Origin: Bacteroidota bacterium
GTDB lineage: Bacteria > Bacteroidota > Bacteroidia > Bacteroidales > NBLH01
DNA length: 64,000 nucleotides
Direction of reading: 5' to 3'
NCBI GenBank assembly: GCA_025361565.1
Contig: JANYKN010000154.1
Span: 62,001-126,000, forward strand
Of this stretch, positions 1 through 64,000 are shown in pieces. The translations under genes were made by a program, and so were the position numbers. How positions within the stretch are numbered: the first letter of the stretch is position 1; each line of letters opens with the position of its first letter. The notes below the pieces were generated by a model. It ran no database searches. It was not told where the DNA came from and worked only from the letters and a program-made list of their open reading frames with translations.

Positions 1-305
1 TTAACAGACGATCCGGAATGAAAAGCGATTCCACCACCTTCGAATTTATAAATATGGGAAGTCACATCACAAATTACTTCATCACCCGGCTGGGTATGTA
101 CTTTAATTGACAATTGATTGGCCATAGTACCTGATGGAACAAACAAAGCAGCTTCTTTGCCGAATAAATTGGCTACTTTTTGTTGTAATGCAATCATTGT
201 GGGATCTTCGTTAAAAACATCATCACCAACTTCGGCATTAAACATGGCTTCGACCATCCCCTTGGATGGTTTGGTAACGGTATCACTTCTTAGGTCGATT
301 ATCAT
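1..305 (-). CDS. ltaE: Low-specificity L-threonine aldolase, N-terminal part (truncated by window edge)
   Basis: Reading the minus strand from ATG at 303-305 gives [14 protein letters not shown], then a [10 protein letters not shown] segment and a PSGTMANQ segment. These are the hallmark N-terminal blocks of the PLP-dependent threonine aldolase family, which cleaves L-threonine or L-allo-threonine to glycine and acetaldehyde in the cytoplasm. About 101 codons are visible; the PLP-binding lysine lies outside the window. The reading frame stays open to base 1, so this is truncation by the window edge and not damage. An imperfect -7 box (TACTTTCG) lies just upstream. Confidence 0.93.
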
Positions 306-368
306 GGTATATAATTTAGAATTTGAGTAATTGATTTTTTGAAAGTTCGAAAGTACAAATTTTTAATG

Positions 369-450
369 AATGAGTGAATGCCTGAATAATGAAAAATAGT
401 GACAACAGAACATTCACTCATTTACTCATTTACGCATTCTTTCATTTACA
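369..450. repeat. 8-bp-period tandem repeat with inverted arm
   Basis: Five consecutive octamers of the form CATTyACT run from 411 to about 450 (CATTCACT, CATTTACT, CATTTACG, CATTCTTT, CATTTACA). A reverse-complement arm AATGAGTGAATG lies at 369-380 and pairs with CATTCACTCATT at 411-422 (12 bp perfect). It sits between the divergent ltaE and winged-helix genes. Function unknown; probably repeat-derived intergenic DNA. Confidence 0.6.
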
Positions 451-495
451 AATTCAAATATTTCTCCTAAATTTACAGAAAGAAAAACTGAAAAA

Positions 496-675
496 ATGGA
501 TAATAAAGAAATTGTGCTCAAAACATTAGCCAATTCAAAAACAGCTTTGAAAGGTGGCGAAATTGCAGAATTATCAGGAATCGATAAAAAAGAAGTAGAT
601 AAGGCAATTAAAAAGTTAAAGGCTGAAGAAAAGATCTATTCGCCAAAAAATTGTTATTATGAAGTGAAAAAATAA
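496..675 (+). CDS. Small winged-helix DNA-binding protein (59 aa)
   Basis: A 59-residue open frame, MDNKEIVLKTLANS to CYYEVKK, preceded by an A-rich leader and followed by a strong terminator. The KGGEIAELSGIDKKEVDKAI segment has the helix-turn-helix pattern of a winged-helix domain, and KIYSPKNCYYEV fits the beta wing. Small stand-alone wHTH proteins like this are common in Bacteroidota and are usually annotated as putative transcriptional regulators. The target is unknown. Charged, lysine-rich composition supports nucleic-acid binding. The frame, terminator and absence of any competing gene on the other strand support it as real. Confidence 0.75.
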   Translation: MDNKEIVLKTLANSKTALKGGEIAELSGIDKKEVDKAIKKLKAEEKIYSPKNCYYEVKK

Positions 676-693
676 TCGAAATTTCACAAAAGA

Positions 694-734
694 AAACGCT
701 CCTGGTTTTGATTTATAACCAGGAGCGTTTTTTT
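694..734. terminator. Bidirectional intrinsic terminator
   Basis: A perfect 14-bp stem (694-707 with 717-730), 9-nt loop and a T-run at 728-734. The plus-strand T-run serves the wHTH gene, and the A-run ahead of the stem gives a shorter T-run on the minus strand for the convergent helicase gene. Confidence 0.9.
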
Positions 735-762
735 ATCTAAAGTGGTTGGGATATTTGAACGA

Positions 763-2088
763 TTACCTGGCCAATTCAATTTTAGCTTTTTGGTTTTTAA
801 GTTTTTCATTCTTTATTAACTGGATAACATCCAATACTTTATCTGAATTAACTGCAACATACGAGAAATTGTCTTTTACATCAATTAAGCCCACTTCACT
901 TTTTTCAAGCTTGCCCATTTTACACAAAAAACCAACAATATCCGTTTTGTTTATTTTGTCTTTTTTCCCTTTGCTGATATATAAGGTTTCCCAAACAGGT
1001 TTTGGAGGGAGAACATCATTTTTTGGAAGTTTTTCAACAGGTATTTTCCCTTTGATAAATTCGGGCATGTCCTCATCTTTTTCAAAGATTAAATAAGCAG
1101 CACCAACGGCATTCATCCTGGCAGTGCGGCCATTCCGGTGTGTAAAAGCCTCAAGGTTCTGTGGTAAATTATAATGGATAATCGATTCAATTTCAGGAAC
1201 ATCCAAACCGCGCGAAGCCAAATCGGTAGTAATCAGTATTTGACTACTTCCATTACGGAATTTAATAAGCGCCCGTTCTCTGTCTAATTGCTCTAATCCA
1301 CCATGGTAAAAGGTAGCGAAGATTCCTTTTTCGCTCAAAAATTCACAAATTCGCTCAACAGAATCGCGTTGGTTCATAAAAATAAGCATCGATTGGTTTC
1401 CCAATTTGCAAATTAGCTTAAACAAAGTATCCAATTTGTCCTGTTCATCAGCAACTACTTGTTTGACTTCAAGTTTTGCATTTGTTTTAGACGAATCCAG
1501 ATAATCTAATCTTACAGGTGATTTTATGCCAACAAAATCAGGTATTACTACTAAATTGGTTGCGGAGGTCAAAAATCGAAACTTTAGTCCTTTTAATTTG
1601 TTCATGATGTACGACATTTCATCCTGGAAGCCGAGTTCCAGCGATTTATCGAATTCATCCAAAACAATTGTTCTAACATGTTTTAAATGTAGGATTTGTC
1701 TTTTAAGTAAATCGTCAATTCGGCCAGGAGTGCCAACAAGAACCGCAGGAGGTTCCGTTAAGTTATTGGTTTCTATTTTGATGGAGTGACCGCCATAACA
1801 ACTGTTCACTTTAAAACCGGTTTTCATTTGCTTGAAAACATTTTCAATTTGCAGCACCAATTCACGCGATGGTGCAATAATAAGTGCCTGAATATGTGAA
1901 ACTTCAGGATCAAGCAATTCTAGAATTGGCAATAAAAAACCGATTGTCTTACCCGATCCGGTTGGGGATAATAAAATAACATCTTTTTCAGCAAGCAATG
2001 CATCGATTGATGCATTTTGCATTTCGTTTAAAGTAGTGATTTCCAGGTTTTTTAAAACCTGGTCATTGGTAATTCTTTTCATCTTCAT
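763..2088 (-). CDS. DEAD-box RNA helicase with DbpA-type RNA-binding tail (DEFD variant)
   Basis: ATP-dependent RNA helicase of 441 residues. In order: Q-motif region (LNEMQNASI), Walker A SPTGSGKT, motif Ia PSRELVLQ, GG, Ib TPGR, motif II VLDEFDKS, motif III TSAT, motif IV MLIFMNQ, motif V TDLASRGLDVP and motif VI HRNGRTAR. Motif II reads D-E-F-D where most of the family has D-E-A-D. The C-terminal segment after about residue 370 (DIVGFLCKMGKLEKSEVG onward) resembles the DbpA RNA-binding fold, which in DbpA directs the enzyme to 23S rRNA, so a role in 50S assembly is inferred. Two ATGs (2088 and 2082) are possible starts. A perfect -7 box (TACCTTTG on minus) ends at 2093, so the leader is nearly absent and the 2082 start may be favoured. 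Confidence 0.92.
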   Translation of the reverse strand: MKMKRITNDQVLKNLEITTLNEMQNASIDALLAEKDVILLSPTGSGKTIGFLLPILELLDPEVSHIQALIIAPSRELVLQIENVFKQMKTGFKVNSCYGGHSIKIETNNLTEPPAVLVGTPGRIDDLLKRQILHLKHVRTIVLDEFDKSLELGFQDEMSYIMNKLKGLKFRFLTSATNLVVIPDFVGIKSPVRLDYLDSSKTNAKLEVKQVVADEQDKLDTLFKLICKLGNQSMLIFMNQRDSVERICEFLSEKGIFATFYHGGLEQLDRERALIKFRNGSSQILITTDLASRGLDVPEIESIIHYNLPQNLEAFTHRNGRTARMNAVGAAYLIFEKDEDMPEFIKGKIPVEKLPKNDVLPPKPVWETLYISKGKKDKINKTDIVGFLCKMGKLEKSEVGLIDVKDNFSYVAVNSDKVLDVIQLIKNEKLKNQKAKIELAR

Positions 2089-2092
2089 CCCG

Positions 2093-2100
2093 CAAAGGTA
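2093..2100 (-). promoter_or_regulatory. -7 box of helicase promoter
   Basis: TACCTTTG on the minus strand matches TAnnTTTG exactly. It lies only about 5 bases before the first ATG, predicting a leaderless or very short-leader mRNA. Confidence 0.55.
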
Positions 2101-2133
2101 GATAAAAGATTTGGAGTAGCAGATTAATAGATG

Positions 2134-2168
2134 AAATCCTCCAAAGCAAAGCTTTCCCTGGAGGATTT
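2134..2168. other. Hairpin between DDAH-like and helicase genes
   Basis: AAATCCTCCA (2134-2143) pairs perfectly with TGGAGGATTT (2159-2168), with a smaller AAAGC/GCTTT hairpin inside the loop. It lies downstream of the DDAH-like gene on the minus strand but lacks a long T-run, so it is a weak terminator or mRNA 3'-end hairpin. Confidence 0.5.
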
Positions 2169-2269
2169 ATTTACTATAAAACAAAGTATAATTCAATTTA
2201 AAAAAGGTTATGGTTGAATTTCAAATTATTTAAGTTCTAAGTTCAATTATCCAATTTCAATCATGCGAA

Positions 2270-3040
2270 TCAAAACCTCAAAGAAAGACAACTCAACCCA
2301 CCATCCAATTTTTGAAATTCAGAAACGTCAACTTCAATAACTGAATATCCAGCTTTTTCTATTTTCTTCAACGTTTCAGGAAATCCTTTTGGAACAAGAA
2401 CATTTCCGTTTACCCATAAAGAATTAGCTGAATATGAATCCTTTTCATCAACAAATATCCTATTGAATTTTTCAAATTCTTTCATTTCAACAAATTCACC
2501 AGTAACCAAAAGGTTATTTCCTTCAAGATAAGATAATCCTGTTTTTAGATGAAGCATTTTTTTTAAAGGAACAGTTGAACCTGTTAATTCATAACGTTCA
2601 AGGATTGCAATTAACTGATCGGCGCCAGCATGATTTGTTCTTTCAGAAAGGCCAATATAATAATGACTACCAACCATCATCACATCGCCGGCATCTAAAG
2701 TTCCGGGATATTTAATCTCACCCATATTTTTGTAAAACTCCAATAAAATTGGCCTCATTCCTGTTTTTTCACCGTTTCGGGATTCTGCTCCAGGGTTTGT
2801 AATTACGGCACAATTTGGAGTGCATAAAGCAACATCTTCAATAAAACATGAATCCGGAAATCTATTATCAGGTTGCAATACAGTTACATTCAAACCACAA
2901 TCTGCTAGTACTCTTGTGTAATTATGGTGCTGTTCCAACGCTTTTTTGTAATCGGGTTTACCTAAATTTGCACTGGTTATTCCTTCAACCATTTCAGCAC
3001 AAGGTCTTCTGACGATTGCATTTCTAAATATTTTTTTCAT
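2270..3040 (-). CDS. Dimethylargininase/amidinotransferase-superfamily hydrolase (DDAH-like)
   Basis: 256-residue protein of the guanidino-group-modifying superfamily (DDAH, arginine deiminase). The family attacks a guanidine carbon with a Cys thiolate; DDAH converts N-omega-methylated arginines to citrulline plus methylamines. Visible signature residues: FPDSCFIED (substrate-binding acidic residues), GTLDAGDVM, HLKTGLSYL (catalytic His region) and GGLSCLSLRF at the C-terminus with the nucleophile Cys251. The ATG at 3040 is chosen over an upstream TTG at 3061 because MKKIFRNAIVRRP matches the family N-terminus. Substrate cannot be fixed from sequence: an arginine deiminase or citrulline-related activity remains possible. 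It stands alone, followed by a hairpin at 2134. Confidence 0.85.
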   Translation of the reverse strand: MKKIFRNAIVRRPCAEMVEGITSANLGKPDYKKALEQHHNYTRVLADCGLNVTVLQPDNRFPDSCFIEDVALCTPNCAVITNPGAESRNGEKTGMRPILLEFYKNMGEIKYPGTLDAGDVMMVGSHYYIGLSERTNHAGADQLIAILERYELTGSTVPLKKMLHLKTGLSYLEGNNLLVTGEFVEMKEFEKFNRIFVDEKDSYSANSLWVNGNVLVPKGFPETLKKIEKAGYSVIEVDVSEFQKLDGGLSCLSLRF

Positions 3041-3199
3041 TTTTATTGCTTTTAAGATCAATGCATTGTTTTGTTAAATTCTTCAAAAAAATGATCGCTT
3101 GGGAAAAATCGGAAATAAAAATCTTTCTACCAAAATAATAGGGTTTAATGTCTTTGAAAACATATTTCACCAAGGCAAATATAGAAAATTTGCTAAAGT

Positions 3200-3254
3200 T
3201 TAACAATGCTTAACATCCATTATGTTTGCTTAACCATATTTCGACCTACATTTG
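3200..3254 (+). promoter_or_regulatory. Promoter and phased TTAA array, unit 1
   Basis: TTAA-type boxes start at 3200, 3210, 3220 (TTAT) and 3230, exactly 10 bp apart. A -33 TTTG at 3225-3228 is followed after 18 bp by a perfect -7 box TACATTTG at 3247-3254. This is the upstream control region of the first small-RNA unit. Confidence 0.8.
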
Positions 3255-3258
3255 TCTC

Positions 3259-3345
3259 AGAGATAAACACAAAAAGATTTTTTTCATAACAGGTTAGGTT
3301 TAGGTTTAGGTTAAAACTGCTCAAGAAATCGGGCAGTTTTTTTTT
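3259..3345 (+). ncRNA. Predicted small RNA, tandem unit 1
   Basis: Transcription is predicted to begin about 5 bases after the -7 box at 3254. The transcript holds a conserved leader (AGAGATAAACAC, an A-run, GATTTTTTTCATAA), a G-rich stretch with four GG pairs (3292-3310) and a terminator: AAAACTGC (3313-3320) pairing with GCAGTTTT (3333-3340), followed by T9. No start codon or useful reading frame is visible, so it is called non-coding. The exact 5' end is estimated. Confidence 0.7.
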
Positions 3346-3449
3346 GTATAAACCTGATATTAATCATCAATAAATTTTCAAATCTCTTAAATTTCATAAA
3401 TATTATTTGCTCAACAATTACAAATTTATTTATAGAAATTCGCAAAAAT

Positions 3450-3504
3450 TTAACAATACTTAACATCCATTAAGTTTGGTTAACGCTATTTCAACTTACT
3501 TTTG
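3450..3504 (+). promoter_or_regulatory. Promoter and phased TTAA array, unit 2
   Basis: TTAA boxes at 3450, 3460, 3470 and 3480, all perfect. -33 TTTG at 3475-3478, 18-bp spacer, -7 TACTTTTG at 3497-3504. Every landmark is exactly 250 bp downstream of its equivalent in unit 1. Confidence 0.8.
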
Positions 3505-3508
3505 CCTC

Positions 3509-3590
3509 AGAGATAAACACAAAAAGATTTTTTTTCATAACAGGTTAGGTTTAGGGTTAAAACCGTTCAAGAAATTGGGCGGTTTTTTTT
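3509..3590 (+). ncRNA. Predicted small RNA, tandem unit 2
   Basis: Same architecture as unit 1: conserved AGAGATAAACAC leader, A-run, T-rich stretch ending CATAA, then AGGTTAGGTTTAGGG, then a terminator with loop TTCAAGAAATTGG. Its stem is ACCG/CGGT where unit 1 has ACTG/CAGT, a compensatory change. T8 closes the unit at 3590. No reading frame is seen. Confidence 0.7.
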
Positions 3591-3707
3591 ATTAAATTAA
3601 TCCAACAAACTTAATTTTATAATTAATTATCTGTTTAATAATCTTCATAATTATTGATTTCATTGACTTATATAGCAATTGTTATGATTAAATAAATTTC
3701 CGAAAGT

Positions 3708-3762
3708 TTAACTAAGCTTAACATCCATTAAGTTTGGTTGACGTTATTTCATTATACTTTTG
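3708..3762 (+). promoter_or_regulatory. Promoter and phased TTAA array, unit 3
   Basis: TTAA boxes at 3708, 3718 and 3728 plus a diverged TTGA at 3738, still exactly 10 bp apart. -33 TTTG at 3733-3736, 18-bp spacer, -7 TACTTTTG at 3755-3762. Confidence 0.8.
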
Positions 3763-3766
3763 TTTT

Positions 3767-3854
3767 AGAGATAAACACAAAAGATTTTTTTCATAAAAGG
3801 TTTAGGTTAAGTTAAGTTTTTAAGCCGCTCAAGAAATTGGGCAGCCTTTTTTTT
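3767..3854 (+). ncRNA. Predicted small RNA, tandem unit 3
   Basis: Leader AGAGATAAACAC and GATTTTTTTCATAA are conserved. The G-rich part is shorter and altered (AAGGTTTAGG). The terminator stem (AAGCCGC with GCAGCCTT) is imperfect, with one mismatch and one bulge, ending in T8 at 3847-3854. This copy is decaying slightly in the stem but its promoter is perfect. Confidence 0.65.
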
Positions 3855-3967
3855 GTTATAATTGATTGGAATTTATTTATATAAGATTAAATCTCAAAAC
3901 ATTCAACATTCCTGAATAAATTGATTTTAAAAGTATAATTCTATAATTCATGAAAAATAGACGAAGT

Positions 3968-4022
3968 TTAACAATGCTTAACGTTTGTTAAGTTTGCTTA
4001 ACTTTTAATTCCTTTATTTTTG
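3968..4022 (+). promoter_or_regulatory. Promoter and phased TTAA array, unit 4
   Basis: TTAA boxes at 3968, 3978, 3988 and 3998, all perfect at 10-bp pitch. -33 TTTG at 3993-3996, 18-bp spacer, -7 TATTTTTG at 4015-4022. Confidence 0.8.
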
Positions 4023-4026
4023 AAAA

Positions 4027-4101
4027 GGGATAAACAAAATGGATTTTACATAACTGGTGAAGGATTTCTTCAAACTGCTCAAATTTGAGCAGTTTTTTTT
4101 T
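4027..4101 (+). ncRNA. Predicted small RNA, tandem unit 4 (most diverged)
   Basis: The most diverged copy. It keeps GGGATAAACA, GGATTTTACATAA and a strong terminator: AAACTGCTCAAA (4072-4083) pairs perfectly with TTTGAGCAGTTT (4084-4095) as a long hairpin, then T9 to 4101. An ATG at 4039 opens only four codons, so it is not protein-coding. Confidence 0.65.
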
Positions 4102-4133
4102 GCATAAAATGGACCTGATTAATTATACGAAAA

Positions 4134-5690
4134 TTACCAATCTATTGGAAAATAATCTTTTAAAAACTTACCATTCCAATGTTTGCCAGTAAGAATGCCA
4201 TCAATAAAAGGATCACAAACCCGGGCAGCTCCATCAACAATATCAAGGGGAGGTTGAAAATCATGGTATTCCTGTTTGAATTTGGCCAAATCAACTGGAT
4301 CTTCATCTGTTACCCAACCTGTATCCACTGCATTGGTATAGATTCCGAATTGTGCCAAATCGCCTGCAGCAGTATGGGTTAACATATTCAAAGCAGCTTT
4401 GGCCATATTGGTGTGTGGATGACGGCTTTCTTTGGTAAACCGATAAAATTTACCTTCCATAGCTGATACGTTGACAATGTGTTTTTTTCCTGTAAAATCC
4501 TTTTTCATTAGGTTTACCAAACGATTTGAAAGTACAAAAGGAGCAATGGAATTGACCAATTGAACTTCGATCATTTCCGGAGTTTCAATATCGCCGAGTT
4601 TTAAGCGCCAGCTATTGGTTTTACGTAAGTCAACTTGTTGTAAATCAGCATCCAATTTTCCTTCAGGGAATACTTCATTTGCTACAACGGAATTATCAAA
4701 ACTATAAGGTATTTGAGATAATTTGGCCGATGAAGTAATTCCAATCCCCGGTTCTTGTCCATGCCACGTTACTGGAATGGATGAATTTGAATCATTTTCG
4801 GAGTGGATATATGTTTTTAGAACATTGACGCATTCCTGATGGTTGCTGAGCAGTTGTTTTACTTCCTTTGTGTGTTCATTAAAAGCCAAACTTTCTTTTT
4901 CCATAAGATGCCCATAAAAACCAGGTGGCCTGCGAACTGTTTGAGCTGCATTATTGATTAATATATCTAATCTGTGGTATGTTTGAAGAATATAATTTGC
5001 AAATAGCTCTACACTTGGTATATGGCGCAAATCCAATCCATAAATTTTTAAACGGTGTCCCCATTCCGAAAAATCAGTTTCTTTGGCATACCGTGTAGCC
5101 GAATCTACTGGAAAACGGGTTGTTGCAATAACAGTTGCTCCAGACCGTAACATCAGTAATGTAGCATGATAACCAATTTTAAGCCTTGAACCTGTTATTA
5201 AGGCTACTTGTCCAGTTAAATCACAAACTTGAAAACGTTTTGCATAATTAAAATCGGCACATTTTGGGCACATGGAATCGTAAAAATGGTGCACTTCTGT
5301 ATAAAGATCTTTGCATACATAGCAGTTTCGGGGAGAATCAAGTATTTTTTTCTCTTCGTCAAGCTCAATCTGGTCTAAAGCCAGTTGAATAGGAGCCTCA
5401 AAAACAGTTGCAATTCTTGCGGAACGAATTCCTGTTTTAGCTCTCGCTTTTCTGTCATTCTCAACCTTTGACTGCTTTTTTACCAATTTAACGCCTTGGT
5501 TTCTTTTTTTGATTTCGGCACGATCCGGCCTTGAAATTTGACCGGCAGCTTTCATAAGTGCAATTCGTTTTTCTTCACTTAAAAGCGTCAATTGATCTCC
5601 ATTTTCTAGCAATTGCTCTAATATTGAAATACATTGTTCAAGTTCTTGTTGGGTGAGCTTCTTGTCTTCGGGTGTTTTATTCGTCTCCAT
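4134..5690 (-). CDS. SDR-family protein with zinc-binding Cys pairs, catalytic Tyr absent
   Basis: 518-residue protein. The N-terminal ~110 residues are charged and helical. Next comes a CYVC...CPKC pair (C-x2-C twice, about 22 apart) likely binding zinc, then a Rossmann short-chain dehydrogenase domain. Its nucleotide-binding loop is TGSRLKIG (family usual TGxxxGIG) and it has LINNAAQT (NNAG motif) and VNVSAMEG with the conserved Ser. The YxxxK active-site position reads T-N-M-A-K in [10 protein letters not shown]: Lys is kept but Tyr is replaced. A roughly 100-residue insertion sits between the NNAA and Ser segments. Likely an NAD(P)-binding oxidoreductase-fold protein; whether it is a redox enzyme is uncertain. 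A minus-strand -7 box TATCTTTG lies at 5717-5724. Confidence 0.8.
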
Positions 5691-5873
5691 CTAATCTTCA
5701 ATTCTATTTTCGGTTGCAAAGATAGAAAAATCTAATTATATCACATTTTGCTTTTAATACGATCAGCTTTGCTGTTGTAAAAATCTTAAAAATCATACTA
5801 ATTTAGCATCAAATTATTTGTTGCTTTTTTCGGCTCATATGTGTTGGAAATATTCACTTTTAAAAAATTGTTG

Positions 5874-6155
5874 ATGATAAAAATAAATCTATTATATTTT
5901 TTGTATTATATGCTAGCAATCAACACATTGTCAGCTGTTATCTTTTATTTTGATAAGCGAAAAGCAATGAATAATAAATACCGAACTTCAGAAAATAAAT
6001 TGCATATGTTTGAATTGTTGGGAGGTGTATTTATGATTCTGCCAATGCTTTATTTAATAAGACACAAAAACAGGAAGTCTTCGTATTTTACTATAACTTA
6101 TTTGATATTTTTGGGATGGATATTTTTCTTTGTTTTTATTTTTAGGCAAAGTTAA
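5874..6155 (+). CDS. DUF1294 family small membrane protein
   Basis: 93 residues from the ATG at 5874. An upstream GTG at 5841 is possible but less likely. It has three hydrophobic segments and the DUF1294 signature: FYFDKRKAMNNKYRTSE followed by LHMFELLGG and IRHKNRKSSY. Inner-membrane protein of unknown function; relatives are sometimes fused to a cold-shock domain, which is absent here. It is 47 bp upstream of the radical SAM gene on the same strand and may be cotranscribed. Confidence 0.85.
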   Translation: MIKINLLYFLYYMLAINTLSAVIFYFDKRKAMNNKYRTSENKLHMFELLGGVFMILPMLYLIRHKNRKSSYFTITYLIFLGWIFFFVFIFRQS

Positions 6156-6202
6156 TACCAATCAAAAACAAAGAAATACATATCATCTAAGAGCAATTAA
6201 AA

Positions 6203-7129
6203 ATGAATAATTCCTTGTTATATCTAGATTCTCTGAAAAATTGCACAATTTGTCCCCGAAATTGTGGAGCAGACCGAAACAGCCCAATATTGGGCTATTG
6301 TGGAACTGATGCAGGTTTTAGTATTTCTTCCATATTTCGCCACAGGGGAGAAGAGCCTGTTATAAGTGGACTAAATGGCATCTGTAATATATTTTTTACC
6401 GGATGTAACTTAAAATGTATCTATTGCCAAAACTACCAAATAAGCAGACCCAATGCTCTAAAAAATAAAATGCAATTGGAACAAATTGTTGAGCGGATAA
6501 GCACAATGATGGACGAAGGGATTACCGCAGTTGGTTTTGTTTCAACTTCGCATGTGTTGCCGCAGGTTATTTCAATTATACAGGGCCTTCACAAAGCAGG
6601 GTATTATCCTATAACCGTATATAATACAAATAGTTATGAAAAGCCCGAAACTATAAAAAAATTGGAAGATTTAATTGATGTTTATCTTCCTGATTTTAAA
6701 TATATTAGTCCAATATTATCAAAAAAATATTCTGATGCTGCCGATTATCCTGAATATGCATCCAAGTCGATAAAAGAAATGTACAGACAGAAAGGTTCTA
6801 CTCTTTTTGTCAGTGATCAGGGCCAAGCCGAAAGTGGAATGATGATAAGGCATTTGGTATTGCCCGGTCATAGTGATGATAGTATGGCATTGTTGCAATA
6901 CCTGGCGGATGAAATTTCAACAGGAATTCACATATCGTTGATGTCACAATATTATCCAGTAGATAAAGCAATTCATCATGCGGTTTTAAACCGAGGATTA
7001 TATTACGAAGAATATCAAAGAGTAGTAGACGAAATGCACCGTTTAGGATTCAGAAATGGCTGGGTTCAAGAAATGGATAGCCATTCCTATTTCAGGCCGG
7101 ATTTTAAAAAAGAGGAACCTTTCTCATAA
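6203..7129 (+). CDS. PflX-type radical SAM protein
   Basis: 308-residue cytoplasmic Fe-S enzyme of the COG1313/PflX group, homologous to pyruvate formate-lyase activating enzymes. An N-terminal Cys cluster (NCTICPRNCGADR with GYCGTD) is followed by the radical SAM motif CNLKCIYCQNYQ (C-x3-C-x2-C), which holds the 4Fe-4S cluster that cleaves S-adenosylmethionine. A PGHSDDSM motif and QYYPVDKA region in the C-terminal half are typical of the group. No pyruvate formate-lyase or other glycyl-radical enzyme lies nearby, so the substrate is unknown. Start ATG at 6203; full family length. Confidence 0.88.
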   Translation: MNNSLLYLDSLKNCTICPRNCGADRNSPILGYCGTDAGFSISSIFRHRGEEPVISGLNGICNIFFTGCNLKCIYCQNYQISRPNALKNKMQLEQIVERISTMMDEGITAVGFVSTSHVLPQVISIIQGLHKAGYYPITVYNTNSYEKPETIKKLEDLIDVYLPDFKYISPILSKKYSDAADYPEYASKSIKEMYRQKGSTLFVSDQGQAESGMMIRHLVLPGHSDDSMALLQYLADEISTGIHISLMSQYYPVDKAIHHAVLNRGLYYEEYQRVVDEMHRLGFRNGWVQEMDSHSYFRPDFKKEEPFS

Positions 7130-7366
7130 TATCTAAAGTGAATGAATTAAAGACATTCCTTCTGAACATAATTGTTATAATCACTATAAACAAAAAATTT
7201 CAATAATCTATTGGAGAGAAAACTAAGGATTTCAATTTAAAAATTTATTTTTCTATCATCCATGGCATTTTTTGAAGGACTATAATACTATTTATAAAGG
7301 TGCAAAATTTTGAATAAAATTCAGGGATATATTAGAAAAATATTCTAAATTTAAAAAAAATTGATA

Positions 7367-9952
7367 ATGTCAATGCACAATTTCAAATATCCGGATTTCC
7401 TGCCTAAAACTACTTCAAGGAATGCATGGAAATCTTTAGCCGTCATTCTTTTAGGCCTTATTTTAACAATATCAGCAGTACATTATACAAAACGAAATGT
7501 TGAAGATCAGGATAATCATGAATTTGCATTGGTATGTAATGAATTAACGAATAAAATATTAACACGACTAAACTCTCATGCACAGCTTTTAAGAACTAGC
7601 TCAGCCTTTTTTGCCGCCTCAGATACAATAACCAGAAAAGATTGGAAAGAATTTATCGAACATGCGCAAATAAAAGAAAATTTGCCAGGTATCCAGGGAG
7701 TTGGTTTTTCACTCATTATCCCTAAAAATCAATTAAAAGAACATGTTGAAAATATCAGAAACGAAGGATTTCCGAATTATACAGTTAAACCCGCCGGAGA
7801 AAGGGATATTTATACATCCATCGTTTTTCTCGAACCATTTTCAGGACGCAATTTACGTGCATTTGGTTATGATATGTATTCGGAACCTATTCGAAAAAAG
7901 GCGATGGAACAAGCTAGGGACTCAGACTGCGTATCACTTTCAGGCAAAGTAGTTTTAGTTCAGGAAACAAACACTGATGTTCAAGCCGGAACATTAATGT
8001 ATAGCCCTGTTTATAAGAAAGGAATGCCTGTAAATACTGTGGAGCAACGCCGTGCTGCTATAAAAGGATGGGTTTATAGCCCATACAGGATGAACGATTT
8101 AATGAAAGGGATTTTAGGACGGTGGGATTTAAAAACAAATGCAAGAATTCTTTTGCAAGTATATGATAATGATAACATTTCCAAAAGCTCAATTTTATTC
8201 GATAGTCAAATCAATGAAACTATTATTAACAATGAATTACAGAGCCGAGCACTAAACATTCCAATTGATTTTAATGGAAAAAAATGGACACTCCAATTTA
8301 TACAAACAAGAGAACCATTTTTTTATTCTAAAAGTAAGGTAATTATCGTATTGATATCAGGCATTTTAATAAGTTTATTATTATACTTTTTGTCACTGGC
8401 ATACTTAAATACAAGCTATAATGCGCAACAAATAGCTACAAAATTAACAAGGGAGCTTAAGGAAAGCGAATCGCGTTTTAAAAATATGTTTAAGATGCAT
8501 AATGCGATTATGTTGCTTATTGAACCCGAAAGCGGGCAAATAGTTGATGCAAACAATTCAGCTTCTGAGTTTTATGGTTATTCTATTTCAGAATTGAGTT
8601 CAATGTCATTTAATGATATAAATACCCTTAAGCCGGAAGAAACGGCAGCTGTTCGTAGACAAATTGCCGAAAAGAAGCAAAATTATTTCATCTTCAAACA
8701 CAAATTGGCAAATCATGAAATACACACCGTAGATGTTTATTCTTCTCTTATAGCTTTTGAAAACCGGAAAATTATTTTCGCTATAATGCACGACATTTCT
8801 GATCGCACAAAAGCAGAAGAAGCATTAAAAGAGGCACAAAATTGTTTAAATAAGATTTTACAAGAACAGAGCATTATCCTTGAAACAGCAACATTTGGCA
8901 TTTCAATGATAGTTGAAAGAAAGCAGATTTGGGTCAATCAGGCAATGTCGTTGATGTTTGGATATACAAAAGAAGAAATGATTGATAAAACAACACGAAT
9001 CCTTTATACCTCAGATGAAGCATACGAAAAATTTGGCGAGGAAGCGTATCCTGAACTTTCAAAAGGATTAATCTACGAAACTGTACAAGAGTTAATTACC
9101 AAAAATGGTTCACACAAACTGATAAGATATTTAGGAAAAGCAGTAAATCCAGATGATTTATCGAAAGGATGCATTTGGTGTATCGAAGATATAACAGAAC
9201 GCAAACGGACAGAAGAAGCACTGCGCGAAAATGATTTAAGGCTGAACCTTGCCATGAAAGTAGCAAATATGGCATGGTGGGAAATGGATATAAACTCAGG
9301 CAGCGTTACATTTGAGAATAGGAAAGCTGAAATGTTGGGCTATCAGCCCGATAATTTTAAGCATTATAATGATTTTACAGCCTTGCTTCATCCTGAAGAT
9401 TACGACAAGGCAATGAATGCAATGAAAATACATTTGGATGGTTTGGCGGATAAATATGAAGTTGAATATCGTATTAGAACAAAAACAGGAATATACAAAT
9501 GGTTCTATGACATTGGCACGATTGGTAAAAGGGATTCAAACGGAAAACCGTTAAATATTACAGGAATTGTTATTGACATTACCGAACGCAAACAAGCAGA
9601 ACTAATTCTGCTGGAACAAAATGAAGAAATTGAAACCCAAAACGAAGAATACGTCCAAATTAATGAAGACCTCCGTCAAACCAACGAAGAATTACTTATT
9701 ATCAAAAATGAACTTGAAAAAAGCTACGAAAAATTTCGTACCGTTGCAGATTATACTTATGATTGGGAATATTGGAAAGGGCAAAATAATCAAATCATCT
9801 ACATGTCTCCATCATGCGAAAGAATAAGCGGATATAAACCGGAAGAATTTTTATCAGACAACACACTTCTTAAAAAAAATAATTCATCCCGAAGATGCAA
9901 AGTTCTTTGCAGATCATTTAAACAAAGAACTATTACTAAATCACAACTCTGA
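7367..9952 (+). CDS. CHASE-PAS sensor kinase, N-terminal portion before frameshift
   Basis: First 861 codons of a split sensor histidine kinase. TM1 is at about residues 23-41, a periplasmic CHASE ligand-binding domain at about 75-290 (SSAFFAASDTITRKDW, LPGIQGVGFSLI), and TM2 at about 324-347. Cytoplasmic PAS/PAC domains follow at about 370-480, 500-610 and 620-740, and a fourth begins near 790. Conserved PAC ends (DITERK) repeat. Translation runs off frame after an A8 run at 9872-9879 and stops at 9952. Removing one A restores LLKKIIHPED, a standard PAS motif, and joins this frame to the downstream kinase. ATG at 7367 preferred over TTG 7361; ATG 7373 is also possible. No response regulator is adjacent. 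Confidence 0.85.
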   Translation: MSMHNFKYPDFLPKTTSRNAWKSLAVILLGLILTISAVHYTKRNVEDQDNHEFALVCNELTNKILTRLNSHAQLLRTSSAFFAASDTITRKDWKEFIEHAQIKENLPGIQGVGFSLIIPKNQLKEHVENIRNEGFPNYTVKPAGERDIYTSIVFLEPFSGRNLRAFGYDMYSEPIRKKAMEQARDSDCVSLSGKVVLVQETNTDVQAGTLMYSPVYKKGMPVNTVEQRRAAIKGWVYSPYRMNDLMKGILGRWDLKTNARILLQVYDNDNISKSSILFDSQINETIINNELQSRALNIPIDFNGKKWTLQFIQTREPFFYSKSKVIIVLISGILISLLLYFLSLAYLNTSYNAQQIATKLTRELKESESRFKNMFKMHNAIMLLIEPESGQIVDANNSASEFYGYSISELSSMSFNDINTLKPEETAAVRRQIAEKKQNYFIFKHKLANHEIHTVDVYSSLIAFENRKIIFAIMHDISDRTKAEEALKEAQNCLNKILQEQSIILETATFGISMIVERKQIWVNQAMSLMFGYTKEEMIDKTTRILYTSDEAYEKFGEEAYPELSKGLIYETVQELITKNGSHKLIRYLGKAVNPDDLSKGCIWCIEDITERKRTEEALRENDLRLNLAMKVANMAWWEMDINSGSVTFENRKAEMLGYQPDNFKHYNDFTALLHPEDYDKAMNAMKIHLDGLADKYEVEYRIRTKTGIYKWFYDIGTIGKRDSNGKPLNITGIVIDITERKQAELILLEQNEEIETQNEEYVQINEDLRQTNEELLIIKNELEKSYEKFRTVADYTYDWEYWKGQNNQIIYMSPSCERISGYKPEEFLSDNTLLKKNNSSRRCKVLCRSFKQRTITKSQL

Positions 9953-10037
9953 AATTGAAGAGATTGATTTTAGAATAATTACAAAAGATGGCAATGTAGC
10001 TGAGGTTGGTCACCTTTGCAGGCCTGTTTTTGATGCT

Positions 10038-11588
10038 TTGGGCAATTATCTGGGAAGAAGAATAAGTAACAGAGACATAACAAAGCGTAAACTGGCCGAG
10101 ATTGCATTAAAAGAAAGCGGCCAAAGATGGGAAGCAATTATTTCTGCATCTCCGGATGGAATTGGAATGGCATCGCTTGACGGGAAAATGCAATTCGTTT
10201 CGGATAAATTAGCCACAATGTATGGCTATTCTATAGAAGAAAAAGAGGAACTGGTTAGAAAAGGAATTTTCGATTTTATTGATCCTTCAAATCATCAAAT
10301 GTTGATTGATAATATCAACAAATTGAATGCCGACAAAAAGGAAAATGAGATTACAGAATATATGGCTATAAAAAAGGACAATAGCCGGTTTTTTGTAGAT
10401 GTTAACTCTACCCTTTTGTTTGATTCTAATGGCAATCCCAACAATATTCTTTTTGTGGAGCGCGACATCACCGAACGCAAACTCATAGAAGAAACCCTCA
10501 AAAACAGTGAAGAAAAATATCGCAAAATTTTCAATAATGAAATCGATGCCATTTGTATATTTGACATCCAAACTAAAAGAATTTTAGATGTAAACAAAGC
10601 GTACCTGAGAATGTATGGTTATACCAGAGAAGAAGTATTGAAACTTACAATTGATGATATTAGCGCAGAACCTGAGAAATCGGATAGAGCAGTAAAGCAT
10701 GCAGCTATAGCTGGAGACGTAATTATCTCAGAACGCATACACAAAAAAAAGGATGGAACAATTATTCAGGTTGAATTATCGGCAGGTGCTTACATTTGGA
10801 ATGGAAGAAATGTGATGTTTGCGCTTGCACGCGACATTACTGATAGGAAGCACTCCGAATTAATTATAAATCAGCAAAATGCAGAACTTTCAAAACTCAA
10901 TGCAGATAAAGATCGTTTTATTTCAATCCTTGCACATGATTTAAAAAGTCCATTTAATTCAATCCTGGGGTTTTTGGGTATATTAAGTAAAAATATCCGA
11001 AATTATGATATTGATAAAATCGAAAAGCAAATAAATATTGTTGGCAAAACAGCTCAAAATACTTTTAAATTATTGGAAGACATTCTGTTGTGGGTAAAGG
11101 CACAATCCGGAAAAATTCCATTTGAACCACAAAAATTAAACTTTAAAGATATTTGCAAAGATGTTGTTGAAATATTGAAACTCAACGCAAGTAATAAAAA
11201 CATAACAATTAACTATATAGAAGTTGAAGATCAACATGTATTTGCAGACGAAAATATGCTAAAAACAATTTTGCTGAACCTTATTTCGAATGCCATAAAG
11301 TTTACCAACCCAGCCGGACGAATCGATATTTATATAGAACAAAATCAAGTTGACAAAACAATTACAGTTTCAGACAATGGAATAGGGATTGAACCTATAA
11401 TATTATCCATGCTTTTTGATATTGCACAAAAAATTACAACATCAGGAACTGCAAACGAAACAGGAACAGGATTAGGCTTATTGCTTTGCAAAGAATTTGT
11501 TGAAAAACACAGCGGTAAAATTTGGGTTGAAAGTGAAGTGGGGAAAGGAAGTGATTTTAAATTTACTTTGCCGGTAAAACAGAAATAA
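10038..11588 (+). CDS. PAS-histidine kinase, C-terminal portion after frameshift
   Basis: Continuation of the gene above in the +1 frame, open from about 9880. The coordinates begin at the first TTG (10038), the only point from which it could be read separately; as one gene it would be 7367-11588, about 1406 residues. It contains the end of PAS4, two more PAS/PAC domains (about 10120-10480 and 10500-10850), a HisKA dimerisation domain with phosphoacceptor His in ILAHDLKSPFNS (about 10937), then HATPase_c with N-box NLISNAIKFTN, G1 DNGIGI and G2 GTGLGLLLC. No receiver domain. On its own it would be a soluble kinase lacking its sensor. Confidence 0.82.
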   Translation: MGNYLGRRISNRDITKRKLAEIALKESGQRWEAIISASPDGIGMASLDGKMQFVSDKLATMYGYSIEEKEELVRKGIFDFIDPSNHQMLIDNINKLNADKKENEITEYMAIKKDNSRFFVDVNSTLLFDSNGNPNNILFVERDITERKLIEETLKNSEEKYRKIFNNEIDAICIFDIQTKRILDVNKAYLRMYGYTREEVLKLTIDDISAEPEKSDRAVKHAAIAGDVIISERIHKKKDGTIIQVELSAGAYIWNGRNVMFALARDITDRKHSELIINQQNAELSKLNADKDRFISILAHDLKSPFNSILGFLGILSKNIRNYDIDKIEKQINIVGKTAQNTFKLLEDILLWVKAQSGKIPFEPQKLNFKDICKDVVEILKLNASNKNITINYIEVEDQHVFADENMLKTILLNLISNAIKFTNPAGRIDIYIEQNQVDKTITVSDNGIGIEPIILSMLFDIAQKITTSGTANETGTGLGLLLCKEFVEKHSGKIWVESEVGKGSDFKFTLPVKQK

Positions 11589-11876
11589 TATTTTATTTTT
11601 CCATATGGGTCTTTAAACAATAGCATCAATTTGTTTTTAAGCTTAATTTTTAAATGTAATATAATGTTATTTAACACTTTAACCTTTAGAGTAGGAATAA
11701 AAAAGCTAAAAGATTAATTGATATTCTAATTTGTCAAAAATAGAATTTAGATATTTCGTCCAGCAATGCTATTCATAATTAGTAAAACTCGAATTCGTCT
11801 ATTTTTCTATATTATTTGGTATTGAACTTGATCTAAAGTTAAGTGGTCTAAAAAATTAAAACTATTATTTAAATTA

Positions 11877-14012
11877 ATGAAAAGCCTGGGAATTTACACA
11901 CGCATACTCTTAATGTTAGCCTTAACAGGTTTCATTTTTCTTTTGCTGTTGTCAACTTTATACTTTTTTAAAAACAAACAGGAAAATCTAATATTAGACT
12001 CATCAAAAGATCAATTCGATAATGAAGTTAATTCGATACTCTCCATCAATAAAGCAAAACTGAAACAAGTTGCCTATGATTATACATTCTGGGATGAATT
12101 TGCCGAAAACATCATAAAAAATGATACCGCTTGGTATACGAGTAATATAACTTCAATTATCAATTCTTTCCATTTTGAATATGTATGCGTTTACGATACC
12201 GGGTTTAATATAGTTCATGAAGCTTCTTCTAAAGACGTATTATCAAGGGGAATTATTCAAAAAGAGGCATTGGCGCAACTTAAAAAAAAAGGCAGATTTT
12301 TGGATTTTTTTCAATTTACTCCTGACGGTTTATTTGAAATATCTGGAGCATCAGTGCATTTTACAAACGATCCTACTCATTTGTTGACAAAACCAAGCGG
12401 TTTCTTCTTTGTGGCTAAAAAATGGGATCGAAATTTTATCAATGATTTATCTGCGCTTTGTGGAGCTGAAATAAATGTCATGCATATTGATACTTTACCA
12501 ACGGTTAATGAATATTCCATATTTGCCAGCAAGTCACTTTTAGGATGGCAAGGTGAACAGATTGCCCAGGTTTTCTTTGTAAAATCCTATAATGTTTTTA
12601 AGCTTTATCAGGAGATGACCGTATATATGTTTATAGTTATCATCGTTTCAATTGTAATTACTTTGCTTATATTTCACTATTCAACACGAAAATGGATAAG
12701 CAAACCACTTAAAATGATGACTTCAGTGCTTAAAGATGAAAATCCTGTGCTTTTAAAAAAGCTTCAAAATGCTCCAGGAGAATTTAAACAGATTGGAATA
12801 TTAATTAGTGATTTTATTAATCAAAAAGGAGAACTTAAAAATGCGAAAGAAAAAGCAGAAGAATCAGAACGGCTAAAAACTGCATTTCTTGCAAATATGA
12901 GCCACGAAATCCGTACACCAATGAATGGAATTCTAGGTTTTGCAAGTCTTTTAAAAGAGCCAATGCTCACCGGTGAGCAGCAACAAAAATATATTGACAT
13001 CATTGAAAGCAGTGGCGAAAGGATGCTTAATATTATTAATGATTTGATAAATATTTCGAAAGTTGAAGCAGGGCAAATGAAAGTAAACATTTCGGAAACT
13101 AATATCAATAAACAAATAGAATATATTTGCACCTTTTTTAAGCCAGAAGCTGAAAGAAAAGGCATTAAACTTTTATATAAAACAATTTTACCTGAACACC
13201 AGGCAATTATTGAAACTGACAGCGAGAAAATCTATGCCATTTTAACAAATCTGGTTAAGAATGCCATTAAATTTACTGACAAAGGAATTATCGAAATTGG
13301 TTATACACTTCGACAAGATCAGGGTTCGGAGAAATTGAACAATGAGCAGGTCGAATTTCAATTTTTCGTAAAAGATACAGGCATTGGAATACTGAAAGAA
13401 AAACAACAAGCGATATTTGACCGTTTCATTCAAGCAGATGTGGACAATAAACGTGCATTTCAGGGTGCAGGCTTAGGATTGTCAATTACCAAAGCGTATG
13501 TAGAATTGATTGGCGGCAGAATTTGGCTTGATTCAATTCCTGATAAAGGTTCGCAGTTTTATTTCACTATTCCATATCGTCCAAAAACAAAACTTTTGCA
13601 TCAAACAATCCCAATAGAAAGCGAAATTAAAAGATCAAATCCATCAGGCGGACTTACAATCCTCATTGTTGATGATGAAGAATTGGTTGATGCCTACTTA
13701 TCCATGATTGTAAAAGATATTTCTACTTTAATTTTGCATGCAAGAGATGGATATGATGCAGTTGAAATTTGTCGCAAAAACCGAAATATAGATTTTGTTT
13801 TGATGGATATACAATTGCCAAGAATGAATGGTTATGAAGCCACGGAACAGATTAGAACATTTAATAAAGATGTAATAATCATTTCTCAAACAGCATATGC
13901 CCTTTCCGGAGACCGTCAAAAGGCAATAGATGCAGGTTGTAATGATTATATTACAAAACCAATCAAAAAGGAAACATTACTTGCAATGATTGGAAAATAT
14001 TTTAAAAAGTAA
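11877..14012 (+). CDS. Hybrid sensor histidine kinase with CHASE4 domain and receiver
   Basis: 711 residues. TM1 at about 10-30; periplasmic CHASE4-type domain at about 45-240 (AYDYTFWDEFAENI is typical); TM2 at about 250-268. A short linker leads to HisKA with phosphoacceptor His343 (NMSHEIRTPMNG), then HATPase_c (NLVKNAIKFTD, DTGIGI, GAGLGLSI). The C-terminal receiver domain (ILIVDDEE, VLMDIQLP with phospho-Asp644, SQTAYA, ITKPIKK) makes it a phosphorelay hybrid. No stand-alone response regulator or phosphotransfer protein is nearby, so its output partner is elsewhere. It is separated from the preceding kinase by 288 bp with no evident gene. Confidence 0.92.
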   Translation: MKSLGIYTRILLMLALTGFIFLLLLSTLYFFKNKQENLILDSSKDQFDNEVNSILSINKAKLKQVAYDYTFWDEFAENIIKNDTAWYTSNITSIINSFHFEYVCVYDTGFNIVHEASSKDVLSRGIIQKEALAQLKKKGRFLDFFQFTPDGLFEISGASVHFTNDPTHLLTKPSGFFFVAKKWDRNFINDLSALCGAEINVMHIDTLPTVNEYSIFASKSLLGWQGEQIAQVFFVKSYNVFKLYQEMTVYMFIVIIVSIVITLLIFHYSTRKWISKPLKMMTSVLKDENPVLLKKLQNAPGEFKQIGILISDFINQKGELKNAKEKAEESERLKTAFLANMSHEIRTPMNGILGFASLLKEPMLTGEQQQKYIDIIESSGERMLNIINDLINISKVEAGQMKVNISETNINKQIEYICTFFKPEAERKGIKLLYKTILPEHQAIIETDSEKIYAILTNLVKNAIKFTDKGIIEIGYTLRQDQGSEKLNNEQVEFQFFVKDTGIGILKEKQQAIFDRFIQADVDNKRAFQGAGLGLSITKAYVELIGGRIWLDSIPDKGSQFYFTIPYRPKTKLLHQTIPIESEIKRSNPSGGLTILIVDDEELVDAYLSMIVKDISTLILHARDGYDAVEICRKNRNIDFVLMDIQLPRMNGYEATEQIRTFNKDVIIISQTAYALSGDRQKAIDAGCNDYITKPIKKETLLAMIGKYFKK

Positions 14013-14015
14013 ACA

Positions 14016-15653
14016 TTATTTGGTTCTTTCCAGTTCTTTAAGATTGTCCAGTTTTTTCTTTTGAAGAAAAGTGTAGATATCATCCAAATGCTCTTTCACT
14101 TTTTTATTTCCAAATTCATAAAGCTTTGTTACCAATCCATCCAGGAAATCACGATCATGGGACACCAGGATTAAAGTCCCATCATAATCTTTAAGAGCTG
14201 TTTTTAATATATCCTTCGTCCTCAAATCGAGGTGATTAGTTGGCTCATCAAGAATTAAAAGGTTTACGGGCTCCAGCAGTAATTTTACCATTGCTAACCT
14301 AGTGCGCTCTCCACCAGAAAGTATTTTCACCTTTTTGGTCCAACTTTCGCCACCAAACATAAAAGCACCGAGCAAATCCTTCACTTTAGTCCTTATATCG
14401 CCTTTGGCAACATCATCAATGGTTTGATATACAGTTAGCTCTTCATCCAACAGAGAAGCTTGGTTTTGGGCAAAATAGCCAATCTGGGTATTGTGTCCAA
14501 CTGTTAAAGTTCCCGTGTAATCCGTTTCGCTCATAATGGCTTTGATCAATGTAGATTTTCCCTCTCCATTTTTGCCAACAAATGCAACTTTTTCACCACG
14601 TTCAATGGTTAAGGATGCATTTGCAAAAACCAAATGATCTCCGTAACTTTTTGAAACTTCATTCAATATTAACGGATAACTTCCCGACCTGGGCGATGGC
14701 GGAAATTTTAGTCGCAGCGCAGAGGTGTCAACTTCGTCAACTTCAATGATTTCAACTTTTTCGAGCATTTTAACCCGTGATTGAACTTGCAGAGTTTTTG
14801 AATAAGTACCTTTAAACCTGTCGATAAATTCCTGGGTTTCGGCCATCATTTTTTGTTGCTCTTCAAAAGCTTTTTGCTGTTGTTCACGTCTCTCTTGCCT
14901 TAAAACTTGATAGTGAGAAAAGTTAACTTTATAATCGTAAATGCGCCCCATCGTTACTTCTATGGTGCGGGTAGTAATATTATCAACAAATGCCCTATCG
15001 TGAGAAATAATAATAACAGCCTTTCCACTGTTAATCAAAAATTCTTCGAGCCATTGCACCGATTCAATATCCATATGATTTGTCGGCTCATCCAACAAAA
15101 TAAGATCCGGTTTTTTTAACAATAATTTAGCTAGCTCAATACGCATGCGCCATCCACCACTAAATTCGCTAGTAGGCCTATTAAAATCAGATCTCAAAAA
15201 ACCAAGACCAATCAGTATTTTTTCCACGTCTTCCTGAAAATTGATTTCACCGGTGGCATACATCACTTCACTTAATGAAGAAACTTCCTCAATAAGTTTG
15301 TAATAACTATCCGATTCATAGTCGGTCCGGCTGGCAAGTTCTTCGTTAATAGCCGCAATTCTTGCTTCTGTTTCAAAAAGATTTGAAAACGCTTGCGAAG
15401 CTTCGTCGAATAATGAACGTGTGTTTTCCGTAATTAAATGTTGGGGTAAATAGGCAACAATTTTGTCTTTTGGAACGGATACACGGCCGTGTGTAGGAGG
15501 TTTATCACCTGCAATAATTTTAAGCAAAGTAGATTTGCCGGCTCCGTTTTTACCCATTAAGGCAATACGATCTTTTTCGTTTACAACAAATGAAATATCT
15601 TTAAAGAGAGTAGTCCCTCCAAACTCTACAGTAAGATTGTCAACAGAAATCAT
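14016..15653 (-). CDS. ABC-F family ATPase (ribosome-associated type)
   Basis: 545-residue soluble protein with two ABC cassettes and no membrane domain. First: Walker A GKNGAGKST, signature SGGWRMR, Walker B LILLDEPTNHMD. Second: GKNGEGKST, LSGGERTR, LLILDEPTNHLD. The roughly 80-residue linker between them is Gln/Glu-rich and helical (QERREQQQKAFEEQQKMMA), as expected for the P-site tRNA interaction motif of ABC-F translation factors (EttA/Uup/YbiT and antibiotic-resistance relatives). ATG at 15653 is chosen because MISVDNLTVEFGG is the normal family start; 33 bases of extra upstream frame lack an ATG start. Housekeeping translation factor is likelier than a resistance protein, but this cannot be settled from sequence. 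Confidence 0.93.
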   Translation of the reverse strand: MISVDNLTVEFGGTTLFKDISFVVNEKDRIALMGKNGAGKSTLLKIIAGDKPPTHGRVSVPKDKIVAYLPQHLITENTRSLFDEASQAFSNLFETEARIAAINEELASRTDYESDSYYKLIEEVSSLSEVMYATGEINFQEDVEKILIGLGFLRSDFNRPTSEFSGGWRMRIELAKLLLKKPDLILLDEPTNHMDIESVQWLEEFLINSGKAVIIISHDRAFVDNITTRTIEVTMGRIYDYKVNFSHYQVLRQERREQQQKAFEEQQKMMAETQEFIDRFKGTYSKTLQVQSRVKMLEKVEIIEVDEVDTSALRLKFPPSPRSGSYPLILNEVSKSYGDHLVFANASLTIERGEKVAFVGKNGEGKSTLIKAIMSETDYTGTLTVGHNTQIGYFAQNQASLLDEELTVYQTIDDVAKGDIRTKVKDLLGAFMFGGESWTKKVKILSGGERTRLAMVKLLLEPVNLLILDEPTNHLDLRTKDILKTALKDYDGTLILVSHDRDFLDGLVTKLYEFGNKKVKEHLDDIYTFLQKKKLDNLKELERTK

Positions 15654-15954
15654 GATAATAATTTTATAAAAGCCGCGAAGATACACACTTTATTTATTAC
15701 CAAACAAATATAAATTAGGTCAGCTTGTCTATTTGTTCGTAAAAGAATGCATTGAAATTGAACATAAAATCATTCATAGCGGAATAATAAAATAGAAATC
15801 GTGATTTTGAATTTCAAGCTTCTATTGACTAAATTATAAATTACAGTACCAATAACTTTTTTTTAATTTAAAAACTTATTCTATTTTTATAAATCATTAA
15901 TAAATTCAAGTATTTCTATTACTTTAGGTTAACATATCATTAAACCATTTTTAT
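15654..15954. other. Divergent intergenic region, no gene seen
   Basis: 301 AT-rich bases between the ABC-F gene (leftward) and the channel gene (rightward). It must hold both promoters. The best candidate for the channel is TACTTTAG near 15919, one mismatch from the -7 consensus. No RNA gene or repeat recognised. Confidence 0.4.
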
Positions 15955-17853
15955 ATGCAAAAAGTTTCGTTTAAACAAAAGTTTAAATATTTTTTCGACA
16001 ATACGCTATCTAGAGGCACTATTTCCATAATTGGATGGCTGGCAGTAATTTCCTTGATAATCATCATTTTCTTTGGAATTATTTATTTTATCTCAGGTAT
16101 TGATCTTGCCGACGGAAGTAAAATGGGCTTTATCGAATCGATATGGGCTAGTTTCATCAGATCTTTTGATCCGGGCACATTAAGTGGCGATTCAGGATGG
16201 AAATTTCGTCTGATATCACTTGTGGTTACCATTGCAGGTATTTTTGTCTGTAGTACTTTAATTGGGGTATTAACATCAGGCATTAACGATAAATTGCAGG
16301 ATTTGAGAAAAGGTCGTTCACTTGTCATTGAAGAAGGCCATTCATTAATTTTGGGCTGGTCACCAAAAATTATTCACATAATTGAAGAATTGATTATTGC
16401 AAACCAGAATCAGAAAAAGCCACGAATTGTAATTCTGGCCAACAAAGACAAAGTTGAAATGGATGATACTATTCGTGACAATATTTCAAACCGAAAAAAT
16501 ACAAAAATAATTTGCAGGAACGGTGACCCTTTGAATTTGCTAGATTTACAGATTGTTAACCCAAATGGAGCAAAATCAATTATTGTATTATCGCCTGATG
16601 TTGAAAATCCGGATACACATGTAATCAAATCGGTATTGGCTATTACACATAACCCTAATCGAAAAGAAGCGAAATATCACATTGTAGCCGAAATTCAGGA
16701 TAAAGTTAATACCGAAGCAGCAGAACTGGTTGGAAAAAACGAAGCTGTATTTGTTCTAACTCCGGATTTAACTGCCCGGATTATTGCACAAACATCCAGA
16801 CAGGCAGGCTTAAGTATCATATATATGCAATTACTGAGCTACGAAGGAGATGAACTTTATTTTAAAAATGAAAGCTCCCTTATTGGTAAAACATACAAAG
16901 AAGCAGTGTTTTCATATAATATGTCTACCATCATAGGTTTGATAGATGATTCAGGCAACGTTATGGTAAATCCACCAATGGATACCTTAATATCTGAGAA
17001 ACATAGGTTATTGGCAATATCAAAAGATGATGATACGATAGTATTATCAAATCTGAAAGATTATCAAATCGATCAGCCAACTATTAATCAATCAGGATCA
17101 AAAAGCTCAATAACGAAAGAAAGAAATCTAATTTTAGGGTGGAACCAAAAAGGTGAAACCATTATCAAGGAACTGGATCAATATGTTGGTAAAGATTCTG
17201 ATGTGCATATCGTTTCTGAAACTGAAATAGCACCGGAATTGTTGGCCAGGTTACAATCTGAAATAAAAAACCAGACTATCACATTCGAAGGAGGCAACAT
17301 TGCAGATAGTTCAGTGTTAAAAAAGATTGATGTAACTTCATTCCACAATGTTATCATATTAAGCTATAAGCACATCGATAACCAGGAAGCCGATGCCAAA
17401 ACATTGATTGCTTTACTGCATATCAGGAATATGGTTGAAAAAGTCGATAAAAAATTAAATATAGTTAGCGAAATGTTTGACCAGAATAATCGTGAACTAG
17501 CTGCGGTTACAAAAGCCAATGATTTCATTATCAGTGATAACCTAATTAGCAGGATGTTGACACAATTCTCTGAAACCAGGGAATTGAAAAAAGTTTTCGA
17601 TGAATTGTTTGATGCAGGAGGATCTGAAATTTACCTGAAAGAAGTAGAAAGTTATGTAAAAACATCTGTGCCCGTTAACTTTTATACATTAATTGAATCT
17701 GCGTGTCAAAAAAATCAAACTGTATTGGGTTACCGAATTAACAAATATGCACATGATGTAGACAAAAATTACGGCATAGTGCTTAATCCTGCAAAAAATG
17801 AAAAGATTACATTTTCGCCGGAAGATAAAATTATTGTGTTGGCCGAGGATTAG
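15955..17853 (+). CDS. CASTOR/POLLUX-type ion channel with tandem RCK (TrkA-N) domains
   Basis: 632 residues. TM helix at about 20-46, a short pore-loop region (SIWASFIRSFDPGTLSGDSG), a second TM helix at about 83-107, then GVLTSGINDKLQDLRKGRS, the linker typical of CASTOR/POLLUX/DMI1-related channels. Two Rossmann-like RCK domains follow, each beginning with an ILGW-type strand (LILGWSPKIIHII and LILGWNQKGETII), with later TrkA-C-like segments (FSPEDKIIVLAED at the end). It is a predicted inner-membrane cation channel gated by cytoplasmic ligands. The ion and ligand are not readable from sequence. A strong terminator follows. Confidence 0.88.
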   Translation: MQKVSFKQKFKYFFDNTLSRGTISIIGWLAVISLIIIIFFGIIYFISGIDLADGSKMGFIESIWASFIRSFDPGTLSGDSGWKFRLISLVVTIAGIFVCSTLIGVLTSGINDKLQDLRKGRSLVIEEGHSLILGWSPKIIHIIEELIIANQNQKKPRIVILANKDKVEMDDTIRDNISNRKNTKIICRNGDPLNLLDLQIVNPNGAKSIIVLSPDVENPDTHVIKSVLAITHNPNRKEAKYHIVAEIQDKVNTEAAELVGKNEAVFVLTPDLTARIIAQTSRQAGLSIIYMQLLSYEGDELYFKNESSLIGKTYKEAVFSYNMSTIIGLIDDSGNVMVNPPMDTLISEKHRLLAISKDDDTIVLSNLKDYQIDQPTINQSGSKSSITKERNLILGWNQKGETIIKELDQYVGKDSDVHIVSETEIAPELLARLQSEIKNQTITFEGGNIADSSVLKKIDVTSFHNVIILSYKHIDNQEADAKTLIALLHIRNMVEKVDKKLNIVSEMFDQNNRELAAVTKANDFIISDNLISRMLTQFSETRELKKVFDELFDAGGSEIYLKEVESYVKTSVPVNFYTLIESACQKNQTVLGYRINKYAHDVDKNYGIVLNPAKNEKITFSPEDKIIVLAED

Positions 17854-17898
17854 AGAGGAAAGTTATTCATGAAATAAAATCTGTATTATAAATTTAGT

Positions 17899-17934
17899 GA
17901 AAACCACCATTTCAAAATGAATGGTGGTTTTTTA
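17899..17934 (+). terminator. Intrinsic terminator of the channel gene
   Basis: AAACCACCATT (17901-17911) pairs with AATGGTGGTTT (17920-17930), 8-nt loop, T6 tail. Confidence 0.9.
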
Positions 17935-18053
17935 TATTCAGATTAAATATCTTGCTTATATTTTAACCTTAACATAAATATTATTCCAAAGTATTAATTT
18001 CTAATGATATAGCAATTGTATTGGTTTTAATTCAGGTCTGTATTCACTGCTTG

Positions 18054-18752
18054 TTAAAGTTTATAAACCATTTTATCCTTTTCCTGGATATGTTGCTTCA
18101 ATAATTTAATCCTGCCTGGGTCCACTTTTGAAGTTGTTTCAGCTTTATAACAAAAGATCATAGCTTTGCTAAAATCACCAGTTTCACGGTATAATTCAGC
18201 AAATAATAAATACTCTGAGTTCCTGCTATTATCTAATTTCAATAAATTAGCCAACCTAATTAAATTACTTAATCTCTTAGAAGAATAAGAACTGTATCGT
18301 TTTATATAATTTTCAAAATCAGGAGTTTTGAAGAATCTTTGCTTGAATTTTTTGAAAAGACCTTGTGAAAGATACTCACGGATAATATGGTTATAAGCCT
18401 GCCATAATTTAATCCTTAAAAATATTTCTTTTTCAGGATTATTGGCTAATCCAAAACGAAAAGCTTCTTTAATAAAATCAATGTCAGTAATATTGTCCGA
18501 TAAAAAGCTGGAATTTTCTAATTGTTTTACTTCTGTTGAAACTAATGGCTCTTCGATCGAATTATCATGTAACCAAAAAAAAGTGCTGCATGAAGGGCAT
18601 TTGGCAAAATTTGATTCATTCATCAGCATTGGTGCTATAAAAAATCCGTCCGACCAATTTTCGGCACCAATAGTATTTCCTGACATCATATCTGTGTAGC
18701 TATATTTTACTTCACATTTTGGGCATTTAGCAAATGATGTATTTAGAACCAT
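18054..18752 (-). CDS. Hypothetical protein with two N-terminal CxxC zinc-ribbon pairs
   Basis: 232-residue protein I cannot assign to a named family. The N-terminus has FAKCPKCEVKYSY and about 40 residues later FAKCPSCSTFFWL, a four-Cys arrangement that should bind zinc. The remainder is alpha-helical: FAELYRETGDFSKAMIFCYKAE near residues 180-205 looks like a TPR helix pair. No signal peptide, so cytoplasmic. Single gene between a terminator and the GH13 gene's upstream region. ATG at 18752 is the only good start. Confidence 0.75.
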   Translation of the reverse strand: MVLNTSFAKCPKCEVKYSYTDMMSGNTIGAENWSDGFFIAPMLMNESNFAKCPSCSTFFWLHDNSIEEPLVSTEVKQLENSSFLSDNITDIDFIKEAFRFGLANNPEKEIFLRIKLWQAYNHIIREYLSQGLFKKFKQRFFKTPDFENYIKRYSSYSSKRLSNLIRLANLLKLDNSRNSEYLLFAELYRETGDFSKAMIFCYKAETTSKVDPGRIKLLKQHIQEKDKMVYKL

Positions 18753-19118
18753 GACTTATTTTTTTATTCAAAATTGAGAATTTTTAACGTGATTACAAAT
18801 TATTTAAATACAGTTTTATGAACTTTAGAATTGATGGAGTATTCACTAGCCAATAATTCCTTTAAAAAATTCAGTTTAACTATCCCAATAATTACTTTTT
18901 TACTAAAATATTGCGAATTTAATAAACAGTTTTAAAGACTTTCAATAGATTAAAGTTAATGAGAATCTAGTAACTTAATCAATTGCCTCAATCCTTAAAT
19001 CACCAACAATATTGAATTTCATCATTAATATAACAATCCTTATATTAATTTGACAATTCAATTTTTATATGTAAATTTAAAAAGAAAAATCAATTTTAAT
19101 ACTCAAAATAAAATACCT
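18753..19118. other. Intergenic region, no gene seen
   Basis: 366 AT-rich bases between divergent genes. No tRNA, terminator or repeat found. An open frame continues upstream of the GH13 ATG to a TTG at 19050, judged non-coding leader. Confidence 0.4.
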
Positions 19119-20615
19119 ATGGCACTTACACAACAAGACATTCTGTACTTTATACTTACAGACCGCTTTTATGGTGTTGAAGATAAAACAGTTAAAACAG
19201 ATTTAAAGAACCCAAAAGGATATCATGGTGGGAATTTTGAAGGCATAATCGAAAAAATACCCTATTTAAAAAAATTAGGCATCACTGCATTGTGGATTAC
19301 GCCAGTATACTTGCAGGTACCAGAAGATAACAATGGTTTATTTCCTTATCACGGATATTGGGCGCTTGATTTCAACCGGGTTGATCCATGTTTGTATCTT
19401 GATAAAAATAAATATGAAAATGGAAGTAAACTTTATGTAAAAGATTTGGTAGATGCCCTACACAAAAATGGAATTAAACTGGTATTGGATATGGTGGTGA
19501 ACCACACCGGATATAGGCATCCTGCGCTTACCGGAAAGGAAAACCCTTTACCGATAAAAGCAAGTTGGTTCAATAGTATTTTTATTGGAAGTGACAATGA
19601 TGAAATTCAGGGTCAATTAGCTGGCCTTCCGGATATGGATTTAGATCAATCCGATGTTTCAGATTACCATGTTCAGACTATTCTTTCGTGGATTAAAGAA
19701 ACTGGTATCGATGCCATAAGAATGGATACTGCAAAACACGTTGAGCGGGTTTTCTGGAACGATTATAAAACACATATAAAAGGGAAATTTCCGGATGTAA
19801 GCCTTTTGGGTGAAGTATTGATATTTACTATCGACGAAGTTTCGCAATATCAGCAGCATTTTGCTTTCGACAGTCTGTTTGATTTTCCTGTGCAACGTGC
19901 CATTGAATGCGTATTTGCATACAACAGCACGCTTGAAACGTTTGTCTCACCTTTTAATCAAGGAACAGGAATTTTAGAAAAAGATACTGCATACACCAAC
20001 CATCATCGTCTGGTAACCCTGCTTGATAATCATGATTTATCGTCCCGTTTTATTACTACCGTACTCCATGCTTGCGGAGATAACCGCGAAGCGGCTACAA
20101 GGGCTTATATGCTTGCTTTAAGCTTTATGTTTACAATACGTGGTATCCCCCAATTATTTTATGGAAACGAGCTAGGCCTTGAAGGAGGTTCTGATCCTGA
20201 TAACCGCAGGGATTTTGAATGGCACAAATTAGATAAAAATTATGAAGTACTTCCAGAATTTACACACGAAAAATTAATTTTTGACCATACCTGCAAACTT
20301 ATAAAGATTAGAAAGGAACATGATGCATTAACCGCTGGTTCATTTGTTTGTTTGTTTGTAGATCAATTTATGATGGTATATTTAAGGCACCAACAGAACG
20401 ATGTGATTATTACAGTAATACACAATGGCTGGAAAAAAGCTGAAAATCCTATTACAATTAGTTTTCGCGACAATTCAAATATTCCTAGCCGTATAAAAGA
20501 TTTGTTGGCTAACAAAACATTAGTTTGCCAATTAAGTGGTGAAAAAATTAAAATTGAAAATGGAACATTCCAGGTGTGGCCTGAATGGAAATCGGCTTAT
20601 ATTCTAATGCCTTGA
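19119..20615 (+). CDS. GH13 family alpha-amylase/glucosidase, cytoplasmic
   Basis: 498-residue (beta/alpha)8 glycoside hydrolase with all four GH13 regions: region I LDMVVNHTG, region II GIDAIRMDTAKHV with the nucleophile Asp, region III LLGEVLIF with the acid/base Glu, and region IV LLDNHDLSS. ILTDRFYG at the N-terminus and GIPQLFYGNELGLEGG are typical of bacterial alpha-amylase-like enzymes acting on malto-oligosaccharides or alpha-glucans. No signal peptide, so it acts in the cytoplasm. ATG at 19119 (MALTQQDILYF) is chosen over TTG 19050. No susC/susD pair nearby, so it is not part of a polysaccharide utilisation locus here. Exact specificity unknown. Confidence 0.9.
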   Translation: MALTQQDILYFILTDRFYGVEDKTVKTDLKNPKGYHGGNFEGIIEKIPYLKKLGITALWITPVYLQVPEDNNGLFPYHGYWALDFNRVDPCLYLDKNKYENGSKLYVKDLVDALHKNGIKLVLDMVVNHTGYRHPALTGKENPLPIKASWFNSIFIGSDNDEIQGQLAGLPDMDLDQSDVSDYHVQTILSWIKETGIDAIRMDTAKHVERVFWNDYKTHIKGKFPDVSLLGEVLIFTIDEVSQYQQHFAFDSLFDFPVQRAIECVFAYNSTLETFVSPFNQGTGILEKDTAYTNHHRLVTLLDNHDLSSRFITTVLHACGDNREAATRAYMLALSFMFTIRGIPQLFYGNELGLEGGSDPDNRRDFEWHKLDKNYEVLPEFTHEKLIFDHTCKLIKIRKEHDALTAGSFVCLFVDQFMMVYLRHQQNDVIITVIHNGWKKAENPITISFRDNSNIPSRIKDLLANKTLVCQLSGEKIKIENGTFQVWPEWKSAYILMP

Positions 20616-20643
20616 TTTTTTTCGATTTTGCATGATATTACGA

Positions 20644-20674
20644 AAAGGCCTGCTTTTGGAAGCAGGCCTTTTTC
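20644..20674 (+). terminator. Intrinsic terminator of GH13 gene
   Basis: AAAGGCCTGCTT (20644-20655) pairs with AAGCAGGCCTTT (20660-20671), T-run after. Confidence 0.92.
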
Positions 20675-20955
20675 TTAATAACCAAAAAATTTAACCCTAT
20701 TGTAAATTTTTACTCTCAACCTAAAATAACTGGCACTTTAATACAATAATATTATTTGTTATTTAATAAATATGGAATCAGCCAACGCAACAATAAATCA
20801 ATTTAGAACGAGAATATCATGCTTCTTGTTCCAATACCATTATCAGCAGTCCTATATTTCATTGTCTTTAGCTTATTGGTGCAATTAGTTAAATTTCAAA
20901 TAAATACATGCTTTTACACTCTGATTCATTTGCAATTAATTCCCTTAGGCTAAAC
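20675..20955. other. Intergenic region at left edge of accessory island, no gene seen
   Basis: AT-rich, no supported frame, repeat or RNA gene. It marks the change from housekeeping to accessory DNA. Confidence 0.35.
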
Positions 20956-21147
20956 CTATTCATATTCAAAAACATCTTCAATTTTTAGTGCAAAAAATTT
21001 AGAAATTTTTAATGCAAGTCGCAATTTAGGTTCACTTTTACCATTTTCAATTAAATGGATACTTTGTCTTGTAGCTTTTACTGCATCGGCCAATTCTTCT
21101 TGACTAATACGCATTTTAGCTCTTTCAACTCTGATATTATTTCTCAT
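20956..21147 (-). CDS. Small XRE/Cro-type HTH regulator, paralog A
   Basis: 63-residue Cro/C1-type helix-turn-helix protein starting MRNNIRVERAKMRISQEELADAV. The recognition-helix region KATRQSIHLIENGKSEPK is the standard HTH_3 pattern and EDVFEYE the conserved end. ATG at 21147; the frame extends upstream without a better start. Almost identical to the protein at 24117-24308, differing at about ten of 63 positions, so the two arose by recent duplication. Such small proteins are usually autoregulatory repressors of phage, toxin-antitoxin or island genes. No partner toxin is visible next to it. Confidence 0.9.
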   Translation of the reverse strand: MRNNIRVERAKMRISQEELADAVKATRQSIHLIENGKSEPKLRLALKISKFFALKIEDVFEYE

Positions 21148-21378
21148 ATTATTTATTTTATGATGAAAATTTAGTCTACAAATTATAATTATCAATTAAT
21201 TAAACTATTATGACAATTTTGAAACCAATATTAAACTGTTGTCTCAAATTTTCACCAGATTAACCCTTTTTATTTAATAATAAAGGTGTTTATCCTTTAT
21301 TATTAATTCGTTACTTCCATAATCTATAAATATCCTGAATAATAAAAATACCAGGTTGAGTTTGCGTAATGATTTTAA

Positions 21379-21570
21379 TTAATCACAGTCAAAATCATCT
21401 TCAATTTTCAATTCAAAAAACCTGGAAATTTTAAGTGCAATGTGCAATTTAAGATCAGCCTTTCCATTTTCAAGCGAAAGGATATTTTGTTTTGTAGTTT
21501 TGATACTTTCAACGGCTCTTTCAGCGCTAATTCGCCTTAAAGGACTTTCAATTCTAATATTAGTTCTCAT
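21379..21570 (-). CDS. Degenerate HTH paralog B
   Basis: 63 residues, MRTNIRIESPLRRISAERAVESI onward. It shares both ends (RISRFFELKIEDDF) and length with paralogs A and C, but the HTH core is eroded: ISQEELADAVKATRQSIHLIE has become ISAERAVESIKTTKQNILSLE. The frame is still open. It looks like a duplicated regulator drifting under relaxed selection, or one re-specialised for a different operator. ATG at 21570. Confidence 0.7.
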   Translation of the reverse strand: MRTNIRIESPLRRISAERAVESIKTTKQNILSLENGKADLKLHIALKISRFFELKIEDDFDCD

Positions 21571-21754
21571 TTTGTTTAGGTTTGGTAGATAAACAATTAA
21601 AATTATTGCCCGAAAAAATAATATCTTCAATTTTTAATTTATTTCGGGATTCGTATATTCCACATCAAGCAAAAAATAAGTTAAGTGGACAAATAGACTT
21701 TTTCGGCATTATTTCACCGCAACGTGTACCCTGTAGGTTTGATTAAATATGAAT

Positions 21755-21943
21755 CTATCCGAAATAATTTTCCTTATATGCTGAATCCTGATTAAATTGG
21801 TCGCTGTTCTCACGCTGTGCAGACATTGAATGTTTGGCTTCGTTTACTACAGTTTCGTAAGTTTTACTGCTGGAATTTAACTTCTGTTGTAACTCCTGCA
21901 ACTCATTTATGAGTTCTTCTTTGGTTTTGTAGAGATAATTCAT
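21755..21943 (-). CDS. Short coiled-coil protein, possible sensor-kinase N-terminal remnant
   Basis: 62 residues starting MNYLYKTKEELINELQELQQ. KTKEELINELQEL is the coiled-coil opening often found at the start of cytoplasmic PAS histidine kinases in this phylum. The rest (AKHSMSAQRENSDQFNQDS) is polar with no domain. Either a short accessory protein or the stub of a deleted kinase. ATG at 21943. Confidence 0.45.
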   Translation of the reverse strand: MNYLYKTKEELINELQELQQKLNSSSKTYETVVNEAKHSMSAQRENSDQFNQDSAYKENYFG

Positions 21944-22541
21944 TTTGGGTTAATTTTGAAGTGTGTTAATGTGCTAGTTTGATCCATATGCTTGCTTAAC
22001 TTCAAATTTTGCAAACCTTTTAAGAGCCAATTCGTTTTCTATCAACAATTCTTCTTTTAGGATTTTTTAAAACATCGATTCTACAAAGAATAAAAGTGCT
22101 TAGGAATCATTAATTAATTGAATTTTCTTTTTTTTCATCGTCCTGAATATTAATCTGTAACAAATTTAGTTAACATAATAATGTCAGTCCATTTTTTTGA
22201 TACGTATTCACGCTACTTCGAAAAGTATAAATACGAAAAAGTGTCAGTATTTTTACCACTAAAGTTCTCTTTTTGTTTAAATTAACTACAAAAAGTTTAA
22301 TATAAATACACTGATTTTGATAGCAAATACAGTATTATGAATAATAAAGGAAGGAGCAATCAATAAATTGCTTTATTAACATTGCAGAAGTAATTTAACC
22401 TGAATTTGGAATTAGTTTATTCAAAACGGGAATTGGCTATTAAGGAAATAAATTAATAGCTATTCGCTTTATAACAAATATTTAGAAATGAATGTAGCTT
22501 GTGTAATTCGCTATAAATTAAAATCTCTTGAAAAAATGATA
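21944..22541. other. 598-base intergenic region, no gene seen
   Basis: AT-rich sequence with no convincing frame, RNA gene or repeat. It separates the HTH pair/coiled-coil gene from the membrane-protein operon and could be deletion scar DNA, but nothing in the sequence proves it. Confidence 0.35.
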
Positions 22542-23441
22542 TCAGATTTCAACAGCTTCGCGCTTTAATTCAGCTGGTTTAAAGTTAATGTTGACTTGTT
22601 TGCGGCTTTCATCTTTTGCTTTTGAATGTCGGATTAACATGCGAAGCACTTTTTCAATTTTTTCGATATCTACAATGGTTTTTACTGGCTGGTGCAATTC
22701 CGGAAGTTCGGTAATTAAACTAAGCACATCACCCGAACTATGCATTAATTTGGTAATACGAGCTTCAGTTATTGGATTTTCATCCCATTTGGTAAGGAAC
22801 GATACTTGTTCATATTCAGTTTTAACCAAAGCAATATCCTGGTAGTAATACTCATTGGTTTTTTCATTCAAAATTTCGTCTTTTAGCCAATTATAACTGC
22901 AAAAATAGTAACTTAAATAATTTTGGCTTAGTACCAATATTTGAATATTCCAAACAGAATAATTGAAACAATATTCTTCGGGTACAGTTTTATTTTTAAT
23001 TGATGTTATTGATCTAATGCGCATAATCGATTCATCCTTAATCTTTTTTGTGCCGTGAAAAACAGGGTAAGGAATGATGATAAATTGTTCCGTGGTATGT
23101 TCTGAAGTTTCAAGCTCTAGATATTCTATGGCCCGGTTCAGGATTTTAGTTTTGAGGGTTTCAAGTAACCACTTATTTAAAGTGTCTGAGCTTACCCTGG
23201 AATTATACTTTTTCTTTTTTGCCATTCTTGGACGCAACCATACAAGATAAACAAGGAGCAAAAATCCAATATAAATACTAATGCCATTCGACAAGTCGGC
23301 TACGAGTGCAATTGCCGGAATGATAGGTAAAAATAAAAAAATGGCTATTTTTAAAACCAGTTCGGGAGTCATTGGTTTTGGTGGTTTCAACAGAAAAAAA
23401 TCACTCATCTGTTGCTGGCGATAATTTATTGCACTTTCCAT
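22542..23441 (-). CDS. Hypothetical two-TM membrane protein
   Basis: 299 residues, family not recognised. A short polar N-terminus is followed by two adjacent hydrophobic helices at about 28-46 and 52-69 (LKIAIFLFLPIIPAIAL, IYIGFLLLVYLVWL), then a basic stretch RPRMAKKKK that should hold the roughly 230-residue C-terminal domain in the cytoplasm. That domain is mixed alpha/beta and has FIIIPYPVFHG and LIRHSKAKDESRK. It lies 71 bases after the MurD-like gene on the same strand and, with the HTH gene upstream, probably forms a three-gene operon. Function unknown; a membrane-linked effector or sensor of the island is speculation. Confidence 0.7.
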   Translation of the reverse strand: MESAINYRQQQMSDFFLLKPPKPMTPELVLKIAIFLFLPIIPAIALVADLSNGISIYIGFLLLVYLVWLRPRMAKKKKYNSRVSSDTLNKWLLETLKTKILNRAIEYLELETSEHTTEQFIIIPYPVFHGTKKIKDESIMRIRSITSIKNKTVPEEYCFNYSVWNIQILVLSQNYLSYYFCSYNWLKDEILNEKTNEYYYQDIALVKTEYEQVSFLTKWDENPITEARITKLMHSSGDVLSLITELPELHQPVKTIVDIEKIEKVLRMLIRHSKAKDESRKQVNINFKPAELKREAVEI

Positions 23442-23512
23442 TGGAATTTGTTTTGAATTTTATAAATACGATTAAAGAATATTAATTAAATATACCGTAT
23501 TGGAATATTTGA

Positions 23513-24070
23513 TTAAATAGTCTCTAAATGTTCAAAAAGGTCGAAATTTGAATTTACGTGAGCAAACAAAATAGCCTGACCATTTTCAACATGTTTATAG
23601 GCTTCAATTACAGCCTTTTTAATTGAACTGGCTTTGATTTGCTTTATGTTATTCATTTGATTATAATTCAGATTATTACGGCCTTCATTATAACGGATTA
23701 CCAGTTTAATGCAATTCTGAACACCCGAAGATAAATTAACAACTTCATTCAGGTCTAATTCACTGTTTGCAACCAGAATAAGTCCTTTGTTCAGGTTTTG
23801 AGCATAGTCATCGATAAAGCTTCTGGCTTCTTCCATATCGGAAACGTCAAAATAGCTTTCGCAGATTGTGTCTTTATACTTTTCAAAAGTTTTATTAACC
23901 AAAATAGCTTTTGAATTATTCGGTTTGGTCGGAATTTCAAAATCTGTATTCATCGCTGGTTTATCATTAGGTTTAATATCGTAATCTAGAGAACTGTTGC
24001 ATACACACTGGTCAATTAGAACAGGATTACACTTTTTCTTTAAACAGGTACTTGATAACATAGTAGGCAT
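23513..24070 (-). CDS. Orphan protein resembling the C-terminal domain of MurD
   Basis: 185 residues with no signal peptide. My reading is that residues from about 50 to 183 follow the C-terminal domain of Bacteroidota MurD (UDP-MurNAc-L-Ala:D-Glu ligase). KPNNSKAILVNKTF matches the MurD segment NDSKATNVNxTW. GLILVANSELDLNE occupies the place of the IAGGxDKGxDY segment. SIKKAVIEAYKHVENGQAILFAHVNSNFDLFEHLE matches SAEEAVxxAYxLAxxGDxVLLSPACASFDLFENYE in spacing. The DKG and SPACAS residues that serve ligase activity are lost, and the ATP-binding central domain is absent, so it cannot be a ligase. The N-terminal 30 residues are Cys-rich (CLKKKC, CVC). It sits 46 bases downstream of HTH paralog C. 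Confidence 0.6.
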   Translation of the reverse strand: MPTMLSSTCLKKKCNPVLIDQCVCNSSLDYDIKPNDKPAMNTDFEIPTKPNNSKAILVNKTFEKYKDTICESYFDVSDMEEARSFIDDYAQNLNKGLILVANSELDLNEVVNLSSGVQNCIKLVIRYNEGRNNLNYNQMNNIKQIKASSIKKAVIEAYKHVENGQAILFAHVNSNFDLFEHLETI

Positions 24071-24116
24071 AGTTGGTTGTTTTAGTGATTATGACTATAA
24101 TAATCTGAAAATAGGA

Positions 24117-24308
24117 TTATTCAGATTCAAAAACATCTTCAATTTTTAATTCAAAAAACCTCGAAATTCTCAATGCAAGAGATAATTTAGGTTCACACTT
24201 ACCATTTTCGATCAAATGGATACTTTGTCTGGTGGCTTTAACGGCATCGGCCAGTTCTTCCTGACTAATACGTTTTTTTGCCCGTTCTACTCTAATGCTG
24301 TTTCTCAT
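24117..24308 (-). CDS. Small XRE/Cro-type HTH regulator, paralog C
   Basis: 63-residue HTH_3 protein MRNSIRVERAKKRISQEEL, recognition region KATRQSIHLIENGKCEPK, C-terminus IEDVFESE. Nearly identical to paralog A at 20956-21147. First gene of a probable operon with the MurD-like protein (46-base gap) and the two-TM protein, so it is the likely local autoregulator. ATG at 24308. Confidence 0.9.
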   Translation of the reverse strand: MRNSIRVERAKKRISQEELADAVKATRQSIHLIENGKCEPKLSLALRISRFFELKIEDVFESE

Positions 24309-24640
24309 TGTTAATATTTATGTTGAAAACTAGTTAATAATTAATGCCTTGTAATTTACGCTGGTCTTATATTTATATCTAATTTCGGGATATCTAAATA
24401 TACTGATAATGGAAATTAAATTACTTTACAAGAATAACGTATAAATAACTAAATTACTATAAAAGTATATCGTATGACAATTAATATTAGGTAAAAGTAT
24501 AATATAATTGCATAATATCAAAATAAAATATCAAAAAAATAACTAAAATGTATAAAATATAAATTTTAGTTTACATTTTGTAATAAAATCGAACAACTTT
24601 TACCTATAAAATTATTTGGTTTTTAAGAATTTATAAACAG
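24309..24640. promoter_or_regulatory. Divergent control region with inverted repeats
   Basis: 332 very AT-rich bases between two divergently transcribed HTH genes. TAGGTAAAAGT at 24488-24498 and its exact reverse complement ACTTTTACCTA at 24596-24606 are 97 bases apart. AACTAAAAT (24541-24549) and ATTTTAGTT (24563-24571) form a second inverted pair between them. The right-hand 11-mer is 34 bases before the ATG of the repressor-like gene. These are operator candidates for one or both HTH proteins. Confidence 0.5.
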
Positions 24641-25129
24641 ATGAATAAGCTGGAAATCCACAACAGGCTTAAGGAAGCCAGAAAAGTATTAAACCTGAAT
24701 CAGTTGGTTATAGCAGCCGATTTAGGTATTCAGCAAAAAACCATTAGTGAGATAGAAAATGGTAAAATTTTGAATATACCAAATACGTATATTTATTACT
24801 TTTATCAAAAAGGCATTTCATTGGAGTGGATTTATGAAAATAAAGCTCCGATGATGACAGAAAATATCAATTCAACCTCCAATTCCGAGAAAAAAAGCCA
24901 AACTTCTGCATTTAATACCTTATTTGACAATTTTAACCAAGTAGAACCTGAAGTTGTTAAAACACCTGAAATTAAACCCAAAAAAGAGGAGCAAAGCATC
25001 CAAAATGACGATTTATTTGAGCGCCTGGTAGACTCAAAAGATTTGACCATCAAAAGCTTGCTCGCATATATCCAATCCGTGGAGAATAATTTAGAATTTG
25101 TAAAGGGTTTGTTGGTGGGGAAGAAGTGA
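24641..25129 (+). CDS. Phage-repressor-like XRE-family HTH protein
   Basis: 162 residues. An N-terminal HTH (LKEARKVLNLNQLVIAADLG, QQKTISEIENGK) is followed by GISLEWIYENKAPM, a segment typical of Bacteroidota XRE regulators that resemble phage repressors. A polar linker and a C-terminal helix (LLAYIQSVENNLEFVKGLL) probably mediate dimerisation. No LexA-type peptidase domain, so it would not self-cleave. It is divergent from HTH paralog C across the inverted-repeat region and may control both directions. Confidence 0.85.
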   Translation: MNKLEIHNRLKEARKVLNLNQLVIAADLGIQQKTISEIENGKILNIPNTYIYYFYQKGISLEWIYENKAPMMTENINSTSNSEKKSQTSAFNTLFDNFNQVEPEVVKTPEIKPKKEEQSIQNDDLFERLVDSKDLTIKSLLAYIQSVENNLEFVKGLLVGKK

Positions 25130-25192
25130 TTTGACCCAAAATTCAACTCACATCATCTTGATCTCATTCAACTTCATTTTAATTTAAGTATA

Positions 25193-25609
25193 ATGAAAAG
25201 TCTATTAATTGGATTGATAATATTTGCATTAACAGTAATGACTAAACAAAGTGATTACATATCAATTGAACATATAGGTATAAACGATAAACCAATTTAT
25301 ACCATTATCATTAGCATGGAACCTATTCAAAAGCCATGGTGCTTTAATTATCTTGTCAATATCAAGGTATATAATGACCTAAAAAACATTATAGAAAAGT
25401 ATAAATCCAACAAAAGGTTTAATAAAAATGAACTTGATGGATTTAAATACAATATTTACGAGAATGATACAATAATTATTAATTATAATCTGAGTAGAAA
25501 AAAATCCATTCCCTTGTTTGCTAAAATGATTAAAACTTTAAAAATAGAAGATAATAATAAAGAATTAGTTTTTGAGCTTGAAACTGTTATAAAAAGAATT
25601 AGTTTTTAG
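25193..25609 (+). CDS. Small hypothetical protein with N-terminal hydrophobic helix
   Basis: 138 residues, family not recognised. Residues 2-16 (KSLLIGLIIFALTVM) form a signal peptide or anchor; no lipobox or clear cleavage site. The mature part is Lys/Asn-rich with beta-strand-like segments (YISIEHIGI, PIYTIIISME) and a helical end. It lies 63 bases after the HTH gene on the same strand and converges on the NACHT gene. Very AT-rich codon use suits island DNA. Confidence 0.6.
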   Translation: MKSLLIGLIIFALTVMTKQSDYISIEHIGINDKPIYTIIISMEPIQKPWCFNYLVNIKVYNDLKNIIEKYKSNKRFNKNELDGFKYNIYENDTIIINYNLSRKKSIPLFAKMIKTLKIEDNNKELVFELETVIKRISF

Positions 25610-25629
25610 GAAAGCTAGCGCCAGCGCAG

Positions 25630-25656
25630 AAAAAAAGCCACCAAAAAAAAGTGGCT
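25630..25656 (-). terminator. Intrinsic terminator of NACHT gene
   Basis: AGCCAC (25636-25641) pairs with GTGGCT (25651-25656); on the minus strand the hairpin is followed by T7 (A-run 25630-25636). It lies 12 bases past the NACHT stop codon. Confidence 0.8.
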
Positions 25657-25667
25657 TCCAAATTGAT

Positions 25668-28600
25668 TTATGATAATTCTGCCGGTACTTTTTCCAATAA
25701 GCTCAGTTTTCGTTCAAAAAGGCTTTCGAGATGCATGGTTTCAAACTGGAACCAAGTGGCACACTCATCTTTGCTGAAAATGCCATTGTTAATTCCATAG
25801 TCGAGGATTCCTTCCAATGTTTCGAAAAGTTGGTTTATGGTTGAAAAACCGCTTTCGGGAATAAAACTTTTTTGATTGCCCATAAATCCCGAATCGTAAT
25901 ATTTCTTAGCCAATTGTGGTGGCAGAAATACTTCCGGACTTAAAACTACAAATCCCAAATCAAATGCACCTTCAATTTTTGCAATGAATTTGAATTTTGA
26001 ATTGGTCAAATCCGAAAATGAAAAATCAACATTTTCGAATTTGGTATTTTCAAAAACACAACCAACTAGTTTTGAAGACGATAAATTAATATTCTTAAAA
26101 TAAGAATGTGAAAAATTAATCCCTGATACATTGGCAAACGAAAAATTATAATCTTCGTCGTTTAACGACATATTGATTCCCTTGAACAATGATTTGGCCC
26201 AAAATGGCGATGAATCGGTAATGGAATAAAAATTCCAGTTTCGAATCATATTAAATAAAGACTCATACTCTAAAATTGTAGAATTGAAGAAAGTTTGTTT
26301 TTTCTCATTGTTGTACAAAACATTACCAACGAGCAATGCCAGCCATTTATCCATATTCACAGCACTTCCCTGTAGTTTTTCATTCTGGATTTCGAATAAT
26401 TCCTTATTAAAAAGTGAAGTATGCGACTTTCCTTTAACCATCAAATATTCAGAGTTTGATTCTACGATTGACCTGGATAAATTGATGATTTTATCAATCT
26501 TGTCCTGGGTAAAAAACCAATTGTCTAAACTTTCCTGCGGATATTCCGGAATATTGGATTGGATTTTAAACTTTTTATACCATTCGTAAAAAATAGAATG
26601 ACTAAATAAATTATTGTGCTTATTGGTTGCCAATGAAGCCATTAACGGAAATAAAAGCTTTCTTTTCTGAATCACTTTTTCATTGGGTTCATCGCTAACA
26701 GATGAGCGTATTAGTCTCAGCATTTCTACCAAAAACTGTATTGTTTGCGCCGAAGGTTGTCCCAGTGATAGTCTAATCCGCGCCTGGTTTACATCAAAAT
26801 CCTCATCAAGCGCATGTTTAATAAATACTTTAAGGTAATATTCTGCAAGTAATATTTCTAAAAAAGACTTGTGTTGAAAATGCAAAACATTGTTGTTTTC
26901 GCCAAAATAGGAATGTGATAAGAATTCAATTTCCAAAACTCCTTTGTTTTTGAACCTTTCAAGGATTTGATCATTGGTTTCAGTGGTCATTTCGCCTTCC
27001 ATCATTCTGCAAATATCCGCTTTTTTAACCTCAAGTTTTTTGGTTGTTTGCCACTCATACATTGAAAGTGCAGCAATAGAATGAAGCAAGTTCCTGAATT
27101 CAAATTCTTTGTTCAAATCCACATGTGCACTGTCTTCGATGTATTTGGCTTCTTTGGTTAATAGGTTGATGAACGAGAGATATACGCCAATTTTACCAAC
27201 TTTGAAAAAATCAATATTATTTATCAGTAACTTAAATATCATGTAAGCGAATATCGGTCTACGCAATTCACTGCGTGAAAGCGTTCCGTTTTGCAGCAAT
27301 TCGTCATAAATATCGATAAATTTTAAGTCAGTAATACTTTCCTGTATTTTTTTTGTTAAGGATGATGCATCCAGTTTTTGAAAATCCGGAAAGTTTATTA
27401 AGCTATCAATCATCCAGTTATTGAACTGAACCTTGGTAAAACCATACAACGAAATAAAGTATTCCACATCGCGACCATAACCATTTTTAATAATGTGCGG
27501 CTGGTGATTTTTTAAATGAGGATATAAGCCACCATCAAATGGTCTGGAGCAAATAATCATCCGGTTTGTCCTGAATTTTGTTTTATTCAATCCCTGGATT
27601 GATTTTACCGATGTAATCACTTTATCTATTGATGATTGGGTCAAATCTCCACTTTCATCAAATGAATCAATTAAAAAGATATAATTTTTGTTACAAAAAT
27701 AGGGATCGTCGAGGCAAATTCCATAATCAGTTTCGAGATAATCAGCAACTACGCCTAGTTTATATTCAGTAATATAATTTTTAAAATTTCTAAGGTTGAA
27801 ATATACAGGAAAACGGCCTTCGCCAGTCTGAAGATATTCCTTTGCGAGTGAGGATGCATAATGTTTTAGGAAAACTGATTTTCCTTTTCCAAAATCACCA
27901 AGGATAAAAAGAATTTTGTTGATATTGTTATTGGGCTGGTAGTTAAAATAATCTTCGATTAACCGTTCAACTGGTTCAAGCTTTAATTCTTCATCTTCAG
28001 ATTTGGCCTCACCCAAATCAATGTCGTCAAGTTCCCTGAACTCTTCAACGGGCATCCAACGGGCAAAAGTAGTTTCGTATTTGAGGTTTTCGTTTTCCTT
28101 AAAACCAATTTTCCCTAACTCTTTCATATCCCACAAAAAGTCAGTTTCTAGCTCGCTTAACCTTAGTTCCGAAATGTCGTTCAGGTGTTCTTCCCAATCT
28201 TCGGCAAATAGTTTTTTAACCTGATAATTAATGTTTTGGTTAAAATGCTTAATATATTGTTCAATTATTTGTTCGTTAATACTAAGTTCCTGAAGAATTT
28301 TTACATAATTATCCTTTACAAATAATACAGCCGGGTGATATTTGGGCTGAAAAACAATCAATATTTCAGATTCACTGCGGTCAAAATTTTTCTTGGCAAG
28401 CACCTTTTCCAAAGCAGCAAATGCATCCTCGACTGTGTGGTCGATTTCAATCTTATCTTTTATTGATTTCAATGAATTTTCGGCTTGAATAAATGCAGCA
28501 GAAAGGTAGGTTGCAGTGCCGTAATCCTCTAATTTTTGTTTAGATAACTTAGCAAAATACGATTCGATTAATGAATTTCCGAACAATCGAATAACCAATC

Positions 28601-28730
28601 CTACAGTACCGGAAGCATTCAATATTGCATTGTGGCCTGTAGATTTAAAATTTGTTTTTAGATAAGAACCTACCTCTTTTATCATATCAGGTAGGGAGGT
28701 TGTCAGTTTTCGAATGATATCGCGGCGCAT
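25668..28730 (-). CDS. NACHT-domain NTPase with pentapeptide repeats (candidate bacterial NLR-type immune protein)
   Basis: 1020 residues. An N-terminal helical region of about 240 residues has no recognised family. A NACHT/STAND NTPase follows: Walker A GDFGKGKS at about 278-285, Walker B FLIDSFDE at about 351-358, and IICSRPF as sensor. A helical NACHT-associated region runs to about 800. Residues about 850-925 carry pentapeptide repeats (FSFANVSGINFSHSYFKNIN, FENVDFSFSDLTNSKF), then a helical tail. NACHT proteins with pentapeptide or other repeat sensors are related to eukaryotic NLRs; several families protect bacteria from phage. Immune function here is inferred from architecture and island context, not shown. 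The promoter is well formed (28773-28803). No adjacent effector gene. Confidence 0.85.
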   Translation of the reverse strand: MRRDIIRKLTTSLPDMIKEVGSYLKTNFKSTGHNAILNASGTVGLVIRLFGNSLIESYFAKLSKQKLEDYGTATYLSAAFIQAENSLKSIKDKIEIDHTVEDAFAALEKVLAKKNFDRSESEILIVFQPKYHPAVLFVKDNYVKILQELSINEQIIEQYIKHFNQNINYQVKKLFAEDWEEHLNDISELRLSELETDFLWDMKELGKIGFKENENLKYETTFARWMPVEEFRELDDIDLGEAKSEDEELKLEPVERLIEDYFNYQPNNNINKILFILGDFGKGKSVFLKHYASSLAKEYLQTGEGRFPVYFNLRNFKNYITEYKLGVVADYLETDYGICLDDPYFCNKNYIFLIDSFDESGDLTQSSIDKVITSVKSIQGLNKTKFRTNRMIICSRPFDGGLYPHLKNHQPHIIKNGYGRDVEYFISLYGFTKVQFNNWMIDSLINFPDFQKLDASSLTKKIQESITDLKFIDIYDELLQNGTLSRSELRRPIFAYMIFKLLINNIDFFKVGKIGVYLSFINLLTKEAKYIEDSAHVDLNKEFEFRNLLHSIAALSMYEWQTTKKLEVKKADICRMMEGEMTTETNDQILERFKNKGVLEIEFLSHSYFGENNNVLHFQHKSFLEILLAEYYLKVFIKHALDEDFDVNQARIRLSLGQPSAQTIQFLVEMLRLIRSSVSDEPNEKVIQKRKLLFPLMASLATNKHNNLFSHSIFYEWYKKFKIQSNIPEYPQESLDNWFFTQDKIDKIINLSRSIVESNSEYLMVKGKSHTSLFNKELFEIQNEKLQGSAVNMDKWLALLVGNVLYNNEKKQTFFNSTILEYESLFNMIRNWNFYSITDSSPFWAKSLFKGINMSLNDEDYNFSFANVSGINFSHSYFKNINLSSSKLVGCVFENTKFENVDFSFSDLTNSKFKFIAKIEGAFDLGFVVLSPEVFLPPQLAKKYYDSGFMGNQKSFIPESGFSTINQLFETLEGILDYGINNGIFSKDECATWFQFETMHLESLFERKLSLLEKVPAELS

Positions 28731-29231
28731 GATATTCTAATTAAAGTTTACTAAAAGTAAAGTTTGTTTATGCAAATATATGTAATCTTTACATAATGTC
28801 AAAATAAATATAAAATTATTTTTAAAAATATACTTTAAAGGTATAATTACAATATATCTCTTTTATGAGATATTTCGGGCATATTGAGCATCGTAATCAG
28901 TTATTAATAGGTTGATAAATCATATAATACTAAAAGGGTATATTAAAAATCAAGATCTGATTTGCAAGAATTAATGCTGAAATAATAGTATTGTATTAAG
29001 TGGGAGTGGAGGGACAATATTAAGAAAACCATATTCCTTCTTCATGTTATTTATTTTATAAGTATTTAGTATTCAATAAATTGTATGACTAATTTTAAAA
29101 ACTTAGTAGCCTAATATACTATATAATATTTAACGTTATAAAGTTTAAACAAACATTTGAAATGTGAATATTATCGATATCAAGTGTTTTCTGATTGAAA
29201 ACAATATATTGAAATATACGATATAAGTATA
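28731..29231. other. 501-base intergenic region upstream of NACHT gene
   Basis: Very AT-rich. On the minus strand a -7 box TATATTTG (28773-28780) and -33 TTTG (28800-28803) are 19 bases apart and would start the NACHT mRNA about 36 bases before its ATG. The rest, to the MscS stop, holds no gene or RNA that I can see. Confidence 0.5.
28773..28803 (-). promoter_or_regulatory. Promoter of NACHT gene
   Basis: TTTG, 19-bp spacer, TATATTTG on the minus strand; a perfect -33/-7 match for the Bacteroidota primary sigma factor. Confidence 0.65.
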
Positions 29232-30299
29232 TTATGAAATAATATGAATATCTCGTTGAGGAAATGGAATTTGTATATTATTCTCCATGAATTTTTGATT
29301 GAGTTCAAATCTCAAATCACTTTTAATAATTTCATTTTGAAGGCTGTATGAAGTCCAGAAAGCAAGCTCAAAAACCAGTGAAGAATCGCCAAAATCCCTA
29401 AAAAATACACTTGGTTGAGGTTCATCCAGAATTAGACTGTGAGCAGCAGCAATTTCCATGAGAATATTTTTCACCAGATTTATATCGGAACCATAAGCAA
29501 CTCCTATTTTAATGAAAAACCGAGTTTTTGTATCATTATAACTCCAGTTTACCACTTTTTCGGAGATAAACTTTGAATTGGGAACAATCATTTCAATATT
29601 GTCGCGAGTAAGAATGCGAGATGTGCGCATACCAATATCTTTTACTGTTCCCACAACTCCATCAACTTCAACAACATCATTAATTTTTAGATTTTGTTCG
29701 AACAACAGAAAAAAACCAGAAATGACATCGTTAAAAATATTTTGCATTCCAATACCAACACCAACCAACAAGGCCGCAGAACCGGCCATTAGAAAAGTCA
29801 GGTTAAGCCCAATTGCATTCATGGCCACAGTAGCAGTCAAAATCCAGAGTATGTACTTAACAAGCTTAAAAACATTCAGGCTGGCAAAATGAGTTGACTC
29901 ATTTTGGTTAAAATATCCGGAAAAAAAAGATTTCAGAGAGATACTAACTGTGGAGGTTATTAAAAATAAAATGACAATAAATAGAATACGGGCTGGTGAA
30001 ACAATGATATTATCTGATTGAATGATCGTTGTTGACATATAATCCGTCATTCGGATATCCATAATTTCTAGAATTGAAACAGCCAGAGCAACAAACAATA
30101 AAAAAATAGAAATCCGTGATATATTTTTAATAATCAATTGCCATCTGGGATATTTTTTTGAGAGATTATTTTTTATTCTTCGAATAATAAATAAAGCGAT
30201 GAATGAAATAAGTATTAATGAAATAATGAGAATTAATCCACCTACATTTAATATAACATTCTGATTATTAATAATGTGAATATTTAAAAAGTTATTCAT
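29232..30299 (-). CDS. MscS-family mechanosensitive channel
   Basis: 355 residues. Three or four TM helices in the N-terminal 160 residues (LILIISLILISFIALFII, ISRISIFLLFVALAVSIL, ILFIVILFLITSTVSI) precede the Gly/Ala-rich pore helix LMAGSAALLVGVGIGMQNIF. The MscS beta domain follows (GFFLLFEQNLKINDVVEVDGVVGTV, IVPNSKFISEKVVNWS) and then a C-terminal alpha/beta domain. It opens at the inner membrane under hypo-osmotic tension. It is 110 bases downstream of cdaA on the same strand; c-di-AMP controls osmolyte balance in many bacteria, so a shared osmotic role is plausible. Confidence 0.92.
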   Translation of the reverse strand: MNNFLNIHIINNQNVILNVGGLILIISLILISFIALFIIRRIKNNLSKKYPRWQLIIKNISRISIFLLFVALAVSILEIMDIRMTDYMSTTIIQSDNIIVSPARILFIVILFLITSTVSISLKSFFSGYFNQNESTHFASLNVFKLVKYILWILTATVAMNAIGLNLTFLMAGSAALLVGVGIGMQNIFNDVISGFFLLFEQNLKINDVVEVDGVVGTVKDIGMRTSRILTRDNIEMIVPNSKFISEKVVNWSYNDTKTRFFIKIGVAYGSDINLVKNILMEIAAAHSLILDEPQPSVFFRDFGDSSLVFELAFWTSYSLQNEIIKSDLRFELNQKFMENNIQIPFPQRDIHIIS

Positions 30300-30409
30300 A
30301 CTTAATATTTAGATGAATAGTTATTAGTTAAAAAAATTTATATTTGAATATTTTAGATTGCAGCATATAGCAGTTTTGCAATTCGAATTTAAGGATTTTA
30401 CAAAATTAA

Positions 30410-31255
30410 TTAATTCTTGAAAGGGTTTAAATCTATATTGATAAAAGGGTTTTCATCTTTTTCGATTCCAATCTTGTACTTTTCAATGTAGTCCTTTTCC
30501 AGCGTTCTAAGCAATTGCTTTACTGAAATATTCGGATAGAATTTACTGTTTTTAAAATAGGAGATACTTCCGGTTTCTTCAGAAATAACGATAGCCAAAG
30601 CATTGGTAGCTTCAGAAATTCCAAGGGCAGACCTGTGCCTTAAACCATAATTCTGAGGCAGGTCTTTATCTTCAGAAACTGGTAAAATGCAACTTGCAGC
30701 TACAATTTTATCACATACAATTATGATTGCCCCATCGTGTAAAGGACTGTTTTTAAAAAAAATACTTTCAATTAAATCGCTCGAAGTTTCGGCCAAAAGC
30801 TTAACGCCTGAATTGGTATAACTGCTAAGCTTGCTTCCTCCTGAAACAACAATGGTACCGCCAGTTTTAGTTTTTGCCATATTTATGCAAGCTTTGGTTA
30901 TTTCCTGCACTTGTACCAGTGGCGGTCTTTCAATAAACCTCGAAAATAGGTTTTCAATCGAGAAATTGAAATCTGCCAGGTATTCCGAATAAAGGAGCAA
31001 GAAAAAACGCCTTATTTCCTGTTGAAATACTATAACAATTGCTAGCACACCCACACCAATAAACTGACCAAGAATAGTGCTCAACAATTGCATATTGATA
31101 GCCCTAACAATCAGCCAGATGAGATATATGATGGCAATCACAAAAAAGATATTGATGGCCACTGTTCCCCTTATCAGCATATAAAGCTTATAAAAAATAT
31201 AAGCGACCAAAAAAATATCGATCATGTCGATAATACCAAAATCAAGAAATTCCAT
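30410..31255 (-). CDS. cdaA: Diadenylate cyclase CdaA (c-di-AMP synthase)
   Basis: 281 residues. Three N-terminal TM helices (residues about 5-80) anchor a DAC domain that makes c-di-AMP from two ATP. Hallmark residues are present: SPLHDGAIII with the DGA metal-binding motif, and GLRHRSALGIS with the RHR motif. There is no CdaR/YbbR regulator gene adjacent, unlike in Firmicutes. It lies 90 bases downstream of folP in the same direction, the order commonly seen in Bacteroidota. Full family length; ATG at 31255. Confidence 0.94.
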   Translation of the reverse strand: MEFLDFGIIDMIDIFLVAYIFYKLYMLIRGTVAINIFFVIAIIYLIWLIVRAINMQLLSTILGQFIGVGVLAIVIVFQQEIRRFFLLLYSEYLADFNFSIENLFSRFIERPPLVQVQEITKACINMAKTKTGGTIVVSGGSKLSSYTNSGVKLLAETSSDLIESIFFKNSPLHDGAIIIVCDKIVAASCILPVSEDKDLPQNYGLRHRSALGISEATNALAIVISEETGSISYFKNSKFYPNISVKQLLRTLEKDYIEKYKIGIEKDENPFINIDLNPFKN

Positions 31256-31345
31256 TATTTATGTTTATAAGGCAAATTTAATCAAAAAAGTGAGATTTTG
31301 CATGGAACTTAAGTTTGCAGCAGTGAATTGATTAATCAACAATAT

Positions 31346-32209
31346 TTATTCAAATTCCCTGGTTTTCCAAAACAGATCAATCGCCTGATTAGCCTCAGCT
31401 ACGTCGTGTACACGCAAAATATCTGCACCTTTTTGAAGTGCCAATGTGTTTAAAACAGTTGTTCCATTTAAAGCTTCATCTGGTGTAGAATTCAAAAATT
31501 TATAAATCATTGATTTTCTTGAAAATCCAGCTAGTATTGGCAATTCAAATATTCTAAAATCCTGCAACCGTGCTAAAATTCCATAATTGTGATCAATTGT
31601 TTTCCCAAAACCAAAGCCGGGATCTAAAATTACATCATGGATTCCAAATTTCCTTAAAGCTTCTAATTTTAAAGAAAAATAGTGGATAATTTCTTCAATA
31701 ATATTTTCATATACCGGATTGCTTTGCATATTTTGCGGGGTTCCTTTCATATGCATCAAAACATAAGGAACGTTTATTTTTGCAATGGTGCTAATCATAT
31801 TTTTATCCATAGAACCGCCCGAAATATCATTGATGATCGAAACCCCGTAATTCTGCACAGCAATTTGAGCTATCTCAGAGCGGAAAGTATCAATAGAAAT
31901 GAGCGTTGAACCGGATTTTTTAAGAACAATTTCAAGTGCAGGTTCCAATCTTTCCAATTCTTCTTTCTGCGAAATATTTTTAGCGCCGGGCCTTGAAGAG
32001 TAAGCTCCTATATCAATAATTACGGCACCCTGACTGATCATTTCATCAATCTTGGCCTCCACTTTTTCAATATTTGAATATTTGCCACCATCGAAAAATG
32101 AATCGGGGCTTAAATTTAGAATTCCCATGACCAGTGGTTTTTCCAAATTCAATAATTTGCCATTGCAATTAATCGATTTTTTCTTTTGAAATACTTCAGG
32201 TTTCATCAT
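31346..32209 (-). CDS. folP: Dihydropteroate synthase
   Basis: 287 residues; condenses p-aminobenzoate with 6-hydroxymethyl-7,8-dihydropterin pyrophosphate in folate synthesis. TIM-barrel signatures: MGILNLSPDSFFDGG, DIGAYSSRPGA, INDISGGS, LMHMKGTPQNMQ, DPGFGFGKT and GFSRKSM. All catalytic blocks are intact. Two ATGs at 32209 and 32206 are equivalent. A perfect -7 box (TACTTTTG on minus, 32227-32234) gives a leader of only about 11-15 bases. Divergent from the DUF1599 gene. Confidence 0.96.
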   Translation of the reverse strand: MMKPEVFQKKKSINCNGKLLNLEKPLVMGILNLSPDSFFDGGKYSNIEKVEAKIDEMISQGAVIIDIGAYSSRPGAKNISQKEELERLEPALEIVLKKSGSTLISIDTFRSEIAQIAVQNYGVSIINDISGGSMDKNMISTIAKINVPYVLMHMKGTPQNMQSNPVYENIIEEIIHYFSLKLEALRKFGIHDVILDPGFGFGKTIDHNYGILARLQDFRIFELPILAGFSRKSMIYKFLNSTPDEALNGTTVLNTLALQKGADILRVHDVAEANQAIDLFWKTREFE

Positions 32210-32226
32210 GTTTCAAAGCTTTTTGG

Positions 32227-32234
32227 CAAAAGTA
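32227..32234 (-). promoter_or_regulatory. -7 box of folP promoter
   Basis: TACTTTTG on the minus strand, exact TAnnTTTG match, 18 bases before the folP ATG. Confidence 0.6.
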
Positions 32235-32383
32235 AAACTTTTTTAATAGGATATTATTTGGAAATTCATACTTTTATCGAGTAAATAGAATTATAAAAAA
32301 TCTTTGATATCTGAATAAAAATATTGAATATCAAATTGATATGGATATCAAAAAGAATTAAATTCAGAAATTTGTATTTAAAA

Positions 32384-32923
32384 ATGAACAATACCAATTC
32401 GCAATTTGAACAGATTATTGCATTATGCAGAGATATATTTGTTAAAAAAATGGACGATTATGGAGCCGCATGGAGAGTATTAAGACCCATTTCGCTTACC
32501 GACCAGATTTTTATTAAAGCTCAAAGAATCAGAAGTTTGGAGATAAAAAAAGAACGCAAAGTAAATGAAGATACCAAAAGTGAATATATTGGCATAGTCA
32601 ATTATGCTATCATGGCGCTCATTCAACTTGAATTGGGTTTTTCAAACCAAATTGCCGAAGAGAAGGAAGCTATTCTTGGTCGCTATGACTTTTACGCAAC
32701 AGAAGCCCTTGAATTGATGAAAAAGAAAAATCACGATTACGATGAAGCTTGGCGGAGTATGCGTCTTAGTTCTTATACCGATTTAATTTTAATGAAACTC
32801 TACAGAACCAAACAGATTGAGGATAATTTGGGCAAAACCACCGTATCGGAAGGGATTGATGCCAATTATTATGATATGATAAATTACAGCGTTTTTGCAT
32901 TGATTAAACTTCAGTTTAACTAA
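32384..32923 (+). CDS. DUF1599 family protein (duplicated domain)
   Basis: 179 residues from ATG 32384 (upstream frame begins only with TTG). Two copies of the DUF1599 unit are visible: KKMDDYGAAWRVLRPISLTDQIFIKAQRIRSLE and KKNHDYDEAWRSMRLSSYTDLILMKLYRTKQIE are each split by a similar helical region ending NYAIMALIQLEL or NYSVFALIKLQF. Conserved Asp/Trp/Arg residues suggest a nucleotide-binding all-alpha fold, but no activity is established. It precedes the DoxX-type gene and tpiA in one transcription direction, a common Bacteroidota order. Confidence 0.88.
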   Translation: MNNTNSQFEQIIALCRDIFVKKMDDYGAAWRVLRPISLTDQIFIKAQRIRSLEIKKERKVNEDTKSEYIGIVNYAIMALIQLELGFSNQIAEEKEAILGRYDFYATEALELMKKKNHDYDEAWRSMRLSSYTDLILMKLYRTKQIEDNLGKTTVSEGIDANYYDMINYSVFALIKLQFN

Positions 32924-32962
32924 AAATATAAATAAACTTATTTTGATTAAAACTTGCTAATT

Positions 32963-34126
32963 ATGAAGGTATTAAAAGTGATTTCACGAATTGTTTTAGG
33001 TTTGGTATTTACCTTTTCAGGATTTGTAAAAGCAATAGATCCAATGGGTTCCCAGTACAAATTTACCGATTATTTTACCGAAGCATTTGGTATGCCTTCC
33101 CTGGCTGCTATCTCTTTGCCGCTGGCTATTATTTTAATTAGTATGGAGTTTATAGTAGGAATTTGTTTGATTTTTAATGTTAAACCACGTTTATCATCAT
33201 TAGATGCATTGCTTTTCATGATCATATTTACACCTTTAACTTTTTATCTTGCAATTGCTAATCCAGTGCAAGACTGTGGCTGTTTTGGCGATGCATTGGT
33301 ATTATCGAATTGGGCCACTTTTTATAAAAATGTAATACTTTTACTACTTGCCATCTTTCTTTTTGTTAAATCAAAGGGCAAATTTACCACCTATAAAAGA
33401 TTTTTAGATTGGATTATTGCAGGTATTGCTCTCACAGCAATTGTTTTATTTCAGCTTTACAGTCTGAACCACTTGCCCATTATAGATTTCAGACCATATA
33501 AAGTAGGTACCTATATACCAGATAAAATGAAGATGCCAGCCGGAGCAAAACCTGATTCATTCGCTATTTTCTACACCATGAAAAACATCAAAACCGGCGA
33601 AACCATGAAAATTGACGATTACGCCTATCTCAAAAAAGAAATATGGAAAGATACGCTTTGGCAGATTACCGAAACCAGTGATCCTGTGTTGGTTGAAAGA
33701 GGCTATAAGCCACCAATATATAATTTCAATGCATATGAGTTCAATGAAGTTCCGCTGCCCAATAATCCTGATGTGATGCAAAAGTTACTTCAGCAAAAAG
33801 GATTTAGTTTTTTTATAATAGCATATGATTTGAGAAAAGCTGACCCTCAAGGATTTAAAAACATGAAGGAATTAATGAATTATGCATATCCAAAAAATAT
33901 CCATACTTCCATTTTTACAGGAACTACTTCATATATTACCGAATATCGAACCACAATACCATTTGCGGCCAGGTATTATAATTCTGATCCTACTACGTTA
34001 AAAACTATTATCAGATCAAATCCAGGTCTTTTATTGTTAAAAGAAGGAAAAATCATTGGGAAATGGCATTATAACGATATTCCAAGTATTGATGAATTTA
34101 ACAAATTAATGCAAAAAAATAATTAA
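32963..34126 (+). CDS. BT_3928-type DoxX/MauE-like membrane protein with periplasmic domain
   Basis: 387 residues from ATG 32963. The first ~150 residues have four TM helices of the DoxX/MauE fold (RIVLGLVFTFSGFVKAIDP, with QDCGCFGDAL carrying a Cys pair). A further TM helix (IIAGIALTAIVLFQLYSL) leads to a C-terminal domain with a thioredoxin-like pattern (FSFFIIAYDL, FAARYYNSDPTTLKTIIRSNPGLLLLKEGKIIG) that lacks a CxxC. MauE relatives move reducing equivalents across the membrane. The role of this family is not established. It is 40 bases before tpiA. Confidence 0.85.
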   Translation: MKVLKVISRIVLGLVFTFSGFVKAIDPMGSQYKFTDYFTEAFGMPSLAAISLPLAIILISMEFIVGICLIFNVKPRLSSLDALLFMIIFTPLTFYLAIANPVQDCGCFGDALVLSNWATFYKNVILLLLAIFLFVKSKGKFTTYKRFLDWIIAGIALTAIVLFQLYSLNHLPIIDFRPYKVGTYIPDKMKMPAGAKPDSFAIFYTMKNIKTGETMKIDDYAYLKKEIWKDTLWQITETSDPVLVERGYKPPIYNFNAYEFNEVPLPNNPDVMQKLLQQKGFSFFIIAYDLRKADPQGFKNMKELMNYAYPKNIHTSIFTGTTSYITEYRTTIPFAARYYNSDPTTLKTIIRSNPGLLLLKEGKIIGKWHYNDIPSIDEFNKLMQKNN

Positions 34127-34166
34127 TAACTGAACAAAGATTTTTTACCAATTTAAAGATTAAACT

Positions 34167-34928
34167 ATGAGAAAAAACATTGTTGCCGGAAACTGGAAAA
34201 TGAATACCGATTTGCAGGAAGGCTTAAAACTTGCAAAAGAAATTAATGCACTGGTTGCCAAAGGATTAAATGATTCAAATACAGGAGTAGTAATTGCGCC
34301 ACCGTATACCCATTTAGCTACAATAAACGAGCATATTGACAGGGAGAAAATCTGTCTGGCTGCGCAAAATTGTGCAGCTGAAGCAAAGGGAGCGTATACT
34401 GGCGAGGTTTCTGTTCAAATGTTAAAAGCAGTAGGAGTAAGGGCTGTAATTTTAGGCCATTCGGAACGTAGGGCATATTATGGCGAAACAAGTGAAATTT
34501 TACTAAAAAAAGTAAAATTGGTTATAGAAAACGGCCTAAAACCTATTTTTTGCTGTGGCGAAGTATTGGCAGAGCGCGAATCTAACATTCATTTCAATGT
34601 GGTTAAAGAACAAATTGAAAGCGTTCTGTTCACTTTAAGTGCCGAAGATTACAAAAGAGTTATTATTGCCTATGAGCCTGTTTGGGCTATTGGAACCGGA
34701 AAAACCGCAAGCGCGGAACAAGCCCAGGAAATGCATGCTTTTATACGTCAATTGATTGTGGGCAAATTTGGAGCGGAAGCTGCAAACAATACAACCATTT
34801 TATATGGAGGAAGCTGCAAAGCATCCAACGCAAAAGAAATATTTTCAAAACCTGATGTGGATGGCGGTTTAATTGGTGGGGCATCATTGGTTGCCGAAGA
34901 ATTTTTAGGTATTGTTAATGCTTTTTAA
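34167..34928 (+). CDS. tpiA: Triosephosphate isomerase
   Basis: 253 residues; interconverts dihydroxyacetone phosphate and glyceraldehyde 3-phosphate in glycolysis. Active-site blocks: AGNWKMN (Asn, Lys), ILGHSERR (His), [16 protein letters not shown] (Glu and mobile loop 6) and YGGSCKASN / GLIGGASL (phosphate binding). Last gene of the DUF1599-DoxX-tpiA run, closed by a terminator. Confidence 0.98.
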
Positions 34929-34955
34929 ACAATAAATAATTGTAAGAAATATATG

Positions 34956-34984
34956 AAGGAACTTTTTATAAGGTTCCTTTTTTA
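34956..34984 (+). terminator. Intrinsic terminator of tpiA
   Basis: AAGGAAC (34956-34962) pairs with GTTCCTT (34973-34979), T6 tail. Confidence 0.8.
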
Positions 34985-35067
34985 TTTGATTAATTCATTC
35001 CTCAAATTGATGATATTCAAAAATTTACAAAAACTGTTCATTTAAAAGATACATTATTATAAATCAA

Positions 35068-36489
35068 TTAATTCATTTGATCTAGCTTGTAAAACAAAAC
35101 AACTTTGATGCTAATAACAGATTCGTAGTGTTTCTTGTAAAAGATGTAGTAAGGCCCAATTTTGCCGGTTTTTTGGTTATTTGAAAGCTTAGAAGAATTT
35201 AAGTAAACTTGATTATCGAATGAATTTTGTTGATTGTTTAGTGAATTAATCTTTGAACCTAATTGGCTGCTTAATTCGAGCTTGGCTAAATTGATTGCCT
35301 CCAGAATACCTGATTGAAGATTATTTGCCTGAATATCAATAGTTGAACTTGAATAATCTTTATTCGCAATCATATTTTTAGCCTCTAACCATGCATTACC
35401 AAATTCTGGTTTCTGAAATACTTGCCAGTTTTCACTTTTTAACTTTTTAAGTTCCTTTTTATCTGCTCTGCTGGATATTGAAATTGTATTTAGGCCAGTT
35501 TGTTCTTCATTTGATGATTTTAAACCGATAAAAAACTGATTATCAAGAATACCCATTTTTTGAATCGAAAATTTAAGTTTTACAGTTTGAACATTTTTTA
35601 GTGCATAAACAAGTTGTTGATAAGTTTCGTTTTGCAGCTGACTTGTTGAATTACCAAGGTTAGAAGTAGAAAGTTTGTATTGTAAGTCCTGTTCAAAATT
35701 ATTCAGTACACAAATCTGATCTACAAGATTAACAAGATAGCTATTCCAAATGCCTGAATTTAACGAACAGGGTAACATTTCATTATCTGGTGAAACACCC
35801 ATTACAATTCCTTTCGATCCATAATAATATTGTCGGTTAACCGGCTCATTATCAAAAATATTCTTGACCTCTTTTCTACTACTATTCCTTAATTTAGAAC
35901 CATCCTTTTCGAGATAAAAATTTTCAATGATAGAATCATTTCTGCCCATCTTAAAATTCAGTTCATCAATGACAATCGGAAAAGCTGAATGATCGCGTTG
36001 AAAAGCAGCACGTCTGGTTAAAGTGTAAGAAAATTTCGACGAATCGGCGTTTATTTCGGCAGGAATTTTCAGTAATACAATTGCTTCTTTATTTTGTGTG
36101 TAAAAACTGTCCATCGCATTTAAATTCAGCAATTCAGGTATTTTTCCACTAAGTATATTTGTGTATATAATGTATTCAATATTATCTAGTTGAGCGGGTG
36201 AGTTTTGCTGATTACCCATGGATAAACTAGTCAATGAAACCGCATTGCTTTGATGCAGTATACTATAATTTAATAACGCTCTCATTTTTGCCTGATTAAA
36301 AGCAGCCCGGCTTTCAAGCCCTGGATTGGATATTCCAATTGCAAAAATGCTACTGTTGTATTTATCAGGTTTTAAAAACCATTCGGGCAAATTTGAGGAT
36401 TGTACCTGGCCCATCAATATTAAATAAGGCATAAGAGCCAAAAAAGTTAAACACAACTGTTTACAGTATTTCTTTATTTTTGGCTCCAT
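35068..36489 (-). CDS. Exported hypothetical protein with LPP20-like N-terminal domain
   Basis: 473 residues. An N-terminal signal peptide (LCLTFLALMPYLILMGQVQ) is followed by LPEWFLKPDKYNSSIFAIGIS and a helix SRAAFNQAKMRALLNYSIL. This is the pattern of LPP20-type proteins (P-x-W, then an alanine-rich helix). The remaining 380 residues are unassigned, with a second helix of the same kind near the C-terminus (ILEAINLAKLELSSQLGSKIN), suggesting an internal duplication. Likely periplasmic or outer-membrane-associated; function unknown. Single gene. Confidence 0.75.
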   Translation of the reverse strand: MEPKIKKYCKQLCLTFLALMPYLILMGQVQSSNLPEWFLKPDKYNSSIFAIGISNPGLESRAAFNQAKMRALLNYSILHQSNAVSLTSLSMGNQQNSPAQLDNIEYIIYTNILSGKIPELLNLNAMDSFYTQNKEAIVLLKIPAEINADSSKFSYTLTRRAAFQRDHSAFPIVIDELNFKMGRNDSIIENFYLEKDGSKLRNSSRKEVKNIFDNEPVNRQYYYGSKGIVMGVSPDNEMLPCSLNSGIWNSYLVNLVDQICVLNNFEQDLQYKLSTSNLGNSTSQLQNETYQQLVYALKNVQTVKLKFSIQKMGILDNQFFIGLKSSNEEQTGLNTISISSRADKKELKKLKSENWQVFQKPEFGNAWLEAKNMIANKDYSSSTIDIQANNLQSGILEAINLAKLELSSQLGSKINSLNNQQNSFDNQVYLNSSKLSNNQKTGKIGPYYIFYKKHYESVISIKVVLFYKLDQMN

Positions 36490-36622
36490 ATCAATTTTTA
36501 TTAATGAATAAAGGATAAAGGCAGAAGGAAATTTTCCTATAAATATAAATTTAAAAAGAAATTATTAACCAATTGCAAACATAGTCATTAAATAGAAATA
36601 TCAGATTAAAAGAGCAAATTAA

Positions 36623-37114
36623 CTAACGATTTATCTCTAAAATCTGCATTTTCTTAATTTCTTGATTATCAACAACAAAACGCATTGCTGTTATAACTTG
36701 ATGAAAGCCTGACATTCCGGCAGCCCCTGGGTTTATATGCATTATAACCAGAGTCTTATCATACATTACTTTAAGTATATGTGAATGTCCTGAAATAAAT
36801 AAATTAGAATTGTTATTCCTCAATAATTCTTTAACTCTTGGAGCATACTTTCCAGGATATCCACCAATATGAATTATCAAAACATTCATGTTTTCACATT
36901 TGAATATTTCAACTTCTTTAAATTGGCTTCTTGCTTCCTGTCCATCAATGTTTCCAAAAACAGCACGCACAGGTTTAATGGCTTTGAGACGGTACACAAC
37001 TTCCAAATTGCCGATATCACCTGCATGCCAAATTTCATCCACATCTTTAAAAAAATCCAGAATCTTGTTATCCAAATGTGAGTGGGTGTCAGAGAGCAAT
37101 CCAATTGTCATCAT
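36623..37114 (-). CDS. YfcE/MJ0936-type metallophosphoesterase
   Basis: 163 residues from ATG 37114 (ATG 37111 equally possible; the frame starts with a TTG at 37120). The calcineurin-like metal motifs are complete: GLLSDTHSHLD (DxH), HAGDIGNLEV (GDxxN variant), FGNIDG (GNxD), IIHIGG and SGHSHILK (GHSH). A two-metal cytoplasmic phosphodiesterase of the YfcE family; natural substrate unknown. Confidence 0.92.
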   Translation of the reverse strand: MMTIGLLSDTHSHLDNKILDFFKDVDEIWHAGDIGNLEVVYRLKAIKPVRAVFGNIDGQEARSQFKEVEIFKCENMNVLIIHIGGYPGKYAPRVKELLRNNNSNLFISGHSHILKVMYDKTLVIMHINPGAAGMSGFHQVITAMRFVVDNQEIKKMQILEINR

Positions 37115-37219
37115 GTCCAAATTTCAAAATTTCAAATTTAAACTCTATTTTTATATTTTTAATGAAAGAATTTAAAGAAAATCGTTAATTAGAATTACTT
37201 ATCAGGTAAATCCCATTCC

Positions 37220-37921
37220 ATGCACATATTTTACACTCCGGATATCAATTCAAAAGAATATGTATTAAGCGAAGAAGAATCAAAACATTGTACACGGGTA
37301 CTTCGTTTAAAAGAGCAAGATACTGTGTACCTGGTAGATGGGGTAGGAGGCTTCTATTCTGCAAGGATATTGGATGCTAATCCAAAGAGATGCAAAGTTA
37401 TTGTGTACCAATCAATTAAAGAATTTGGAAAACGAAATTATACTTTAACAATGGCTGTTGCTCCTACAAAAAGTTTAGAACGATTCGAGTGGTTTCTTGA
37501 AAAAGCCACCGAAATTGGAATTGACAGGATTATACCATTTTTCAGTCAACAATCTGAAAGAAAGATAATTAAGCTAGATAGATTGAATAAAATCATCGAA
37601 TCGGCAATGAAACAATCCAAAAGTGCGTATCATCCGGTTCTTCAGGATATTTGTTCTTTTAAGGAATTAATTAATTTTGATATTAAAGGAAAAAAATTGA
37701 TTGCGCACTGTTTTGAAAGCGAAAAAATATCCTTAAAAAATGCAATTGAAAAATCTGAAAGTGTTCTCATTCTAATTGGTCCAGAAGGTGATTTTAACAT
37801 GAACGAAATTGGTAAAGCAAAAATGAAAGGGTACACTGAAATAAGTTTGGGCAACAGTCGTTTACGGACTGAAACGGCAAGTATAGTGGCCTGCCACACA
37901 GTTGCATTAGTCAATCAGTAA
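37220..37921 (+). CDS. rsmE: 16S rRNA (uracil1498-N3)-methyltransferase
   Basis: 233-residue SPOUT methyltransferase that modifies U1498 of 16S rRNA in the 30S subunit. Signatures: HCTRVLRLKEQD in the N-terminal PUA-like domain, then KSLERFEWFLEKATEIGIDRI, RSEQS-type FFSQQSERK, LIGPEGDF and SLGNSRLRTETA, the trefoil-knot SAM site. Full length. ATG at 37220. Confidence 0.96.
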   Translation: MHIFYTPDINSKEYVLSEEESKHCTRVLRLKEQDTVYLVDGVGGFYSARILDANPKRCKVIVYQSIKEFGKRNYTLTMAVAPTKSLERFEWFLEKATEIGIDRIIPFFSQQSERKIIKLDRLNKIIESAMKQSKSAYHPVLQDICSFKELINFDIKGKKLIAHCFESEKISLKNAIEKSESVLILIGPEGDFNMNEIGKAKMKGYTEISLGNSRLRTETASIVACHTVALVNQ

Positions 37922-38422
37922 AAATCGATCCATAATATCGAAAATGAAGTCTTAATTTTTGGAAATCGAATCCTTTAAATTAGATACTTAGCATTAATAA
38001 AAAATCAGAGGCTGCAATAATTGTTGGTTGTGTTTTGATTGATATTTTTAATGATTCTGATACATTTTGTGGAGAACGAATAATTACCTTTAATTAAAAA
38101 GTATATATCTCAATAATTCAAATACTTATAAATTTATCACAATTGGGTAAATATAGAAATTATTGGTTTTATCTAATGTATATTTCTAATTGAAATAATT
38201 CAATGTTTGGTTTATAATCGATGTAATATTCAATATATCATCAATATACAAGCATTTTTTTTCGAAAACGAATTATAATAAAATATAAATAAGACCAAGG
38301 CATAAATAGTTATTAAAAAATAGCGACAAAGATAATCCAAAGAAAGATAAAGAATCTGCTGCAACGCCAACAAAACTCCAAAACTTTCTATCTTTGGGAC
38401 AAAACATAATATCTTAAACAAA
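37922..38422. other. 501-base intergenic region with truA promoter
   Basis: AT-rich. A perfect -7 box TATCTTTG is at 38389-38396, 26 bases before the TTG start of truA. A 70-codon minus-strand frame here has no family match and a skewed composition, so it is not called. Nothing else seen. Confidence 0.4.
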
Positions 38423-39184
38423 TTGCAAAACAGATACTTCATACAACTAAGCTATAACGGAAAAGCATACCATGGATGGCAATTGCAGGAAAATGCAATT
38501 ACTGTGCAAGAGATTGTAAATAAGAGCCTTGCCACCATTCTGCGCGAAAAAATTAATGTGGTTGGAGCCGGAAGGACTGATACCGGTGTACATGCGGAAC
38601 ATTATATGGCTCATTTCGATCTCATGAAACCTATATCAGACAAAGGATTGCTTTTAAATAGGTTAAACAAAGTATTGCCCTATGATATTGCTGCTCAAGA
38701 TATTTTTAATGTGCACCATGAGGCCAATGCCCGATTTGACGCCATATCAAGAACTTATGAATACCGAATATGCAAAACCAAAAACCCATTTAAGAAGGAT
38801 TTTAGCTGGTTTTTTAAAATTCCACTCGATATTGAAGAAATGAATCAGGCAGCAAGTCTATTATTTGAATTTCAAGATTTTACAAGCTTCAGCAAACTAG
38901 GTACACAGGTGGCAACAAATAATTGTAAAGTGATGGAAGCTAAATGGTCTGAATTTGATAATATGTTGATTTTTAAGATAAAAGCAGATCGATTTCTACG
39001 GAACATGGTAAGGTCAATTGTAGGTACACTTATCGATGTTGGTATTTCCAAGATTACAACAGAAGGTTTTTGCCAAATTATTGAAAATAAAGATAGATCA
39101 TTGGCTGGTTTTTCAGTGCCTGCACAAGGATTGTTCTTAACAATGATTGATTATCCTGAAGGATTTTTAAGACCTTTCAATTAA
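38423..39184 (+). CDS. truA: tRNA pseudouridine(38-40) synthase
   Basis: 253 residues; makes pseudouridine at positions 38-40 of the tRNA anticodon arm. Signatures: QLSYNGKAYHGWQLQ at the N-terminus, VGAGRTDTGVHAEHYMAHF with catalytic Asp, RTYEYRI, and FLRNMVRSIVGTLIDVG. The start must be TTG at 38423: no in-frame ATG or GTG lies between the promoter and the conserved RYFIQLSYNG, and a -7 box at 38389 places the transcript start just upstream. Confidence 0.95.
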   Translation: MQNRYFIQLSYNGKAYHGWQLQENAITVQEIVNKSLATILREKINVVGAGRTDTGVHAEHYMAHFDLMKPISDKGLLLNRLNKVLPYDIAAQDIFNVHHEANARFDAISRTYEYRICKTKNPFKKDFSWFFKIPLDIEEMNQAASLLFEFQDFTSFSKLGTQVATNNCKVMEAKWSEFDNMLIFKIKADRFLRNMVRSIVGTLIDVGISKITTEGFCQIIENKDRSLAGFSVPAQGLFLTMIDYPEGFLRPFN

Positions 39185-39441
39185 CGAAATAAAACAAAAA
39201 GATTTATGCCTTTAAATTAGCTATAATTATTAAAGTATTATAAATTCATTTTAATTAGAACAATTACATTTTTGAATTATTATTTATCTTTAGCTTTAAA
39301 AAATAAAGAGATTCAACTTTATTTAATAATTTTTGATACAATTTATAATTAATAAGATGTTGAATTTAAGTTGAATATAGTAAATTGGAAACGATTAGTA
39401 TAGTTTTTTAACCTTTTCGTCCAATTCATATTATTTTGGTT

Positions 39442-41949
39442 ATGATAGAAAATAAACCCACATATATTGAGCTTTTAGCTGAAAACAATCGCCTTAAATT
39501 GCAACTTGCTGAATTTAATGAGAATAAACTTATTGATGAATCAGTAAAAAAAAATATAGAACTAATAGAAATAAATGAAGAACTCCGACAAACATTCGAA
39601 ACTATAGAGCAAAATAAGTATGATTTAGAAAAAAGTGAAAATAAGTTCCGTTTATTGGCCGAAAATATTTCGGATGTAATTTGGATGATGGACTTAAACG
39701 GAAATTTTACATATGTTAGTCCTTCTGCATCCAAACTATTTGGGTACACTGTGCAAGAGTTAACTCATTTAGAAGCAAAAGATGTTTTGATTGAATCTGA
39801 CTTTATAAAGCATAAAAATGCTTTTTTAAACCGAATCGAAAACGAAAAAAATGGTCAAATAACCGATTTATATACGTCAGAATTGGTTCATGTCCGAAAA
39901 AATGGCGAATTATTTTTAGGAGAAATTGTAACCAACCCATTGCGCGATAATAACAAAAAGTTAATCGGGATTCTTGGTGTTACAAGAGATATTTCTGCAA
40001 GAAAAAAAATTGAAGATGAAATAAAAAAACTTTCAGTTGTTATTGAGCAGAGCCCGGCATCAGTTGTTATAACTGACGTAGATGGAAATATTGAATATGT
40101 GAATGATACATTTACTAAAGTTACAGGGTACACTACCGAAGAGGCAATTGGAAAAAACCCGCGCATATTAAAATCAGGAAAAACTCCTCCTGAAACTTAT
40201 ACAGAACTATGGCAAACCATCCTTTCAGGAAATGTTTGGAAAGGTGAATTCATTAATCGCAATAAAAGTGGAGAGCATTATTGGGAAAAAGTTATTATTG
40301 CACCTATAAAAAGCAATTCCGGTGCATTAACCAATTTTGTTTCTATTAAAGAGAACATTACGGATAAAAAAAATGCAGAATTTGAATTAATTGATAGCCA
40401 GGAGCGATATAAATTCCTTTCGGATATTACAACAGAGGGTATAATTATCCATGAAAATGAATTAATACTAGATGTAAATGAGTCTATAACCAGAATAACT
40501 GGTTATTCTATTGAAGAAATGGTTAATAAGGAGAATTTGTCAAGTCTTTTTACTAATGATTCTGTCATAACAATTTTGAAAAATATTAGTGAAAAACTTC
40601 TGACTCCTTTCGAAATTACCGGAACCAAAAAGGATGGCTCTAGTTTTCCAGTCGAAATGGAGTCCAGGCTGTTTAAATATAAAAATAAGGAAATACATGT
40701 TTCGGCTATACGAGATATTACATATAGAAAAAGAGTTGAAGATGTATTGCGGTCATCTTTAAAACTTAATGAATTAGCAAATTCCAATGATGAGGAAGAA
40801 ATCATAAAGTGGGGTCTCGAAGAAGCTATCCGGCTTTCGGTTAGTAAAATTGGATTTTTTCATATCATCAATGATGACCAAAAAACAATTACAATGCAAT
40901 TGTGGTCTAAGCAAACTTTGGCAAATTGTGATGTGAAAATTAAAAAATTCCATTCCCCAATTGAAGAAGCTGGAACCTGGGTAGATAGTTTCTACGAACG
41001 AAGACCAGTAGTGCACAACAATTATAATGAGCTTAAACACAAAAAAGGCCTTCCAGAAGGTCATTTTCCGTTAAATCGATATATTTCTCTTCCTTTGCTT
41101 GAAGATGATAAAGTGAAAATTATTTTTGGAGTTGGGAATAAAAAAGATGATTATTCACAATTTGATGTTGATATTTTATCACTGCTTGCCGAAAATATAT
41201 GGATTGTAATTCAACGAAAAAGATCAGAAAAACAACTTATCGAAGCCAACAACTCAAAAGATAAGTTTTTTTCAATTATTTCGCACGATTTAAAATCACC
41301 AATTGGTTCAATTCAGGGCTTGACCGAAATAATCCTGGAGAATTTTGAAAACATAGATAGAAATGATTTAAATCATTATATCAGAACCATGAACGAATCA
41401 AGTAAAGTTACCTATAATTTGCTTGACAATTTGCTGCTGTGGGCGCAAACACAAAGAAAAAGGATCGAGTTTTATCCGGTTTCAATAGATATACATGAAG
41501 TAGTTCAAGAAGTGATTCAATTATATAGCTACAAAGCTGAAAAGAAAAGAATTTCAGTTATTCTAAATATTGAAGAAAACATTCAAGCAAAAGCGGATAA
41601 GAATATGTTTGAAACCATTATCCGAAATTTAATAGCAAATTCTCTTAAATTTACACCAAAAGATGGAAAATTATCCATTAAAACCAGCAAATATTCTAAA
41701 GATTACATGATTATTCAGGTAAAAGATTCGGGAATTGGAATTGTAAAAGAAAAAATACCTAAACTCTTTAATATTGTTGATAACCCATCAACAATAGGAA
41801 TTGATAATGAAAGAGGAACAGGCTTAGGTTTAGTACTTTGCAAAGAATTTGTTGAGATTAATGGAGGTAAAATTTGGGTTGAAAGTGAACCCGGAAAAGG
41901 AACTAATTTCTATTTTACACTACCGTTGGCCGATTTAAAGGAAAATTAA
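39442..41949 (+). CDS. PAS-PAS-PAS-GAF sensor histidine kinase, cytoplasmic
   Basis: 835 residues, no TM segment. An N-terminal coiled coil (IELLAENNRLKLQLAEF) is followed by three PAS/PAC domains (about 65-190, 195-315 and 320-430), a GAF domain (about 440-590; LNELANSNDEEEIIKWGLEEA, IEEAGTWVDSFYERRPVVHN), HisKA with phosphoacceptor His615 (IISHDLKSPIGS) and HATPase_c (NLIANSLKFTP, DSGIGI, GTGLGLVLC). This GAF subtype (with WxxxxxxRRPVVHNNY) recurs in Bacteroidota kinases. No receiver and no adjacent regulator. It senses a soluble or redox signal, not identifiable here. ATG 39442 chosen over TTG 39436. Confidence 0.92.
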   Translation: MIENKPTYIELLAENNRLKLQLAEFNENKLIDESVKKNIELIEINEELRQTFETIEQNKYDLEKSENKFRLLAENISDVIWMMDLNGNFTYVSPSASKLFGYTVQELTHLEAKDVLIESDFIKHKNAFLNRIENEKNGQITDLYTSELVHVRKNGELFLGEIVTNPLRDNNKKLIGILGVTRDISARKKIEDEIKKLSVVIEQSPASVVITDVDGNIEYVNDTFTKVTGYTTEEAIGKNPRILKSGKTPPETYTELWQTILSGNVWKGEFINRNKSGEHYWEKVIIAPIKSNSGALTNFVSIKENITDKKNAEFELIDSQERYKFLSDITTEGIIIHENELILDVNESITRITGYSIEEMVNKENLSSLFTNDSVITILKNISEKLLTPFEITGTKKDGSSFPVEMESRLFKYKNKEIHVSAIRDITYRKRVEDVLRSSLKLNELANSNDEEEIIKWGLEEAIRLSVSKIGFFHIINDDQKTITMQLWSKQTLANCDVKIKKFHSPIEEAGTWVDSFYERRPVVHNNYNELKHKKGLPEGHFPLNRYISLPLLEDDKVKIIFGVGNKKDDYSQFDVDILSLLAENIWIVIQRKRSEKQLIEANNSKDKFFSIISHDLKSPIGSIQGLTEIILENFENIDRNDLNHYIRTMNESSKVTYNLLDNLLLWAQTQRKRIEFYPVSIDIHEVVQEVIQLYSYKAEKKRISVILNIEENIQAKADKNMFETIIRNLIANSLKFTPKDGKLSIKTSKYSKDYMIIQVKDSGIGIVKEKIPKLFNIVDNPSTIGIDNERGTGLGLVLCKEFVEINGGKIWVESEPGKGTNFYFTLPLADLKEN

Positions 41950-41968
41950 TAACTTAACACTGTCTCAA

Positions 41969-43084
41969 TCACTCAAAATCTTCACTCACTTCATTGATTT
42001 CATCATTAATTTCGAAGAGTTTGTATGCAATATGTATTTCTTTTAAAATCCTGTCCAGCCTTTCCTTATTGGTGTCAGTTATAAAAATCTGTCCAAAATT
42101 ATTGTCTGCCACAAGGTGAATAATTTGTTTGACACGGTCTGCATCCAATTTATCAAAAATATCATCGAATAAAAGAATGGGCTTAATACCGCCAATTTGC
42201 TTGATATAATCAAATTGTGCAAGTTTTAGTGCAATTAGATAGGTTTTTTGCTGCCCTTGTGATGCATTTTTTTTCAATGGATGACTACTTAAATAAAAAG
42301 ATAGATCATCTTTATGTATACCCATAGTTGTATATTGCAAAATACGATCTTTATCAATGCTGTTGCTTAAAAGAGTCTCAAATCCAACATCATTTAACTG
42401 CGATTTGTATTCCAAAGATACTCTTTCGTTTTCGGATGAAATATAGCTGTAATACTTGTTAAAAATGGGTATAATGTTTTTTATATATTCTCCGCGTTTT
42501 TGATGAAGTGCATTTCCATGTGTAACAAGCTGAATATCCCAAATCTCTAGACTTTCCTTGTCAAAATGGCCATTTGATGCAAATTGTTTCAATAAATGGT
42601 TCCTTTGGAGCAAAATCTTATTGTATTTAACAAGCTTGTCTAAATAATCTTTATCAAATTGCGAAATTATTATATCAATAAATCTTCGTCTTTCTTCGCT
42701 TCCACCGGCAATTAAATCAGAATCGTAAGGTGAAACAGTTACAAGCGGGATTAAACCGATGTGATCTGACAATTTTGAATACTCTTTTCCGTTTCTTTTA
42801 AAACTTTTTTTCTTTCCGGTTTTTAAACCGCAACTAATTGTTTCATTGATATCTGTAAATTGAAAACTACCTTTTATCATAAAGTAATCGCAACCGTGCC
42901 TTATGTTTTGACTATCGATTGGATTTAACCAGCTTTTACAAAAAGATAAAAAATAAATAGAATCCAGTATGTTAGTTTTGCCTACACCATTGTTTCCAAT
43001 AAAACAATTGATTTTTTCTGAAAAATCAAGCTTTAATTCTTCAAAATTCCTATAATTAAGTAGTGAAAGTGATTTTAATTCCAT
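41969..43084 (-). CDS. recF: DNA replication/repair protein RecF
   Basis: 371-residue SMC-like ATPase that helps load RecA at single-strand gaps. Walker A GNNGVGKTN, signature region SQGQQKTYLIALKLAQ, Walker B LFDDIFDKLD, D-loop region and FITDTNKERL at the end. The start MELKSLSLLNYRNFEELKLDFS is canonical. Divergent from a secreted-protein gene and the TPR-ribH pair, a conserved Bacteroidota neighbourhood. A perfect minus-strand -7 box TACATTTG is at 43110-43117. Confidence 0.96.
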   Translation of the reverse strand: MELKSLSLLNYRNFEELKLDFSEKINCFIGNNGVGKTNILDSIYFLSFCKSWLNPIDSQNIRHGCDYFMIKGSFQFTDINETISCGLKTGKKKSFKRNGKEYSKLSDHIGLIPLVTVSPYDSDLIAGGSEERRRFIDIIISQFDKDYLDKLVKYNKILLQRNHLLKQFASNGHFDKESLEIWDIQLVTHGNALHQKRGEYIKNIIPIFNKYYSYISSENERVSLEYKSQLNDVGFETLLSNSIDKDRILQYTTMGIHKDDLSFYLSSHPLKKNASQGQQKTYLIALKLAQFDYIKQIGGIKPILLFDDIFDKLDADRVKQIIHLVADNNFGQIFITDTNKERLDRILKEIHIAYKLFEINDEINEVSEDFE

Positions 43085-43109
43085 GATTTTGGCTAGTACA
43101 AAAGATTAG

Positions 43110-43117
43110 CAAATGTA
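43110..43117 (-). promoter_or_regulatory. -7 box of recF promoter
   Basis: TACATTTG on the minus strand, exact consensus, 26 bases before the recF ATG. Confidence 0.6.
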
Positions 43118-43251
43118 AATAAACAATCACAGATGTTCGATTATTGATTTAAGAAATTTTATCGATCAATATGCAATCAAGTTTGTTAATCTTCGTTTTA
43201 TGAACCAAATTTGTATTCTAAAACAAAAAATATTCATTAAAAAGATGCATT

Positions 43252-43842
43252 ATGAATAAAATGAAATTATTATTTATTGCTGCACTCATTAGTTTTAGTC
43301 TGATCGAGTTAAATGCGCAAACTGTAAAAATAAAAGAAGCCATAGTAACGGTTGATAAATTTCTGGAAATACGTGATAAGATTGCCACCACACCCGAAGG
43401 AGGAGCTGCTATTTTTCTATTGGCACTGAAAGTATACACCGACGATCCAAAACTTGGAAAACAATGTTTGGTTATTGCTGTTGATCAGGATAATTTGCAA
43501 AAAGGTGATATTTATAAAGGCTTTGAGTTGTTGAATCCGGATATGGACTATATTAAAAGACAAATTATCGAGAAGAACCGGAAACTTCCCAATTCTTATA
43601 TAACAGGTTCAAGCCCTGAGAATGGCTATGATGCAAAATTACCATATACATTTGAGTTTATGAGCAATCCAAGCAGTGGTGACGCAGCTTCGGGCACATT
43701 TAAAATATTTGTGAAATGCTCAGGAGATGATAGCCCAAGGTCTTTGACTTTAAAAAAGAACAACCGGGGATTATGGAAAGCATCGGAATGGAATAGTTTA
43801 TTAACTGGCATTAAAAAACCTGTGGCAGATGATAAGCTCTAA
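43252..43842 (+). CDS. Exported hypothetical protein
   Basis: 196 residues. An N-terminal signal peptide ends LIELNAQT (cleavage after NAQ, the usual Bacteroidota type I site). The mature protein has a helix (AIVTVDKFLEIRDKIATTPEGGAAIFLLALKVY) and a beta-rich C-terminal domain (YTFEFMSNPSSGDAASGTFKIFVKCSGDDSPRSLTLKKN). I do not recognise a characterised family; similar secreted proteins occur in Bacteroidota without known function. ATG 43252, or ATG 43261. Confidence 0.75.
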   Translation: MNKMKLLFIAALISFSLIELNAQTVKIKEAIVTVDKFLEIRDKIATTPEGGAAIFLLALKVYTDDPKLGKQCLVIAVDQDNLQKGDIYKGFELLNPDMDYIKRQIIEKNRKLPNSYITGSSPENGYDAKLPYTFEFMSNPSSGDAASGTFKIFVKCSGDDSPRSLTLKKNNRGLWKASEWNSLLTGIKKPVADDKL

Positions 43843-43929
43843 TGCTTTAATGAATTGGGTTATTTTCAACTGCAAATCATTATCATTCAAAAAAACGAAC
43901 ATTTATTTCGCAAATTATCTTAAATAAAT

Positions 43930-43937
43930 TACATTTG
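43930..43937 (+). promoter_or_regulatory. -7 box upstream of TPR gene
   Basis: TACATTTG, exact TAnnTTTG match, 32 bases before the ATG at 43969. Confidence 0.55.
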
Positions 43938-43968
43938 CGCAAATTATTGAAAACAAGAGATAGCAATT

Positions 43969-44661
43969 ATGGTTAAAAATAATAAAAAAGGAGGCGCTCC
44001 TGACAAGGTTGAAGCAGTTGAACATGCACTTAGTCGTACCGAGCAATTTGTTGAAGACAATCAAAAAAAAATCACCATTGTAGTATTAGCAATCGTTGCA
44101 ATAGTTGGTTTATACCTTGCATATCAAAAGTGGTATTTAGCCCCTTTGGATGATGAAGCCAATTCGCAAATGTTTGTTGCAGAGCAATATTTTGAAAAAG
44201 ATTCATTCAATCTTGCACTTAATGGCGACTTGAACTATCCGGGATTTTTGACCATTATTGATGAGTATTCATCAACAGATGCTGCAAATCTTGCTTATTA
44301 TTATGCAGGAATTTCATATCTTAAAATGGGCCAATTTCAAAAAGCAATTGATTATCTTTCAAAATTCGATTCAAAAGATAAAATGCTTATGCCTATTTCA
44401 TTAGGGTCAACCGGAGATGCATATCTCGAGTTAAAACAACCGGAAAAAGCTGCCGAATTTTATATAAAAGCAGGGAATTTTACAAAAAATGATTTTTTAG
44501 CTCCAGTTTATTTGATGAGAGCAGGAATGGCATATGAGAGTCTTAAAAATTACAAAGGAGCTCTTGAACAATACCAGTTTATTAAGGATAATTATGAAAA
44601 TACACCCGAAGGCAAAGTAATTGATAAATTTATTGCCAAGGCTGAGATTTTGATGAAATAA
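43969..44661 (+). CDS. Membrane-anchored TPR protein
   Basis: 230 residues. A basic N-terminus is followed by one TM helix at about 43-61 (ITIVVLAIVAIVGLYLAYQ) and a periplasmic part with about four TPR repeats (YYYAGISYLKMGQFQKAIDYLSKF, LGSTGDAYLELKQPEKAAEFYIKAG, AGMAYESLKNYKGALEQYQFI). Similar in layout to YfgM-type proteins that assist envelope chaperone/translocon traffic. It precedes ribH and faces away from recF, a conserved Bacteroidota arrangement. Exact role unknown. Confidence 0.88.
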   Translation: MVKNNKKGGAPDKVEAVEHALSRTEQFVEDNQKKITIVVLAIVAIVGLYLAYQKWYLAPLDDEANSQMFVAEQYFEKDSFNLALNGDLNYPGFLTIIDEYSSTDAANLAYYYAGISYLKMGQFQKAIDYLSKFDSKDKMLMPISLGSTGDAYLELKQPEKAAEFYIKAGNFTKNDFLAPVYLMRAGMAYESLKNYKGALEQYQFIKDNYENTPEGKVIDKFIAKAEILMK

Positions 44662-44823
44662 TAAATACACGCACACAACAGAAAAGACTTTCCTAATGTT
44701 TACATATGGAGAGTCTTTTTCTTTTAACGATATTTCAAGAGAACTAACTTATTATTAAATTGTTTCTTTCTTAATGAAGTAACCATTTAAACCATTTTCA
44801 ATTTATATCAAAAATAAAATAGC

Positions 44824-45327
44824 ATGGCAACAAGTTTAAAAAACCTTTCGAGCTATAATTCAAACCAAATGCCTGATGCACAGGATTACAGAATAGGAAT
44901 TGTGGTTTCGGAATGGAATACTGAAATTACAGATGCTTTATACCTGGGTGCATATAAAACCTTAATTGACAACGGTGTAAATGAGGAAAATATAATAAAA
45001 CAAGATGTGCCAGGTACTTTTGAGTTAACACTTGGTGCACAATTAATGGCCGAAAACTTTAATCTTGATGCAATTCTCGTTTTAGGCTGCGTTATTCAAG
45101 GTGAAACAAGGCATTTCGACTTTATCTGCCAGGGAGTTACCTATGGAATTACCAAATTAAATATAAAATATGATATGCCGATAATTTTTGGTGTGTTAAC
45201 CACCGATAACATGCAGCAGGCGCAAGACAGGGCAGGAGGCAAGCATGGCAACAAAGGAGACGAGGCAGCTGTCACTGCATTAAAAATGGTTGAACTGAAA
45301 AGAAAATTAAGAATTGGTTTAAAATAA
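44824..45327 (+). CDS. ribH: 6,7-dimethyl-8-ribityllumazine synthase
   Basis: 167 residues; condenses 5-amino-6-ribitylaminouracil with dihydroxybutanone phosphate, the penultimate step of riboflavin synthesis. Signatures: IGIVVSEWNTEITDALY, VPGTFELTLGAQ, LGCVIQGETRHFDFIC with the catalytic His, GVLTTDNMQQA, and GGKHGNKGDEAA binding phosphate. Full length. About 160 bases after the TPR gene. No FMN riboswitch is recognisable upstream. Confidence 0.97.
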   Translation: MATSLKNLSSYNSNQMPDAQDYRIGIVVSEWNTEITDALYLGAYKTLIDNGVNEENIIKQDVPGTFELTLGAQLMAENFNLDAILVLGCVIQGETRHFDFICQGVTYGITKLNIKYDMPIIFGVLTTDNMQQAQDRAGGKHGNKGDEAAVTALKMVELKRKLRIGLK

Positions 45328-45334
45328 CAAAAAC

Positions 45335-45380
45335 AAAAAGCGATATAAATGAAACCAAAATTTCATTTATACCGCTTCAA
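45335..45380 (-). terminator. Intrinsic terminator between ribH and beta-helix gene
   Basis: AGCG plus TATAAATGAAA (45339-45354) pair with TTTCATTTATA plus CGCT (45361-45376), one mismatch. The T-run is on the minus strand, so it chiefly ends the beta-helix gene, but the hairpin may serve both sides. Confidence 0.75.
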
Positions 45381-45387
45381 TTATATA

Positions 45388-46251
45388 TTACAAAGCTCCT
45401 ATATTTGCGCCACCCTCACCTTTTTTATATGCTGGTGAACTTTTTTTAAGACTATAGTCATTTGCCTCAGGATTCTTAAATTCAGGTGCAGTTCCAAAAA
45501 TATTATTTCCATTGTCTTTCATATCTTCAACTAGGGATGATCCCTGAATTAGAGAATATGATATTTTAGGATGGCTTTCACCATTCATATAAAATGTATT
45601 GGTATTTGTCCAGATAATTGTGTTAATAATATCGGGAGAAGATCCGGTATTACATTCAATTGCATATTCGTTTCCAACAAGCGTATTGTTTTTAAATAAT
45701 GGATTTGAACCCTCTTTGCAATTAAAAGCAGTCCATCCATTGTTGATAAATAAGCAATTTTCTACTGTTCCTGTCGAATTATTGAACGAAACCGCCCCAG
45801 TTGCGTTATCGCCAGTTTTTACAATTACACCCCGAATATAATAAGAAGCTTCAAACCAGCAATATTTGAGAACATTGTCTTTGCTTCTTGAATCAATTGC
45901 TATATTTCCCCAAAAACCGGTACCACCAAAGCGACTAAAAGTTATCATTTTTTTCTTCGAGCCTTCTGCTTTTATCGTCCCATTAACCCTTAAAAATCCC
46001 AAATTGAAGTCTCTATTGATATTTCCTTCAACAGAATAATCGCGCTCTTCGCCTGTTTTAAATTTCACAACTACACCCGGTTTTATTATAAGCATTTTCC
46101 CTTCAGGAATTATTGCTTCTCCCTCAATAATATAGGGAGATTTTCCCTTAGTCCATGTTCCAAAGACTTCTTGTTTGTCCACAATGCTAGTTTGTGCACA
46201 AATACTTGTTACACAAAAAAGTGCAACAATTGATAATAAAGTTAGTTTCAT
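45388..46251 (-). CDS. Secreted right-handed parallel beta-helix protein
   Basis: 287 residues from ATG 46251 (ATG 46257 also possible). Signal peptide MKLTLLSIVALFCVTSICAQ. The mature part has the repeating pattern of a right-handed beta-helix: RVNGTIKAEGSKKKMITF, NVLKYCWFEASYY, GTVENCLFINNGWTAFNC, NPLFKNNTLVGNEYAIEC and SPDIINTIIWTNT, each about 22 residues apart. Such domains bind or cleave polysaccharide or act as adhesins. No catalytic residues can be named and there is no C-terminal sorting domain. Function unknown. Confidence 0.85.
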   Translation of the reverse strand: MKLTLLSIVALFCVTSICAQTSIVDKQEVFGTWTKGKSPYIIEGEAIIPEGKMLIIKPGVVVKFKTGEERDYSVEGNINRDFNLGFLRVNGTIKAEGSKKKMITFSRFGGTGFWGNIAIDSRSKDNVLKYCWFEASYYIRGVIVKTGDNATGAVSFNNSTGTVENCLFINNGWTAFNCKEGSNPLFKNNTLVGNEYAIECNTGSSPDIINTIIWTNTNTFYMNGESHPKISYSLIQGSSLVEDMKDNGNNIFGTAPEFKNPEANDYSLKKSSPAYKKGEGGANIGAL

Positions 46252-46805
46252 AAGCATGAATTTAGATTTAGTAAAAAATGTAAACGGTAAATTCCATTAA
46301 AATCTCATAAACTAAATTACTAAAATTGAAGCATTATTTCACTATAACACTTGATTTATTTAATTTATAAGTTTAATTCATTGATAAATGTGAATTTAAT
46401 TGTTGGGTATTTCTTATAATGAGGAAGCAATGTTAATCTAAAAATATTTTATTTTAGGAAAGGTCAAATATAAAATTTCGTGACTAATCACCCTAATTAT
46501 GCCACAGATTCACAGATTGTTAACTATTGTACTTGTCAAGAAAACAAAACAATTTTCATAAAATTTGACTCTACAATTGCCAAATGGATTTGTAGAGTTT
46601 GATTAAATCTGTGAATCTGTGGCATTTATATCATTCATAGTATTACACTATAACACTGATTAGTTACAAAATTTCAATAAAATATTACACCGAAAATATC
46701 AGCTGCAAGCATATTGACGGGAAAGATGAAGGGAGAAAAGCAACTGTCTGTATAATTGGGGCTTAAATCGTTTGTTTTGAACACAAATAGGCATACTATG
46801 GAGCG
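46252..46805. other. Intergenic region holding MITE-like element
   Basis: About 550 AT-rich bases. Contains the 127-bp inverted-repeat element listed separately and two copies of CACTATAACACT flanking it (about 46340 and 46645). No gene seen. Confidence 0.5.
46499..46625. mobile_element. MITE-like element with 20-bp perfect terminal inverted repeats
   Basis: ATGCCACAGATTCACAGATT at 46499-46518 is the exact reverse complement of 46606-46625. Within it ACTCTACAA (about 46568-46576) and TTGTAGAGT (about 46590-46598) form an inner hairpin, so the whole 127 bp can fold. There is no coding capacity. No clear target-site duplication is visible at the ends. It resembles the short, genome-dispersed inverted repeats of Bacteroidota genomes. 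Confidence 0.6.
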
Positions 46806-48179
46806 TTATAATCCTTTGGATTCCTCACGAAACAAATCGCGTTGAATTTCTGAATTTTCTTTCATTACTTCAACATTAGTAGCTAAATCGTCCACGATAT
46901 TGGCATTTGTCTGTGCAGCGTTATTTATCTCAGACATTCCAATATTAATTTGGGTAATATTATTGATTTGTTCCATCAAGGCTTCCGAAATTTTGGTCAT
47001 TAATTCTGTTGTTTTTTCAGAATTGTCAACTATAGCAGTTAAATAATCGTTGGATTGATCAGATACCGAAAGACCTTCATTTACGAGGCTTATAATATCT
47101 TTGGCAGATTTTTGACTTTGTTCAGCCAACTTTTTAATACCATTGGCCACGGCAGAGAATCCTCTGCCTGATTTGCCAGCCCTAGCAGCTTCAATGGCTG
47201 CATTTAAGGATAAAATATTGGTTTGTCTGGCAATATCCTGTATTATTGAAATACGTGTGGCTATATCCCTAATTGATGATATTACACGTTTTAGCAATCT
47301 TTCGCTACGCCTGACAACCATAGTTCGTTCACCGGATGATTGAGCCGCCAAGCTGGCATATTCAGCATTTTTCAAAATGGATTCGTTCAAAATCTCAATA
47401 GTCGATGACATTTCTTCAATATTGATTGCTTGCTTATTTGTGCTGGAATTCAAACTTTGGGTTAAATCATTAATAACCACACTCATTTCAAGCATAGAAT
47501 CCGAAGTTATTGAAACCGCTTCGAATGCATTAATTGCTTTATCTTTTTGTATTTCAGCTTGTTGTGCTTGCCTATCACCATAATGAATAGATTTTTGAAT
47601 TATTTTGGAGGCAACAATAAGTACAACAGTTATAATAAAAACGGAAAATTCATAATTAATAATTCCAATTTTAGAATAGCCTAAATATTGATCTGAATAC
47701 TCTGTAATTTTTAAAAAATAGAAGCTCAGAGTTCCAACAGCAATGAACACTGCACTTAAAATAATGACAAAGTCCGAAGCAAATAAAATGCATAAAACTA
47801 AAAAAGCCAATAAAAAATAAAATTCATCAATATACTCGTGCATTGCAAAGTTTACTGATGGCATATGAATATTAATTATCTGAAGAAAAATTAGCGCAAG
47901 GGTGAAAAAATTTCCAGCAATCTTAAAATGCACTTTCTTTACCAGAAACAAATTTATAAGGAGAATAAAAAAAGCAAAAAAATTAATATAAAATTTAGCA
48001 TTAGAATCAGTAAACAAAATAGCAAATACATATACAGAATTCAAAAGAATTCCAGCAAAATTTAAAACAACAAATGCTGATGCTTTTTGCCTGATAATAT
48101 AGGATTCATTTTCTACATTAGACAAAAAAAAGTGAAGAAAAGCTTTATACCCTTTTTTAATTGTTCCTCTAATTTTCAT
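46806..48179 (-). CDS. Methyl-accepting chemotaxis-type transducer with membrane-embedded sensor
   Basis: 457 residues. Six or so TM helices fill residues about 30-195 with only short loops, and no periplasmic ligand domain or HAMP domain is visible. The C-terminal half is an MCP signalling helix bundle with the invariant hairpin tip [41 protein letters not shown]. In chemotaxis this tip controls CheA/CheW. No che or gliding gene lies in the window, so the output is unknown; it may act in gliding or type IV pilus taxis, or in a non-chemotactic pathway. Confidence 0.88.
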
Positions 48180-48371
48180 CTTCTAAAAATACAAATTTTA
48201 ACAACTTAATCAAAGTTAAATTAGATTTTGGAATAAAAAACAGGTATAAAAAGAAATTTATTGGGTATAATTATGGAAAAAGTCTAAATAAACCAGTCAA
48301 ATTAAAATCAAAATGCTTGCAATATCTTAATTAAGATGTTGTTAGCCTAAAGATTAATATCCATGTTCGGA

Positions 48372-49163
48372 TTAAATTTCAACTATGGCTTCATTTGGTA
48401 ACCAACCTACTTTTCCATCATTCAGTTTTATTTCTTTCCAGCCTTCAGAATTGTCAATAATTGAAACTTTAAGGCCTTCGTGAATTATAAACAGAACAGT
48501 TCCACTTTCATTGGGCGAACTTTTTACCGAAACCGATTGGCTAAATACGATAGCAGTATTATGACTGTTCAATACCTGATTTTGTTTATAAGAAGCATAA
48601 AAGCATACTATAGAAATTAAAATAAAGGAGATTCCAAAATAGAAAGATAACTTTCTGAATAATAATGATTTGGAGAATAGAAACAATAATGCTAAGCTTA
48701 AAAATGAAATAAAAGTAACAATACTAAAAATCCCCCATCCTTCGGTAGAAAATAAATTAAGAAATAGCTGTAACCAATTAATTAAAAAGAACTTAGGGAC
48801 TGATTCTATTTTATCCTGCACAAACTTCTGACAAAATTCCAGGTTTATAAGAATATTATCATCATTGGGCTTAAGTTTTTTAGCCCGTTCATAATTCAAA
48901 ATAGCTGATTTGTAATCCCCAATTCTATAATAAGCATTGCCCAGGTTATAGTACAATTCCGCAGCGCTATACCCAGATTTTACAAGCTTTTCATATAGAT
49001 CTACTGATTTTTGAAATTCTCCGGCTGTGTATGCCTTGTTTGCATCTTTTAAAACTTTGTAATCATCTGCAGTTTGCGCCTGGATACCAAATTGAAAAAT
49101 CCATGACAAAGCGAAAATCAGAATGACTGAAAATTTGAAACTATTTGCAATAGATTTTGCCAT
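48372..49163 (-). CDS. batE: BatE: TPR and SH3-like membrane protein
   Basis: 263 residues. Signal/TM at the N-terminus ending GIQAQT, then TPR repeats (AYTAGEFQKSVDLYEKLVKSG, AELYYNLGNAYYRIGDYKSAILNYERA), two TM helices (about 150-200) and a C-terminal SH3-like domain (SVSVKSSPNESGTVLFIIHEG, GWKEIKLNDGKVGWLP). This matches BatE of the Bacteroides aerotolerance locus, last gene of the operon. The bat genes are thought to build an envelope complex involved in stress tolerance; molecular function is unproven. Confidence 0.88.
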   Translation of the reverse strand: MAKSIANSFKFSVILIFALSWIFQFGIQAQTADDYKVLKDANKAYTAGEFQKSVDLYEKLVKSGYSAAELYYNLGNAYYRIGDYKSAILNYERAKKLKPNDDNILINLEFCQKFVQDKIESVPKFFLINWLQLFLNLFSTEGWGIFSIVTFISFLSLALLFLFSKSLLFRKLSFYFGISFILISIVCFYASYKQNQVLNSHNTAIVFSQSVSVKSSPNESGTVLFIIHEGLKVSIIDNSEGWKEIKLNDGKVGWLPNEAIVEI

Positions 49164-49249
49164 ATTTCTTTATTTAATTGATTTACAATTATATGATGAT
49201 AAGCATTTAATTTCTTAATTTAAAGCTTCGATACATAATTTCTAATAAA

Positions 49250-51046
49250 TTATAAAACTTCAACCAGCTTATTGATGATATTTCTTGCTTTTTGGTAATC
49301 TTGCTCAATTTGATTTTCAATAGAAACAGGAGCATATTTTGCAAATTCACAATTATTAATTACTTCAATAAAATCATCAATAATCTGACTGTCAATATTT
49401 TGCTTCAATAAGGTTTCTTTTGCAGTTTCCCTCGATAAATCCGAAGTAGGTATATTGAGTTTATCGCCTAAATATCCCCATAAAGCTTTTATTACCTCAG
49501 TATAAAAAGCCTCTTTGTTACCAAGATTCATATATTTTGCAGCCTCTTTAAGCCTTTTTAAAGATATCTTATTGGCTTTCTTATTTTTTAATAATGCAAG
49601 ATTTTGGCTTTGCTTAATTTTTTCTCTTAGAAAGAAAATCAAGGTTATAAAAATCAAAAATGAAATCAAATAGCTTAAAATGAATCCCAAACTACCAAAA
49701 AAATGTTGATTTTTCCTTTGCAATTGAAAATCGTTTTCCATTATATACCGTATATCAGCGCCGATAGATTGAACTTCTTCTTTTGATAAACCTGTAGTAG
49801 AACTAATTGACTGGTTATTTTCTCCTTTGGCAATTTTAAAGTGGATTTCTTTTGATGTTAAGGTTTTATAACTTTTAGAATCTATATCAAAGTAACTAAA
49901 TTGAATGCCTGGAAGGTTAAACTCACCAGGTTCTCGAGGAATGACCAGGTATTCATATGTATTGGTTCCTTTTGCACCTGAAATTGAATTGCTGAGATTG
50001 TTAACAATCTTCGGATCATACACTTCGAATGTATTTGGAAATGCGACATTGATTTTATCTATAATTTTTAAATTTCCATTGCCAGATACAGTAACCTTTA
50101 AAGTGATACTTTCATTACTTTTCAATTCAGTCCTGTCAACCTTTACGTCAAATGTAAAATTAGAACCTACAGCTCCGGTAAACGAAGCCGGTTTATTCTC
50201 AGGCAGAGGCAGAACATTGATGGTCTTGGGAGAACTTTTCAACTTTTTGACCACATCATTATAAACGTCAACCATTTCGCCAAAAAAGTTTCTTCGCCTA
50301 CCAACCTTTTGTTGAACAACACCCTCCATTTCAAAAGGATCGATCGTTATTTTACCACTTTGCTGAGGAAAAAGAACAGATTGTCTTATAACACCTGTCG
50401 AGTATATTTTTCCATTTACATTTTCCCTTTGAAGACTAATCTGCTGGGCTTGTTTAATATCTTCTGACCAAAAACCAGTGTAAGCCGGGAATTTTACATC
50501 ATTGATATTTTTTAAGCCTGCACGATCATATACTTTTAGGGTAGATATTAATTGTTCACCCTGATAAACAGTTGTTTTACTGAGATTAATCTGAACAAAA
50601 ATATCACCATCATTGTCTGATGTAACTGGCTGATTATCAATATCTGGTACTGAATTACTATTAGATGTACCCTTAATTGCCTCAATGGTAATTGGATTTG
50701 AGTAATATACTTTACCATCCACATTTACCGAAGCCTTGCCTACAGTAAATTTACCTTCTTTCCGTGCCTGTATGATGTAAGAATAAGTAATTGCAATTTC
50801 CTGAGAAGTTTTGCCGTTGATATATTGAAAACTGGTACTGGTTGAATTACTGGGACCTGCAAGAACATTAAAATCACCAAGACTTGGTGGATTAAAATCA
50901 GAGCAATCGGCATTTACTGTAAAATTTAATCTGAAATTCTCACCCACTTCAACAACGTTATTCGCTGAAGCCTTAAAACTTACCTGTGCCATTAATTCAT
51001 TTCCGATACAGGTAAATAGAAGCAAAGTTGTTAAAACATTCTTCAT
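49250..51046 (-). CDS. batD: BatD: oxygen-tolerance family membrane protein
   Basis: 598 residues. Signal peptide to about residue 20 (ELMAQ), then a long periplasmic region of Ig-like beta domains (VSFKASANNVVEVGENFRLNFTV; DIFVQINLSKTTVYQGEQL; DVKVDRTELKSNESITLKVTVSGNGNLK), one TM helix at about 448-470 (GFILSYLISFLIFITLIFF) and a cytoplasmic helical tail. This is the BatD (oxygen tolerance, PF13584-type) layout. It lies between batC and batE in the same direction. Confidence 0.92.
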   Translation of the reverse strand: MKNVLTTLLLFTCIGNELMAQVSFKASANNVVEVGENFRLNFTVNADCSDFNPPSLGDFNVLAGPSNSTSTSFQYINGKTSQEIAITYSYIIQARKEGKFTVGKASVNVDGKVYYSNPITIEAIKGTSNSNSVPDIDNQPVTSDNDGDIFVQINLSKTTVYQGEQLISTLKVYDRAGLKNINDVKFPAYTGFWSEDIKQAQQISLQRENVNGKIYSTGVIRQSVLFPQQSGKITIDPFEMEGVVQQKVGRRRNFFGEMVDVYNDVVKKLKSSPKTINVLPLPENKPASFTGAVGSNFTFDVKVDRTELKSNESITLKVTVSGNGNLKIIDKINVAFPNTFEVYDPKIVNNLSNSISGAKGTNTYEYLVIPREPGEFNLPGIQFSYFDIDSKSYKTLTSKEIHFKIAKGENNQSISSTTGLSKEEVQSIGADIRYIMENDFQLQRKNQHFFGSLGFILSYLISFLIFITLIFFLREKIKQSQNLALLKNKKANKISLKRLKEAAKYMNLGNKEAFYTEVIKALWGYLGDKLNIPTSDLSRETAKETLLKQNIDSQIIDDFIEVINNCEFAKYAPVSIENQIEQDYQKARNIINKLVEVL

Positions 51047-51133
51047 CAGTATATTGTTTTATGTAAATGGTTATTCGCTTTTATGAAATTAGTAATGTAC
51101 AATTTTCTAATAACTAATGTCTAATTTCTGGAT

Positions 51134-52138
51134 CTACCAATCCTTCTCTAATTTATTCGTTTTCACGCCTTTGACTTTCTTAAGTTTTCCCTGAACCTCT
51201 TTTTCATCATTTAAAATAGCGTCAAGTATCCGAAGGGCATCTTCTTTCGAAATTTTATCCTTAGGATTTTGTTTAACATCTTGCGAATCAGGCTTACCAT
51301 CGTTATTTGAATCTAAATCCCGATAATCAGGCAATCCATCTTTGTCGCTATCTTGTGGCTTTTCAGGATTTTTCCCAGCTTCTTCGCTATCAGGTTTCCC
51401 ATCGTTGTCAGAATCAGTGTCTTTGTAATCAGGTGTTCCATCCTTGTCAGTATCTCTGGGCTTATCCGGGTTGTTTCCTTTTTCCTCTTTATCTGGGATA
51501 CCATCTCCATCGCTATCATTCTCGCTGGGCTTATTTTGGTTTTTATCCTGATTCTGATCCTGCTTATTTTTATCCTGGTTATTCTTGTCTTGATCCTGCT
51601 TATTTTTATCTTGTTGGTTCTTATCCTTATTTTTCTCGTTTTTGTTTTTCTGATCTTCAAGCATTTTCTTTAATTGCTGGGCATACCCTAAATTAAACTT
51701 GGTTTCGCGATCTGAAGGATTATTTTTTAGTGCCGATTTATAGGATTCAATGCTTTTGTCAATCTGCTTGATTGATTCATCCATTTTTTGTTCCGACAAT
51801 AGCTTTTTTGTTTGATTTAACTGGCTATTGCCAATATTGTGATATAATTTACCCAGCTTTTCTTTATCGGTTGATTTACTGGCCAAATCAGAGAATTGTT
51901 TTATGGCATCGTCATATTTTTCTTGTTTATAAAATGCATCGCCAAGGTTAAACTTTGCTTCAAATGATTCATCATTCGTAGTTACGGCTTTTTGATAGGA
52001 TACTTCAGAATTTCCATAATTCTTGCTAAGATAATCTTCAGTTCCCTGCCTAATATATCGTTTTTCCTTTTGGCTATACATGCCATTTGAAACAAGAATG
52101 ATTAAAACAAGTATAGAAATGTGTTTTATATAACTCAT
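51134..52138 (-). CDS. batC: BatC: TPR protein with thrombospondin-type-3 calcium repeats
   Basis: 334 residues from ATG 52138; the frame extends only to a TTG at 52144. Signal peptide ending GMYSQ, about three TPR repeats, a low-complexity charged spacer of Lys/Asp/Gln/Asn (about 170-205), then four or five Asp-rich repeats (DSDGDGIPD, DTDKDGTPDY, DSDNDGKPDS, DSDKDGLPDY, DSNNDGKPDS) of the thrombospondin type 3/OmpA-linker kind, which bind calcium. BatC proteins usually have the TPR part only, so the calcium-repeat tail is an addition. The gene sits 14 bases after batB. Confidence 0.88.
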   Translation of the reverse strand: MSYIKHISILVLIILVSNGMYSQKEKRYIRQGTEDYLSKNYGNSEVSYQKAVTTNDESFEAKFNLGDAFYKQEKYDDAIKQFSDLASKSTDKEKLGKLYHNIGNSQLNQTKKLLSEQKMDESIKQIDKSIESYKSALKNNPSDRETKFNLGYAQQLKKMLEDQKNKNEKNKDKNQQDKNKQDQDKNNQDKNKQDQNQDKNQNKPSENDSDGDGIPDKEEKGNNPDKPRDTDKDGTPDYKDTDSDNDGKPDSEEAGKNPEKPQDSDKDGLPDYRDLDSNNDGKPDSQDVKQNPKDKISKEDALRILDAILNDEKEVQGKLKKVKGVKTNKLEKDW

Positions 52139-52152
52139 ATTCAAATGTTTAT

Positions 52153-53181
52153 TTATGATCTTAAATTAAATATTTTTACTTTTTCCAATTGTTTGTTTTT
52201 TCTGTTTAAAACCAGAAAATCTAACAATAGCAAAACCAATGCTAGAAAAATTACATATTGAAAAACATCTTCATATTCGGAGTAGATGCGCGATTCCAAT
52301 TCTGTTTTGTCTAATTTTTCAATTTCGTCGTATAAGGTCGATAATCCAAATTTTGAATTACTGGCTCTTATATATTTACCACCTCCTGCATCAGCAATCT
52401 GAATGAGCATATTTTCGTCCAAACTAGTCATAATTACATTCCCTGCATTGTCTTTTCTAAAATCACTGCTGCCTTCAATAGGAATTGGAGTTCCTTTTAC
52501 ATCGCCTAAACCAATGGTATAAACCAATATTCCTTTCTCTTTTGCTTCTGCCACAGCATCTAGTGGATTGTCTTCATGATTTTCGCCATCAGTAATAATG
52601 ATTAGAACCTTTTTTTTCTCATTATCCGGACTAAACGATTTCATTGAAAGTCTAATAGCTTCTCCAATTGCAGTTCCTTGCTGCTGAACCATATTTGTAT
52701 TTAGCGATTCCAGAAACATCTTGGTTGAAGTATAATCGGTAGTAATTGGAACCTGAACAAAAGCCTCGCCAGCAAAAACAATCAAGCCAATTTTGTCGTT
52801 TTTTAAATTATCCAGCATCTTTCCAATCGATCGCTTGGCTGCATCCAGTCTGTTAGGCTTCATATCCTCTGCAAGCATACTGTTTGAAACATCAAGGGCA
52901 ATCATTATTTCAACCCCTTCGGTTTTAACCTCACGCAATTTTGCGCCAAATTGTGGCCGCGCAATTGCAAATATAACTAAAGCCAATGCGGCAATAACAA
53001 TCGAAAACTTAATAACTGGTCTCCGTTTAGAAACCAAAGGCATTAAATTTATAATTACATGATTATCACCAAAACTGTCTAGTGATTTCCTTTTCTTTCG
53101 CTGGGTAAATACAAACATCAGAATCAAAACAGGAATGACTGCCAATGCAAATAAATACTCAGGGTTAGCTATATGAAACAT
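52153..53181 (-). CDS. batB: BatB: vWA-domain membrane protein
   Basis: 342 residues. TM helices at about 8-25 and 55-75, a von Willebrand factor A domain with intact MIDAS (ALDVSNSM; D-x-S-x-S; TTDYTST; ITDGENHEDN), and a C-terminal TM helix (VFQYVIFLALVLLLLDFLVL). The metal-dependent adhesion site implies protein-protein contact at the inner membrane, probably with MoxR and the other Bat proteins. Confidence 0.93.
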   Translation of the reverse strand: MFHIANPEYLFALAVIPVLILMFVFTQRKKRKSLDSFGDNHVIINLMPLVSKRRPVIKFSIVIAALALVIFAIARPQFGAKLREVKTEGVEIMIALDVSNSMLAEDMKPNRLDAAKRSIGKMLDNLKNDKIGLIVFAGEAFVQVPITTDYTSTKMFLESLNTNMVQQQGTAIGEAIRLSMKSFSPDNEKKKVLIIITDGENHEDNPLDAVAEAKEKGILVYTIGLGDVKGTPIPIEGSSDFRKDNAGNVIMTSLDENMLIQIADAGGGKYIRASNSKFGLSTLYDEIEKLDKTELESRIYSEYEDVFQYVIFLALVLLLLDFLVLNRKNKQLEKVKIFNLRS

Positions 53182-53281
53182 ATTTTGTTCTGTTTATATT
53201 TATATTCAAATAAGAGCCCAAAAATGAATTACCGATTTATAATTCTCCGCAATACAAACTTTAATGTACCTTGATTCTAAA

Positions 53282-54274
53282 TCAAGGAATCGTTCGTAAG
53301 ACAGTATTCCGAATAATAATATCAAATAAAAGCAAAGCAGCTATAATCAATGCCAAAGGTATATACTCATCGTTTTTGGAGCTGAATTTTTTTACATCAA
53401 CCTTTGATTTTTCAAGCTTGTCAATTTCTTTATAAATATCAATCAACTTTTGGTTGTTGGTTGCCCTAAAATATTTACCATCAGTTAAACTGGATATCTC
53501 TTTTAACATTTTCTCATCAATTTGAACTTCCATGTTCTGATATTGCACACCAAACATGGTTTGAACAGGATAAGGGGCATAACCATTACGGCCAACTCCA
53601 ACTGTGTATACCCTAATTCCAAGACTTTTTGCAATCTGAGCTGCCGTTATAGGGTCAATTGATCCCATGTTGTTAACCCCATCTGTAAGCAAAATAACTA
53701 CTTTGCTTTTGGCCTCACTATCTTTGAGTCTGTTTATTGATGTGGCAAGTCCCATTCCAATGGCTGTTCCATCTTCAATTAAACCTTGTTTTATTTCCTG
53801 AAAAAGATTAATTAATACGGCATGATCTGTTGTAAGCGGACATTGTGTAAAACTCTCACCACTAAATACAACCAAGCCAATCCTATCATATTCACGCCCG
53901 GAAATAAACTCAACTGCTACATTTTTTGAAGCTTCAAGCCTATCCGGTTCAAAATCTCTAGCTAGCATACTGCTCGAAATATCAAGGGCAATAACAATAT
54001 CAATACCTTCGGTTGTCGAATCTTCCCATTTGCTGGTTGATTGTGGCCTGGCGAGAATAACTATAAGTAATGCAATAATCAACATTCTTATGCCAAAAAC
54101 AACATGCCTCAATATATGTTTAAAGCCAATTGGCTGAACATTGAATGCCCGCAAACTTGAAATCTGGATAGAAGTATGGCTTTTTTCATCCTTAAGGATG
54201 TACCAGATTATCATTGGGATTAGAATCACTAATCCATATAAAAATTCGGAATTTGCAAAAACAATGTTTCTCAT
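53282..54274 (-). CDS. batA: BatA: vWA-domain membrane protein
   Basis: 330 residues, paralogous to BatB: two N-terminal TM helices, vWA domain with MIDAS ALDISSSML, TTDHAVL and LLTDGVNNMG, and a C-terminal TM helix. A 100-base gap separates it from batB. It contains FGVQYQNMEVQIDEKMLKEIS, typical of BatA. Confidence 0.93.
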   Translation of the reverse strand: MRNIVFANSEFLYGLVILIPMIIWYILKDEKSHTSIQISSLRAFNVQPIGFKHILRHVVFGIRMLIIALLIVILARPQSTSKWEDSTTEGIDIVIALDISSSMLARDFEPDRLEASKNVAVEFISGREYDRIGLVVFSGESFTQCPLTTDHAVLINLFQEIKQGLIEDGTAIGMGLATSINRLKDSEAKSKVVILLTDGVNNMGSIDPITAAQIAKSLGIRVYTVGVGRNGYAPYPVQTMFGVQYQNMEVQIDEKMLKEISSLTDGKYFRATNNQKLIDIYKEIDKLEKSKVDVKKFSSKNDEYIPLALIIAALLLFDIIIRNTVLRTIP

Positions 54275-54305
54275 TTAAATGTTCTATTTCAAAATCTTAG
54301 ATTGT

Positions 54306-55328
54306 TTATTTTTCAAAACTTACTTTTTCAGGATTATTTAATTCTTCATCAACCTGAATTTTTTCAGCTACAATTGTTCCCTGAACAAATTGATAAGCAT
54401 TCTTCATACTAAGGTCATTTTCGTCAGGCAAAGGCTTGTATTTGGCAAATTTAGTCAAATCAGAAAATGTTAATGTCTGTTTTAAAGCCATATACAAATT
54501 CTGCTCAATGTTTTCGGAATGTTTAAAACTTTCAAGTATTTCGTGGCTGGTGCGCTCAAACGTATGAATTGAGAAGCGATCTTCAATATAAGCCCTCAAA
54601 ATATCAGTTAGCTCAGTATAATAAAGTATTTCTTTTTCGGCTTGCCATAGTTTTTTAGCCTTTAGATCATCTAAAGCCCTTAGAGCTATTATATAAGCTG
54701 GTTCTTTCGGCTTTTCTGGCAACTTTATAAACGGCCTATTCTTATTTCTTCTTTTTATGTATATAACCACCAAAATAATTATAAGCGAAACACCTAATAA
54801 AATTAAAATATAAGGATAATAAAGCTGTAAAAACTCCTTAAATGTCCATGGTGTATCAATGGGTTCTTTAACATCAAATATTTTCAACATCTGAGATGTA
54901 TCAATTTTGGCATATTCTGTTGAATCTATCCGAACTTTATTAACCATCAAAAGCAATGAATCGGTGTATAAAGTATCCAATTTATGCCTGAAGACAAAAG
55001 GAGGCAATTTAAAAATACTGTCATCAAATGCTGTAATGAGTAGCCGCTGGCTAACAATTATTTTTTGATTGTTCAATATTTGGGTGTCAATTTTGGAAGC
55101 TTCCAATAAATCTACACCATCAATTATCTTATCCTTAAATAAAGGAAAAATCACTTTCTCATTTTTAGGCTGTTCAGCACTCAGAGTAAGCCAAACCTGA
55201 TCACCAATTTCAATTGCAATAGAATCGAGTTTGGCTTTCAGCTTTATTTCCTGAGCAATAGAATTTTGAAAGGTGAAAAATCCAATCAATAAGGTAAATA
55301 CTAAATTAATTCTGTGTTTGAAATCCAT
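54306..55328 (-). CDS. Bat-operon membrane protein of unknown function (BatI-like position)
   Basis: 340 residues. Signal peptide ending SIAQE, a periplasmic beta-rich domain (KLKAKLDSIAIEIGDQVWLTLSAEQ), one TM helix at about 168-190 (LYYPYILILLGVSLIIILVVIYI) and a cytoplasmic helical domain (YIIALRALDDLKAKKLWQAEK, YYTELTDILRAYIEDRF). Its layout resembles the DUF4381-type proteins found between DUF58 and BatA genes. It probably joins the same envelope complex. Only about 30 bases from both neighbours. Confidence 0.82.
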   Translation of the reverse strand: MDFKHRINLVFTLLIGFFTFQNSIAQEIKLKAKLDSIAIEIGDQVWLTLSAEQPKNEKVIFPLFKDKIIDGVDLLEASKIDTQILNNQKIIVSQRLLITAFDDSIFKLPPFVFRHKLDTLYTDSLLLMVNKVRIDSTEYAKIDTSQMLKIFDVKEPIDTPWTFKEFLQLYYPYILILLGVSLIIILVVIYIKRRNKNRPFIKLPEKPKEPAYIIALRALDDLKAKKLWQAEKEILYYTELTDILRAYIEDRFSIHTFERTSHEILESFKHSENIEQNLYMALKQTLTFSDLTKFAKYKPLPDENDLSMKNAYQFVQGTIVAEKIQVDEELNNPEKVSFEK

Positions 55329-55365
55329 ATTTTATCAGATTCGAAAATCAGGTGTTTATTTAAAA

Positions 55366-56229
55366 TTAGCGTTGCTTGAATAGTTGACGAAGTGGTTTTA
55401 CATAATCTTCATCAGTTCTTATTTTAGCATTATCAACTGCTGCGCGAGTAAAAATATCTTTCAGCTGGAGATCGGCTTTTAACCATGTATCCCTATATTG
55501 CTTACGAATTCCTGAATCGGATGTATCGATCCACATGAATTTGTCACTTTCAGCATCACGCAGCTTAACAAGTCCTACATCGGGTAATTCAGTTTCACGG
55601 GCATCATAAACATGCAGTGCAATCATGTCATGTTTATGGTTCGCGATTCGCAATGCATCTGAAAAACCGGTGTCAATAAAATCGGAAATTACAAAAGAAA
55701 TGGTCTTCTTTTTCTGAACATTAGTAAGGTATCTGAGAGCTTCGGCTATATTGGTGCCTTTACTTTGAGGACGCAAATCTATTAATTCCCTGATGATACG
55801 AAGAATATGCTTACGACCTTTTTTAGGCGGTATATACTTTTCAATTTTATCACTAAAGAATATAACACCTATTTTGTCATTATTCTGAATGGCTGAAAAC
55901 GCCAAAACAGCAGAGATTTCTATTATTAATTCCCTTTTTAAAACTTTTTGAGATCCAAATTCTTTTGAATCACTTAGATCGACAAGCAGCATTACGGTGA
56001 GTTCACGCTCTTCTTCAAATATTTTGATATAAGGATGATTAAATCGGGCTGTAACATTCCAGTCAATATTTCGGATATCGTCACCGTATTGATATTCACG
56101 TACTTCGCTAAAAGCCATACCGCGCCCTTTAAAAGCACTGTGATATTCGCCTGCGAAAATATGATTTGAAAGCCCTTTTGTCTTTATTTCAATTTTCCTT
56201 ACTTTTTTCAGAAGTTCTGAGGTTTCCAC
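55366..56229 (-). CDS. DUF58 domain protein of the Bat operon
   Basis: 287 residues starting with GTG at 56229. The N-terminus METSELLKKVRKIEIKTKGLSN is the usual one for Bacteroidota DUF58 proteins, and no ATG lies at a better place. Hallmarks: FKGRGMAFSEVREYQYGDDIRNIDWNVTARF and a vWA-like part (VMLLVDLSDSKEFG). A soluble partner normally encoded directly after a MoxR ATPase. The molecular role is unknown. Confidence 0.92.
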   Translation of the reverse strand: METSELLKKVRKIEIKTKGLSNHIFAGEYHSAFKGRGMAFSEVREYQYGDDIRNIDWNVTARFNHPYIKIFEEERELTVMLLVDLSDSKEFGSQKVLKRELIIEISAVLAFSAIQNNDKIGVIFFSDKIEKYIPPKKGRKHILRIIRELIDLRPQSKGTNIAEALRYLTNVQKKKTISFVISDFIDTGFSDALRIANHKHDMIALHVYDARETELPDVGLVKLRDAESDKFMWIDTSDSGIRKQYRDTWLKADLQLKDIFTRAAVDNAKIRTDEDYVKPLRQLFKQR

Positions 56230-56409
56230 TTTTTAATATTTATTGGTTAAATAATTAATCTGTCTATTAAAAAATCACAACTTACAATCATCAAAAAATA
56301 AAAAGGAAACAATGATTGAAAAAAACCATATTTCAAATTGAACCTTATTTTATTGTCATTGATTGATCGATAAAATCATTTAGACTTTAAGTGCAGACTT
56401 TAAATAACA

Positions 56410-57405
56410 CTATGGAACTTCAACAGTATTCAATATTTCACTAATAATTTCTTCCTGACTAATGTTTTCTGCTTCAGCCTCATAGGTAAGACCAATACGA
56501 TGTCTGAGTACATCATGACAAACAGCCCTAACGTCTTCCGGAAGAACGTAACCTCTTCGCCTGATAAAGGCAAATGCTTTGGAAGCTAACGCCAAATTTA
56601 TACTAGCCCTTGGAGATCCTCCAAAACTGATGAGGCCTTTAAATTTTTTTAGATTATAATTTTCTGGATTACGAGTTGCGAAAACAATATCAAGAATATA
56701 TTTTTCTATTTTTTCGCTCATGTAAACTTCCCTCACAACATCCCTTGCACGAAGTATTTCTTCTGTTTTTAGTACTTTATTTGCTATCGGAAAAGATTTT
56801 GCAAGATTTTCGCGCATAATTAGCTTTTCTTCTTCAAATTTTGGATAGTTAATAATCACTTTTAACATAAAACGGTCTATCTGAGCTTCAGGTAATGGAT
56901 AAGTACCTTCTTGCTCTATAGGGTTTTGGGTTGCTAAAACAAGAAAAGGTTCTTCAAGTTTAAATGATTCGGCTCCAATGGTGACTTGTTTTTCTTGCAT
57001 AGCCTCAAGTAAAGCACTTTGTACTTTTGCAGGAGAACGGTTTATCTCATCAGCTAAAATGAAATTAGAAAAAATAGGTCCTTTTTTAACAATAAACTCT
57101 TCCTGTTTCTGGCTATAAATCATTGTTCCTAAAAGGTCTGCAGGAAGCAGATCCGGAGTAAATTGTATTCTACTAAATTTAGCATCAACAGTAGTGGCAA
57201 GTGTATTAATAGCTAATGTTTTTGCAAGGCCGGGCACCCCTTCAAGTAAAATATGCCCTTTTGATATTAATCCAATTATAAGGCTTTCAACCAGGTGTTG
57301 TTGACCTACGATTACCTTATTCATTTCCATGGTGATAAGGTCTATAATTGCACTTTCCCTTTGAATTTTTTCATTCAACTCTCTAATATCAGCAGTTTGC
57401 TCCAT
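56410..57405 (-). CDS. moxR: MoxR-family AAA+ ATPase
   Basis: 331 residues, first gene of the Bat operon. AAA+ motifs: Walker A GVPGLAKT, Walker B ILADEINRSPAK, sensor ATQNPIEQEGTYPLPEAQ and a C-terminal lid (GGSPRASINLALASKAFAFIRRRGYVLPEDV). MoxR proteins are chaperone-like remodellers working with vWA-domain partners, here BatA/BatB. Promoter listed separately. A 180-base gap separates it from the DUF58 gene. Confidence 0.95.
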   Translation of the reverse strand: MEQTADIRELNEKIQRESAIIDLITMEMNKVIVGQQHLVESLIIGLISKGHILLEGVPGLAKTLAINTLATTVDAKFSRIQFTPDLLPADLLGTMIYSQKQEEFIVKKGPIFSNFILADEINRSPAKVQSALLEAMQEKQVTIGAESFKLEEPFLVLATQNPIEQEGTYPLPEAQIDRFMLKVIINYPKFEEEKLIMRENLAKSFPIANKVLKTEEILRARDVVREVYMSEKIEKYILDIVFATRNPENYNLKKFKGLISFGGSPRASINLALASKAFAFIRRRGYVLPEDVRAVCHDVLRHRIGLTYEAEAENISQEEIISEILNTVEVP

Positions 57406-57445
57406 AATTTATAATAAGATTTAAAATGGTTTTAACGTTGGTGAG

Positions 57446-57525
57446 CAAAAGTATTAATAGTGAATACCAATTCCAACAGCTTTAAGTTAAATTAAAACAA
57501 AATTTAACACTTTTTAACTTATTAA
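57446..57525 (-). promoter_or_regulatory. moxR/Bat operon promoter with upstream TTAA cluster
   Basis: On the minus strand TTGG (57473-57476), 19-bp spacer and a perfect TACTTTTG (57446-57453). Immediately upstream six TTAA boxes start at 57482, 57487, 57492, 57504, 57514 and 57522. Pitch is irregular (5, 5, 12, 10, 8) except for one 10-bp step, recalling but not matching the arrays at 3200-4001. Confidence 0.55.
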
Positions 57526-57646
57526 TGTCATTTTTACAACCAGACTACTAATATCAAAAATTATATGATTTAAATAAAATCTGAAGAGTTACATAGGTTG
57601 TAATATATGAAGAAAAAACTGGTCATGAAAAGTTCAATGTTATTAC
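57526..57646. other. Remainder of moxR-lipoprotein intergenic region
   Basis: AT-rich, no gene or repeat seen between the moxR control region and the lipoprotein terminator. Confidence 0.3.
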
Positions 57647-57681
57647 AAAAAAAAGCTCCACATATTAAAAATCTGGAGCTT
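57647..57681 (-). terminator. Intrinsic terminator of lipoprotein gene
   Basis: AAGCTCCA (57653-57660) pairs with TGGAGCTT (57674-57681); the A-run 57647-57654 gives T8 on the minus strand. Confidence 0.85.
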
Positions 57682-57705
57682 ATAGCTTAACAAAATTAAA
57701 TGCTT

Positions 57706-58053
57706 TTATTTCATTCCTTTATCGGTAATCAAAGTGATCTTACCATTTGTCCAACAAATATCATACACCCTCGTTTTTTCTCCTTCAGTAAATTCAACAG
57801 AATAGCAATCACCGTTTTTTGCAATCACTTTTGGATCTGATAAATCGTAAACTCCCATATCGTTATCTTTTATTTCCTGCGTAGCACCAAATTTATCAAG
57901 AGCACTAACTAGATCAGCAGATTTTCCTTTAATCATCCCAACAAATTCAAGCATTTCTGCAGATAGTTTAACATTTGAAGTATTGCCACTGCATCCAGAA
58001 AAAGCAAAAAAAACAGCTAATACAATAAAAAGTGATAAGAATATTTTTTTCAT
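57706..58053 (-). CDS. Small lipoprotein
   Basis: 115 residues. Signal peptide MKKIFLSLFIVLAVFFAFSGC with lipobox FSGC (lipidated Cys21), followed by SGNTSN. The mature ~95 residues contain a helix (LSAEMLEFVGMIKG) and three or four strands (YSVEFTEGEKTRVYDICWTNGKITLIT). Family not recognised. Envelope location; single gene. Confidence 0.8.
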   Translation of the reverse strand: MKKIFLSLFIVLAVFFAFSGCSGNTSNVKLSAEMLEFVGMIKGKSADLVSALDKFGATQEIKDNDMGVYDLSDPKVIAKNGDCYSVEFTEGEKTRVYDICWTNGKITLITDKGMK

Positions 58054-58209
58054 AACTAGAAATTTTAAGTTAGTAAAGTTTCAAATTTAATGTCATTTTC
58101 AATAGATTCAAAGAATTAACCCATATTATTTCATTAATCTTTAGCAATTTGCTAACACAACATTGATTTTGAAAGATAAAAATTATTAGGATTAGAGATG
58201 TATTGTCTA

Positions 58210-59628
58210 CTAAATTTTGAGAGTTTCACCTTCTGATTTGGCAATAATAACAGCTCCACAGCTGTGACTCCAAACACTTACAGTAGTTCTGAACATTTCC
58301 AATATACGATCTACTGAAAAAATGAGGCCAATACCCTCGAGCGGAAGGCCTACTGCGGTGAGTATAATTGATAATGAAGCAAAACTGGCCATAGGTATAC
58401 CTGCGGCGCCAATAGAAACCATTAATGAGATTGCTATTACTATCAATTGATCTAAAAATGAAAGTTCTATTCCGTATGCCTGAGCAATAAACAGTGCTAC
58501 CACACATTCATATAAAGCGGTGCCGTCCATATTAATGGCTGTGCCTAAAGGAAGCGTAAAACTTGCCACTCGATTTGAAACTCCGCAATTTTTTTGAACA
58601 GAAATCATTGTTAATGATAAAGTGGCAACTGGTGAACTAGTTGTAAAAGCAGTAATTAAGGCACTGCGTAGGGCTTTAAAATGTAACCATGGGTTAATTT
58701 TAAAACCAATTCTCAAAATTAATGGTAAACTTATAACCGCATGAAATATTAATCCAATTAAAATAGTAAAAATGAAATTGCTGAGACCATTTAGCATTGC
58801 GAACAGCTTATGGATGTCTCCTGCCTGATCTGCAACAAATGAAGCAGTTAAACTTAATATGCCCAGCGGAGTAAATCTTATAATAAAATAGGCTAGTTTT
58901 AATAAAACATCGTTTGTAGCATTAAAAAAATGAGTTAAAAAAATTCGGTTTCTATCGTTAATTTTGGTTATAAAATATCCAAAAAGAATAGAGAAAAAAA
59001 TAATTGAAAGCATATTACCAGTAGCCAAAGATTCGAAAATATTAGTTGGAATAATATTCATATAAGTATCTTTGAATGAAATTTCTTCAGCAATACCTTG
59101 AACAGATTGCCCGGAACTTATATCCATTCCAACGCCCGGCTGCATAATATTTACTGCACAAAGACCAGTGAAAATAGCCAAGCTGCTAACTGCAACATAA
59201 TATAGAATTGTTTTAATGCTTAGCCTGCCCAGATTATTATCTTCGCTATAATTTGCAATACCAGATATAACCGAGGTGAGAACCAGAGGGAAAATGATCA
59301 TTTTTAGCGCTCGTAAAAATAACTCGCCAAACCAACTTATATAAGAGAGATAGGGATTATATTTTGCTTCAGAAATAATTTCATTTTTATGTTTTTCAAA
59401 GAATTCTGGACCCAAAGAAGGTTTTATTCTTTTGAGGAATTCGGTCTCCGTTTCGGCAAATTCCCTTTTTTCATTTTGTAAAATATGAATAAGTTCTCCG
59501 GGAAAATGATTCTTTTCGAGATGGGCAATAGTGCTATCAGTTATCTTATAGTTTGTAGGAAAAGTTATTCCAAAAGTAATCCCAAAAACCAGTCCAATCA
59601 AGATTTGCCAGTAAAGCCCCCTTTTCAT
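58210..59628 (-). CDS. Dicarboxylate/amino acid:cation symporter (DAACS family)
   Basis: 472 residues, eight TM helices plus two re-entrant hairpins, as in glutamate/C4-dicarboxylate transporters. Key segments: KMIIFPLVLTSVISGIA, the Ser-rich re-entrant loop FTTSSPVATLSLTM, NMDGTALYE (NMDGT substrate/sodium motif) and VDRILEMFRTTVSVWSHSCGAVI. An unusual insertion of about 60 polar residues lies between TM1 and TM2 (HLEKNHFPGELIHILQNEKRE) and is predicted periplasmic. It probably imports glutamate, aspartate or C4-dicarboxylates with Na+ or H+. Confidence 0.92.
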   Translation of the reverse strand: MKRGLYWQILIGLVFGITFGITFPTNYKITDSTIAHLEKNHFPGELIHILQNEKREFAETETEFLKRIKPSLGPEFFEKHKNEIISEAKYNPYLSYISWFGELFLRALKMIIFPLVLTSVISGIANYSEDNNLGRLSIKTILYYVAVSSLAIFTGLCAVNIMQPGVGMDISSGQSVQGIAEEISFKDTYMNIIPTNIFESLATGNMLSIIFFSILFGYFITKINDRNRIFLTHFFNATNDVLLKLAYFIIRFTPLGILSLTASFVADQAGDIHKLFAMLNGLSNFIFTILIGLIFHAVISLPLILRIGFKINPWLHFKALRSALITAFTTSSPVATLSLTMISVQKNCGVSNRVASFTLPLGTAINMDGTALYECVVALFIAQAYGIELSFLDQLIVIAISLMVSIGAAGIPMASFASLSIILTAVGLPLEGIGLIFSVDRILEMFRTTVSVWSHSCGAVIIAKSEGETLKI

Positions 59629-60004
59629 GTAATTATTTTTAATTATTTGTTTTCGTTTATCAAAGCGCTATTGCTAAATATTTTTAGCTCTATAAGGAAA
59701 CGCTTATGAAAATTCAATTTAGTTTTATAATTGTATAATTCTAATTATGAGCCTTATGATTGTCAAAATTTCATACATTGAATTTTTTGAATTCATATGA
59801 GGCCAAATTATTTTTTACCGTAAACATACTAAATTTCTTTGAACGGTATAAGAAAACTTGATAAGTAGTCAAAAATAACAGGTGTTGAGCAAAACAAATT
59901 CTAGGAATCGACATAATAATGCTTTAGAGGAAATCATTTCGACATCGATTTACCATTTAATGGAAATTCAGTTGGCAAGAATTATAATCAGTAAAGATTT
60001 TGGC
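59629..60004. other. Intergenic region, no gene seen
   Basis: AT-rich, between the symporter (leftward) and the rplI terminator. No frame, tRNA or repeat found. Confidence 0.35.
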
Positions 60005-60036
60005 AAAAAAAAAAGGAAGCGAAAACTTCCTTTTTT
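60005..60036. terminator. Bidirectional terminator downstream of rplI
   Basis: AAAAGGAAG (60011-60019) pairs with CTTCCTTTT (60026-60034); A10 on one side and T6-plus on the other make it active on both strands. It ends the rpsF-rpsR-rplI operon. Confidence 0.85.
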
Positions 60037-60056
60037 ATTATGCTTATAGTCTCAAT

Positions 60057-60503
60057 TTATTCAGAAATGACCTCAAAAGGAATTTCAACAATTATTTCGC
60101 GATGAAGTTTAACTAAAGCAGTATATTTTCCAACTTCTTTAATTGAATCCTCTTTAATTGAAATCTTTTTGCGATCAAGATCAAAACCTTTTTGCGCTAA
60201 CATATCGGCGATTTGAATTGTATTAACCGAACCAAATATTTTACCGCTGGTACTGGTTTTAGCGCCAATTGTAATTTGAAGTTCTTTTAATTTGGCTGCA
60301 ATAACCAACGCATCATTTTTGATTTTTTCTTCTTTATGAGCCCTTTGTTTCAAATTTTCGGAATGCATTTTCTTTGCAGAAGCGGTAGCTAAAATTGCAT
60401 ATCCCTGAGGGATAAGAAAATTTCTGCCGTATCCTGCTTTTACTTTGATAATATCGTCAGTCATTCCTAAACTCGATATATCTTGTTTTAATATAACTTC
60501 CAT
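60057..60503 (-). CDS. rplI: 50S ribosomal protein L9
   Basis: 148 residues. The canonical N-terminus MEVILKQDISSLGMTDDIIKVKAGYGRNFLIPQGYAI carries the L9 signature, followed by a long connecting helix and a C-terminal domain (FGSVNTIQIADML). Binds 23S rRNA near L1. Third gene of the operon. Confidence 0.98.
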   Translation of the reverse strand: MEVILKQDISSLGMTDDIIKVKAGYGRNFLIPQGYAILATASAKKMHSENLKQRAHKEEKIKNDALVIAAKLKELQITIGAKTSTSGKIFGSVNTIQIADMLAQKGFDLDRKKISIKEDSIKEVGKYTALVKLHREIIVEIPFEVISE

Positions 60504-60522
60504 GATAATGTCTTTTAAAAGA

Positions 60523-60792
60523 TTATTTTAATAGATCTGCTACATATGGCAATATTGCAATATGTCTTGCCCTTTTAACAGCTTGAGAAACTTTTCGTTG
60601 GTATTTTAACGAAGTTCCAGTTATTCTTCTTGGAAGAATTTTTCCTTGCTCGTTTAGGAATTTTCTTAAGAAAATAGGATCTTTATAATCAACATACTTG
60701 ATTTTATTCTTTTTAAAACGACAGTATTTTTTTCTTTTAACCTCTACGGTAGGAGGTGTCAAATACCTGATTTCTGATTGATTTTGAGCCAT
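60523..60792 (-). CDS. rpsR: 30S ribosomal protein S18
   Basis: 89 residues with the S18 core ([52 protein letters not shown]). It pairs with S6 on the 30S platform. It lies between rpsF and rplI with only 4- and 19-base gaps. The ssb/priB gene found here in many bacteria is absent. Confidence 0.98.
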
Positions 60793-60796
60793 AAAA

Positions 60797-61144
60797 TTAA
60801 TCCTCCTTTTCTTCTTTTTTGTTCAACCTACGTTTCTTTTCGCTGTATTCAACAGCATATTTATCCATTTTCATGGTTAAGAACCGGATGATTTTTTCAT
60901 CCCTTCTAAATTGAATTTCTAATTTCTCAATTACTGTTCCTGCTGCCTCAAATTCAATTAAATGATAGAAACCGGTAGATTTATGCTGAATCGGATAGGC
61001 TAATTTTTTTAATCCCCAATGTTCTTCGTGGATAATGTTAGCTCCTTGCTCAGTTAAAATGTTTCTGAATTTTTCTACCGTCTCCTTCATCTGTACATCA
61101 GACAAAACGGGAGTAATAATGAAAACGGTCTCGTAACGATTCAT
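60797..61144 (-). CDS. rpsF: 30S ribosomal protein S6
   Basis: 115 residues; [26 protein letters not shown] start and [24 protein letters not shown] are typical S6, with an acidic Glu/Lys-rich tail. First gene of the ribosomal operon; promoter at 61181-61210. In E. coli the S6:S18 pair can repress this operon through its leader, but no leader structure is clear here. Confidence 0.98.
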
Positions 61145-61180
61145 ACTCTGATTTTTAAATTTATACTTATTTTAAGGTCG

Positions 61181-61210
61181 CAAAAGTAGTTATATTTTCT
61201 TATTTACCAA
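61181..61210 (-). promoter_or_regulatory. rpsF operon promoter
   Basis: Minus strand TTGG (61207-61210), 18-bp spacer, TACTTTTG (61181-61188); start of transcription about 32 bases before rpsF ATG. Confidence 0.7.
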
Positions 61211-61501
61211 GCAATTTGACCACTTATTTTTAAATATCAATTGAATGCATTATTTCACCGGGCGTGAAATTCTATCTCTACATTGGTTAATTATCTTCAA
61301 TTACTAATTTTCTTAATCAAACAAAACTTTGAGAGTTCACTTTACTTTACAAAAATGGAAACGAATAATAATCATTATTGATAATTTGTTGAAAAATAAA
61401 TATTCTATTTATAATGTTGATTTACAATGTTTTTAAATTATTAAAACTAGCTTACTCAATACAAGCATAAACTATAGTATAACATTTCGTTTCAGATGTT
61501 C
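61211..61501. other. Divergent rpsF-dnaX intergenic region
   Basis: AT-rich, no gene or RNA recognised. The dnaX -7 box follows at 61502. Confidence 0.35.
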
Positions 61502-61509
61502 TATTTTTG
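61502..61509 (+). promoter_or_regulatory. -7 box of dnaX promoter
   Basis: TATTTTTG, exact TAnnTTTG match, 21 bases before the dnaX ATG. Confidence 0.55.
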
Positions 61510-61530
61510 TATGACAATGTATATTGAATC

Positions 61531-63219
61531 ATGGAAAATTTTATCGTTTCGGCACGAAAATATAGGCCGGCCACATTTGCCTTAGTAGTTGGACAAAAAT
61601 CAATTACTTCAACATTAAAAAATGCCATCAAGAATAAACATCTTGCTCAGGCTTACCTGTTTTGTGGACCCCGTGGCGTTGGAAAAACAACTTGTGCCCG
61701 TATTTTTGCAAAAACAATCAATTGCCTAAATCTTGGCGATGACATTGAGCCATGTAACGAATGTGAATCTTGCAATTTTTTTAATAGCAGTCGCTCCTTC
61801 AATATTCACGAGCTGGACGCAGCCTCAAATAATTCAGTGGAAGATATCAGGAATCTGATTGATCAGGTTAGGATTCCGCCCCAAATGGGAAAATATAGCA
61901 TCTATATCATCGACGAGGTTCACATGTTATCATCGCAGGCATTTAATGCTTTTCTAAAAACCCTTGAAGAACCACCGGCACATGCTATTTTTATATTGGC
62001 AACTACCGAAAAGCATAAGATTATTCCAACTATTTTATCTCGTTGCCAAATTTTTGATTTTAACAGAATTGGTATCGATGATATTACACATCATCTTGAA
62101 TTTGTTGCAAAAAGTGAAAAGATTGAAGCAAATCTGGATGCTTTAAATATTATTGCACAAAAGGCTGATGGCGCCATGCGCGATGCTTTATCTTATTTTG
62201 ACCAAATTGTAAGTTTTTCGGGCAATCAGGTTACTTATGAAAAAGTAATTGAAAATTTGAATGTACTTGATTATGAGTATTATTTCAAATTAACAGAATC
62301 ATTATTAGTAAATAATTATTCGAACGCACTTATTATATTTGATGAAGTATTAAACAAAGGATTTGATGGACACCATTTTATTACCGGATTGGCAAAACAT
62401 TTCAGGGATATACTGATCAGTAAAAATCAGGAAACAATTAAACTGCTTGAAGTTGGTGATGGTATAAAAGAAAAATACTTGAAACAATCTCAAAACGTTT
62501 CTTTACAATTTTTGTTTGAATCATTAAATATTGCCAATTCATGCGATTTGGTTTATAAAACAGCACAGGATAAACGTTTACAGGTTGAAATGGCACTCCT
62601 AAATATATCGAAAAACGCTTTTAAGCCTGTTCAAAATATTCAAAATACTGTAGAGAAACCTGTTAGCGAACAAATTGTACCTTCGCAACCAATAGAAATC
62701 AAAAAAAGTGAAATCGCAGAAATCAACACTGAAATTAAACAAAAGTCTGGTTCTATCTCTATCAAGGAAGCACTTAAAGGAGAATCAAAGTCAACTGAGG
62801 AACCTGCAAAAATAGAAGAGCCAAAAATATCATTAAATAAAAACCAGGAAAATCAAAACTCGGAATATACACAAGAAGAACTTAGCAAAGCCTGGAACGA
62901 TTATGCCGATTCAATTAAAATTGATAAGCCTAGATTACATGCAATGCTTAAAAGTGGAGAACCCTTAAAGAAAGCTTCGGACAAGATATGTTTTATCGTT
63001 AAAAATTCGCTTCAACAAGAGGCAATTGAAAAGATAAAGGCTGAATTAATGTCTAACATTGCACAAAAATTGCAAACTCCAAAAATTGAACTCGAAATTG
63101 AAATTGTGGAATTGGAACAAAAAATGCAATTGTATACTGATAATGATAAGTACAGATATCTGAGCGAGAAAAACGAAAGTTTAAATAAATTGAAACAACA
63201 GTTTAATCTTGATTTTTAA
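61531..63219 (+). CDS. dnaX: DNA polymerase III subunit gamma/tau
   Basis: 562 residues, clamp-loader ATPase. Walker A GPRGVGKTT, zinc-binding Cys set CLNLGDDIEPCNECESC, Walker B IIDEVHMLS, sensor 1 ATTEKHKI, SRC motif LSRCQIFDF, then the collar domain (to about residue 360), a polar linker (about 370-470) and a small C-terminal domain (about 470-562). An A7 run (62701-62707) sits in the linker at codons 391-393; a one-base addition or -1 slip there would give AAG-TGA and a gamma-length product. ATG at 61531 (MENFIVSARKYRP) is standard. Confidence 0.97.
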   Translation: MENFIVSARKYRPATFALVVGQKSITSTLKNAIKNKHLAQAYLFCGPRGVGKTTCARIFAKTINCLNLGDDIEPCNECESCNFFNSSRSFNIHELDAASNNSVEDIRNLIDQVRIPPQMGKYSIYIIDEVHMLSSQAFNAFLKTLEEPPAHAIFILATTEKHKIIPTILSRCQIFDFNRIGIDDITHHLEFVAKSEKIEANLDALNIIAQKADGAMRDALSYFDQIVSFSGNQVTYEKVIENLNVLDYEYYFKLTESLLVNNYSNALIIFDEVLNKGFDGHHFITGLAKHFRDILISKNQETIKLLEVGDGIKEKYLKQSQNVSLQFLFESLNIANSCDLVYKTAQDKRLQVEMALLNISKNAFKPVQNIQNTVEKPVSEQIVPSQPIEIKKSEIAEINTEIKQKSGSISIKEALKGESKSTEEPAKIEEPKISLNKNQENQNSEYTQEELSKAWNDYADSIKIDKPRLHAMLKSGEPLKKASDKICFIVKNSLQQEAIEKIKAELMSNIAQKLQTPKIELEIEIVELEQKMQLYTDNDKYRYLSEKNESLNKLKQQFNLDF

Positions 63220-63254
63220 AAAATTCAAAAGATAGAAATCAGATTTACAGTAAT

Positions 63255-63281
63255 AAAAAAGGCGGAACAACCGCCTTTTTT
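63255..63281. terminator. Bidirectional terminator between dnaX and ferritin
   Basis: GGCGG (63261-63265) pairs with CCGCC (63271-63275), loop AACAA, extended by A6/T-run on either side, so it works for both convergent genes. Confidence 0.9.
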
Positions 63282-63291
63282 TATTCATTAT

Positions 63292-63810
63292 TTATTTTGC
63301 TGTAGGTGGAGCAGTGCTCAACAAGCTTAATGCGGACATATCTTTATCAAACATATACATAGTGGCTTTATCATCGCCAAGAAGTATCAATTTGTCAAGA
63401 TTTGTTTTTGCCATATTTTCTTCTTCAATTTGTTCAGAAACATACCATTGCAAAAAATTCTGAGTTGTAAAATCTTTCTCGTCCACACAAATTCCAACCA
63501 AGTTGTTGATACTTTCAGAAATCATTTTTTCATGAGTCAGGATTTCTTGAAAAATTGCTTTAATAGATTCAAAATTGAATGGTGGCTGTTGAAGTGCTGG
63601 AACAATTGCATGTCCTTCGCGATCATTTATATAATGAAATAATTTTAACATGTGAATCCTTTCTTCATCAGCATGTACATACAAAAATTGTGAAGAACCA
63701 TTGAAACCATTTTTTTCGGCCCACGAAGCCATTGATAAATACAATTGTGAAGAATAGGCCTCTAGCTCGATTTGCTTGTTTAAAGCTATTTGAACTTTTT
63801 CTTTTAGCAT
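63292..63810 (-). CDS. ftnA: Non-haem ferritin
   Basis: 172-residue four-helix-bundle iron-storage protein. The ferroxidase residues match E. coli FtnA numbering: Glu17, Glu50, His53, Glu94, Gln127 and Glu130 (IELEAY, ADEERIH, THEKMI, SEQIEEE). The haem-binding Met of bacterioferritin is absent. Stores iron and limits Fenton damage in the cytoplasm. No Fur box was identified. Single gene. Confidence 0.96.
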   Translation of the reverse strand: MLKEKVQIALNKQIELEAYSSQLYLSMASWAEKNGFNGSSQFLYVHADEERIHMLKLFHYINDREGHAIVPALQQPPFNFESIKAIFQEILTHEKMISESINNLVGICVDEKDFTTQNFLQWYVSEQIEEENMAKTNLDKLILLGDDKATMYMFDKDMSALSLLSTAPPTAK

Positions 63811-63894
63811 AATAATATTTTTTAGTGTTATAAAATGAATAAAAAATTAATTCAAATATTAAAGATTCAGCTTTTAATTTTGTAGTATTCAAAA

Positions 63895-64000
63895 CTATGC
63901 AATTGAATCGATAATCGCATTTAACGTGCCACTTGGGCGCATTGCTTTGTTTGCCAATTCAATATTTGGCTTGAAATAACCACCAAGATTCACTGGCTTA
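63895..64000 (-). CDS. icd: Monomeric NADP-isocitrate dehydrogenase, C-terminal end (truncated by window edge)
   Basis: The last 34 codons before TAG at 63895-63897 read [38 protein letters not shown](Y/F)xP...AMRPS.T(L/F)NA is the diagnostic C-terminus of the monomeric (about 740-residue) isocitrate dehydrogenase that makes 2-oxoglutarate and NADPH. Reading frame is open to the window edge. The call rests on this short but distinctive tail. Confidence 0.85.

Follow-up and report, generated by a model that had tools for sequence, protein, structure and literature searches.

FopS comprises 14 paralogous small RNAs (sRNAs), reported from Bacteroidaceae (Bacteroides thetaiotaomicron), that pair at the start of SusC mRNAs and block translation. 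Their role as SusC translation repressors is experimental, their action is counteracted by the RRM-domain protein RbpB, and a possible unknown activator under bile salts is also described (PMC11697453). GibS, discussed in the same paper, has two seeds and another promoter, and the term tandem is absent from the main text (PMC11697453). In E. coli, OmrA (88 nt) and OmrB (82 nt) are sibling sRNAs encoded in tandem; EnvZ and its response regulator control them, and they repress outer-membrane proteins through a conserved 5' region; they are Hfq-dependent, number two copies, and belong to enterobacteria (PMC4211561). We use OmrA/OmrB as a functional analogy in outline, and no sequence relation is claimed.

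The window (the whole 64,000-nucleotide stretch of DNA that was analyzed) carries four plus-strand modules spanning positions 3200-4104, between a gene of the arginine deiminase/DDAH family (2270-3061, minus strand, divergent from unit 1) and a short-chain dehydrogenase (SDR) family gene (4134-5690, minus strand, convergent with unit 4). As the first-pass annotation had described, the units follow each other at a pitch of 250, 258, and 260 bp; all four have TTTG, 18 bp, and a TAnnTTTG -7 box; and the leader reads AGAGATAAACAC in units 1 to 3 and GGGATAAACA in unit 4. The phased TTAA array that it had reported was present in every unit and could be refined to an exact 10-bp period, with boxes at -55, -45, -35, and -25 relative to the end of the -7 box and one degenerate box each in unit 1 (at -35) and unit 3 (at -25). 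The promoter of unit 1 (u1; 3200-3254, 0 mismatches to the genome search pattern given below) has TTAA boxes starting at 3200, 3210, and 3230, a degenerate TTATG at 3220, TTTG at 3225-3228, and the -7 box TACATTTG at 3247-3254. Its predicted sRNA (3259-3347) consists of the leader (3259-3277), a core antisense to SusC starts (3278-3314), and a terminator hairpin (3313-3340) followed by a T-run. Unit 2 (u2) has a four-box array and the -7 box TACTTTTG (promoter 3450-3504, 0 mismatches) ahead of a predicted sRNA at 3509-3592, with core 3528-3559 and terminator 3559-3586. In unit 3 (u3), the last array box reads TTGAC and the -7 box is again TACTTTTG (3708-3762, 1 mismatch); the predicted sRNA lies at 3767-3856 (core 3785-3815, terminator 3827-3842). 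Unit 4 (u4) combines a four-box array and the -7 box TATTTTTG (3968-4022, 0 mismatches) with a predicted sRNA at 4026-4104, in which the seed has diverged (about 4044-4066) and the terminator lies at 4072-4095.

The T-rich core ending in CATAA, said to be common to the units, was kept in u1 to u3, and unit 4 deviates in the likely seed (TTTTACATAACTGG). Terminator-like hairpins were found at four sites, all on the plus strand, against 0.4 (sd 0.9) in shuffled sequence. Counted from the predicted starts, the transcripts would be 79-90 nt long, near the 75-90 nt first proposed. Modules of u1 to u3 are 80-86% identical among themselves and 69-71% identical to u4, whereas the spacers show 52-61% identity between units, within the range of 30 shuffles each. 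There is no open reading frame of at least 80 aa within 3062-4133, and among the short frames of 3101-4150 the longest, a minus-strand frame that starts at 3466, has 51 aa. The maintenance of promoter, core, and terminator between decayed spacers supports the earlier view of separate transcription units, and the window units, with their predicted starts, are very probably sRNA genes. The decayed spacers also agree with the earlier statement that the units are not one repeat spreading; this needs qualifying, as local duplication can create neighboring copies: in a genome of the same genus (G006), which has four tandem copies at 204-205 bp, the middle pair is near-identical, and so is the DNA preceding each of the two. 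In a consensus fold of five copies, base pairs were confined to the terminator and the 5' part was unstructured. Single folds paired some of the 5' region, with a mean unpaired probability for the seed of 0.57 in u1 and 0.44 in u3, so that the seed would be partly free.

The four copies noticed at first are part of a larger set: nine family members were counted in this genome, eight by model and one by eye. A fifth close copy (u5) lies at C48:31891-31976, near a gene that we take to be eno. The sixth, at C92:131616-131696, shares the core and has a different leader and terminator; it is directly upstream of a repressor gene and a peptidase gene (G000:C92 about 131.6-133.6 kb, L084 5617-7552), which by eye we take to be BlaI-like and BlaR1-like, respectively, and in genome G003 the sRNA copy is likewise followed by such a gene start (MNELTK; L085). 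Two further copies are in tandem on C185 near 93.5 and 93.8 kb (about 93.5-93.9 kb, L198 2992-3398), beside a presumably amylase-like gene; their core reads TTTTTTATA(A/G)CAGGTTTGGTTTAG, and the complement of the start codon is lost. The ninth copy, on C185 near 77.0 kb, was located from its promoter alone and recognized by eye from its core and hairpin. It is absent from the match lists of R1 and of R2, a sequence-only model without base pairs, and the R1 match there is on the opposite strand.

That promoter signature was searched across the 6.76-Mb genome as the -55, -45, and -25 boxes plus the -7 box. With no more than one mismatch allowed, eight sites matched; 12 simulated genomes with the second-order composition of a 400-kb sample averaged 0.25, and the sample itself contained 0 matches. 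By reading, all eight sites lie just upstream of family sRNAs, seven of them already known and one found blind (C185:76959-77013, minus strand), which is followed by ATTTTCATGTAGGTTTTAGGTTAG and by a strong hairpin with a T-run. None of the eight belongs to the C92 copy. Allowing two mismatches added two sites, neither preceding a family RNA, and at three mismatches the promoter signal ended, since the reversed control matched more often than the pattern (98 versus 54).

The first-pass annotation had left the family unrecognized. Its closest described relative is FopS (RF04319), by matches below the gathering score only: no Rfam family matched in the window at the gathering threshold, and sub-threshold RF04319 matches were obtained for u2 (24.6 bits), u3 (23.1 bits), and u1 (18.8 bits) against a gathering score of 56, with none for u4. 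RF04319 found nothing in this genome at E<=0.01. Copies in the same genus scored 29-35 bits, intermediates in other families scored 31-42 bits, and the gathering score was exceeded in 55 of 295 genomes of the order. Sub-threshold hits of PyrR, mir-8186, and Phe_leader to u4 lay mainly on the terminator hairpin and were rejected. In relatives, partial matches to GibS (RF04182) and BTnc231 (RF04180) were weak (31.5 bits in G006 and up to 26.5 bits in G065), far below the gathering scores of 115 and 80.4.

The units might simply be FopS, that is, diverged RF04319 members with nothing of their own. They share its plan of a 5' part with a complement of the SusC start followed by a Rho-independent terminator, its multicopy nature, and its sigma-ABfr-type promoter (TAnnTTTG). 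Complementarity of the seed to the SusC start holds for u1, u2, u3, u5, and the C92 copy (weakly for C185, not for u4). Tandem copies are found for FopS too, three at 243-254 bp in genome G138, and this genome encodes one RRM_1 protein (81.5 bits), a putative RbpB. A 10-bp TTAA pair also precedes 14 of 30 FopS loci (from 15 families as labelled), with 0.8 expected and none of 300 shuffles giving as many; 12 of the 14 pairs start at -74 to -76 before the match, among 31 spacings examined. One locus, G016:C53 at about 37.4 kb, is matched by both R2 (E 1.1e-4) and RF04319 (42.2 bits). Several features nevertheless set the window family apart: all scores are below gathering, R2 at E<=1 misses all 30 FopS loci, and the seed contains CAUAA rather than CAUGGU. 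A leader of about 19 nt separates the predicted start from the core, whereas the FopS seed is at the very 5' end. There are up to four array boxes, nearer to the -7 box (-55/-45/-35/-25) than the FopS pair (about -75/-65 before the match). The hosts also differ, a genus whose named members are Bacteroidales metagenome-assembled genomes (MAGs) in one case and, as reported in PMC11697453, Bacteroidaceae in the other. We therefore regard plain FopS membership as unlikely and, given the sub-gathering scores and the failure of R2 to find FopS, treat the window family as a probable FopS-type variant and not as a FopS member, despite the intermediates and the shared TTAA pair.

Tandem hits in other genomes had been named in advance as support for a family, and tandem copies were found outside this genome. 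Within the genus, whose named members are Bacteroidales MAGs, genome G005 has two copies at 195 bp in addition to the G006 array, and other copies were found in same-genus genomes. In G005 and G002, the sRNA copies have tRNA genes as close neighbors, about 55 bp away or less (L081 131-206, L086 877-952). R2 matched in 143 of 295 genomes of the order at E<=0.01. This number should not be taken as a tally of family members, since several of the 29 loci read lacked core or terminator or looked like a gene start on the other strand. Among the best loci read from the R1 matches in 80 genomes, most were a terminator without the core; some minus-strand loci in that set were viewed on the wrong strand, of which L038 and L039 were read again on the correct one. 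By eye, we retained 20 loci outside the genus that show both core and hairpin. As labelled, they come from 15 families, and they comprise 17 of the 29 R2 loci plus L200, L038, and L039. Dropped loci belonged to the same genus (L169-L171), had no core (L178, L182), were cut by unread bases (L189), or had an unclear terminator or gene-like surroundings (L180, L184, L191, L193, L195); L191 had passed the script's core and T-run flags, and L190 and L196, both kept, had failed the T-run flag. Tandem pairs occur outside the genus in G016 (193 bp) and G230 (301 bp). Relatives of the window RNAs, some of them tandem, thus appear to be present in other Bacteroidales families.

SusC mRNA starts (AACCTAAA...TTATGAAAAAA), when reverse-complemented, look similar to the core UUUUUUUCAUAACAGGUUAGGUUUAGG, as does a start like AACCTAAACCTAACCTGTT-ATG-AAAAAA; the u1 seed is CAUAACAGGUU. 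The exact form CCTAAACCT-N0-8-ATGAAAAA occurs five times in the genome, always on family sRNAs, so pairing with mRNAs must be interrupted. Duplex energies were computed on 18 SusC/RagA genes above the family cut-off in this genome, with starts chosen by a script that favors ATGAAA-type starts, which may help pairing; at least one start (L140) looks misplaced. Mean energies were -19.6 (u1), -18.0 (u2), -17.6 (u3), -17.5 (u5), and -18.1 kcal/mol (C92), compared with -10.9 to -12.4 (sd about 1) for dinucleotide-shuffled sRNAs, and for each of the five none of 60 shuffles was as good. The core alone reached -17.1 (0 of 60 shuffles as good), and the leader alone showed no excess (42 of 60). Unit 4 was at shuffle level on SusC starts (26 of 60), and the three C185 copies had a weak excess (2, 1, and 4 of 60). 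The u4 seed (window 4044-4066) would pair with GTTATGTAAAA, in which ATG stands directly before TAA, which makes it unlikely that u4 acts at an ordinary start codon. On 129 sampled genes with a crude signal-peptide score, mean energy was only -11.9 to -14.2. The start context fits as well: 13 of the 18 SusC starts here read TT-ATG, matching CAUAA, and in G138, 5 of 15 read CC-ATG, three of them ACC-ATG, matching the FopS CAUGGU.

These RNAs could have a main function other than SusC repression: their core would mimic a complement to A-rich Bacteroidota starts in general (ATGAAAAAA), and their targets would be other secreted-protein or lipoprotein mRNAs. The starts of 326 sampled genes (which may include the 2 of 18 SusC genes that lie in the 400-kb sample) were slightly favored, u1 and C92 beating all 40 shuffles on the mean; u5 was not better than the best shuffles on this set. 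Pairing is stronger for ATGAAA genes that have a signal-peptide score than for genes lacking one (u1, -15.3 versus -12.4), and many of the 25 best sampled genes of u1 begin like secreted proteins. SusC starts, however, beat those signal-peptide ATGAAA genes by 3.6-4.5 kcal/mol for u1, u2, u3, u5, and C92; AACCTAA is commoner in the 30 nt before the start in SusC genes (6 of 18) than in sampled genes (3 of 326); and pairing is best within each genome, as the swap test below indicates. A mainly non-SusC function seems improbable to us, and action of u1 to u3 on SusC starts is the likely reading of these pairing data.

In the swap test, five RNA cores were each paired with SusC-type starts of three genomes: 18 from this genome, 9 from G006 (of 11 loci tried, from 26 matches; three of the nine above the family cut-off), and 15 from G138 (of 55 matches). 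Every core had its best z on its home genome, with values of -2.1 to -4.5 elsewhere. For u1, z was -6.1 at home and -3.1 and -3.8 away; for u3, -7.0 and then -3.4 and -2.6; and for C92, -5.9 and then -4.5 and -2.5. The G006 core g6b scored -5.4 in G006 (-4.1 and -2.1 away), and FopS scored -5.5 in G138 (-4.2 and -3.9 away). By raw energy, the lowest value in each genome also belonged to a home RNA, narrowly in two (FopS -16.2 versus u1 -15.9 in G138; g6b -16.2 versus C92 -15.6 in G006); in our genome, g6b (-16.1) was below u3 and C92. With three genomes being few, the swap test supports, and does not prove, co-evolution of sRNA seeds with SusC starts.

A mobile repeat, perhaps moved by a REP-type transposase and carrying promoter and terminator without a cellular role, would account for the finding that copies in two genomes adjoin different genes, and u5 lies just downstream of a gene (L004 5168-5770) that, by eye and from an SNHLHMI motif, we take to encode a REP-associated tyrosine transposase. 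We judge this very improbable: promoter, core, and terminator have been preserved between spacers that are no more alike than shuffled DNA, the best fit of the seeds is to SusC starts of their home genome, and the DDAH and SDR genes are the only genes of at least 80 aa adjoining the window array. That the minus strand is the gene, encoding tiny secreted peptides starting MKKIF, is hardly credible even though the reverse complement reads like a signal-peptide start, since the T-strand run length changes between copies (7, 8, 7, 4, 9), so that a frame is not kept, and terminator-like sites are on the plus strand only.

The TTAA array was compared among relatives. In u1 to u5 and the G005 and G002 copies, TTAA stands at -55, -45, sometimes -35, and -25 (u3 without -25); the C92 and G003 copies have it at -56 and -46 and the G006 copies at -78, -68, -56, and -46, and the G004 copy has no such array. 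For the 20 loci outside the genus, TTAA pairs were tested at 32 spacings against 400 shuffles. Spacing 10 occurred at 5 loci (1.6 expected; 5 shuffles as many), spacing 20 at 6 loci (1.6 expected; 3 shuffles), and spacing 31 at 5 loci (1.4 expected; 0 shuffles); spacing 30 was unremarkable (3 loci, 1.4 expected, 58 shuffles). The -7 box was absent in 6 of the 20, and in the 14 with a box, a hand count placed 17 of 33 TTAA between -80 and -20 exactly at -55/-45/-35/-25, so that the same phase recurs at several loci of other families. We consider it probable that the array has a single activator. Direct repeats at 10-bp steps that extend to the -35 region are what an OmpR-family response regulator would be expected to bind, and an OmpR-type activator is suggested for this reason, a proposal for which we see the balance as even. 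Phosphate starvation, an initial guess at the signal from the TTAAC repeats, was set aside, and a literature search yielded no RprY motif. Riemerella belongs to a different class of the phylum Bacteroidota. The one Bacteroidota precedent that we met is PhoP, a response regulator of Riemerella anatipestifer: the best-conserved part of its DAP-seq motif is TTTAACA, which the window array GTTTAACAATGCTTAACAT shares; its sites are not tied to sRNAs in the parts of PMC9603813 that describe them (PMC9603813).

Computation shows the modules and copies, the promoter signature, SusC complementarity well above controls, and better pairing within than across three genomes; transcription, a translational block, an activator and the signal it answers to, and whatever part the RRM protein plays are inferred. 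Our best reading, which we think likely, is a regulon of SusC-repressing FopS-type sRNAs under one candidate activator, perhaps OmpR-like. A common activator would bind the phased TTAA array and switch on the array-bearing copies together through the TAnnTTTG promoter. The core of u1 to u3 would pair over the start codon and 5' UTR of SusC/RagA mRNAs, ribosomes could then not start, and fewer outer-membrane importers would be made under the inducing condition. Tandem copies would provide dosage and speed. The plain redundancy or dosage control raised earlier fits unit 4 poorly, because its seed has changed; with promoter and terminator kept and the SusC seed lost, u4 may have another target or be decaying.

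More tentatively, and with somewhat more doubt than belief, we propose an importer brake across the order Bacteroidales. A single response regulator would read the phase-locked TTAA array, with mainly anti-SusC sRNAs of the FopS kind as its outputs, comparable to EnvZ-OmpR with OmrA/OmrB. The array would be the site of the activator considered in the FopS paper, seeds would co-evolve with host SusC starts, and copies such as u4 would break away to new targets. These results suggest that FopS-type RNAs are spread over many families of Bacteroidales, beyond the reported Bacteroidaceae; they show tandem arrays and provide a promoter element at fixed positions from which one family sRNA was predicted blind. 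Two questions become testable: what induces these RNAs, and how their seeds co-evolve with the many SusC starts that a genome carries. By eye, many of the 30 FopS promoters (L107-L136) also have, downstream of the TTAA pair and ahead of the -7 box, an inverted repeat similar to ATGTTnTATAACAT, a possible site for a second regulator.
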